From Balneolales bacterium (GTDB lineage: Bacteria > Bacteroidota > Rhodothermia > Balneolales > Cyclonatronaceae): a stretch of DNA of 39,794 nt. A program made the translations under genes and the position numbers. Location: positions 1 to 39,794 of the forward strand of contig JAFIET010000033.1 in NCBI GenBank assembly GCA_020832405.1, in the 5' to 3' direction. Under the pieces are notes generated by a model. That model was given only the letters and a program-made list of their open reading frames with translations, searched no databases and was not told the DNA's origin. Of this stretch, positions 1-39,794 are shown in pieces. Each line of letters starts with the position of its first letter. Within the stretch, counting starts at the first letter, position 1.

Positions 1-130
1 GGCTTCGTGGCCTTTTCAGGAGAGGGGTTGGGGTGAGGTCTGTCGCGATAATGGCACGCTGATCGGGCCGGATTTCCGCGAATTAAGAGATTGGCCGCCG
101 ACCGCCGCCGCCGGACCGCAGTCCGCCGCC

Positions 131-172
131 AAAAGCTAAAAGCTAAAAGCTAAAAGCCAAAAGCCAAAAGCC
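131..172. repeat. Heptamer tandem repeat, six copies
   Basis: Three copies of AAAAGCT are followed by three of AAAAGCC with no interruption. The array lies about 40 bp downstream of the stop codon of the small minus-strand gene at 215-478, and is preceded by a GCC-rich run (about 91-130). Positions 1-130 hold no gene. Bases 13-38 match a dispersed element also found near 11492-11513, and bases 45-95 resemble the GGCACGC...CCGGATTT element near 11233-11290. Confidence 0.85.
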
Positions 173-214
173 AACAACCCCGCAAACCCAGCCGGGACGC
201 CGTCGAATGCTGCT

Positions 215-478
215 CTATTCCGGCTTTTGCTTCAGCTTTCTGACCGCGTAAGCGCCGCCGGCGGCAAGGAGCAGGCCGAGGCCGCTGCCGATGGGGGTTT
301 GGGTCGGGGCACCCGGCAGTTGTGGCGGGCCGCTTGGGTTGCCCGTTGGCTGTGCGGGTCCCTGACGCCCCCAATCCGGGTCGTCGCGGTACTGTGCATC
401 GGCGGGTGCTGCCGACAAAAGCAGCGCGATAGTAATGAGGGTCAAAAAAGCGCCAAAGGCAGAAATAAATTTTTTCAT
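215..478 (-). CDS. Small secreted protein with PIGSG C-terminal hydrophobic tail (PID-CTERM-like)
   Basis: This 87-residue protein has a signal peptide (residues 1-29, MKKFISAFGAFLTL... ending APADAQ), a short proline-rich middle, then GPPQLPGAPTQTPIGSG, a glycine/alanine/leucine-rich hydrophobic segment (about residues 61-79) and a basic tail (RKLKQK). The plan of motif, hydrophobic helix and basic cluster resembles PEP-CTERM and PID-CTERM sorting tails, so the protein may be processed or anchored in the envelope; that is inference. An intact paralogue lies at 29651-29899 and a decayed one at 13099-13272, and the proline-rich core is almost identical in all three. The gene follows the T9SS gene at 649-6702 by 170 bp on the same strand and is probably cotranscribed with it. 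Function unknown. Confidence 0.8.
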   Translation of the reverse strand: MKKFISAFGAFLTLITIALLLSAAPADAQYRDDPDWGRQGPAQPTGNPSGPPQLPGAPTQTPIGSGLGLLLAAGGAYAVRKLKQKPE

Positions 479-538
479 GGGGATAATTCGTGTTTTGAGT
501 TGCAGGAGTAAGTTTTCAAAGCCTGAACAGGCAGGTGA

Positions 539-648
539 AGTCGCGGGTCTCTGGTCGCGAGTCTCTGGTCTTGGGTCAAGGGTCGAATGTTTCTATTCTA
601 AGACTATTGACCTGCGACCCTCGACCCTCGACCCTCGACCCGCGACCC
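539..648. repeat. Heptamer and 14-mer repeats abutting a stop codon
   Basis: Five heptamers (GGGTCGC, three GGGTCGA, GGGTCGC on the minus strand) fill 614-648 and touch the TAG stop of the T9SS gene at 649. Further along (542-569) a 14-bp unit CGCGGGTCTCTGGT is repeated twice, followed by GGGTCAAGGGTCGA in inverse orientation to the heptamers. The two blocks could fold on each other across a loop of about 25 nt. The block fills most of the gap between the giant gene and the small gene at 215-478. Confidence 0.85.
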
Positions 649-3600
649 CTACTTCACGAGCAGCATTTTGCGGGTAATCACCTGATTGCCGCTTTGCAGG
701 CGGTACAGGTACACCCCGCTTGACAGGCGGGAGCCGTCGAACTGAAGGCTGTGGAAGCCCGCAGTCTGCTCTCCGTTAATCAGCGTTGCTACCCGTTGAC
801 CCAGCACATTGAACACATCGAGGCGGATTTGTCCCGATTCCGGCAGCGCGTACTGTATGGTCGTTGTCGGGTTGAAGGGGTTGGGGTAGTTCTGATCGAG
901 GGCGAGCTGCGAAGGCAGTTCCGGCTGCATCTGTTCGGGTTTGCTGAACAGCAGCTGCAGGCTGAAGCGCGGGGCAGGTCCGGCCGGGCGCCCTCCGCTC
1001 ATCGGCTGCGCAGCAGCTGAGCCGGCATCCGCACTGTTTTGAGCTGCCGAACCGCTGCGTTCAAAGCCGCTGTTACGGAACCCGATTGGAGCGTTTAGTG
1101 CCCGCGAAGATTCTGCCGTAGCCGTAGCGGAAGCGTTTCGGCCTGCCGGCGTGCGGGTGGTTTCAAAACCGTCAGCTGTGGCGGCAAGGTTGCGGCCTCC
1201 TTCAGCTGCCGGACGGCTCTGCGCCGGGCTGTGCTGAAACACATAGCTGCTGCCGGCCTCCATCACAACCGTTTCGCCGGTGTGATGATCGTTGAGGCGC
1301 ACCTGCCCGTGCTGCCAGGTCTCCAGGGTTGGGATGCGCAGGGTGTAGGTGCCGGCCTGCTGCGCATCGAACAGCACCGGGAAGCTGTAGCTATGGCCGG
1401 TTTGCAGGTGCAGGTGTTTCATGCTCAAAGGGCTGTGATGTGTGCCGCTACCCTGTAGCCCGAAGGTGAGCTGATCCCACACCAGCGAGGCCGGCAAACC
1501 GATTTCAGCTAAAACAAAGCCGTTGGCTGCATCGCCGGCATCATCCTCAGCTGCTTTTTCAATTTTGAGCAGACTGCTGCGGGCTTGTGTGCCTTCGGCA
1601 TTTTCGACCGATAGCAGCAGGTGCAGGGGAGGCTCGGTCTCATCATCCGTGCCCTGCCGGAAAAGCTGACCGCCGCCGTTCTCGGCCTGATGGGCCGGCC
1701 TGAACGTAAGCAAACCGGGGGTGCCGTCGATTTGTGCGGTTCGAATGAAGAAGCCCTGGAAGGGCGGAATGATGCCGTCGTGCTGAATTTGCCCCGGCAG
1801 CCCCGGGATGTTGAAGCCGTAGTGCACACGGAATCCGCCTGCCCCGTCGAAAGTGTTGGCATCGAACAGGAAGATGGGCGGGGCCACTTCGCTCAGGCCG
1901 TCGGCAACCACGCGGGTCCAGTCGATCGGAAAGGGGAAGGGGTTGGAAACCAGGTGCCATCCCTGAAAACCGTCATCTTCGCTTAGCACGGTTGCCGGAA
2001 GCTGAACCTGCGTTTCCTGCGCGTTCATAATGCCGGAGTAGCGGACATTGAACGGATACTGATCCTCGAAGAAGTACACGATTGCGCTTCTCCCGGTGGA
2101 GCGGAACCCCGTATCGTTGCCCGTGCCGAGAAGGTTGGTCGAGGCCGCCGGCGGAACCCAGCTTCTCTGGGCCTCATCATAGAAAAACACGTTGGGGTCG
2201 CCGTTTTCCCCCTCTGAGGCGCCGGGGAAGCCCTGTGTCCAGATGTCGGCCAGTACGTTGTTGTAGCGGGCAAAGGCTCCGGGGGCGCCTATCATGCGCC
2301 AGCCGGGTGTGCTGCCGGAGTAGGGCGAACTCATGAACGGCATGGCAGCCAGGGAAAACTCCCCTGAAGGCAGCGGACCGCTGAAGCTGATGTCTCTTTC
2401 ATTAAAGTTAATAGTCCACAGGCTGTCGGGCAGCAGGCTCCAGGCTTGGCCGGGGCCCTCCCGGAAGATAATGCCGGGGGAATCAATAAGGGGAGAGTCT
2501 GCCGCTAAGCTGCTATAATCAATACGCAGGGATGCAGCGGCGGAATCGGGGGCGCTTAATCCCCAAACCTGAGCCGACCGCGCGGTGATACCCAGTTCCT
2601 GAAGCTGCGGGTCGGAGAAGTTCTCTCCGGGGGTATCAGCGGTGCGCAGGGCGCGGTTCAGCCCGCCGAATGCATACAGCGTAACATCGCTGCCGGTCAG
2701 ATTTTCTATACTTATGGCGCTGCCGGAATTACCGGAGCTTCCTGTCTGACCTGATGCTACAAAAGCCGATTGCTGACCGATGCCGGGCTGACTTGGCTCC
2801 CATTCTCCGCTGCCAAAAAGGCTGGCGTTAAAGCCATTGCGCAGATCGTAGGCTGTCGTGCCCGTGCCTTCATCAAAACGGTAATAGGCATTGAGGTTTT
2901 GGAAATCGGCCTCCAGCACAGAAATGGTGCGGTGCATGGTTTGGCGAATTTCCTCCGGACTGCGTGCCGTGTTCCAGATACGGAGTTCGTCTATGCGCCC
3001 ATTCAGGAAATTTTCGTTATTCCATTGGCCGATATAGACATTTCCTTCACCCATAAAAGGCCCGGTGGCAAAGTCGGTTCCATCGGCTACCCCGTTCAGA
3101 TATACGGTACGCGCGTTGGTGTTCACATCATAGGTAAAGGCAACATGCGACCATAGCCCGGCCGGAACGTCGGTCTGCCCGGTTAAGTCATCGCCATAAA
3201 AGCCCATGTGTACCCTGCCGTTTCGCAGAATGAGGTGTATGGTGCGGGAATCGGGGTTACCACTAATATTCTGACCCAAAATGGTTCGGTCTCCGGAAAC
3301 TGACGAAGGTTTCACCCAGGCCTCAACGGTGAAGCTGCTGTTCACCAGCCCGAGCGCACTGCCGCCAGTATTGGTAGCAAGCGCGCCCCCGAGGTTTAGG
3401 GCAGATCCGCCGCCGTAGGGGGGAGCACTTATGATAAAATTCTCTGTTAAATTGCCCGGATCCGATATCAATAAGTTTCCGGTTTGTTGAATTACGGCTG
3501 AAACAGAGAACGGAAGCGAATTTTCGTAATTAAAAGAGAATACAAAAGATTTAGAATCATTTGCATCAATATTACCGATACTGAGAATATTCGTAGTGCT

Positions 3601-6600
3601 GTCGAACTCCGGAATTTCTGAGCCAAAACCAGGAAGAGTAATATTTTCGTCCCATTCAAAAAGTAAAGCCATATTTTGGGCAACATCCGGGCCCTGATTT
3701 GTTAGCTGAATCTCAACCCGAATGTCATTTGGGTTTGGGTCATCCATACTCAGGAACGAATGGGTTATAATTGGCTCTATAACCCTAAATGAAGCTACAC
3801 TGTATTCACCCCGATGAATAACTCCGGATCTGGTAAATACCCGCGCTGATGTGTCATTATTCCAGTTCAGGTCAGGTACCCAGCTGCTGTCAGGATGCGG
3901 GCGAAAGATTACATAAAGCGGGTCATTCAAAAGGTTTTCGCCAACGGCTGTACCATAGCTTAGGTCCAGCTGACCTGTTATCTCTATATCTCCTCTGGGA
4001 ACAAGCCCGAATGTGGTGTTGAGCCGGTTGTTTACAATCGTTTGAAATCCGTTTACAGTGCTGAACTGCTCACCCGGAGCATTAATACTGCGAAGCGGCT
4101 TAGAACCTTCACCTTTCTTGTAAAGGTGAATTGCATTGGTTGTGAGTCCGGATACGACCAACTCATCTCCGACAGAACCAACGTTAGCATCATTTCCGAC
4201 AGTTGCAAATGCACTTACATTTCCGGCAGGTACCCCGCTAAAGGATACCCAATCCGGCGATCCATAAAGGGTAGCGTTAACCCCTTTGAAATTGAAAAGG
4301 ATATCACCTTGATTAGCATCAAACCTGTAGTAACTGCTCAGGTCATGGAAAACATCTGAATCAGGGTTGATGGTCTGATGTAACAGCCAGGAAGAAGTTG
4401 TGGTCCACAAGCGCAGTTCATCCATCTGACCACTGAAGTATCCGTCGCTCCCACGTCCTATGTATAGCTCCGAAGTCCCGCTGAAATGATTGGCTGCGGT
4501 CCGGCTGCCATCTTCAATGCCATTCAGAAAAATCTTTTGCTCCATCGTATCGGCATCATATACAAAAGCCAGATGATACCAGATATTTGATGCAAGGGCT
4601 GTATTGCCTGTAAGCACGTCTCCGGAAAAACTCATGAATGCATTTCCATCATGAAGTCCAATCTGTAATCTTTCACCTGAATCACCGGAAAGCTGGCCTA
4701 AAATTACGGATGTACCGTTTAAATTATCGGGCTTGACCCACACATCCACAGCAAAACTGCTATTTGTAAATCCAGCATCTTCAGCAGATATATTTGTGGA
4801 TGCATACTGATTTGACCCGTTAAACTGCATCGCAGAAGCCATTCCGTAGGGAGGTGGTGCAATCTTGACGGTATAATCTTGCGTGACAACGGTATCGTTT
4901 TGATCCAGATAACTTACCAAAGCCGACAAAAAGCCCACTTCTGAATCTGTTTTTTGTACCGTAACTGTTATAGACGCCGATTGCCCACTTGAAAGCGGTC
5001 CGATAGTCCAGGTAGAGTCGGTAACCGTACCCGAGCTGAAGCTCAGATCACTCAAATTCTGCTTGCTAAAAACTACTTCTGCATCGCTCATTAAATCATC
5101 AAATCCGTCATTGCGCACTGTAAGCTGAATGGATGCAGTTTCTCCATCATTCAATATCTCTATGTTGGAAGAAAACTCACTAACCACATCAAAATCAAAT
5201 ATATATCCCGGCGGAAAATCGAGCGGTATAGCCTTCAGATATGGGAATGACTTGCCCTCAATAATGGCCCAGGGACCTGATTCCGAAAAGTCAAATCCTG
5301 AAAAACTTGAAGCCTGATAAAATTGCGAGAGGGATAAGCCCGTGCCAAGCGTGGAGTTGACCGCACCACTTGAGTTCGTATTCCAATATCCATTAGCCTG
5401 TAAACCTGTGTTCACAATCGCATTAATTGAATCCATAAAAATATTTGGATTAAATACACCTCTATTGCCAGTTACATATACATTACTTACAGCACCAGTT
5501 TGTACATAAGCTATGCCTGAGCCTTCAAAGTTTGAATATATGTTTCCTGTTGCATAGGCATTAGTAATTGTACTGTTATCAGATAGATATCCGGTTATTC
5601 CGCCTACATATTGCTTCCCACTTACGGTTCCTGTAGTAAAAACTTCTGTCAATATCCCACCCCTAGTTGTACCAACAAGTCCACCAATGTGTGTATAGTC
5701 TTCAAAAACATTATCAATTAATGCTGTATTTGCAAAAACACGGCCTGTTGCAAAACTTTGGTGCATAGTCACCATATTTGATGAATTAGAAATAATACCA
5801 CCAATCAAACCGCCTAATAGGGCTCTTCCTCCTACAACCATTGTAGAATTACTTTGAGCAACACTCCCTCTTCTTTTTCGTCCAACTAATCCCCCAGCTA
5901 GTGCATCGGAATTAATTGTGCCCTGAGTCGAAGATCCTACAATAGTTCCAAAACTTTCTCCTATCAATCCTCCCACATATACTCTACCATAAATAGTTCC
6001 GCTAAAACTAGAGTTGGAAATCGTGAGGTCATTATTGCCATTTCCGATAAAACCACCTACATGATCTGATAAGGAAGCGTTTATAATAGCATTATAAATA
6101 TGCACATTATCAATTAATGTCGTTACATTATTTTCAAAAATACCACCCGCAATGATTCCTGCTTGTGATGAATTTGTTGTTATTTCAGGAGAATCGATAT
6201 TTATATCCCGAATAACTGTGTTTTCATTAATACGACCAAAAATACCCGTAAAACCTGAATTTCTGTTTATATACAGTCCCTTTATAGTAAACCTGCCGCC
6301 GTTGCCATCCGAGCCGGATATATTCACATTACTAAACATAAATATCGGATTCCAACCTTCTCCTCCATTTGCGCTTTCACTCGCATAGGTGTGATATCCT
6401 GCAGTAGTTTCATCTAAGTCGTTTATTAACTGAAAGTAAACACCGTTCGTATTACGAATGTTATGAAGATGTTCCCATGTTGATATTTGAAAAGCTGTTT
6501 GAGGTGTCAGGCCATCACCACCGGCAAAGCCACTATTCAGCAAAAAATCGTTTTCTTCAGAGTTGGTAAATATCTGGTTTTTCGCGTCTAAATCAATGCG

Positions 6601-6702
6601 CTCTGTTGATTGTGCAAGTATTTCAATAAATAAAGTGCTAAAGCACAGAACCATTATGGTTAAGATTGAATATTTTATCATAAACTTGTTGAAGTACTTC
6701 AT
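649..6702 (-). CDS. Giant T9SS-secreted GLUG/LamG surface protein
   Basis: This 2017-residue protein begins with a signal peptide (1-31, ending EILAQ). Residues about 57-100 carry an entry motif (GGDGLTPQTAFQIS...LINDL), followed by GLUG-type repeats (about 180-390; GGLVG, GGITG, YATGN). A CARDB-like region (about 500-610) and a LamG-type concanavalin-like domain (about 622-815) follow, then a second CARDB-like/LamG pair (about 980-1305). A pre-C-terminal module (about 1467-1830; GWRMIGAPG, IWTQGFPG, GWHLVSNPF) is shared with the protein at 22817-29554. The T9SS type A sorting domain occupies about 1932-2017 ([12 protein letters not shown] to MLLVK). It is likely exported through T9SS and held on or released from the cell surface, perhaps binding glycans through LamG. 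It lies downstream of HTCS1, which probably controls it. The 5' half is visibly more AT-rich than the 3' half. Confidence 0.9.
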   Translation of the reverse strand: MKYFNKFMIKYSILTIMVLCFSTLFIEILAQSTERIDLDAKNQIFTNSEENDFLLNSGFAGGDGLTPQTAFQISTWEHLHNIRNTNGVYFQLINDLDETTAGYHTYASESANGGEGWNPIFMFSNVNISGSDGNGGRFTIKGLYINRNSGFTGIFGRINENTVIRDINIDSPEITTNSSQAGIIAGGIFENNVTTLIDNVHIYNAIINASLSDHVGGFIGNGNNDLTISNSSFSGTIYGRVYVGGLIGESFGTIVGSSTQGTINSDALAGGLVGRKRRGSVAQSNSTMVVGGRALLGGLIGGIISNSSNMVTMHQSFATGRVFANTALIDNVFEDYTHIGGLVGTTRGGILTEVFTTGTVSGKQYVGGITGYLSDNSTITNAYATGNIYSNFEGSGIAYVQTGAVSNVYVTGNRGVFNPNIFMDSINAIVNTGLQANGYWNTNSSGAVNSTLGTGLSLSQFYQASSFSGFDFSESGPWAIIEGKSFPYLKAIPLDFPPGYIFDFDVVSEFSSNIEILNDGETASIQLTVRNDGFDDLMSDAEVVFSKQNLSDLSFSSGTVTDSTWTIGPLSSGQSASITVTVQKTDSEVGFLSALVSYLDQNDTVVTQDYTVKIAPPPYGMASAMQFNGSNQYASTNISAEDAGFTNSSFAVDVWVKPDNLNGTSVILGQLSGDSGERLQIGLHDGNAFMSFSGDVLTGNTALASNIWYHLAFVYDADTMEQKIFLNGIEDGSRTAANHFSGTSELYIGRGSDGYFSGQMDELRLWTTTSSWLLHQTINPDSDVFHDLSSYYRFDANQGDILFNFKGVNATLYGSPDWVSFSGVPAGNVSAFATVGNDANVGSVGDELVVSGLTTNAIHLYKKGEGSKPLRSINAPGEQFSTVNGFQTIVNNRLNTTFGLVPRGDIEITGQLDLSYGTAVGENLLNDPLYVIFRPHPDSSWVPDLNWNNDTSARVFTRSGVIHRGEYSVASFRVIEPIITHSFLSMDDPNPNDIRVEIQLTNQGPDVAQNMALLFEWDENITLPGFGSEIPEFDSTTNILSIGNIDANDSKSFVFSFNYENSLPFSVSAVIQQTGNLLISDPGNLTENFIISAPPYGGGSALNLGGALATNTGGSALGLVNSSFTVEAWVKPSSVSGDRTILGQNISGNPDSRTIHLILRNGRVHMGFYGDDLTGQTDVPAGLWSHVAFTYDVNTNARTVYLNGVADGTDFATGPFMGEGNVYIGQWNNENFLNGRIDELRIWNTARSPEEIRQTMHRTISVLEADFQNLNAYYRFDEGTGTTAYDLRNGFNASLFGSGEWEPSQPGIGQQSAFVASGQTGSSGNSGSAISIENLTGSDVTLYAFGGLNRALRTADTPGENFSDPQLQELGITARSAQVWGLSAPDSAAASLRIDYSSLAADSPLIDSPGIIFREGPGQAWSLLPDSLWTINFNERDISFSGPLPSGEFSLAAMPFMSSPYSGSTPGWRMIGAPGAFARYNNVLADIWTQGFPGASEGENGDPNVFFYDEAQRSWVPPAASTNLLGTGNDTGFRSTGRSAIVYFFEDQYPFNVRYSGIMNAQETQVQLPATVLSEDDGFQGWHLVSNPFPFPIDWTRVVADGLSEVAPPIFLFDANTFDGAGGFRVHYGFNIPGLPGQIQHDGIIPPFQGFFIRTAQIDGTPGLLTFRPAHQAENGGGQLFRQGTDDETEPPLHLLLSVENAEGTQARSSLLKIEKAAEDDAGDAANGFVLAEIGLPASLVWDQLTFGLQGSGTHHSPLSMKHLHLQTGHSYSFPVLFDAQQAGTYTLRIPTLETWQHGQVRLNDHHTGETVVMEAGSSYVFQHSPAQSRPAAEGGRNLAATADGFETTRTPAGRNASATATAESSRALNAPIGFRNSGFERSGSAAQNSADAGSAAAQPMSGGRPAGPAPRFSLQLLFSKPEQMQPELPSQLALDQNYPNPFNPTTTIQYALPESGQIRLDVFNVLGQRVATLINGEQTAGFHSLQFDGSRLSSGVYLYRLQSGNQVITRKMLLVK

Positions 6703-6776
6703 AATTGCTGCAATATTATTTCTGATTTATTTTTAGCTCTGAACACACTTATTCATGTATTCAATTAAGAGACAAG

Positions 6777-6840
6777 CTAAAATAATTTAGTTTTGGGGTG
6801 TTAGTACGCATTTCCCAAACTATAGTACGGATAGCCCAAA
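6777..6840 (-). promoter_or_regulatory. Candidate AraC-type operator: 18-bp direct repeats 21 bp apart
   Basis: Read on the minus strand, TTTGGGCTATCCGTACTA (6840-6823) and TTTGGGAAATGCGTACTA (6819-6802) match at 15 of 18 positions and are spaced exactly 21 bp. They lie 100-138 bp upstream of the start codon at 6702. Seventeen bases further downstream is TATTTTAG (6784-6777), one mismatch from the Bacteroidota -7 consensus TAnnTTTG. AraC-family activators classically bind direct half-sites with 21-bp periodicity. I infer that HTCS1, encoded immediately upstream, binds here. Confidence 0.55.
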
Positions 6841-6865
6841 AAACGGGGTTGAACGTACTCCAGGC

Positions 6866-6917
6866 CCCTTTTCAGACCTGTATGGGGTAGTTTGGGTCAG
6901 ATTAGTTGCCAGGAGAG
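6866..6917. repeat. Dispersed CAGGAGAGGGG element, diverged copy
   Basis: GGCCCCTTTTCAG near 6866-6879 and CAGGAGAGGGGC at 6911-6922 form an imperfect inverted pair. They resemble the perfect inverted repeat at 11451-11505 and the half-element at 13-38. It lies in the gap between the HTCS1 stop and the operator of the T9SS gene and could act as a weak terminator or a relic. The rest of 6703-7058 shows no gene. Confidence 0.4.
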
Positions 6918-7058
6918 GGGCTTTGAGTTTCGGGGTAAAAAAAGGTTCAGGGGCTAAGCACACATTTCTGAATTTAAACATCCAACCCGCTCCCGGCTGT
7001 AAAAACGGCCTTGATTTCACAACGTAATTCCGAAAAGGGCAGCGGGCTACTCCCCGAA

Positions 7059-10000
7059 TCAAACCCCTTCTATAAATTGTTTTGGCGTTACCCCTTTGAG
7101 CTGCCTGAACACCCGGCAAAAGTAGCTCAGGCTGTTGAATCCCACCGCGTAGGCGATCTCACTAATGGTTCCTTCCTGCTGCTTCATGGATGCACAGGCC
7201 AGCTCTATGCGTCTTCTTCTGATATATTCCTGCGGGCTGCACCCGGCTTCTTTTTTGATGAACCGATTTAAACTTGAACTGCTCATTGCAAGTGTTGCGC
7301 CCATATCCTGAACGGAGTAATCCGGGTTGTGAAGATCGGCATCAATTTTTTGCTGCCAATCCGGCATCGAATCAGGCTGATGTGCGCTCGTATCTTTTGT
7401 TGTGACTGCACCTGCCGCTGCTTCTGTTCCGGATGCTGATGGCACCGGTTTCAGCCTGAGTTTCTGCCTGTAATAATTTCTCAGGCGCATCAGCAGGGTG
7501 AGCTGCCCGAATACCCGGGCGCGCAGTATTTCCGGGGAGAATGGTTTGGTGATGTAATCATTCGCGCCCGATTCCAGGCCGGTCAGCTCATTATGGTTTC
7601 CGCCTTTTGCGGTAATCATGATGATGGGGATGTGCGCGGTCTCCGGGTCTTCTTTAATGATGCGGCTCGCTGAAATGCCGTCGAGCCCGGGCATCATCAC
7701 ATCGGATAGGATGATGTCGGGCTGCAGCGATTTGGATATGGCTACCAGCTCAAGCCCGTTTGCGCACTCGGCATAGCGGTACTCATTGCCAAGGACCGAG
7801 CGGATAAACGCACGGATATCATGGTTGTCGTCGGCGAGCAGCAGCAGGGGGATGTCTTCGGACTCGTCAATTGTTGCTACGGCTGACAGATTCGCCTCCG
7901 GTAAGGACTCTGTGCCGCTGAACGGAAGGTGCCTGTGCTCGAAAGGCGGTGTATTTTGCGGATGCATTTGGATGCTGTCGTCATCTTCCAGAACGGTATA
8001 GTCGGCCTTGATGTGGGCAAGACCTGTTTTACAGCCAATCGCTACTTCGGTTCCGGCCTGCTCTTCTGATGTGAGGGCAATCTCCATGCCATGAAGCCCG
8101 GCCACATATTTTACCAGGTTCAGTCCGATACCGGAGCCGGAGGTGCTCAGTAGTCCGCTCTTGGCCCGGTAGTAGCGGTCGAAAATATGCTGCTGTTCAC
8201 CGGCGGGAATCCCGATGCCGGTATCTTTCACCCGGATTTCAGCGGTTTCACCGGTGATGATGCAGCTCAGGGCTACACTTCCATCTTGTGTGTATTTCAC
8301 CGCATTGGAAAGGATGTTGGAAAAAAGAAGTTCGGTCAGCTCCGTATCGGCGTATATCCAAAACGGCTCATCGTGCAGCTGTAAGTGAAACTCAAGGCCT
8401 TTTCGCCGGGCGAGCTCGCGGTACCATCCGGCAATTTTTCTGAGCAGGGCCGTAAGTTCAACCCGGCGCAGCTGTAAGGTGTAGGTTCCGCTTTCCATTT
8501 TGGACAGATTCAGGATCTGATCTATAAGCGAAAGCAGGCGGTTTGAATTTTCGAGGATGCGCTCATACTCGCTGATGCGCTTTTGCAGGGGGAGGGTTTT
8601 GTCGGCAATCAGCCGCTCGGTTGGTCCCTTAATCAGCGTAAGCGGAGTGCGAAACTCATGGCTAACATTGGAGAAAAAGGTGCTTTTGATTTTATCCAGC
8701 TTTTCAAGCTGTTCGCTTTTTTGCCGCACTTCTTCGGTGCGCAGGGCTACCTGCTCCTCGAGCTCGGCCTGACGCTCCAAAAGTTGCTGCGTTCGCCATT
8801 TCGAGAATCCGAAAACGATGCCGATGAAAAAGATGCCGTATCCCAGATATGCCCACAAACTCCGGTACCAGGGCGGAAGGATGGTGAAGGTGAAGCTCGC
8901 CGGCTCCGAGGGTACATAATACAGGTTACGCCCGCGCACGCGGAAGGTGTAGGTGCCCTCCCGCAGGTTTCGGTAATCGACATAAAGCTCGTTCGTCCAG
9001 TCTGACCAATCAGTGTCGGCACCTTCGAGTTTGTACTGATAGGCGTTCCGGTCGGCAGGCAGGAAGGATATCAGACCGAAGTTGAAGCGCAGGTTGTTGC
9101 TGTCGTATGCCATCACCGGACGGCTGCCGTTTTCTGACCTTCCCCAGCCCTGATACACCAGCGAATCGGATGCCGTTACATGGGTGATGTGCGTCCGAAA
9201 CTGCGGCAGCGGCCTGTTCGGAATGTTCGGATCAAAATAGCCGATTCGGTTAAATGCCTGAAAATAAACCCTGCCGTTGGCTGATTCGTGGATGGCACTC
9301 ACGTTGCGGTACACGGCCATGCGGGTGAATTCACTTTCGTGCCAATCGTAAAGGCCGGTCGCTTCATTGTAGGTCGATTTGCCGATTTTCAAGGCGGCCC
9401 GGGCAATCCAGGTGTTTCCGTCGCGGCCCGGTGTTACCGGCCATACCCGGAAACCGCCTTCCTCTCCAAAGAGTGCACCGAAGCGGGTGTCTTTTATGAT
9501 GGCATCCCGCTCCCCGTTCAGCCGGTAGAAGCCGTCTTCGGTGATAAATCCCACATCATCGGGCGTCTGCTTGGTGTAGTTGTAGCTGTCCGCCGGAAGC
9601 CCGTCAGCCGCAGTGAACTGCCGGTGAGCTGTTACTTCAGGAAGGCCGGCTTGGTCTCTCCTTACTTTCAGCTGAATGACGCCGTTTCTGCCCGTACCCA
9701 GCCAGATATCCCCGTAGCGGTCTTCATTTATGGTAAAAATGGTGTTTTCGTAGGGGAAGATTCGGGTAAAAGAAAAGGTTTTGTCTGCGTTGAGGGAAGC
9801 TGCCCAAAGCCCGTCTCCCAGCGCATTGAAATAAAAAAGAGATGCTGATTTCCGGCTTCCTGCCAAACTAAAAACCCGGCCTTCATCAAAAAGCATGGTG
9901 ATGTTTCCGGACGCATCATATACATACAATCCGCGGGAAGTGGCAATCAGCAGTCCGGCAGGCGTTTCATGGAAAGCGTAGATTACCTGATCTTCAATTA

Positions 10001-11120
10001 TTCTGGAAAAACGATTGGCCTCACCTTTGTAAAGACCGTTGTTTGTGCCTGCAAAAACAAGCTGATTGAACTCGGTTACTGTAACAAGGTCGCTTTCCGG
10101 CAAGCCCTGCGTTCCCAAAAACCTTCGCATGGGCCGCCCGATTTCAATAGCGGTAATTCCGTTAGCTCCTGAAACCCAAAGCGTTCCGTCCGCATCCTGA
10201 TAGAGCCGGTGAGAAAGATTAGCTGTAAGCAGATTTTGATCTGAAAAGTGGTACGTCTGATTTCCTGCTGCATCAAACACGAATACGCCGGCGGATGTGG
10301 CAACAGCTATACTGCCATCATGCAGGACAAGTACGTCACCAATGCCAATAAAACGCTCGTTACCGAAATCCTGAAGCTGTGCCGAAAGGTGCCAGTCGTT
10401 ACCGGTCAGTATCCAAAGGTCGCCATTTGGGGTAAGGGCTGCAGGTTTACCGCTCAGATTCAGCAAGTAAAGTGATGAGGTAATGAGGGGAAACCCGCCG
10501 TTGGTTAGCGTTCCATCTGCGTCATAATAATAGAGCCCGCGACCGGAATCGTGAATCCAGGTTTGGGAACCGATCTGCCGGACATCGGAAAAGTTCCCGG
10601 TCGGTAAAAAGGGTTTAATGGTTCCATTGTTGCGGTCGTATCTGAAGCCCGCATCCCCCGATAAAAAATAAACGAAGGCTCCGTTAACAGCCGTGAAGCG
10701 AAAATCCTGAATGGATGTGATGGAATCAGGTAATAAATGTGTGAGGGGCTCAAAGCTGTAATTGGCCGCTTCATCATAGATCAGCCTGCCGAAAGAAGTA
10801 TTGGTGCCGGCATAGATGGTTCCGTTTTCATCTGTCGCAAAAGAAAGCGCGTGCGAGCTCGCGGGTGTCGGGATATTGCGCCAATGCGTACCGTCGAACT
10901 GCTGAATGCCAAAATTGGTGTTGCCGAAAAGCAGGATGCCGTTCGCATCGCGGGTGATGGCCCAGGTTTGCAGCGTCCCGAAATAATCTGCACCGCGGGT
11001 AAAGCTCACCGAAAAAGGATAGCCGTCAGGCGGGGTGTCGGACTGATTTGATTTGGCAAAAACAGGGTCGCAGAGCGCACAGCCGGCAATAAGCAGAAAA
11101 AAAGTGTAGAGAAACTTCAC
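7059..11120 (-). CDS. Hybrid two-component system regulator HTCS1 (sensor kinase, receiver and AraC output)
   Basis: This 1353-residue single-chain sensor-regulator starts with a signal peptide (1-22); LLIAGC could also be read as a lipobox. Two-component-regulator propeller repeats fill about 25-640, then a Y_Y_Y domain (about 690-750; YQYKLEGADTDWSDW), one membrane helix (about 753-773), a HisKA domain with phospho-acceptor His near 820 (SHEFRTPLTLIKGP), HATPase_c (N box NILSNAVKYT, DTGIGIP, GSGIGLNLV; about 925-1020), a receiver (about 1087-1207, Asp near 1140 in SDVMMPG, Lys in ITKPFSP), and an AraC-type HTH (about 1245-1353). A periplasmic or surface ligand is probably sensed by the propeller and passed through autophosphorylation to the HTH. 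In Bacteroidota such proteins usually control nearby glycan-use or surface genes. It is followed on the same strand by the T9SS gene at 649-6702. Confidence 0.93.
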   Translation of the reverse strand: MKFLYTFFLLIAGCALCDPVFAKSNQSDTPPDGYPFSVSFTRGADYFGTLQTWAITRDANGILLFGNTNFGIQQFDGTHWRNIPTPASSHALSFATDENGTIYAGTNTSFGRLIYDEAANYSFEPLTHLLPDSITSIQDFRFTAVNGAFVYFLSGDAGFRYDRNNGTIKPFLPTGNFSDVRQIGSQTWIHDSGRGLYYYDADGTLTNGGFPLITSSLYLLNLSGKPAALTPNGDLWILTGNDWHLSAQLQDFGNERFIGIGDVLVLHDGSIAVATSAGVFVFDAAGNQTYHFSDQNLLTANLSHRLYQDADGTLWVSGANGITAIEIGRPMRRFLGTQGLPESDLVTVTEFNQLVFAGTNNGLYKGEANRFSRIIEDQVIYAFHETPAGLLIATSRGLYVYDASGNITMLFDEGRVFSLAGSRKSASLFYFNALGDGLWAASLNADKTFSFTRIFPYENTIFTINEDRYGDIWLGTGRNGVIQLKVRRDQAGLPEVTAHRQFTAADGLPADSYNYTKQTPDDVGFITEDGFYRLNGERDAIIKDTRFGALFGEEGGFRVWPVTPGRDGNTWIARAALKIGKSTYNEATGLYDWHESEFTRMAVYRNVSAIHESANGRVYFQAFNRIGYFDPNIPNRPLPQFRTHITHVTASDSLVYQGWGRSENGSRPVMAYDSNNLRFNFGLISFLPADRNAYQYKLEGADTDWSDWTNELYVDYRNLREGTYTFRVRGRNLYYVPSEPASFTFTILPPWYRSLWAYLGYGIFFIGIVFGFSKWRTQQLLERQAELEEQVALRTEEVRQKSEQLEKLDKIKSTFFSNVSHEFRTPLTLIKGPTERLIADKTLPLQKRISEYERILENSNRLLSLIDQILNLSKMESGTYTLQLRRVELTALLRKIAGWYRELARRKGLEFHLQLHDEPFWIYADTELTELLFSNILSNAVKYTQDGSVALSCIITGETAEIRVKDTGIGIPAGEQQHIFDRYYRAKSGLLSTSGSGIGLNLVKYVAGLHGMEIALTSEEQAGTEVAIGCKTGLAHIKADYTVLEDDDSIQMHPQNTPPFEHRHLPFSGTESLPEANLSAVATIDESEDIPLLLLADDNHDIRAFIRSVLGNEYRYAECANGLELVAISKSLQPDIILSDVMMPGLDGISASRIIKEDPETAHIPIIMITAKGGNHNELTGLESGANDYITKPFSPEILRARVFGQLTLLMRLRNYYRQKLRLKPVPSASGTEAAAGAVTTKDTSAHQPDSMPDWQQKIDADLHNPDYSVQDMGATLAMSSSSLNRFIKKEAGCSPQEYIRRRRIELACASMKQQEGTISEIAYAVGFNSLSYFCRVFRQLKGVTPKQFIEGV

Positions 11121-11232
11121 AGACTTAGGCGATAAACGTACTTTTACGGACTAAGCCAACAAAGTAGCATTTATCTGATGTTCCTGAAAAATAAAAAATA
11201 GTAATAAATACGCAGGTTAAAGATGGTACAGT

Positions 11233-11290
11233 TCGCTGTGTGCACGTGATATGGCACGCGGATTTGGCGGATCGTGCCGGATTTTCGCGG
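11233..11290. repeat. Dispersed GGCACGC...CCGGATTT intergenic element
   Basis: ATGGCACGCGGATTTGGCG, GATCGTGCC and GGATTTTCGCGGA occur here in order. Related runs occur at about 45-95 (ATGGCACGCTGATC, CCGGATTTCCGCG) and 11704-11730 (ATGGCACGCAGATTTGCGCA). The element is degenerate and internally repetitive and shows no ORF. Between HTCS1 (start 11120) and 12004 no gene is supported; the stretch contains these repeats plus the inverted repeat at 11451-11505. Confidence 0.5.
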
Positions 11291-11450
11291 ATAATTTTCG
11301 GGATGTTGCTTTCTGGCGATATGAAAAAACCTTCTGTGGTTCAAAACTCCGGAGGTTTTTTTATGCCTCCCGGCTCCGGTAAGAGCCGAAGGTTTGTAGC
11401 AGATGCGCCCCACTGACTCCCGAAATCGGAAGTCATCCGGAAAGAAAAAG

Positions 11451-11513
11451 CCCCTCTCCTGAGCACCCGACCCAATATAGCATCGTGATCTTTTCAGGAG
11501 AGGGGAGGGGTGA
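11451..11513. repeat. Inverted repeat with 12-bp perfect arms, dispersed element
   Basis: CCCCTCTCCTGA (11451-11462) and TCAGGAGAGGGG (11494-11505) are perfect inverted arms around a 31-nt centre, followed by AGGGGTGAG. The right arm with its flank (TTTTCAGGAGAGGGG...GGGGTGAG) recurs at 10-38, and a diverged copy lies at 6866-6922. It is probably a mobile or amplified intergenic element, without any coding sequence of its own. Confidence 0.6.
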
Positions 11514-12003
11514 GCTCGACACGTAAAGCCGCCCCGGGTGCTTTACCACCCCAAGACCCTCATCCCGATAACCGTGCGGCACCCCAACGGTTAGAACAAT
11601 TTTCAGGCACGAATTCCCGGATAACGCCCCAAAATTCTTTGGCCGTTTAAAGACACCAAGACGGCGTTTCCGTGATGGCGGTGGGAGGAATCCAAGCTCC
11701 CCAATGGCACGCAGATTTGCGCAGATATTTATTTTTTGCCCGAAGGCATGAGAAAGGCGGGATGGCCGCCCGGCGCGAAGCTGGCGGAATTGCGGCCTAT
11801 GGTGCGCAGATGTTTAGGTAAGTGTAATATTTGCAATGCTTATAAGACTTGCTTTTTTGGATCTTCCTGTATCCGGCTATTCAGGTACCTGCTACCGCAG
11901 AACACATTTCGGAGCATGTTTCGGATTTTTCAGGAAATTGCAGCATCCGTTAAATGGATGTTTTCAGATGCGGTGATACATTCAGCAGCAGGAGGAGAGG
12001 GGC

Positions 12004-12486
12004 TCAGTAGGTCACCGGACTTTCGGGGTCGTTACCCATATCCCAGTATTTGAGGCAGTTACAGTACTGTGCGAGTTCGCAGCCGGGTGCGTAACCGGTG
12101 CAAAAATCATAAACGAAGGAGCCTGTTCGGATCGGACTTATTTTTCTGTCCAGTAATCCGATTATCAGCACATATCTCATCCGCAGGGGTAGCTGTTCGG
12201 GTAATGATACACTGATATTCCAGCTTTCGAGCATTTCTGTGAAGGCATCCGTTAAAAGTATGAGTTCTGCGTCGCTGAGTTGATTCTCAGGCGGGAAGTC
12301 ATTTTTGCTAAGACCGCAGTGATCGTGCAGTGGTTTTGATGCATGCCCGCTAAGCCATCTTTCAATATCTTCAAAATGCATTTCCAAGTTTTCGCTTTCG
12401 GAAGCAGCCTCGCCTGCTGAAACGGATGAATCTCTTTTATGTGCTGCCCTGATATCGGCAAGAAGGTGTTGGATATATGCTTTCAT
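12004..12486 (-). CDS. Hypothetical protein with cysteine-rich C-terminus
   Basis: This 160-residue protein starts at MKAYIQHLLADIRAAHKR. I chose this ATG over one 75 bp upstream because the extra residues are low quality and MKAYIQ begins a helical, charged domain. The middle is acidic and helical (LSDAELILLTDAFTEMLESW). The C-terminal 40 residues carry four cysteines in FCTGYAPGCELAQYCNCLKYW order, spaced 6, 5 and 1 residues apart, which could bind metal. There is no signal peptide or membrane helix, so it is probably cytoplasmic. It stands alone: the neighbouring stretches are repeat-rich and non-coding on both sides. I do not recognise the family and assign no function. Confidence 0.6.
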   Translation of the reverse strand: MKAYIQHLLADIRAAHKRDSSVSAGEAASESENLEMHFEDIERWLSGHASKPLHDHCGLSKNDFPPENQLSDAELILLTDAFTEMLESWNISVSLPEQLPLRMRYVLIIGLLDRKISPIRTGSFVYDFCTGYAPGCELAQYCNCLKYWDMGNDPESPVTY

Positions 12487-12784
12487 AAGAATAAGCTGAA
12501 ATTTTAAGGATGGAAAATGTGATAAACCGCCTGTTTGCTTTGCAGAAAACGGATTATGCAAGGCTTGGGTGTTTAGAGTGCGTAATCACAAAATCCTTAC
12601 ATCTTGATTGAAAATAAACGCTTTAAATACTTTTCGCTGAAATTGCAGGGTCGCAGCATTTAATCAGCCGAATCTTACATAATCCGGTAAATCGGGGAAG
12701 CTGACTTAAGCTGAGAAGCTGCGGGGAATTACATCCTGAATAGCAGGAGTGAGGAAGATTTCGGTGCTATGGGATGTATTCAGT

Positions 12785-12826
12785 TGCAAAAAAAGAAAGC
12801 TTTGCCGCCTTCCGGCGACAAAGCTT
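12785..12826 (-). terminator. Rho-independent terminator, minus strand
   Basis: AAGCTTTGCCGCC (12797-12809) pairs with GGCGACAAAGCTT (12814-12826) at 12 of 13 positions around a 4-nt loop. On the minus strand the stem is followed by TTTCTTTTTTTTGC. It would end transcription coming from the decayed small gene at 13099-13272, and separates it from the gene at 12004-12486. The stretch 12562-12784 holds no gene. Confidence 0.7.
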
Positions 12827-12837
12827 TTGGGAGATAT

Positions 12838-12922
12838 CCAACTACCGGCCTTAGGTAACCGGTAGTTGGGTTAGCCTCATTATTGATAAAAGTTTCATGA
12901 CTCACGTATTTACTTTTATCAA
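12838..12922. repeat. Two further perfect hairpins in series
   Basis: CCAACTACCGG (12838-12848) pairs perfectly with CCGGTAGTTGG (12859-12869). TTGATAAAAGT (12883-12893) pairs perfectly with ACTTTTATCAA (12912-12922). With the terminator at 12797-12826 this makes three 11- to 13-bp stems within 126 bp. A tandem GCTTGTTAT pair follows at about 12935-12952. No ORF explains them; they may be attenuator-like RNA structure or remnants of an element. Confidence 0.65.
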
Positions 12923-12992
12923 TCTCCTTGGCCTTGCTTGTTATGCTTGTTATGTAGGGAATGCACCGTCTGAGAAATAATCATGCTTCGGC

Positions 12993-13085
12993 AGACCTGC
13001 CAATTAAACACTAACAGGTCTTTTAGTTCGAATAAATTCGCATTACATACCTGTCTGCACAGGAAGTATGTTTGCAGTACTTCCC
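12993..13085. repeat. Hairpins immediately downstream of the decayed small gene
   Basis: AGACCTG (12993-12999) pairs with CAGGTCT (13015-13021), followed on the plus strand by TTTAG. AGGAAGTA (13061-13068) pairs with TACTTCCCCT (13078-13087) apart from an extra C. The second begins about 12 bp past the stop codon of the remnant at 13099-13272, so may be its former terminator, though it has no good T tract. Confidence 0.4.
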
Positions 13086-13098
13086 CTGAATGCAGATG

Positions 13099-13272
13099 TT
13101 AGTCTCCATCACTACTGCTACGCAGCCTTCTGATGGCGTAGGCACCCCCGGCGGCGAGCAGCAGGCCCAAACCGCTGCCGATGGGGGTTTGTGTTGGAGC
13201 GCCCGGCAGCTGCGGCGGGGAGGGCTGATTCATCGGCTGCGCCGGCGCACTGCATCGCCACACCTGCCGGTC
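13099..13272 (-). pseudogene. Remnant of the small PIGSG-tail secreted protein
   Basis: In one frame the minus strand encodes DRQVWRCSAPAQPMNQP, then PPQLPGAPTQTPIGSG, the hydrophobic tail (LGLLLAAGGAYA) and a basic end (IRRLRSSSDGD, stop). This aligns end to end with residues about 31-82 of the intact protein at 29651-29899. An in-frame TAG at 13276-13278 cuts the frame just upstream, and no signal peptide is in frame. Pieces resembling one (about 13330-13380) lie in other frames. An internal ATG could still give a 45-residue product lacking a signal, which could not be exported. It sits downstream of a TPR-AraC regulator with no giant T9SS gene between, so the cassette looks partly deleted. 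Confidence 0.75.
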
Positions 13273-13590
13273 CCGCTATTTAAGCCTGTCGCGTTGGCCC
13301 CCTCATTTGAGTCTGCTTCCGATGCGAGACCAGCATCACTAATGCCGGTTTAATTGCAGTCGTTATTTTTGATAAAGACTTTCGCCTGCATCTGTAGCTT
13401 GCGATGCTAAATCGGAAGGTTGGCATTCTATGCATGTTCTCTTCATGCAGATACGACAACCTAAAGTCCGAAACATTGAAATTGATTAGTTTTTTGAGGG
13501 AGAAAAAATTATACACGAATTGATCTGTTATCAGCTTAGCGTTCATCATTAGGAATAAGATGCTGTTGTTACTTTGTGTTTGTACTTCAG

Positions 13591-13647
13591 CTAAGCTATG
13601 CGATCCTGCTCAATTTGTCGTCTCAATACTCATATTTGTTGTCTCAA
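13591..13647 (-). promoter_or_regulatory. Candidate AraC-type operator: 13-bp direct repeats 21 bp apart
   Basis: On the minus strand, TTGAGACAACAAA (13647-13635) and TTGAGACGACAAA (13626-13614) match at 12 of 13 positions and are exactly 21 bp apart. Fifteen bases downstream is TAGCTTAG (13598-13591), one mismatch from TAnnTTTG and similar in placement to the -7-like box of the T9SS gene at 649-6702. The site lies between the TPR-AraC regulator at 13745-15670 and the decayed small gene, as expected for the promoter of a lost target gene. The rest of 13273-13590 shows no intact gene. Confidence 0.5.
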
Positions 13648-13649
13648 AA

Positions 13650-13708
13650 TCAAAAAAAAGAGGGCTAAAGGAATCTCAAACGCTAAATTTAGAATCTGAG
13701 ACCCTTTA
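13650..13708 (-). terminator. Rho-independent terminator of the TPR-AraC gene
   Basis: TAAAGG/TCTCA on the left (13666-13678) pairs with TGAGA/CCTTTA on the right (13697-13708) with a small bulge and an 18-nt loop. On the minus strand the stem is followed by GCCCTCTTTTTTTTGATTTT. It lies about 40 bp past the stop codon at 13745 and just before the direct-repeat operator, so the downstream target needs its own promoter. Confidence 0.65.
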
Positions 13709-13744
13709 ATCGCGACTGCGGAAAAGCTTCCCTGCAAAGAAGTT

Positions 13745-15670
13745 TCAGTTATCAGATATATCAGCTTCAAGACCGGCCGGCTGCTGATTTTTCAGGCGGG
13801 CAAATTCTGAAGGACTCATCCCCGTGAACTTTTTGAATGAACGGTAGAAGGAGGCCCTCGAATTAAAACCGCATGCTACGATTATATCATCTGTGCTTAG
13901 CTCACTATCGCTTTTCAGAATAAGCCTTCTCGCTTCAAGTACCCTGTGATAGTTAATAAAGTTGTTGAAGTTCATCTCGGAATAGGTAACAATAGCTCTT
14001 GAAACGTAGGTTGTGTTAGATGAAAGAATTTCGGCCAGCCGGCTCAGGCTCAGATCCGGTTGGGTATATATGTTGTGATTGTTCAGCTGTTCCAGAATTT
14101 GCGCATAAAGTGCTTCATAGGGGCTGTCATCATCGGTTTGTTCAAGCCGGGATATGCTGAAATTTCGGATGAATTTTTGGGAAGCCTCGAGCTCACGGCT
14201 TCTTTCGTATAGGCTTTTTAAGTTTTTGTGCCGGATGTGCGCAGAAAAGCCGGTGACTGAAAACAGCAGCAGTAAAGCCACTATCATAAACCATTGCATC
14301 CGCAGCTGATTTTGTTTATCGGCAATCTGAAGCTCCTGAAGCAGCAGCTCCGAATCTTTAAGGTCAATCTCGTATTTCACCTTCAGTTCTTCTGCCTCAA
14401 CTTTATACTCAGCATTGAGGAGCTCACGGTCTAATTCGTGAAATTTATTAAAATAGGTGAATGCGGGTTCGAACTCATTCATAGCTTCATAAAGTCGGGA
14501 CGTGTTGTATAAAAGCTGCCGGAATTCATAACGAAGCTGCATTTCTTCAATTAAGGGCGCGGCGGCCTGGTACGCTTCAAGGGCTTCGTTGTACATACCC
14601 TGTCTGTATTTTGAATAGCCAACATTGAGCTGTCCGATGGCAATTCCGTAATTAAAGCCGTGTTCCTGCGATATCCGGAAAGACTGCAAGTAACTTTCTC
14701 CTGCCTCATAAAACTGATCGAGATCGGTATATACGTTTCCCAGATTCATGAAATACTGTGCCTGCGAAAGAGGAGTTCCGGTTTCACGGATGTAGTCCAC
14801 AAAGTTCAGATATATTTCCAGGGCCTGCTCGGGCTTATTGAGTAACCGGTAAATACTCGCAATGTTAGACGCAGCAGAGAAAATGCCCCTTTCATCGGCG
14901 TCATTGCTATACGCCTCTTTGGCACGTTCATAAAAACGCAGTGCCTGATCAAGATCATCGAGCATGTGGTAACAGTTTCCGATTTTGATGAGGTGAAGGG
15001 CATAGGGCGTGTGATGTATACTAACGGCCTGTAAATAATTATTCATTTGACCTTCGGGAGTAAGGTCAGACGCTTCCAAATAGTGCAGCGCTCTAAAATA
15101 GTGGTCGAGGGCCCGGTTACAGGCACCGTTAAAATAGTAGCTGTTAGCCAATGTACGGTAGTAGTTGCTTAAAACTGCTGGTGCAGAAGAACGTTTTTTT
15201 TGCGGATCAAGCGCCTCCAGTAAATCAATAGCTTCCTGAGATGATCTCGTTTTGTTTATAAGGGTTGCCAGATGCGTTCCTGAAATGAGTTGCGCATCTG
15301 AATGTATTTTGGGGCTGAACGTTTGGAAATATTGAATAAAGCGTGGGTAAGGGTTCTCTAAGGCATCATGTGCGAGCGTAAGGTCTCGTGCAATAAGTAG
15401 CACGTAGGGCAGTAAATCCGCGCGCTCCTCGCTAACCATCAGGTTTTCCAGCTCTTCAAAGTATAAAACAGCCAAATCAGGATTTTCAGCTACAATAGCC
15501 ACATATCGCGAAATAATATCAGCATCAGAACCCTCCGATGTGGTGAAGATAGCGACCGGATCAACAGGGTCTGTGATTGATTGGGCTTCAGCTGTGCTGC
15601 CGGCTGCCGGCATAAAGGCATGAAAGATTGCAATGGCAATCAAAGCGAACTTTATTATTACAGACCACAT
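13745..15670 (-). CDS. TPR-containing transmembrane AraC-type regulator (first copy)
   Basis: This 641-residue protein has an N-terminal signal or anchor segment (1-30, ending STAEAQ), TPR repeats over about 170-420 (ALRFYERAKEAYSNDADERG, NLGNVYTDLDQFYEAGESY), a short coiled coil, one membrane helix (about 458-478, FMIVALLLLFSVTGF), a basic juxtamembrane stretch (RHKNLKSLYERSREL), and an AraC-type HTH (about 553-628, with CGFNSRASFYRSFKKFTGMSP). The topology suggests a periplasmic TPR sensor joined directly to a cytoplasmic DNA-binding domain, without kinase or receiver. The paralogue at 20560-22491 has the same plan, including the R-x-x-NL-x-x-LY-x-RS-x-EL juxtamembrane motif. Downstream are its terminator, a 21-bp direct-repeat site and the broken small gene. 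It may now lack its main target. Confidence 0.85.
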   Translation of the reverse strand: MWSVIIKFALIAIAIFHAFMPAAGSTAEAQSITDPVDPVAIFTTSEGSDADIISRYVAIVAENPDLAVLYFEELENLMVSEERADLLPYVLLIARDLTLAHDALENPYPRFIQYFQTFSPKIHSDAQLISGTHLATLINKTRSSQEAIDLLEALDPQKKRSSAPAVLSNYYRTLANSYYFNGACNRALDHYFRALHYLEASDLTPEGQMNNYLQAVSIHHTPYALHLIKIGNCYHMLDDLDQALRFYERAKEAYSNDADERGIFSAASNIASIYRLLNKPEQALEIYLNFVDYIRETGTPLSQAQYFMNLGNVYTDLDQFYEAGESYLQSFRISQEHGFNYGIAIGQLNVGYSKYRQGMYNEALEAYQAAAPLIEEMQLRYEFRQLLYNTSRLYEAMNEFEPAFTYFNKFHELDRELLNAEYKVEAEELKVKYEIDLKDSELLLQELQIADKQNQLRMQWFMIVALLLLFSVTGFSAHIRHKNLKSLYERSRELEASQKFIRNFSISRLEQTDDDSPYEALYAQILEQLNNHNIYTQPDLSLSRLAEILSSNTTYVSRAIVTYSEMNFNNFINYHRVLEARRLILKSDSELSTDDIIVACGFNSRASFYRSFKKFTGMSPSEFARLKNQQPAGLEADISDN

Positions 15671-15725
15671 AATTTCAGGAAAAAGCTAAAGGTTGAATTT
15701 TGTCCAATTCAGATCGGGCTTAAAG

Positions 15726-15741
15726 CATTTGATCACAAATG
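15726..15741. promoter_or_regulatory. Inverted repeat upstream of the TPR-AraC gene
   Basis: CATTTG-ATCA-CAAATG is a perfect 6-bp inverted repeat with a 4-bp centre, about 56 bp upstream of the start at 15670. It may be an operator for the regulator gene itself. The rest of 15671-16321 is AT-rich with no supported gene; a 65-residue ORF at 15989-16186 has no recognisable features, and an imperfect inverted pair lies at 16051-16083. Confidence 0.3.
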
Positions 15742-16321
15742 ACCTACTGAGCGTTTAATAACAGATTACCTGATGCGTAAAGCTGTACCCATGTGCAGTT
15801 ACCGGTTTGACGTGGTGCTGCGTTACGATTTATACAGGAAATATTATTTCATTGAAATTAAATCAGAAGAAAAATTAGTAAAATTGATTTTATAATAAAT
15901 CAGTATTCACCCTGAGTAATATTATTTTTACGCATATTTTGATGTCAGAGGGTTAGTTTAAGCGGGATGCCCTGACGTTACATAAATAATGATATTTCCA
16001 CCTTATTGGCATGCAATAGGTTTCAGCTGTTATGGCAGCATGACTTGTGACCGGGGTTTACGTAAATCGGATGTAAATCCGGGTGTGCTGTTCCTCCTAA
16101 AGGACCTGTTTGGATGCCTGAACTTACGGGAAGCTGCACATCAACAGGAAAGAAACAAGCAGCCGGTTCATGCTCTTTTTTTTTAAGCCGGCATTGGAAT
16201 ACATGCAAAGCTTTAGAGCTGAACCGGGCATCAAACAAGTTTATATCAGGCAGTAAAATTTACGGTGCACCTTGTCGGATACGGGAGATATAAACGGCCT
16301 GAATTAAACTGTTAAAGGTCG

Positions 16322-16350
16322 TTCGCTGTCTCTTTTTTTTACTATTTTTG
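16322..16350 (+). promoter_or_regulatory. Bacteroidota-type promoter candidate for the ATPase operon
   Basis: TATTTTTG (16343-16350) matches the -7 consensus TAnnTTTG exactly, with a TTCG at 16322-16325 in the place of a -33 element after a T-rich spacer. The start codon of the ATPase is 58 bp further on. It is the only good match to this consensus I found in the 738-bp gap 15671-16408. Confidence 0.4.
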
Positions 16351-16408
16351 GAAATAGGAATACGATTTCAAACCCATCATCAAGCTTAAGAGCATACAGG
16401 CAGCATAC

Positions 16409-19400
16409 ATGCAAGAGGCCGTAGCCTACGATAAACCCGCCGCCGCATTAGCCGGTTTTTATGAGGAGGAGCTTACCCGGGCCCTGCAGCGGTTCCATGA
16501 AGCGCTCACGGCGCCGGTTGCTGAAAAGCTGCGGGTTGCAAGGGTGCAGCTGCTGCGCATCAGGGGGGAGGAGTCCGGGCGAAGACGGCTGGTGCTCGAA
16601 CAGCTTGAGGCGCTTCGCCGCGCGCTCGCAGCGCCGGAAATGGCAAAGCTGCTTGCCGGGGCAGCCGGTGCGTGGGAAAAAGAGACCTTAACCGCCCTTG
16701 AGACCCTGCCCGAAAAGCTGCTTTGTGTGCAGGGGGATGAACGCTTCCGCAGCGCACCCGGAAATTCCCTCTACATAAAAACCGGGAAGGCGTTCAAGCG
16801 GATCGGCTTTGGCGTTGGGAAAAAAATCCACGCCTTTAATACCAGGAATTCCGAAAAGCCTTCGCCCTACCATTTCACCCAAGAGCTCCCGCTAAGGGCC
16901 CTCAGTACTGCGCTGATTCTCGGGGATGAAACGGTATTTCGCGATACTGTCTCATTTGCATGCAGTAAAATCTCCGTGATTGTCGCTGCAATGCTGCTCG
17001 ATGAGGGCGGGGTAGATCCGGTTTCCGAACCGGAAGAAGCACTGGCAAACGGAGCAGCCTCCGGCAGCAAAACGGAGCCCGCTTCCGCCCCGGCTTCCTT
17101 TGTTCTGCTTGCCGGTGCTGCACAGGCTGAGCGTATCACCAAAGCCATCAGCCGCCTTGAGGCGCTCAACGCACTTCCGGCAAAAGAGCACCCGGCGCTT
17201 GGTCCGCTTTTGGAGAAGAACGTCCGTTTTACGGAACTTACCGGCACCTTTGAGCTGCCGGTTAAGCGGTTTGGTGCGCACCGGGTGCAGCAGCTTCAGA
17301 AGGCAGCTATGAAACCGGCTGCTGCCGTTGCCCAAAAATGGCAGCGCTGTTTTAACAGCGTGATCACCGATTTCCGGGTTGAGCTGGAGCTTGTTGCGCT
17401 TGAAAGCAAGCTGAAGGGCCTCGAAGCGCAGCTGCTGACCCTTACCCACGATTTTTTCAGGGATGCCTGTTACGTGCCGGTCGAAAGGGCCATAAGCCTG
17501 CTTACCGAACAGCGGGAAATCCTGAAAGAGGGCGCTGCATCCGCGAAAGTAAAGGCGAAGATTGCTGCCGTTCAGAAAGCCATTCAGGAGGGGCTGCCTG
17601 CTGCCGGCAGTGAGGGTCAGGATGATGATGAAGATGCAGGCGCCGCCCGTGCGTTTACCGAGCAGATCCGGCAGCTGCTGAGCGACGCCAGCCTTTTTGT
17701 GCAGCGTTTTGAAGAAGAACTGACCCTGGCAGAAGCCCGGACCCTTCGCTTCCCCGATCCGGAAATCCGCACGGACAGCTTTAAATGGCGGAAACTGATT
17801 ACCCGCTTTTTGCAGAGTAAAGCCTTTCGGCCGCTTGACCCGGCCGCGCACGGCTTTGATGTGTTTATCGAAAAGCAGCGGGCAGAACTCCCCGAAGCTG
17901 CCGGCATTGCGGATACCAACCTTCAGGCAGCGGTGTTCGCCATCACGGAGGACGGCGAAGCCGATCCGCTGGAAATTGCCGAAACCGGTCTGCAGCGGGC
18001 CATCAATACCCTGGAGGCCAATGTGGCCGAAATCCGCGAAAAGCAGGGCGCCTGGGTGAAGCTGGTCCGCACCGGTCCCGCCTCGGCTATGAAGCGGCTG
18101 CGCGAGGTGATGCGCGAACGAACCTATGATGCCTTCGAACTGCAGGATAAAGCCCTGCTCGTGCAGGAGGGTGCCCTCAACTGGAAGGAGCGCGGTCAGC
18201 GTTTGGCGGCCCTTGCCGGTGATAAGTTTTCTTTGGGTTTCCGCTACGGCCGCATGCGCTTTGTGGCTGCCTATGCGCCTCTTGCGCGCTTTCTGGGCCT
18301 TGAACCCCCGAAAACTGAAAGCACCCGCGAGCGCCTGAACCTCACAGAGTACCTCATTCAAAACAAAACCAACGATGAAAAACTGCCTTTTATTTATCAG
18401 CGGCTGTTCCGGCGCTCGCTGCAGATTGAGAAGCGGTTTTACCTCGACGGTCCCGGAAATCTGGGGCATCTGGTAACGGGGTATCAGCAGTGGTACAAGG
18501 GCATCCCGTGGACCATGGCCATTGTGGGGCAGAAAGGCAGCGGAAAGAGCACGCTCATTCATTTCTTTAAATCGCAGGAGGCCCTCAAAACCGGTTTGGT
18601 GCACATCGATCTGGCGGAAACCATTTTTGAGCCTGCACCCATGCTGCGGGTGATATCGAAAGCGGCCGGCTTTTCCGAAACCGACACCCTGGAAGCGTTG
18701 GTCGAAAAATTCGAACGCAGCCGCAAGAAACGCATCATCATTTTCGAAGGGCTGCAAAACCTGTACCTGCGAAACATCAACGGCTATGAAGCTATCCGTC
18801 AGTTTTGGGAGCTCATTTCGCAGACCTCCAAACAGGTGTTTTGGGTGGTGTGCTGCAGCCGGGATGCCTGGTATTTTTTTACGCGCATGTTCAGTGCCGA
18901 TCAGTTCTTTTCGCAGGTCCTTCGGGTTGACAGCCTCACACCCTCACAGATTGAGCAGGGCATCATGATGCGGCACCGGGCGAGCGGCTTTGAAATCGAG
19001 TTTACGCCTTCCTCCGAAATCACCAAAAGCCGGGCTTTCCGTAAATTACTGGGCGATAAAAAAGCCCTGCAGCAGTACCTGCAGCGTGAGTACTTTGAAC
19101 AGCTGGCTGAAATGGCCGACGGAAACTTCAGCATTGCCATGATTTTCTGGGTGAACTCGATCTCCAAAACCGATGCCAATACCATCACCATTTCCCCGAT
19201 TGAAATAGCCGACATCGACGTGCTCGAATCGCCCTCCCGTGAGGTGCAGTTCACCCTCGCTTCGCTGGTGCGGCATGATGTGCTCACCGCCGAACAGCTG
19301 GCGCTTGCCCTGCATCAGCCGCTCTCTGAAGCCCGCCTGATGCTCGGGCGGCTCGCAGCCAAAGGCCTGATTGTGAAAGTAAACGAAGGCTACACCATCA

Positions 19401-19462
19401 ATCACCTGGTGTACCGGCAGATTACGCGCTGCTGTCCGGTAAAAACATCCTGCACTAATTGA
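16409..19462 (+). CDS. Large P-loop ATPase with helical N-terminus and winged-helix C-terminus
   Basis: The 1017-residue protein has a long N-terminal region (about 1-690) rich in helix and charged coiled coil, with no signal peptide or membrane helix. An AAA/STAND-like ATPase core follows: Walker A GQKGSGKST at 707-715 (Lys 713) and a Walker B-like strand RIIIFEGLQN at 775-784, where Glu 780 stands in place of the usual Asp. After a sensor-like stretch (FWVVCCSRDAWYFF), the C-terminal 70 residues (about 945-1010, TLASLVRHDVLTAEQLALAL...AAKGLIVKV) look like a winged helix. The fold suggests ATP-dependent remodelling or signalling in the cytoplasm; I do not recognise a named family. Its stop is 11 bp before the MscS-type gene, so the two are probably cotranslated and may cooperate. 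Confidence 0.8.
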   Translation: MQEAVAYDKPAAALAGFYEEELTRALQRFHEALTAPVAEKLRVARVQLLRIRGEESGRRRLVLEQLEALRRALAAPEMAKLLAGAAGAWEKETLTALETLPEKLLCVQGDERFRSAPGNSLYIKTGKAFKRIGFGVGKKIHAFNTRNSEKPSPYHFTQELPLRALSTALILGDETVFRDTVSFACSKISVIVAAMLLDEGGVDPVSEPEEALANGAASGSKTEPASAPASFVLLAGAAQAERITKAISRLEALNALPAKEHPALGPLLEKNVRFTELTGTFELPVKRFGAHRVQQLQKAAMKPAAAVAQKWQRCFNSVITDFRVELELVALESKLKGLEAQLLTLTHDFFRDACYVPVERAISLLTEQREILKEGAASAKVKAKIAAVQKAIQEGLPAAGSEGQDDDEDAGAARAFTEQIRQLLSDASLFVQRFEEELTLAEARTLRFPDPEIRTDSFKWRKLITRFLQSKAFRPLDPAAHGFDVFIEKQRAELPEAAGIADTNLQAAVFAITEDGEADPLEIAETGLQRAINTLEANVAEIREKQGAWVKLVRTGPASAMKRLREVMRERTYDAFELQDKALLVQEGALNWKERGQRLAALAGDKFSLGFRYGRMRFVAAYAPLARFLGLEPPKTESTRERLNLTEYLIQNKTNDEKLPFIYQRLFRRSLQIEKRFYLDGPGNLGHLVTGYQQWYKGIPWTMAIVGQKGSGKSTLIHFFKSQEALKTGLVHIDLAETIFEPAPMLRVISKAAGFSETDTLEALVEKFERSRKKRIIIFEGLQNLYLRNINGYEAIRQFWELISQTSKQVFWVVCCSRDAWYFFTRMFSADQFFSQVLRVDSLTPSQIEQGIMMRHRASGFEIEFTPSSEITKSRAFRKLLGDKKALQQYLQREYFEQLAEMADGNFSIAMIFWVNSISKTDANTITISPIEIADIDVLESPSREVQFTLASLVRHDVLTAEQLALALHQPLSEARLMLGRLAAKGLIVKVNEGYTINHLVYRQITRCCPVKTSCTN

Positions 19463-19473
19463 AAAGGAAAAGC

Positions 19474-20552
19474 ATGAAAAGCGCCTGCTTCATCATTTTG
19501 TTTCTGACGGCTTCCCTTTTTGGTGAGCAAGCCCGGGCATGGTCCGTCTCGGAGGCTTCCGGAGCCGCCTTGGTGCAGCTTGCGGCTGAGGTGCCCGTGC
19601 AGGATGCCCCACCCGCTGTCCTGCCCGATACGCTCATTATCATTCAGGCCGAACCGGATGCTGCTCCCGAAGATGCAGCATCCGCACCGGAGGAGGAGTC
19701 AGGCGAAACCGAAACCGAAGCTGTAGCTGATGAACTCGAAGAAGAGGTGAGTCAGATCCGTGGGCTGGTTTCTTTCCCCAAAATATTGCTGTCGGTTTTG
19801 CTGCTGGTCTCGGCCTGGTTTGTGAACCGTTTCGTGATCCGCATCCTCGATAACCTTGCGGAGCGGGCCACCAATTACCGGCTGTTCATCAAACGCCTCA
19901 CGCCCATAACCCGCATCAGCATCTGGACCTTCGTTATTTATGTGGTGATAGCCGGCATTATCAGTCCGCCGTTTGAAACCGTGCTTGCCATCACCGCATC
20001 TTTTGGTATCGCGGTCGGTTTTGCCTCTCAGGATATTTTGCGCAATATTTTCGGGGGGATTATGATCATCCTCGACCGCCCGTTTCAGGTGGGCGATAAA
20101 ATTCAGGTGGGCGAGCATTATGGCGAAGTGAAAAGCATCGGCATCCGCAGCTGCCTCATTGAAACCCCGGACGACAACACCGTAGCCATCCCCAACGGGG
20201 AGCTCATGAACCGTGCCGTTTCCAACGCCAACTCAAGCGCGCTCGACTGTCAGGCGTGGCTGAAATCTTCATCCCGGCAACGGCTGACCTAATGCTTGCC
20301 AAGGACATCGCCCGGCGCGCCGTTTTTTCCTTTCCATATCTGTACCTCAACAAACCGGTCGCCATTATCGCGCTCAACGAAATCCACAATCGCGGTTTGT
20401 TTGTAAAACTTCGGGTGAAGGCCTACGTGCTCGACATCCGCTACGAGTTTCTCTTCAAAAGCGATATGACGGAGATGATTGTAACCGAGCTGAACCGCCT
20501 CGGCGTTTTGGCCCGGATGCCCGGGGAGGTATCACAAAAGGACGTTTCCTAA
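19474..20552 (+). pseudogene. MscS-family mechanosensitive channel, split by a one-base frameshift
   Basis: The first frame gives a signal peptide (MKSACFIILFLTASLFGEQ), an acidic linker, membrane helices (about residues 106-125 and 148-168), the MscS pore helix (about 171-195; FGIAVGFASQDILRNIFGG) and the beta domain (RPFQVGDKIQVGEHYGEV, AIPNG). It then runs out of homology at DCQ and stops at 20292. The C-terminal domain continues one frame over from GTG at 20256 (VAEIFIPATADLMLAKD) to the stop at 20552. Adding one base near 20254-20255 restores a continuous 359-residue channel. The ATG at 19474 is preferred over a TTG at 19459 because AAGGA lies just upstream and the signal peptide starts there. 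It sits between the ATPase and the TPR-AraC gene in a tight operon. The break could be a real mutation or an assembly error. Confidence 0.8.
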
Positions 20553-20559
20553 AATTCAG

Positions 20560-22491
20560 ATGAATATGATTAAGGTGATGAGCTGGCCCTGCCTTGCAGG
20601 CTTATTGACGGGCCTTCAGCTGCTTGTGTTTTGCCTGCCGGCAGCGGGACAAGACGCGCAGCAAAGCGCGGATGAAATCAGAACCGAACTTCAGCAGCAG
20701 GAGCTGAGTGAAACGGCCCTGCTCGCGCTTGCGGAACGGATTGAGGCCCTGCCTTTTTCCGAGGCCGCTGCCGCCCTTGAACTTACGGGGCTTGCACAGC
20801 AGCAGGCCGAAAGCCGGGGCTACGCATCGGCAGCCCTTCCGCTGGTCCGCATCTGGTACCGGTTCAGCTTTGATGTGCCCGCGATTGAAACGGCCCTGGC
20901 GCAAACCGAAGTGCTGCTGCAGCGGTTTCCGGTGCTGCCCGATGCGAGAAGCCGGGAAACCATTGAAATTTTCCGGGCATTGTTTCTGATTGATTTGGGC
21001 CGGCAGCCGGAGGCGCTCAGCCTGCTGCGGGAGCTTGCCGAGCAGAGTGATAACCCGGCGACCGTTGCCGTGGCCCGCGCAAATATGGCGCGCGTGCTCT
21101 CCGGCCTCGGGCAATATCAGCTGGCCGTTGAGGCAGGGCTCGAAGCCATCACCCATTACCGCAACACCGGCGACACCCGCACCCTGTTTAACCTCTACAA
21201 TAACCTGAGCGGCTACTACGCAGTGATGGAGCTAACGGAGCTCGCGCTTGATGCTGCCCAAACGGCCTATGCGTTTGCCCTGCAAACAGAAGACCCGCAG
21301 CTGCTTTCTGATGCATATCTCGGACTCGGGACATCCTGGCACCGGTCCGGAGATCCGGAGAAGGCGGTGGCGTTTCTGGAGCAAAGCCGTGAGCTCGCAC
21401 AGGGTCCGGGCATGCAGCTGCGGCTGGCTCAGGTGCTCCTAAACCTGGGAAATGTGTACCAAAGCAGCGGAAATCACGAGGAAGCGATCCGGAATTACCG
21501 GCAGGCAGAGGCGCTTTCTCAAGATCTGGGTCAGCCGTACGGCATTGCCCTCAGCCGCTACAACCTGGCCGTGAGCCTGCAACAGCTGGGCAGGTACGCA
21601 GAGGCCGTACGGTATTATGAACTGGCCGCACCCTGGTTTGAGAGCAGTGGCAACATTAAAGAGCTGATGCTGCTCACCGAAGGGCTGGCCAACAGTCTGG
21701 CGCGTGCAGGCGATCTGGAACGGGCCTGGCCGCAGCTGCTGCGCTATAATCAGCTGTTCAGGCAGGTGTATGATGAGGAAAATCAGCGCACGCTGAACGA
21801 GGCACAGACCCGTTTCGAAACGAGTATACGCGAACAGCAGCTGGCTTTGAGCCTGTCGCTGAATGAACAGCAGGAAAAGCAAATCCGGCTGCAATGGGCT
21901 TTGATTGCCCTGCTCGTGCTCGGCGCCGGCGCCGGACTCGCATTTTTGAGGCTCAGGGACCAAAATCTGAATCAGCTGTATCAGCGAAGTGAGGAGCTGC
22001 TCGAGCAAAGCAGTATGCTGCACGCTGTTCAGCCGGCTGAGGCAGAGCTCTCAGAGGCACTTCCGGTTTTTGATGCTGATGAGGACACGGGCTCCGATTC
22101 TGAGCCCTCACAGCCGGAGCCGGTCGGGAACAGTGCTTACACAAAATTGTATCAGGCTTTCGTGCAGGCTCTCGAAAAAGACAAAATTTATCAGGATGAA
22201 AACCTTTCCCTGAAGGAAGCGGCCCGCTACCTGAAAACCAACGAAAAGTATCTCTCAACGGCTATTTCGCAGTATTCTAACACCAACTTCAGCGGGCTGG
22301 TAAATTTCTGGCGTATCCTTGAGGCACGGCGTCTGTTGAGGCTGCACGGCGATGACCTGCCGGTTCAGGAAATTATGCACAGCTGCGGCTACCGCTCATC
22401 AACTACCTTTTACAATGCCTTCAAAAAATACACAGGGATGACGCCCCGGCAGTTTGTGACGATCTCCATGAAGGAGCGGGTGAAATTTTAA
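20560..22491 (+). CDS. TPR-containing transmembrane AraC-type regulator (second copy)
   Basis: This 643-residue protein has a signal peptide (about 1-31, ending LPAAGQ), a long alpha-helical TPR region (about 50-410; NLGNVYQSSGNHEEAIRNYR, NLAVSLQQLGRYAEAVRYYE), one membrane helix (about 444-465, LQWALIALLVLGAGAGL), juxtamembrane RLRDQNLNQLYQRSEELLEQ, an acidic spacer, and an AraC-type HTH (about 545-640, with CGYRSSTTFYNAFKKYTGMTP). The plan matches the regulator at 13745-15670: periplasmic TPR sensor, cytoplasmic DNA-binding output, no kinase. It starts 7 bp after the end of the channel reading frame, so is the third gene of the ATPase-channel operon. The next gene is the giant T9SS protein at 22817-29554, its likely target through the 21-bp direct repeat at 22665-22697. 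Confidence 0.87.
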   Translation: MNMIKVMSWPCLAGLLTGLQLLVFCLPAAGQDAQQSADEIRTELQQQELSETALLALAERIEALPFSEAAAALELTGLAQQQAESRGYASAALPLVRIWYRFSFDVPAIETALAQTEVLLQRFPVLPDARSRETIEIFRALFLIDLGRQPEALSLLRELAEQSDNPATVAVARANMARVLSGLGQYQLAVEAGLEAITHYRNTGDTRTLFNLYNNLSGYYAVMELTELALDAAQTAYAFALQTEDPQLLSDAYLGLGTSWHRSGDPEKAVAFLEQSRELAQGPGMQLRLAQVLLNLGNVYQSSGNHEEAIRNYRQAEALSQDLGQPYGIALSRYNLAVSLQQLGRYAEAVRYYELAAPWFESSGNIKELMLLTEGLANSLARAGDLERAWPQLLRYNQLFRQVYDEENQRTLNEAQTRFETSIREQQLALSLSLNEQQEKQIRLQWALIALLVLGAGAGLAFLRLRDQNLNQLYQRSEELLEQSSMLHAVQPAEAELSEALPVFDADEDTGSDSEPSQPEPVGNSAYTKLYQAFVQALEKDKIYQDENLSLKEAARYLKTNEKYLSTAISQYSNTNFSGLVNFWRILEARRLLRLHGDDLPVQEIMHSCGYRSSTTFYNAFKKYTGMTPRQFVTISMKERVKF

Positions 22492-22637
22492 AAAAATTTT
22501 ATACGGGCTGGCAGCAAGCTGAGTATGACCGGATAAACTAATCCCTGATTTTGTATTCTTCCGGTGGATGAGGAATGGTACGGCTCAGGATATGCGGACT
22601 GTTTACAACCCTGCTCCAGGCCCTGCGAAAGCTGTTT

Positions 22638-22680
22638 TTGTATTTCCGGAAGGGGAAATTCCGTAAAACGGGAATACAAT
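22638..22680. promoter_or_regulatory. Inverted repeat in the T9SS gene upstream region
   Basis: TTGTATTTCCG (22638-22648) is the near-perfect inverse of CGGGAATACAA (22669-22679), pairing 10 of 11 bases around about 20 nt. The right arm overlaps the first of the 21-bp-spaced direct repeats. It is too weakly followed by T to be a terminator and may be part of the regulatory region of the giant gene. No other structure was seen in 22492-22816. Confidence 0.4.
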
Positions 22681-22697
22681 TACCGAAAACAGGAAAA
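22665..22697 (+). promoter_or_regulatory. Candidate AraC-type operator: 12-bp direct repeats 21 bp apart
   Basis: AAAACGGGAATA (22665-22676) and AAAACAGGAAAA (22686-22697) match at 10 of 12 positions and are exactly 21 bp apart, about 120-150 bp upstream of the giant gene. The match is weaker than at 6802-6840 or 13614-13647. I support it mainly because the spacing and position are the same as in the other cassettes. The likely binder is the TPR-AraC protein encoded at 20560-22491. Confidence 0.35.
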
Positions 22698-22816
22698 GAG
22701 GAAAACCGGGGGTTTGCTATCATGCTGAAGTCAGCTGCAGCCGCGCTGCGTGCAAAAAAAGCTGCCTGACCTAAACGCCTGCTATTACCCCCTAAGCAGC
22801 TTGTCAGAACTCCTTC

Positions 22817-25800
22817 ATGCTAATCCTCATCTCCACTATCATGTCAGATTCCGCTTTTTCTGCCTGCTATTTGTACGCCCTGTGCCGGGATACCGCCCAA
22901 ACCGGGAACCGCTATCTGAACAAATCCGGGCTGATTTGCCTTACACTTCTTTTGGTACTGATCACCCTTCCGGCTGCGCAGCTGTCCGCAGCCGATCCGC
23001 TGTACGCCGGCGGAAGCGGAACGGCTGAAGATCCCTACCTGATCGAAACAGAGGCGCAGTTTCTGGATATTGCGGCAAACTCCGGCGCTCATTTCCTGCT
23101 GCTAAACAACATCACCGTAACCCAGCGGACGGGCGCTAACCTGACCGGCGTTTTCAACGGGGGCGGCCATAACATCCATGTAAGCGTGAATGCCGGTGAT
23201 GTTACCAATTCAGGCCTGTTTTCCAGCCTGAGCGGCAGCGGTACGGTTCGCAACGTGACCTTTACCGGAACTTACAACACAGGATCTGGTGATAATTCCG
23301 GCCTTGTAGCCGGAAACATGAGCGGAAGCAGCCTGATTGAGGATGTGATTTCACGGGTGAATTTTACGAAGAGCGGATCAGGTGGTAATACGGGCGGGAT
23401 TGTGGGCTCAATGAGCGGCGGGACGATCATTCGTACTGTAAGTACCGGAAACACTGTCGGCAATGTGACGGTTGGAGGAATTACGGGATTTGGTACCGGG
23501 GGGCTTATTGAGCAGTCATTAAACACGGGTAATGTACATGCTACGGGTGGTAACGGATCGGGTGGAATTACAGGAGGTTCACAGGCTGGTACAGTCCGTG
23601 ATTCATACAGCACTGGTGCGGTAACCGGGAGTATTAGCTGCGGAGGTGCCTTTGGATATATAACCAATGCTGCTGTGATTGAGCGGGTGTATTCCGCTGG
23701 AGCAGCAAATTGTTCAGTGACTTCATCTGGTGGATTTGTGGGTCAGCGTACCGGTGGTACAGTTTCGCATGTTTTTTATGACCTGAACAGAAGCATTTTG
23801 TTCACTGACCCGGTTGCACAGGGCCTCTCCGGTGCCCGGATGCGAATGGCCTCCTTTTTTACAGGATTCGATTTTGATGATATCTGGCAAATGCATCCCG
23901 ATTTTCCTTCCTATCCGCTACTGCGTTCGCTTTCCTACAATGAACCTTTTAGCAGCCCTGCGGTCCTCCCGATTCCGGGGCTTCTTGAAGAACCTATGTT
24001 CGCGTCAGGTACCGGTACCGCCGAAGATCCTTTCGTAATTACAAGCGGTGCGCACGTTCAGAACATTGGCCATAATTCATCTACCCATTATCTGTTGGCC
24101 AACGATGTGCTGGTCAGTCAGCGCACCAATATACCTTTCGCCGGGGTGCTGGAAGGTTCGGGCAATACGATTACGCTTAACTTTAACCTGGGCAATGTTA
24201 ATGAAACGGGCTTGTTCAGACTAATACGGGGTAGTGGCACAGTCAGGAATCTCATTATTGATGGGAATATATCCCAAAGCGGCGGTTCAATTACCGGATC
24301 GGTTGCAGCAGATATGTTTAATACCAGCCTGCTCTACAGGGTGATTTCAAGGGTTGAAATTAACGCCGGTTCGACAAGTGTTATTGGAGGATTAGTTGCC
24401 AGGTTATATGAAGGGACCATCAGAGAATCAGCATTTATGGGCAGCATATCTGCTCCTTCGGGTGGGACTATCGGAGGCCTTGCTGCCCAAATAAATTGGT
24501 CAGGCAGTCTGATAGAGCGATCCTTTAATACCGGAACCCTCACGGCCCAGTCAAACGGGGGGTGGGTTGGCGGAATTGCCGCAACCATGAACGCTGGTAC
24601 CGTCCTTGATTCATTCAGCACAGGAACAATAAGTGCATTTGCAAACTGTGGAGGTGCTTTTGCGGCTGTAACGAGCACAATATCTCCAATTACAGTCACA
24701 CGGGTTTATGCAGCCGGTTTGGTAAATTGTGACGGATGGAATACTGGTGGTCTCGTGGGTCAAAGTAATGCAACTGTTTCGGCCAGTTTTTATGATGTAG
24801 ATGCAACGGGCAAAACCAGCAGTGCCCGTGGTACCGGGCTCACAGGCGAAGAAATGCGTACCCGCACATTTTTCGAAGACGCGGGCTGGGTTTTTGAGGG
24901 CGAAAATGCGTCGTGGGCGATGTTGGAGGCTCCGCTTCAGTCGTATCCTTTTTTAGTTTGGTTCGATTACGACTCACAGACTGACCCGCCGGGTTATCTC
25001 TCTCCTTTTTCCGGCGGAAAGGGTACCTCCGCTGATCCTTACCGGATTGAAACCGAGGCGCATTTTTTAAACATAAGCCTGGCACCCGCTGCCCATTTTC
25101 TGCTGATGAACAACATCACCGTAACCGAACGGACAGGCACTGCCCTGACCGGCGTTTTCAACGGGGGCGGGCATACCATCCATGTAAGCGTGAATGCCGG
25201 TGATGTTACCGATTCCGGTTTGTTTTCCAGCCTGAGCGGCAGCGGTACGGTTCGCAACGTGACCTTTACCGGAACCTACACCACCGGAGCAGGAGACAAC
25301 TCCGGACTTGTAGCCGGAAGCATGAGCGGAAGCAGCCTGATTGAGGATGTGATTTCGCGGGTGAATTTTACGAAGAGTGCATCAAACTTGAATACAGGTG
25401 GTTTGGTTGGGCGGATGACAGGAGGGACGATTAGTCGTAGTGCGGTTACTGGTAATATTACTGCAACTTTTCCTGTTGCTATGGGGGGAATTGCAGGACA
25501 TGTCAGAGGTGGGTTAATTCAGCAATCTTTTGTATCCGGCACTTTGTCAACATCAAGTGCAAACGGGGTTGGCGGAATAGTCGGCGATGTGGGTGATGCC
25601 ACCATAGAGGACGTTTACTTTAATGGAACCATATCTGCATTTGGTTCAATAAATTGTGCAGCAGGATTTGGTTTGTCCGTTTCAGGATCGGTAATCCGCC
25701 GGGTTTACATAGCAGCTTCTGTCAACTGTGGACCACATACATTTAATGGTGTATTTGTTGGGCAACTTGGAGGTGGCTCAATTACAAACAGCTATTACGA

Positions 25801-28800
25801 TCTGAACTTAGCAGCGGAAGTTGATACTAAAGCAGGGACAGGTCTGAGTGCCGCGAGAATGAGAACAGAATCTTCTTTTTCAGGCTTTTCTTTTGGGGGC
25901 AGTAATCCTGTTTGGATGATGCACCCTGATTTCCCGTCATTTCCTTACCTGAAATTTTTTGATTATGACGAGCCTTTTCAAACACCACCGGTTTTCCCGA
26001 TACCCGGGCTTTTGTCTGAGCCTATGTTTGCCGGCGGAGATGGTACGCCGGCAACTCCGTATCTGATTGAGACTGCTACTCACTTTAGCAACATTGGTAA
26101 TTTCTCTCCAACCCATTACCTCTTGCTGAATGATGTGACTTTAAACCAAATGACTAACCTGTCTTTTGCCGGTATTTTGGAAGGCGGTGATAACACAATT
26201 ACAATTGGCATATCACAGGGCGATGTAAGCAATGCAGGTTTGTTCCGCAGGTTAACAGGAAATGCTGTTGTTCGTAACCTCACGATGACGGGTACATTTA
26301 CACAAACAGCAGGTCAAATTGCGGGTGGCTTTGCGGCTATAATGGACGGTAACAGCCTCATTGAACGGGTTGTCTCGTATGTGAATGTTAGCGCAGGGGG
26401 CACGTTTACTGTTGGTGCTGTTGTGGGTGAACAGAGAGGAGGTACGATCAGATATGCTGCTTCATTCGGAAATACCACTGCATCCACGGGGATTGGCGGG
26501 TTGGTTGGAAACCAGACAGGTGGGTTAATTGAGTTTGTTTTTAATGCAGGTGTGATCACCGCTACAGGTGGCAATTCGGCAGGCGGTATTGTAGGGTCGA
26601 CCAGAAATAGCACAATCAGAGATTCATACAGCATTGGCAGAATAAATTCGCAACTTAATTGTGGCGGTGCCATAGGGATAGTTTCATCAGGATCAACCGT
26701 TACAAGGATTTATGCTGCCGGCTTGGTTAATTGTGATTTCCCCTCAAATGTTGGTGGTCTCGTTGGTCAGAATAACGGCAACGTCACTGACAGTTTTTAT
26801 GATACTCAGGCAACCGGTAAAAGCAGCAGCGCGGGCGGTACCGGCCTCACAACTGCTCAAATGCGTACCCGTACGCCTTTCGTAAACGCGGGCTGGGTTT
26901 TTGAGGGAGAGAACGCACCGTGGAACACGCTCAGCGTTTTTCAGTCTTATCCGTTTCTGCGCGCCTTCACCTACGACAACGTGTTCGATCCGCCCGAAAC
27001 ACCCGTTTTCCCGGTTCCGGGTCTGTTTAATCCCTTTGCAGGTGGTTTCGGCAGCGAAGCATCACCCTTCCTCATTTCTGAAGAAGCGCACTTTATGAGT
27101 ATTGTCGGTGATGCGGGTTTCTTTTATCTGCTTCAGAATGACATTACCGTTACACAGATGACAGGTCTGGCATTTAGGGGTGATTTTGATGGGGGAGGTA
27201 ACAACATTCATGTGGATATTGATGCCGGTATCGGACAAAACGCGGGTCTTTTCAGAATACTCCATTCGGGTAAAGTTCGTAATCTCCGTTTAAGCGGGCA
27301 TTTACGGGCTTTAAATCCCCAATTTACAGGTTTGATTGCTGCTGAAGCCTTTGGCAATGCACGTATTCAGAATGTACATTCGTCGGCTTGGGTTGAGGTA
27401 ACGGGAACATTACAGGGTTACGCCACCGGCGGACTAACCGGACGGATGACCAATTCATGGATTCAAAACAGCAGCGTTACGGGCACAACAGAGGGCATTC
27501 AGAATGTAGGGGGGCTTGCGGGCCTTGTCGAAGCTTCGTCGCTTATAGAGCGTTCTTACAATACAGGAACCATTATTGCATCTTTGGAGATTGCAGGAGG
27601 GCTTACCGGCCGCCTTGCCGGAGGAACTGTTCGTGATTCCTACAGTACAGGAGCCATACAGTCAAGCTATTATTGCGGCGGTGCCATTGGCTTTTCTCAG
27701 TTTACAAATTTGGTTGAACGGATATTTGCAACCGGTTTTATTGACTGCATTCTCTTACCAATGGTACCTCCAAGCGGCGGACTCATTGCCATTGACAATA
27801 ATAATTCCACGGTTGTGAACAGCAGCTATTTCGACGCAGATGCAGCCGGTATCGGCTGGAGTGTGGGTGGGGGAGAAGCCCGTACAAGCGCGCAGATGCG
27901 CAGCGGGGCGACCTTTGCCGGTTGGGATTTTGAGGATACCTGGCAGATCGAGAGCGGCGGCGTGCGCCTGAACTATCCCTATCTGAGAAATTTGTACTGG
28001 GAAGAGCAGCAGGCAATTCCCGGCCTTATATTTCACACCGATCTTGAGGCCCCGGCCGGCTGGCAGATGCTGGTTTCGCCGGCGGTAAACACCACCTACG
28101 GAGAGCTGCTCTCAGGCATCTGGACACAGGGCTATCCCGGCTCAAATCATCCCGAAAGCAATCAGCCGAATGTGTTCTGGTACAATGAGTCACAGGCCGG
28201 CGGACAGTGGCAGCTCCCGGGTGACAGCGGTCATCTGGCGGGAACCGGCTCTGCTTCGGGCAGCAACGCGGGCCGGGCAACCGTGGCGTGGGTCTTTGGT
28301 CCGCTGGAGCACAACGGTCCGGTAATCTGGCCGAAGCCGCTGTTGCTGGGCGGGACCGAGCAGCCGGGCGCGGTGAGCATAGCGCTCAGCCGAACCTCCG
28401 AAACCGGGGAGGCCTTCGCCGGCTGGCACCTGGTTGGCAATCCGTTTGCAGATCCGCTCACGTGGAATGCAGCCGCCGCTGCCGCGCAAAACGGCATAGA
28501 GCCGGTAATCTACAGCTGGGATAAAGCCGCTGAAGCACACCGTTTTGTGGACGGCCGAACGGGCGCAGGCACGAGAGGCACAGCCGTTAACCCGTTTGAA
28601 GGCTTCTGGGTGAGGGTCGCCGCCGGTGAAAACGGCGGCACCTTTAACGCAGCCCCGGCTCAGGGCGGCATGGCCGGGAGGGAAGCTGCCGACGCGGATA
28701 ACGATCTGATGCAGCAGGAATCAGGGGAAGAAGCCGGGAAACTTGCCGTTTTGGAGACCGAACCCTTATTTATAAGACTCGAGACCGCACAGCAGGAACA

Positions 28801-29554
28801 CTTTGAGGCCGTTGTGCTTGAGCTGCTGGATTTCGGGGATGATGTTTTTTACGGCAGTCCGGCGCCGCTTGGCGTTCCGGTAATGCAGTTCGCTTTTGCC
28901 GGTGCTGAGGGTTTCCCGCAGGCTTCGGTAGGCCGTGCAGTAATTACCGAGGGCCTTACAAGAAGCTTCCCGCTCGTTTTTGATGCGGCCCTGAGCGGCA
29001 GCTTCACGCTTGAGGTCAGCGGCTCAGACGGCTGGCACGACAAAATACAGGCGGCCGTGCTCGATCATCATACGGGAATGGTGCATCCGCTCAGCAACGG
29101 CGGCAGCCTGAGCTTTACCCATCAGGCATCAGCCGGCATACTTCAGCTGCGGGAACAAAGCCGGTCGATGAGCCCGGCCGAGCGGCTCGCGCTGGCACAG
29201 CAGCCTCAGCTTCTGACCGCCGACACCCGCTTTGAGCTGCAGCTCACCCGAAGCCTGCCTACAAATCTGGAGCCTGAAAACAGGCTTCCGTCAGTGATCA
29301 CCCTGCATCAGAACTATCCCAACCCCTTCAATCCGACTACGACCATCCGCTACGCCCTGCCGGAAACGGCGGAGGTAAGGCTGGAAGTGTACAATGTGCT
29401 GGGTCAGCGGGTTGCGGTACTTGTAAACGGCACGCAGCAGGCGGGCTGGCACACGGCGAGCTTCGATGCCTCACGCTTGTCGAGCGGCTTATACCTGTAC
29501 CGGCTTCAGGCGGGCAGCTATGTGGAAACGAGAAGTATGATCTTGGTGAAGTGA
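22817..29554 (+). CDS. Giant T9SS-secreted GLUG-module surface protein
   Basis: The protein is 2245 residues from the first ATG. The signal-peptide core (LICLTLLLVLITLPAAQLSA) lies unusually deep, at about 39-58, so the true start is uncertain; ATG 22841 or a rarer codon nearer the core are alternatives. Five modules of about 335 residues follow (starting near 60, 392, 729, 1068 and 1405), each opening with a GG-x-GT-x-x-PY-x-I motif, a LLLNNITVTQ strand and GLUG repeats (GGIVG, YSTGA), and closing near SYPFLR. Modules 1 and 3, and 2 and 4, are closest to each other. A pre-C-terminal region (about 1743-2150; GWQMLVSPA, IWTQGYPG, GWHLVGNPF) matches that of the protein at 649-6702. The T9SS sorting domain occupies 2162-2245. 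It is probably a long beta-helical adhesin or coat protein on the cell surface. Function unproven. Confidence 0.88.
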   Translation: MLILISTIMSDSAFSACYLYALCRDTAQTGNRYLNKSGLICLTLLLVLITLPAAQLSAADPLYAGGSGTAEDPYLIETEAQFLDIAANSGAHFLLLNNITVTQRTGANLTGVFNGGGHNIHVSVNAGDVTNSGLFSSLSGSGTVRNVTFTGTYNTGSGDNSGLVAGNMSGSSLIEDVISRVNFTKSGSGGNTGGIVGSMSGGTIIRTVSTGNTVGNVTVGGITGFGTGGLIEQSLNTGNVHATGGNGSGGITGGSQAGTVRDSYSTGAVTGSISCGGAFGYITNAAVIERVYSAGAANCSVTSSGGFVGQRTGGTVSHVFYDLNRSILFTDPVAQGLSGARMRMASFFTGFDFDDIWQMHPDFPSYPLLRSLSYNEPFSSPAVLPIPGLLEEPMFASGTGTAEDPFVITSGAHVQNIGHNSSTHYLLANDVLVSQRTNIPFAGVLEGSGNTITLNFNLGNVNETGLFRLIRGSGTVRNLIIDGNISQSGGSITGSVAADMFNTSLLYRVISRVEINAGSTSVIGGLVARLYEGTIRESAFMGSISAPSGGTIGGLAAQINWSGSLIERSFNTGTLTAQSNGGWVGGIAATMNAGTVLDSFSTGTISAFANCGGAFAAVTSTISPITVTRVYAAGLVNCDGWNTGGLVGQSNATVSASFYDVDATGKTSSARGTGLTGEEMRTRTFFEDAGWVFEGENASWAMLEAPLQSYPFLVWFDYDSQTDPPGYLSPFSGGKGTSADPYRIETEAHFLNISLAPAAHFLLMNNITVTERTGTALTGVFNGGGHTIHVSVNAGDVTDSGLFSSLSGSGTVRNVTFTGTYTTGAGDNSGLVAGSMSGSSLIEDVISRVNFTKSASNLNTGGLVGRMTGGTISRSAVTGNITATFPVAMGGIAGHVRGGLIQQSFVSGTLSTSSANGVGGIVGDVGDATIEDVYFNGTISAFGSINCAAGFGLSVSGSVIRRVYIAASVNCGPHTFNGVFVGQLGGGSITNSYYDLNLAAEVDTKAGTGLSAARMRTESSFSGFSFGGSNPVWMMHPDFPSFPYLKFFDYDEPFQTPPVFPIPGLLSEPMFAGGDGTPATPYLIETATHFSNIGNFSPTHYLLLNDVTLNQMTNLSFAGILEGGDNTITIGISQGDVSNAGLFRRLTGNAVVRNLTMTGTFTQTAGQIAGGFAAIMDGNSLIERVVSYVNVSAGGTFTVGAVVGEQRGGTIRYAASFGNTTASTGIGGLVGNQTGGLIEFVFNAGVITATGGNSAGGIVGSTRNSTIRDSYSIGRINSQLNCGGAIGIVSSGSTVTRIYAAGLVNCDFPSNVGGLVGQNNGNVTDSFYDTQATGKSSSAGGTGLTTAQMRTRTPFVNAGWVFEGENAPWNTLSVFQSYPFLRAFTYDNVFDPPETPVFPVPGLFNPFAGGFGSEASPFLISEEAHFMSIVGDAGFFYLLQNDITVTQMTGLAFRGDFDGGGNNIHVDIDAGIGQNAGLFRILHSGKVRNLRLSGHLRALNPQFTGLIAAEAFGNARIQNVHSSAWVEVTGTLQGYATGGLTGRMTNSWIQNSSVTGTTEGIQNVGGLAGLVEASSLIERSYNTGTIIASLEIAGGLTGRLAGGTVRDSYSTGAIQSSYYCGGAIGFSQFTNLVERIFATGFIDCILLPMVPPSGGLIAIDNNNSTVVNSSYFDADAAGIGWSVGGGEARTSAQMRSGATFAGWDFEDTWQIESGGVRLNYPYLRNLYWEEQQAIPGLIFHTDLEAPAGWQMLVSPAVNTTYGELLSGIWTQGYPGSNHPESNQPNVFWYNESQAGGQWQLPGDSGHLAGTGSASGSNAGRATVAWVFGPLEHNGPVIWPKPLLLGGTEQPGAVSIALSRTSETGEAFAGWHLVGNPFADPLTWNAAAAAAQNGIEPVIYSWDKAAEAHRFVDGRTGAGTRGTAVNPFEGFWVRVAAGENGGTFNAAPAQGGMAGREAADADNDLMQQESGEEAGKLAVLETEPLFIRLETAQQEHFEAVVLELLDFGDDVFYGSPAPLGVPVMQFAFAGAEGFPQASVGRAVITEGLTRSFPLVFDAALSGSFTLEVSGSDGWHDKIQAAVLDHHTGMVHPLSNGGSLSFTHQASAGILQLREQSRSMSPAERLALAQQPQLLTADTRFELQLTRSLPTNLEPENRLPSVITLHQNYPNPFNPTTTIRYALPETAEVRLEVYNVLGQRVAVLVNGTQQAGWHTASFDASRLSSGLYLYRLQAGSYVETRSMILVK
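23107..25394 (+). repeat. Internal 2004-bp tandem duplication in the giant GLUG gene
   Basis: Bases about 23107-23390 recur at 25111-25394, an offset of 2004 bp (668 codons, two modules), with long identical runs: for example the stretch from 23219 to 23271 appears unchanged 2004 bp later. Similarity drops abruptly at the start of the GLUG segment that follows. Module pair 2/4 is related at the same offset but more diverged. This implies duplication of a two-module unit, with later gene conversion or selection keeping the opening segments alike. Confidence 0.8.
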
Positions 29555-29573
29555 TACAGTATTTCAGTATGTC
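29302..29573 (+). repeat. Sorting-domain DNA shared with 39474-39735
   Basis: The DNA coding the T9SS domain here and at 39474-39716 is nearly identical in long runs (for example the run starting CAGCAGGCGGGCTGGCAC). The identity continues over the stop codon into the octamer repeat (GGTGAAGTGATACAGTAT in both). Identity across non-coding sequence points to recent duplication or gene conversion of the end of the gene. The third T9SS gene (649-6702) is more diverged there. Confidence 0.8.
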
Positions 29574-29634
29574 AGTGTGTCAGTGTGTCGTTTTTTTTAT
29601 TCATTCATTCATTCATTTATTCATTTATTCATTT
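29558..29634. repeat. Octamer and tetramer tandem repeats after the T9SS stop codon
   Basis: Four octamers (AGTATTTC, AGTATGTC, two AGTGTGTC) run from 29558 to 29589, starting three bases past the stop codon. A T tract and an ATTC array with some ATTT interruptions (about 29598-29634) follow. They fill the 96-bp gap to the small gene at 29651. The T-rich tract is not preceded by a stem, so it is unlikely to terminate transcription. Confidence 0.85.
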
Positions 29635-29650
29635 TAAACAGGTTTATTTT

Positions 29651-29899
29651 ATGAGAAAGTTAGTTTTTGCAGTGTGGGTTTTTGTTTTTGTTTTGGTGGG
29701 AGTTGTGGCTCCGGCGGATGGGTATGGGCAGGATCGGGATCAGCAGGTTTGGCGGGATAGTGCCCCGGTGCAGCCGATGAATCAGCCGGGTCCGCCGCAG
29801 CTTCCGGGTGCACCTACACAGACGCCCATCGGCAGCGGGCTTGCGCTGCTGCTTGCTGCGGGGGGCGCGTATGCGGTTAAGCGTTTGCGGCAGGAGTAA
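29651..29899 (+). CDS. Small secreted protein with PIGSG C-terminal hydrophobic tail (PID-CTERM-like)
   Basis: This 82-residue protein has a signal peptide (MRKLVFAVWVFVFVLVGVV, cleavage near residue 25), a short polar stretch (DRDQQVWRDSAPVQPMNQP), the core PPQLPGAPTQTPIGSG, a hydrophobic tail (LALLLAAGGAYA) and a basic end (VKRLRQE). I chose the ATG at 29651: the longer in-frame ORF upstream is translated tetramer repeat. It is the intact paralogue of 215-478 and of the remnant at 13099-13272. It follows the giant T9SS gene by 96 bp on the same strand without a clear terminator, so is probably cotranscribed. The tail resembles PEP/PID-CTERM sorting signals; the cognate enzyme, if any, is not in this window. 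Confidence 0.82.
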   Translation: MRKLVFAVWVFVFVLVGVVAPADGYGQDRDQQVWRDSAPVQPMNQPGPPQLPGAPTQTPIGSGLALLLAAGGAYAVKRLRQE

Positions 29900-30090
29900 C
29901 AGGGCATGCCGTGATCAGCAGGTTCAATACAAGTTGCAGAAGGATGATTGAAAGGAGTTGATTTGTGCGAATCCGGATATTCAGTAATTGAGGATTTCGA
30001 TCCCGTCGATTATAGTGGTCATGATTGGACTTCTGTGCGCAGGTGAACTTACTTTGATGCTGTAGCTGAGTTCATAATTTTATATCCGGA

Positions 30091-30139
30091 AAATTACGAT
30101 TACGTATTTGTATATACGTAATTACCATCACGTGTAATA
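30091..30139. promoter_or_regulatory. TTACGT palindrome cluster upstream of HTCS2
   Basis: ATTACGTAT (30099-30107) and ATACGTAAT (30114-30122) are perfect inverted arms around 6 nt. ATTACG also occurs just before (30093), and ATTAC/GTAAT pair again at 30121-30138. The cluster is about 300 bp upstream of the HTCS2 start. The rest of 29900-30427 is AT-rich with no supported gene. Confidence 0.4.
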
Positions 30140-30366
30140 GTGTTTGCTACCTATTTGTGCTTCATTGTGTAATCATGAAAACTTAAGAACACATATCGCT
30201 TTTAGTGTTTATTGGTATTATGTATAATTATTTGAGAATATGAATTATTGTTTGCTCCGAAGATTCTGAACCAATATTATTAAGTCCAGTTTAAAACATT
30301 TCAGAATCAAATAGTTACAACTAAAGTAGGCAGCAGGTTCAGCTAATCTGTTCACTGATACTGAAT

Positions 30367-30406
30367 ACAACGTTTAATCACGGTTTAATCACGCAAAGAA
30401 CGTTGT
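30367..30406 (+). promoter_or_regulatory. Nested repeats upstream of HTCS2, candidate operator
   Basis: ACAACGTT (30367-30374) and AACGTTGT (30399-30406) are perfect inverted arms enclosing two tandem copies of GTTTAATCACG (30372-30382 and 30383-30393). The structure lies 22-61 bp before the HTCS2 start codon, where a repressor or autoregulatory protein would act. TATAAT follows about 7 bp downstream of it. No binding protein can be named. Confidence 0.45.
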
Positions 30407-30427
30407 CTAAATTATAATAGCAGTTTT

Positions 30428-33400
30428 ATGCCCTATAAATTATTTTTTTATGTTGTTCTTACTTTATCCCTGCTAATAACTCAGCCATCAGAGAGCAAAG
30501 CTCAGTACAATGGTTTAACTGAGGGTTTCCCGCTTACGCGTTTTTTTCAAAATGGTATTGATTTTGAGGGCACGGATCTGACCTATGGTATTATTGAAGA
30601 TGCCGATGGCACGATTCTGTTTGGCAATGATATGATTGGTGTACAGCAGATTACGGGTACACAGTCGCGGCAAATCCTGTATCCGAGGCAGTCCGTTGCA
30701 TCATCCTTCGCAAAAGATATCAACGGCCGCATTTACAGTTCGGCTAACGGTGCTTTCGGCTACCTTAAGCATGATGATTCCGGAGCCTATGTTTTTCAGC
30801 CGCTTATGCACCTTATTCAGGAAAGCGACCATAGCGTGCCGTTTCTGCACAAGGTTACGCCATCCGGCGATTCCGGAGATATGTTGTTTGTCGGTCAGGA
30901 TCAGGCCTATTTGTATCATGCAGCACATTCCGAGGTCAGTATCTTAACCCCAACCGGCCGTTTTTATGATGCACTTCAGGTGAATGGCAGAACATGGGTT
31001 ACAGATACGGCATCCGGTCTTCATCTATTGGGAACTGACGGGCAGTTAACGCCGGTTTTAACGCCCTTTCCCGCAGCCGAAAACCGGATTCTTTCGGTAA
31101 ACGGAGAACTGGCCGTTTACACCATCGATCACGAACTCTGGCTGCTTGATGAGGGGCGGTATTGGCTCAAATCAGGGGTTTTTGAATTTTACAAGGACAA
31201 GGACCGGCTTCATGTATTAAGCGCAACAACCCTTGCCGACAACACAATTATCATAACCTCAATGAGCGGCGTGCAGATCTTTGAGGCCGACGGCACACTA
31301 CTTCACAATTTTAACAGCACAAACATTCTTCCGTTTGATATTGCCGGGCAGGCCTTTGAAGCTTCAGACGGTACTATATGGGTATCAAGCCCAACAGGGC
31401 TTGCTGCTATTATGTACAGCAGCCCGCACAGGCAATTCATAAGCGCTCAGGGAATACCGGACAACCGCATCTGGATTACAGCAGAATGGATGAACCGGAT
31501 TATGGTAGGCACTGACCGGGGCCTTTGGATGGGTGATGAAAATGGCTTCACGCAGCTATTTTCAAATATTGCCGTATTTGACTTTGAAATTTCGTCAAGA
31601 GGTCTGATTGCGGGTACTACTTCGGGCTTAATTCTGATATCTGATGATTTTCAAATTCAAAAGCTTACTGAAGATTTGTTTGTGAGATCTGTTTTCAAAG
31701 ATCCGCATCACCCTGAGACCTTTTATTTTTTTGATTCACCGAATCAGCTCAGCCGCCTGGTTTTTCGGGATGAAGACTCTGTTGCCGAAATTACGCCGCT
31801 TCATCCTTTTTCATTCATGCCGGAGGCCTTTGTGAAAGTTTCTGACACGGAGTTTTTGATAAGTACAGGTACGAACGGCATTTTCCGGTTTACCGGTACT
31901 GCTGATGCCTACGGGATGGCGGCCGTTACCGAAAAAAGCTTGGTCGGAGAACGGTACGGTTTACCAGATGACGGCAGAGCTTCACTAATGAGTTACAGGG
32001 GAGATGTCGCCTTTTTAACGGACTCGGGTGTACGGAGATTTAACGAAGCTCGAAGCGGGCTTGAACCGCATCCTGACTTTGATTTTTTCGACTTTAGCCG
32101 CTGGCCGCGGCTGAGGTTGATGCAGCCGGTTTCCGGCGGCTATATGAATCTTGCCGGCTATGGCAACCCATCCTTTTTTCCTTTTATTCAGCGTGAAGAA
32201 GAGGGGGGGACAGCCGTGCTTAAGAACCTGCCATTTTCCTGGGCAGAACATGATGAGCCGCGCGCCCTCAAACCCAGTGCATCGGGCAGGCTTTATAAAA
32301 TATCGTCCGGCTCTGTTTCATATCTCGAAACGGGATGGCAGAGCCTTGTGCCGGCCGAAACGCCTCCCCCCCGATTGCTTCTCACGGGGATTAACGCCCA
32401 TCCCGATTCCGTGCTTCATCATGGCTGGAAAACGGGAGCCATAGCAGATATGAACAGGATTTCCTGGAGCAATAACAGCCTTCGCTTTTCCTGGAGCCTT
32501 GTATCCTTTTCCCCAGCCGGGCTGAACCGCTATCAGTTCCGCCTTAGGGGCGCAGATACCGAATGGTCCGTCTGGACCTCTGAAACCATTGCGGATTACC
32601 GTAATCTGCGCGAAGGTAGCTATGAATTTCAGGTAAGGGGCCGAAATGAACACGGGCAGCTCTCCGATGTGGCTACCCTTTCCTTTGTCATAGCGCCCCC
32701 CTGGTTCAGAAGCAACATCGCGTATCTGCTGTATATGATTGGTTTGGCAGCTATAGCTTTCGGAGCCCTCAGCTGGAGAACACGTACACTTACTGCGCGG
32801 CAGGCTGAACTTGAAATACAGGTGAAAGAAAGAACCGAGCTTATTCAGAAAAAAAACGTGCAGCTTGAAAAACTTAATCAGGTAAAAACCCGCTTTTTTT
32901 CCGGTATCAGTCATGAGTTCCGGACCCCGCTCACGCTGATAAAAGGACCTGCAGAGCTGCTCAAGATATCAGGAAACAGGCTTACTGAAGAAGAAAAAAT
33001 ATACTCAGCAGATCTGATCATTACGAATGCAGACCGGCTGCTGTCAATGATTAATGAAATTCTGAACCTGTCCAAAATGGAGAGCGGTACCTTTAGATCA
33101 GAGGTAGAGGCAGCACTACTTGCGGATATTCTGCAGGAAACGGTGAATTGGTATAAACCCCTGGCAGCGCAAAAAAAGCTTCAGTTCACCCTTGAGACCG
33201 CTCCCGAATTGTTGCAGAAAGAGGGGTTTTTTGACAAACGGCAGATGGAGCTGCTCATTTCAAATCTCATCTCCAATGCCGTAAAATACACGCAGCGCGG
33301 CAGTGTACACATAAAGCTGAATGCAGGCACAGATGGGGATGGTTTTATGCTTGAAATATCAGATACAGGTATCGGAATTTCAAAGGAAGAGCTGCCGCTT

Positions 33401-34534
33401 ATCTTCAACCGTTTTTTCCGCAGTTCAGCTGCATCATTATTTGAAGGCGGTACAGGTATCGGGCTGAGCCTTGTGCAGCATATTGCAGAAATACACGGCA
33501 TACGGCTGGAAGTAGATTCCGAAACAGGGGCAGGTACACGCATAAAAGCCTTCATCCCGGGTTCACTTGAAGCATTTAAGGGCGATTATGTATTGGTGAA
33601 AAAAGACGTATCCGAAACGGAAGGGTTCAGGGGAGGGCACGTCCGCACCCCGCATGTTCCCCCCTCTGATCTGTCAGTACATGCTGATTCGCAAAAGCTG
33701 AATGCCCTGCCCGACCCGGATTCGGACGTGCCGGTTGTGATGATTGTAGATGATAATAGCGGTATCAGAAACTTTATTCGTCAGGTTTTATCTGATTCGT
33801 ATCAGTTTGCGGAATGTGAAAATGGCCTTGAAGCCCTTGAAATGGCCCGTAAAGTGCTTCCGGATATCATTTTGTCTGATGTAATAATGCCCCTTATGGA
33901 TGGGGTGTCTCTTACGCAGCAGCTCAGGCAGTTCTCAGAAACCCGCCATATCCCGGTCATCCTGATTACCGCCAAAGGCAGCGAAAACAGTGAGCTCGCT
34001 GGTCTTGAAGCCGGGGCAAACGATTACATCACCAAGCCGTTTTCCCCCGCGATTCTCAAGGCAAGGGTTGAAGGGCAGCTTGGACTTCAAAAAGAGTTGC
34101 GCAGGTTTATAAAAAAACAGCACACAGGGAGTAAGCCACCAACCGCAGCCGTAAAGGGCACGGGCCGGACTGACGTTGCGAACCTCTCCTTCGGAGACAA
34201 GGTCAGTGTAAAGCAGAACGGCTACCTGAAGGAAGCAGAAGATATTATTAAAGAAAATTTTGGGAATCCCGATTTTTCCGTCGAGTTTCTTGCGATGCGT
34301 ATGAACATGAGCCGGTCGTCACTGAACCGTAAGTTCAAACACCATTCAAACGAGACCGCTCAGGATATAATAAAAAGAATGCGCCTCGAAGAGGCCCTAA
34401 GGATGTTTGAACAGGGGGAAGACTCCATCACACAGGTAGCGTATGCGGTAGGCTACAACAGCCTTTCATACTTCAGCAGGGCCTTTAAAGAACATTTCGG
34501 TGCGAACCCTTCAGAGTTCATAGTAAAAAAGTAA
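30428..34534 (+). CDS. Hybrid two-component system regulator HTCS2 (sensor kinase, receiver and AraC output)
   Basis: This 1368-residue paralogue of HTCS1 has a signal peptide (1-25, ending SESKAQ), propeller-type repeats (about 30-640), a Y_Y_Y domain (about 700-758; YQFRLRGADTEWSVW), one membrane helix (about 760-782, IAYLLYMIGLAAIAFGAL), a HisKA domain with His near 828 (SHEFRTPLTLIKGP), HATPase_c (NLISNAVKYT, DTGIGIS, GTGIGLSLV; about 940-1035), a receiver (about 1103-1220; Asp near 1151 in SDVIMP, Lys in ITKPFSP) and an AraC-type HTH (about 1272-1368, YAVGYNSLSYFSRAFKEHFG). All catalytic motifs are present. It is followed by a terminator-like hairpin, a 21-bp direct-repeat site, a BspA-type fragment and the T9SS gene at 35637-39716, which I infer to be its target. 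Confidence 0.93.
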   Translation: MPYKLFFYVVLTLSLLITQPSESKAQYNGLTEGFPLTRFFQNGIDFEGTDLTYGIIEDADGTILFGNDMIGVQQITGTQSRQILYPRQSVASSFAKDINGRIYSSANGAFGYLKHDDSGAYVFQPLMHLIQESDHSVPFLHKVTPSGDSGDMLFVGQDQAYLYHAAHSEVSILTPTGRFYDALQVNGRTWVTDTASGLHLLGTDGQLTPVLTPFPAAENRILSVNGELAVYTIDHELWLLDEGRYWLKSGVFEFYKDKDRLHVLSATTLADNTIIITSMSGVQIFEADGTLLHNFNSTNILPFDIAGQAFEASDGTIWVSSPTGLAAIMYSSPHRQFISAQGIPDNRIWITAEWMNRIMVGTDRGLWMGDENGFTQLFSNIAVFDFEISSRGLIAGTTSGLILISDDFQIQKLTEDLFVRSVFKDPHHPETFYFFDSPNQLSRLVFRDEDSVAEITPLHPFSFMPEAFVKVSDTEFLISTGTNGIFRFTGTADAYGMAAVTEKSLVGERYGLPDDGRASLMSYRGDVAFLTDSGVRRFNEARSGLEPHPDFDFFDFSRWPRLRLMQPVSGGYMNLAGYGNPSFFPFIQREEEGGTAVLKNLPFSWAEHDEPRALKPSASGRLYKISSGSVSYLETGWQSLVPAETPPPRLLLTGINAHPDSVLHHGWKTGAIADMNRISWSNNSLRFSWSLVSFSPAGLNRYQFRLRGADTEWSVWTSETIADYRNLREGSYEFQVRGRNEHGQLSDVATLSFVIAPPWFRSNIAYLLYMIGLAAIAFGALSWRTRTLTARQAELEIQVKERTELIQKKNVQLEKLNQVKTRFFSGISHEFRTPLTLIKGPAELLKISGNRLTEEEKIYSADLIITNADRLLSMINEILNLSKMESGTFRSEVEAALLADILQETVNWYKPLAAQKKLQFTLETAPELLQKEGFFDKRQMELLISNLISNAVKYTQRGSVHIKLNAGTDGDGFMLEISDTGIGISKEELPLIFNRFFRSSAASLFEGGTGIGLSLVQHIAEIHGIRLEVDSETGAGTRIKAFIPGSLEAFKGDYVLVKKDVSETEGFRGGHVRTPHVPPSDLSVHADSQKLNALPDPDSDVPVVMIVDDNSGIRNFIRQVLSDSYQFAECENGLEALEMARKVLPDIILSDVIMPLMDGVSLTQQLRQFSETRHIPVILITAKGSENSELAGLEAGANDYITKPFSPAILKARVEGQLGLQKELRRFIKKQHTGSKPPTAAVKGTGRTDVANLSFGDKVSVKQNGYLKEAEDIIKENFGNPDFSVEFLAMRMNMSRSSLNRKFKHHSNETAQDIIKRMRLEEALRMFEQGEDSITQVAYAVGYNSLSYFSRAFKEHFGANPSEFIVKK

Positions 34535-34674
34535 ACCGAAGAAGATCCCCTTAGCTCTTGTTGGCCGATATTTCGGATGATTGCAGATAGCCCCTGCCTG
34601 CCTGCCTGCATACTTGGGCTCAAATGCTCCAAACAACAACTCGAAAAACAAAAACGAAAGACCGCCTTATCAGG

Positions 34675-34714
34675 ACCCGGAAGCCGAAAAGCTCTCCGGG
34701 TTTTGTTGTTTTGG
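34675..34714 (+). terminator. Terminator-like hairpin after HTCS2
   Basis: ACCCGGA (34675-34681) pairs perfectly with TCCGGGT (34695-34701) around 13 nt, followed by TTTGTTGTTTTGG. It lies about 140 bp past the HTCS2 stop and before the direct-repeat site. CTGC is tandemly repeated at about 34592-34608 between the stop and the hairpin. Confidence 0.5.
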
Positions 34715-34778
34715 ATTGGAGTTAATTCATTTACGTGAAAATGCTGTTTCACTGATTTTAACAGTGTTACTCTTATCA

Positions 34779-34817
34779 TTTGAACGGAAAAGGCAAATAT
34801 TTGAGTGCTGAAGGCAA
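34779..34817 (+). promoter_or_regulatory. Candidate AraC-type operator: direct repeats 21 bp apart
   Basis: TTTGAACGGAAAAGGCAA (34779-34796) and TTTGAGTGCTGAAGGCAA (34800-34817) match at 13 of 18 positions, with TTTGA and AAGGCAA at both ends in phase, 21 bp apart. The site is 139-177 bp upstream of the BspA-type ORF and the only such pair I saw between HTCS2 and the T9SS gene. A GTGAAA-N6-TTTCAC inverted repeat lies just before it (34735-34752). Confidence 0.4.
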
Positions 34818-34955
34818 GAAGAGGGGTTCATATAGGGCTATAATTCGCGAGTTGAAAATGAGTAAGTCAAACAAGTTTGGTTAATTGTTTTATGTACTCG
34901 CAACGCTAAATACTTTAGCTGTTTAGGTAGCAGTAATTCTCTACTGTAATGTGAT

Positions 34956-35486
34956 ATGATTAACAACAGATACGTTTTTATGAAAACAATATTTGAAAAC
35001 ATTGATTCAAAATACAAGAAACCGCAAGTAGTAGCGACAGTACTATATATCCTGCTCATATTGTTAGCATTGCCGCTATTGCTTAAGGCACAAACTTTTG
35101 ATAACCCGAACTTTTATGTCGCAGATAATGGCATCACGATTATGTGCCCTAACGCTGCCGTTGGAGAAACCGGCACCCTTGATGGGGTAACCTACACCAA
35201 GCGCGACCGCGACGGCCTGCTCGTTCTAAAGAATGAGGATGATAATAATCCCGAATTTGCGACAAGCTGCACCAGCGGGGTTACGGATATGAATTTCCTG
35301 CACGGGAAGTATATCAAGAGCTCTGATTTTAACCGGGATATCAGTAGCTGGGATGTAAGTGATGTTACAAATATGTCCCAAATGTTTGGGTATGCTACAA
35401 GCTTTAATAAGGCAACGAATTGCACGCTCACAGCAAGAAGCGGGCGGGGTATGATCCTGCCTTTAACCAGTTATGTTTCAACCTGA
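34956..35486 (+). CDS. Truncated BspA-family (DUF285) leucine-rich-repeat surface protein
   Basis: The 176-residue ORF begins with a cytoplasmic stretch and membrane or signal helix (about 28-46, VVATVLYILLILLALPLLL), followed by FYVADNGITIMCPNAAVGET and TYTKRDRDGLLVL, the usual opening of BspA-type surface proteins. A single DUF285 repeat follows (FNRDISSWDVSDVTNMSQMF), then GYATSFNK. Family members normally carry many repeats; here homology stops and the sequence runs into non-family residues to a stop at 35486. In another frame, codons 35410-35540 remain open (YDPAFNQLCFNL), which would fit a frameshift in a decayed gene. It lies between HTCS2 and the T9SS gene and may be an inserted or eroded relic. 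ATG 34980 is an equally good start. No gene is seen in 35487-35636. Confidence 0.55.
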   Translation: MINNRYVFMKTIFENIDSKYKKPQVVATVLYILLILLALPLLLKAQTFDNPNFYVADNGITIMCPNAAVGETGTLDGVTYTKRDRDGLLVLKNEDDNNPEFATSCTSGVTDMNFLHGKYIKSSDFNRDISSWDVSDVTNMSQMFGYATSFNKATNCTLTARSGRGMILPLTSYVST

Positions 35487-35636
35487 CAGGTAAAATTGCT
35501 GAAGGTCTTTTGAAACAAAACGGCCCGGCTGGCAGCTAATATGGCAATACCGGCTGAGACCATAAAAACGCAGTTCCGCGGGCGCATGTAAACACTACTA
35601 AGTGCGTGTGTGAACTGATATCTACAAGCTAACTAC

Positions 35637-38600
35637 ATGAAACTGATAATGAAAAAAGTGAATTATTTAAACTTACCCTTAAAGGTTCTGTTTGTATTTG
35701 CTGCACTGTTTGCGTTTGGTCCTGCTCTGATAGTAAATCCCGCAGCTGCCGGTACAGCATACGGAGGTACTTACCTGCTGACCAATGCAGAAAAGGGTGA
35801 AAAAATGTACGAAACCGGATTTATAGGAGACAGCGTTATCTCCTCCGGAATATTACAGGCAATGCCTGAAATAAGCTCTTTTACCCCTGCAGAGGCTGCT
35901 GAAGGTACAACGATCAGTATTACGGGTACCGGTTTTACTGATGTTGAGGACGTTAGTTTTAGAGAGGGCGAGGCCCTGCCTGCTCCACCTTTCGGCTCGC
36001 TAACCATCACCTCCGAACCGGGTTCACCAAATACCGACTGGCTTCTCGAAAACGGCGTACTCATGCCTTTGAAGAATAACCCTTCGGTAAATGTGAGTGT
36101 TGTAACTGATGCCCTCCAAAACGGTGATCTCACAATTCATGCCGGGGATAATCTGATTATCGATACGGAAATTCAGCTCAGCCTGTCCCAGCCGGCAAAT
36201 CTCACCTTAAAAGCCGGAGGAAGTGTGTCAATGCTTCCGCAGAGCTCGCTAACAGCACAGGGGCACCCTCTGAATGTGCTGTTTTCTACAAGTATTGATA
36301 ATGCATCTGTGGGATTAACCGTGAATGGCTTTGTAGATGCCAACGGGGGAGATATTGCGCTGATTACAAGAACTTTAACTATGGCTTCCAATGTGGAGGG
36401 TGCGGCGCTCATTTCTTCAGGGGGAGCACTCAGCATAACCCCCCGTCCTTCAAATATAGATATGGTAATCGGTGACGGGGCTGCCGACGGATTCGATTTC
36501 AGGCTGCCGGAGCGCTTTTTTGAAAATAACTTCGGTGATTCGTTTTCAGCCGTTACAATTGGCGGGGAAGGTTATGAGGGAGATATCAGGGTGTATTCTT
36601 TCCCGGGTGACCATGCCATTACCTTCAGCTCATCCGTCGCACTGCTTCCCCTGGAAGCAGTTGATCTGAGCGGGCGCACCTTTACACTCGGAGGCGATAT
36701 TACCCTCGATGAAGCGGAAGGCTTTTTTACCGGCGAAACCGGCAGCCTGATTGTAAGCCGTGAACTTAACAGCCTCGATGCCGTCAATCCCGCAGGTATT
36801 GGCTTGCAGATAACATCAAATCAGTCCCCGGGATTTACGACCGTTACCCGCACACATACAGCACAGGCTCTGGGAGAGTACGGCACTTCTCTTACCCGGC
36901 AGTTTACGGTCAATGCGGCCAACAGCAGCGGGCTTAATGCAGACCTTTCTCTGTCACTGCCCGGGTCCCTGCTTGGGGAGAGAAACCCAAACCTCCTTCA
37001 GCTTTTTTCCGGGGCTGAAATGACGGGATCATTTCAGCCAGCGGGCGGGATGCTTAGTGAAGACGGGCAGTTTCTCAGCATCTCCGGTGTGGATGATTTT
37101 TCAGAAAACATAATCTGGACCATCGGCGCCAATATTAAGGGGGAAGGTTCCGAAGCCTCTCCCTGTCTGATTGCAAACTGGCTGAACCTGCATAATATCC
37201 GTCATGATCTGAGCGCAACTTACCTGCTGGCGAATGATCTGAATGCAGAGGACGATGAGCACGGATACCAGCTGTTTGCCGGCTCTCAGGCCGATGGCGG
37301 CCGGGGATTCAAACCCATAGGCACTGAGTCCCAGCCGTTTACCGGCAAACTTGACGGGGATGACAAGCACATACACGGCTTGTATATCAACAGAGACACC
37401 CGCTTTGCAAGTTTGTTGGGCGTTACGCAGGGCGCTGACATAAAAAATCTTACCCTGGCTGAGGTAAGTATTCAGGGAGGCTTTCGCGATGTTGGGGCCC
37501 TGGCTGGGGAAATCCGTTCCACAACCATAGAAAACGTACATGTGGATGGTACGATAACTTTAATAAATAGCGGGGGGAGTGCTCCGGGTCTTGAACCTGA
37601 TTGGAATGCGGGAGGCCTTGCAGGTCGCATTATGCAGGGTAGCACGGTTACCCGATCTTCCTCCCATGCCACAGTCAGTGGTTTAAAAGGTACCGGCGGA
37701 TTAATCGGATGGGTTGAAGCATCAAGTACTGTTTCCCTTTCATACGCGCAGGCTGATGTGTTCGGAGATGAATATGCCGGAGGGCTGATTGGCTATATTT
37801 CCGGTACGGTAACCGACAGCTATGCGACCGGCAGCGTAGGGCCGAACCATGTGCCAGTCGCCAGGAGTATTGGGGGGCTTAGCGGGCATATTACAGGTAC
37901 AGCTGTGGTAAGCAGAGCGTATGCTGCTGCAAGTATTGGTGAAGGACAGCAGCAGGGTGGGCTCTTCGGCGGTAACAGCAGTCAAACGGCTTCCGTTACG
38001 GATTCATATTGGGATGTTACGGTCTCGGGGCTTTCTGTTTCAGGGGGAGGTACGGGCCTGAACACGGATCAGATGCTGGGGAACAATGCCGGAAATTTCA
38101 TGAACGGTTTTGATTTCAATACGGTATGGCAAACGATTGATGTGTTTCAGAATGGTGAATACACCACCTCATATCCCTTCCAGCTAAGCAACCCGCAGGA
38201 TCCTGCACCGGGCCTGCAGCAGATGTTTGTACACACAAGCCCGAGGTTTGTGAATTTTCAGGGCGAACCGGAATCAACGGTTTATTTCCCGGAATCAGGC
38301 CGGGGCGTTCATCCGTTTGGCGGGGGACTAAACAACGGCGACTGGAGTTACCAGGAACACGATGTAACCTTTGCCATCGTACCCGAAAGCCCGTTTCTGG
38401 AGCTGCTGTCGGCATCCTTCATCCTCGCTTTTGATGCTGATAAGCTGGAACTGATCAGCATCAGCGATGGAAACCTTTTTTCTGCAACACCGGAGAACGG
38501 CGGCAGCTCTTTTCAGTATGTGGTTTGCCCCGCTGGTAGCCCGCTTCCGCCCGGCTGTGTGGCTTCAGACATGCAGACGACCCGCGTGCTGTTTGATACG

Positions 38601-39716
38601 GCAAGCCTTGAGGGCAACGTATCCCTGGCAGATAACTCCGGCAAATCGCTGGCTATGATAAGCCTGCAGCTGATCAAACCCGGCAAGGCAAACATCACCC
38701 TTGAAAACATGGACATGCGCCGTCAGGTTGAAAACAACGGTGTGATTGCTACGGTTAGCCTTGCAACGGAGGAAGAGCCAGCAATGGTGAACTTCCAGCT
38801 GGGTGATTTCGCCGGCACGCGCGGTGAAATCGGCTTTGCTGACCTGGTCACTTTTGGAGATGCTTATTTCAGCGAAGCCGGCGGACACAACAGTGAGAGC
38901 TACGGGTTTCGCTTTGATATCGGCTTCGAAGGCAATACCGAGTACGGCCTGCTGCCACAGGCAGACGGTAAAATAGACTTCGAAGACCTGAACATTTTTG
39001 CCATCAGCTATTTTCTGTCAGCGACGGATGGCCTGCCCCGCGGCCTGCAGCAGGGCCCCGCAGAAGTAGAAATCGGTGAACCTGTGCTGGCAGACGGACA
39101 AATCCGCTTTCCGGTTAGCCTGAGTGGTGATGTGCTGGATGTGCGCTCGCTGGGACTGCGTTTCAGCTACAGTGGTATGTACTTCATCGGAACCGAAACA
39201 GCAGGTGCACTGGCTACACCCATGACCTTCAGCGCTTCGCGCAGCGAGAACGGTGAACTGCAGTGGGACAGCGCGGTTATTGGCGGGGAGCACGGGTCAA
39301 TTGGTGAGCCGGGTCTGATTGGGTATGTGATTTTTGAAGGTGATACTCCGGGCACGGTGCAGCTGAGTGAGGCACAACTACGCAACTCGCAGGGGCATCC
39401 CATAGACGGGCAGCCGGTGAATATTGATCCGGAGCCGGGCAGCGAGCTGCCAAAGGCCTTCGAGCTGAAGCAAAACTATCCCAACCCCTTCAACCCGACC
39501 ACAACCATCCGCTACGCCCTTCCCGAAGCGGCAGAAGTGCGGCTGGAAGTGTACAACATGCTGGGTCAGCGGGTAGCAGTGCTGGTGAGCGGCGCGCAGC
39601 AGGCGGGCTGGCACACGGCGAGCTTCGACGCCTCACGCCTGTCGAGCGGAATGTACCTGTACCGGCTTCAGGCGGGCAGCTTTACCCAAAGCAGAAGCAT
39701 GATGCTGGTGAAGTGA
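35637..39716 (+). CDS. T9SS-secreted surface protein with GLUG, cohesin-like and dockerin-like modules
   Basis: The 1359-residue protein has a signal peptide (about 1-39, ending NPAAAG), an IPT/TIG-like segment (about 78-105, [20 protein letters not shown]), a region resembling filamentous-haemagglutinin beta-helix (about 150-480; [11 protein letters not shown]), a GG-x-G-x-x-x-x-P-x-LI entry motif and GLUG repeats (about 505-800; GGLIG, YATGS). A cohesin-like domain (about 907-1038), a degenerate dockerin-like calcium-loop pair (about 1055-1128; [18 protein letters not shown]), a second cohesin-like domain (about 1142-1255) and the T9SS sorting domain (1274-1359) follow. A cohesin with a dockerin in one chain suggests self-association or assembly on the surface; that is inference. 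It lacks the GWHLV pre-C-terminal module of the other two giants. Probably controlled by HTCS2. Confidence 0.88.
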
Positions 39717-39719
39717 TAC

Positions 39720-39743
39720 AGTATGTCAGTATGTCAGTATGTC
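39720..39743. repeat. Three AGTATGTC octamers after the T9SS stop codon
   Basis: Three perfect copies begin three bases past the stop codon, in the same place and with the same sequence family as the array at 29558-29589. Copy number differs (three here, four there), as expected for slippage. Confidence 0.85.
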
Positions 39744-39756
39744 AAACCCCATGAAT

Positions 39757-39787
39757 AGCGCCGCGGCTTCAGCCCGGCGCTTTATTG
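39757..39787 (+). terminator. Rho-independent terminator after the last T9SS gene
   Basis: AGCGCCG-C-GGC (39757-39767) pairs with GCC-CGGCGCT (39772-39781) with one bulged C and loop TTCA, followed by TTTATT. It probably ends the transcript of the gene at 35637-39716. That argues against a cotranscribed small PIGSG gene directly beyond the window edge, unless it has its own promoter. Confidence 0.7.
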
Positions 39788-39794
39788 GAAATCC

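Follow-up and report, generated by a model that had tools for sequence, protein, structure and literature searches.

A conserved gene pair of an ORC/Cdc6-like AAA+ protein and an MscS channel as a candidate regulator of osmotic and ionic balance in Balneolales

Small-conductance mechanosensitive channels of the MscS family (PF00924) are usually described as self-sufficient sensors of membrane tension, and to our knowledge no MscS channel with an AAA+ partner of the kind presented here has been described. In a 39,794-nt stretch of DNA from a Balneolales bacterium (the window), an MscS gene follows that of a large nucleotide-binding protein. The MscS beta domain is common to the window's channel and to all partner channels scanned with Pfam, but unlike known MscS channels, those encoded here always adjoin a gene for an AAA+ partner.

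The partner gene (positions 16409 to 19462, + strand) encodes a 1017-aa P-loop protein, here called the ATPase, with homologues in 31 of 59 relatives. As the first-pass annotation had surmised, it combines a long helical N-terminus with a winged-helix end, and the structure prediction and fold search proposed there assigned it a recognizable architecture. The full model (pLDDT 82.2) comprises a helical or coiled-coil N-terminal region (residues 1 to 634; 16409 to 18310, +), an AAA+ core (residues about 640 to 935; 18326 to 19213, +) and a winged-helix C-terminal region (residues about 940 to 1017; 19226 to 19462, +). In VIA-align comparisons, the core matched 7jgr_G (Z = 16.2; rmsd of 3.7 over 242 residues) and 2qby_B (Z = 15.7), and alignments with ORC structures extended to residue 1008. 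By its predicted structure, the protein is thus an ORC/Cdc6-like AAA+ core plus a winged helix. NSF was also among the structural neighbors of the core, as were the plant NLR ZAR1, Apaf-1 and Avs4 among the fold neighbors of the protein. Sequence families were less informative: searches of Pfam, NCBIfam and PADLOC returned only subthreshold P-loop matches (AAA_22 at E = 9.5e-6, slightly below the Pfam cut-off), with weak Pfam matches to TrmB and Replic_Relax at the C terminus. No useful match to solved structures was obtained with phmmer, while a profile of the ATPase found P-loop proteins and, over a short C-terminal segment, YusO. When modeled alone, the N-terminal arm was again predicted as long helices (pLDDT 82.5), with no Foldseek match at E ≤ 0.001; its best VIA match was a designed helical bundle (Z = 12.8), which is uninformative for fold.

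The window's protein carries a complete Walker A motif, GxxxxGK[ST] (GQKGSGKST, residues 707 to 715; 18527 to 18553, +), with Lys713 as the conserved lysine. Its Walker B region (18731 to 18751, +) retains the acidic residue Glu780, followed by Gly781 at the position of the catalytic glutamate, a glutamate that occurs in none of 83 ATPase cores compared. The Walker A lysine is kept in 42 of 45 Balneolia-type cores and in 0 of 19 cores from two other lineages, having been lost across whole clades. The protein also varies in extent: the helical N-terminal region is missing from one genus-level group (g8), short homologues measure about 300 to 450 aa, and that of a haloarchaeon is 331 aa long.

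The MscS gene starts at ATG 19474 (+ strand), 11 nt past the ATPase stop, and its beta domain is well supported (PF00924; E = 2.1e-20; 73 bits against a Pfam cut-off of 20.2). The first-pass annotation had recognized the channel and overlooked that its frame is broken. From the ATG, the frame ends at 20292 after 272 aa, with the beta domain inside this part, while the conserved C-terminal part, otherwise undamaged, lies in another frame (20256 to 20552, +). Alignment with three intact relatives places a one-base shift near 20254 (within 20250 to 20259), and in relatives the reading frame is whole. Since the window's genome is a 188-contig draft assembly, an error of assembly or sequencing cannot here be told from a recent mutation. 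The same genome yielded no second match to the paired MscS subfamily.

The adjacency of the two genes is conserved. Whether ATPase homologues are mostly found without MscS neighbors was surveyed in 92 stretches encoding the ATPase, the window included. In 85 of these, the two genes were same-strand neighbors, with MscS downstream in 72 and upstream in 13 (the gene order being inverted in one clade). Manual checking found an adjacent MscS in one more, and the remaining six ended at a contig edge, so that MscS was the neighbor in 86 of 86 stretches with a readable flank. The outcome that the first-pass annotation had named as refuting its reading thus did not occur. ATPase and paired MscS subfamily occur in identical sets of relatives (31 of 59) and are absent in parallel inside genera g8, g20, g25 and g32. 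Across 394 genomes of the phylum, all 63 with the paired MscS subfamily were ATPase positive, and the other 8 ATPase genomes had a divergent MscS adjacent. In most Bacteroidota genomes, the ATPase is single copy. Distance matrices of ATPase cores and MscS were correlated (r = 0.69; 0 of 1,000 permutations as high), although this would equally be expected from common vertical descent. The ATPase-MscS pair is a conserved core unit. Among open PMC articles, titles and the starts of abstracts revealed no paper on such a pair, and the annotated copies encountered here bore only generic or hypothetical names. At one locus (L040), Amidase_3, uridine kinase, M49 peptidase and ankyrin genes flank the pair; they recur by ORF size within the same family only, and we rejected them as unit members in favor of local synteny in that family.

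Outside Bacteroidota, the pair was found in Novosphingobium, Caulobacter, Halomonas (a fragment) and one haloarchaeon. The proteobacterial and archaeal copies found are plasmid borne, plasmids being the only other collection with matches, and in Caulobacter a helicase gene and genes for conjugation lie close to the pair. This plasmid location speaks for the phage-response role that the first-pass annotation had considered. A search of 50,697 phage records gave no match, and a scan of viral contigs gave no relative. The Novosphingobium ATPase has predicted membrane segments of its own; an MscK-like layout for this protein was rejected, as Pfam found no MscK N-terminal domains.

In distant relatives, the coil-ATPase unit forms the cytosolic tail of multipass transporters, fused to a CPA-type cation/proton antiporter at 13 loci and to a K-Cl cotransporter at 6, and MscS still adjoins these fused loci. 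Na_H_Exchanger (PF00999) was detected in 10 of 12 CPA-fused members (best E = 2.2e-22), and TrkH and TrkA genes (E = 4.8e-57 and 2.9e-22) lie downstream at 7 of the 13 CPA loci, the other 6 lacking Trk there. The cotransporter fusion is represented by locus L149, which pairs an APC-type permease (PF00324; E = 5.3e-48) with an SLC12 C-terminal domain (PF03522; E = 7.4e-7); it matched TIGR00930 at E = 7.1e-114, but with 381.9 bits against a curated cut-off of 953.4. A K-Cl cotransporter fusion matched the KCC4 structure at E = 1.6e-78. The window's genome has no match to TrkH, so the Trk link would be inoperable there in that form.

Together, the conserved pair and the transporter fusions point to a means of controlling salt and water balance that has not been described before. 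We propose, with a probability of roughly 0.6, that ATPase and MscS work as a single functional unit in osmotic and ion homeostasis, in which the ATPase serves as a nucleotide-binding regulatory switch. Such a switch, laid out as a coiled-coil arm, ORC/Cdc6-like AAA+ core and winged helix, would bind or sense the ionic, energetic or membrane state of the cell and adjust ion-flux proteins accordingly. In the window's lineage its target would be the MscS release channel, to which distant relatives would add the CPA-type antiporter, the K-Cl cotransporter and possibly TrkHA. Beyond the adjacency, the shared presence and absence of the two genes, the pairs in other phyla, the transporter fusions, the downstream Trk genes, the correlated distances, the missing catalytic glutamate and the loss of the Walker A lysine in two lineages favor this reading. 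Against it count the broken MscS frame and the missing TrkH in the window's genome, the 6 CPA loci that lack Trk and the uninformative fold matches of the N-terminal arm. The adjacency in every readable stretch makes the earlier suggestion that the ATPase gates the channel or senses its state well motivated; what it indicates is shared function rather than direct gating, as the same pattern is expected of an assembly factor or of a partner under shared regulation. Physical contact with MscS, control of its gating by the ATPase and dependence on nucleotide are what we infer from this arrangement. The valve might be held shut in normal growth and released on hypo-osmotic stress, or efflux might be matched to K+ uptake.

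The strict pairing would also suit an assembly or quality-control factor that inserts, assembles or disassembles the MscS heptamer and the transporters without setting their activity, a role in keeping with the AAA+ fold and its NSF neighbor. We consider this unlikely: covalent attachment in cis to full-length antiporters and K-Cl cotransporters is easier to understand for a permanent regulatory domain than for a chaperone that acts transiently, and the lack of the catalytic glutamate in all 83 cores, together with the loss of the Walker A lysine in two lineages, argues against an ATP-driven remodeler. The similarity in fold to ZAR1, Apaf-1 and Avs4 could instead indicate a STAND-like sensor which, when a phage infects or the membrane is damaged, opens a pore of the MscS family, as the first-pass annotation had entertained. 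Weak nSTAND Pfam matches in relatives, below the cut-off, and the plasmid-borne alphaproteobacterial pairs are consistent with such a defense or cell death unit. It is nevertheless improbable given the usual single copy, the correlated distances, the association with Trk and, through fusion, with housekeeping ion transporters, a best PADLOC E value of only 0.0014 and the empty phage search. No more probable is a transcriptional switch, in which the winged helix would bind DNA, the protein would regulate osmotic genes and MscS would simply share the transcript. An ORC/Cdc6-like core with a winged helix and the weak TrmB and Replic_Relax matches would fit that role, but the unit is a transporter's cytosolic tail in distant relatives, the Novosphingobium protein has predicted membrane segments of its own, and STAND proteins, too, contain winged helices that do not bind DNA.

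The first-pass annotation had further joined the pair to the next gene in a three-gene operon with gaps of 11 and 7 bp. That gene (20560 to 22491, +) does encode the transmembrane TPR-AraC regulator it described (643 aa; PF13424 and PF12833), with hydrophobic stretches that start at residues 6 and 442. The short gaps favor an operon with this regulator as the output of the ATPase-channel pair, but only the 11-nt gap stands, the 7 bp having been counted from the out-of-frame piece of MscS. Homologues of the regulator at E ≤ 1e-30 were found in 3 of 59 relatives, counting the window's genome, and the sole homologue listed at a pair locus is the window's own copy. Regulators next to giant T9SS/GLUG surface-protein genes recur elsewhere in the window, and these arrangements explain the gene better; the idea that it reports to the downstream surface-protein gene as part of this unit is not supported. 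We rejected it as a unit member: the gene is a local neighbor outside the conserved unit, and the three-gene reading is very improbable. Scans gave no excess of terminators (10 against 10.3 in shuffles) and an uninformative 7 promoters against 3.8, all on the minus strand.

More tentatively, the switch may represent a new class of osmotic controller, present in both Bacteria and Archaea: a nucleotide-binding AAA+/STAND-type protein with partly dead catalytic motifs that gates MscS and, in CPA antiporters and K-Cl cotransporters, has been swapped in as a regulatory tail, one sensor setting solute release and K+/Cl- transport together. If so, part of the MscS family would be under nucleotide-switch control, with emergency release and K+/Cl- transport tied to one regulator, and the short and degenerate ATPase versions make this idea directly testable.

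Compared with known systems, the ATPase shares its predicted fold (Z = 16.2) with ORC1/Cdc6-type proteins and in the window has both Walker A and the acidic Walker B residue, but it lacks the catalytic glutamate, bears a coiled-coil or transporter N terminus and occurs in a context of ion transport rather than replication. Its AAA+ and winged-helix layout resembles the nucleotide switch of STAND NTPases (NLR, Apaf-1, Avs), but no repeat sensor was recognized, and its context is transporters and MscS. A functional parallel lies in the RCK/KTN (TrkA_N) domains of Kef and Trk and the C-terminal domain of SLC12, likewise cytosolic nucleotide-binding or regulatory parts of K+ transporters. Unlike RCK/KTN, the window's ATPase has no TrkA_N Rossmann domain at E ≤ 1 in Pfam and adopts another predicted fold, one that is common to channel, antiporter and cotransporter.

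As judged from gene neighbourhoods, the ATPase and the adjacent MscS channel are shown to be inherited as one unit, whichever of the two genes comes first. We surveyed 91 stretches around ATPase matches and later matches, together with the window (n = 92; not all are independent, as some genomes contribute two through split contigs or two modules), and found a same-strand adjacent MscS gene in 85 (72 downstream, 13 upstream); the result that would have refuted the first-pass proposal, ATPase homologues mostly lacking an MscS neighbour, was not obtained. Among the remaining seven, stretch L131 has an over-long ATPase ORF, the start of which is overlapped by an MscS ORF, and the six without an MscS call (L036, L050, L061, L140, L141 and L148) are each truncated by a contig end. 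The intergenic gap is 15 nt or less in 79/84 loci (median, 1; window left out), many negative values among the 84 being an artefact of taking the longest start. MscS also lies directly downstream in all 27 loci taken from the collection of named genomes, which covers largely the same species as the other survey.

The ATPase is present in 31/59 relatives (both figures including the window's genome) and in 71/394 phylum genomes drawn evenly out of a larger group. A profile of the paired MscS subfamily (A2, E ≤ 1e-50) matched the identical 31 relatives, with lists compared by eye, and 63/394 phylum genomes, every one ATPase-positive. The eight ATPase genomes without an A2 match (G059, G113, G123, G216, G220, G267, G403 and G414) each have a divergent adjacent MscS, its domain verified by Pfam in examples. 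Both genes are missing together from some members of otherwise positive genera (g8, g20, g25 and g32), so repeated joint loss seems likely. ATPase-core and MscS distances are correlated (r = 0.69 over 81 rows; r = 0.775 over 45 Balneolia-type rows; 0/1000 permutations each), as would also be expected from shared descent alone.

The window corresponds to contig C120; the draft genome comprises 188 contigs, and its nearest named relatives are Balneolia metagenome-assembled genomes. Its P-loop ATPase gene (16409-19462, + strand; 1,017 aa) is followed after 11 nt by the MscS start codon at 19474, as first annotated. The proposed 7-nt spacing to the TPR-AraC gene counts from an out-of-frame MscS end: the MscS reading frame ends at 20292, with the rest of the conserved sequence in a different frame up to 20552. 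Alignment with three intact relatives placed a single-base shift near 20254 and revealed no further damage; the shift is therefore a recent change or else an error of sequencing or assembly. Elsewhere, three giant surface-protein genes lie on this single 40-kb contig (649-6702, -; 22817-29554, +; 35637-39716, +), each with a type IX secretion sorting tail and GLUG repeats. Regulators comprise two hybrid two-component proteins with AraC output (7059-11120, -; 30428-34534, +) and two TPR-AraC membrane regulators (13745-15670, -; 20560-22491, +). Since a same-strand regulator gene precedes each surface-protein gene (a small gene intervening once), the window may hold repeated regulator and surface-protein cassettes. 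The first-pass model, in which all three genes act together and the TPR-AraC protein reports to the downstream surface-protein gene, is a very improbable account.

Outside the phylum, a core search of 72,556 plasmid records matched two Novosphingobium records; in N. pentaromativorans US6-1, only 2 nt separate the gene of an "AAA family ATPase" from a downstream gene for a "mechanosensitive ion channel family protein." The full-length ATPase additionally found Caulobacter sp. NIBR2454, where the MscS and ATPase genes overlap by 4 nt and a second, divergent MscS follows the pair (L181, 9197-10135). The Novosphingobium MscS as query retrieved nine plasmid records (E ≤ 1e-20). A core lies directly upstream in five: the two Novosphingobium, Caulobacter, Halomonas sp. 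PA16-9 (just a 206-aa piece in frame), and the haloarchaeon Salinirubellus sp. SYNS196, whose 331-aa "hypothetical protein" matches the core profile with 48.0 bits (maximum of its 500 shuffles, 0.5). None was found directly upstream of the four large Rhodobacterales MscS proteins.

In distant relatives, the ATPase unit is shown as a tail of transporters, putatively for K+, Na+ and Cl- going by family names. In 13 loci it bears a multi-pass N-terminus of ~430 aa, matching Na_H_Exchanger in 10/12 tested members (CPA-type cation/proton antiporter fusions). MscS lies downstream in these loci, and TrkH and TrkA then follow in 7/13. A separate 414-aa membrane gene precedes the fused ATPase in 12/13 (L128, 5021-6262, and equivalents); its weakly Na_H_Exchanger-like product, matching PF00999 in 3/12, is possibly a second antiporter subunit. 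The ATPase sits behind a K-Cl cotransporter (KCC) in six loci (L146, L149, L172, L175, L176 and L177; the gene is in pieces in L172 and L175), with a homologue in L149 matching TIGR00930 at E = 7.1e-114. These bacterial cotransporter homologues are fused to a coiled-coil AAA+ unit with a small MscS alongside (PF00924 above cut-off in 6/6). Core homology of the fused proteins is strong on its own: those in the stretches covered by this search matched the profile of window-side cores at E = 2e-38 or better. In a tree of 81 cores, for which the program warned of long branches, KCC-fused (5 rows; support, 100/100), CPA-fused (13 rows; 97/93) and MscS-upstream cores (13 rows; 100/100) each formed their own clade. 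Three genomes hold two modules: G120 (standalone and KCC), and G455 and G426 (CPA and KCC). In class-level relative L127, the pair is preceded by a TrkH gene at a distance of a few kb; a TrkH search of the window's own genome gave no match.

We propose, with a probability of roughly 0.6, that the ATPase unit regulates osmotic ion flux: it would sense nucleotide or ionic state and set flux via its partner channel or transporter. We hold any single direction of control less firmly. An assembly factor for the partner protein is an unlikely alternative. A role of the pair in defence is less likely still; Avs4 is among the fold matches of the ATPase, and the core found no match in phage records. 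Equally doubtful is a DNA-binding switch, a role that the winged helix and ORC/Cdc6-like core would allow, set beside the recurrent membrane partners.

For the regulator of ion flux, a nucleotide switch without need for hydrolysis is preferred over a motor, because it fits the predicted structure and motifs better. Glu directly follows the Walker B acid in 0/83 cores; in the window core, Glu780 occupies the Walker B place, and KCC-fused cores have Asn or His in that column, with Asp one place on, in an uncertain stretch of alignment. The Walker A Lys is kept in 42/45 Balneolia-type, 13/13 CPA-fused, 5/5 KCC-fused and 1/1 other fused cores, and in 0/4 standalone cores of family f25 and 0/15 labelled MscS-upstream, a label taking in two stretches truncated by contig ends (motif counts cover cores scoring above 180 bits and longer than about 320 residues). 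Short ATPases (298-433-aa ORFs in L046-L049, L051, L052, L054 and L058) keep just the core, MscS still adjoining. In the predicted model (pLDDT, 82.2; pTM, 0.49), the winged-helix end of the first-pass description held; the N-terminal arm, absent from one genus-level group, is helical, and fold search gave it no informative match. The AAA+ core and winged helix have their closest structural counterparts in ORC/Cdc6 proteins (Z = 16.2 and rmsd 3.7 over 242 residues for 7jgr_G; Z = 15.7 for 2qby_B), with TnsC, Apaf-1 and ZAR1 joining Avs4 among the Foldseek matches.
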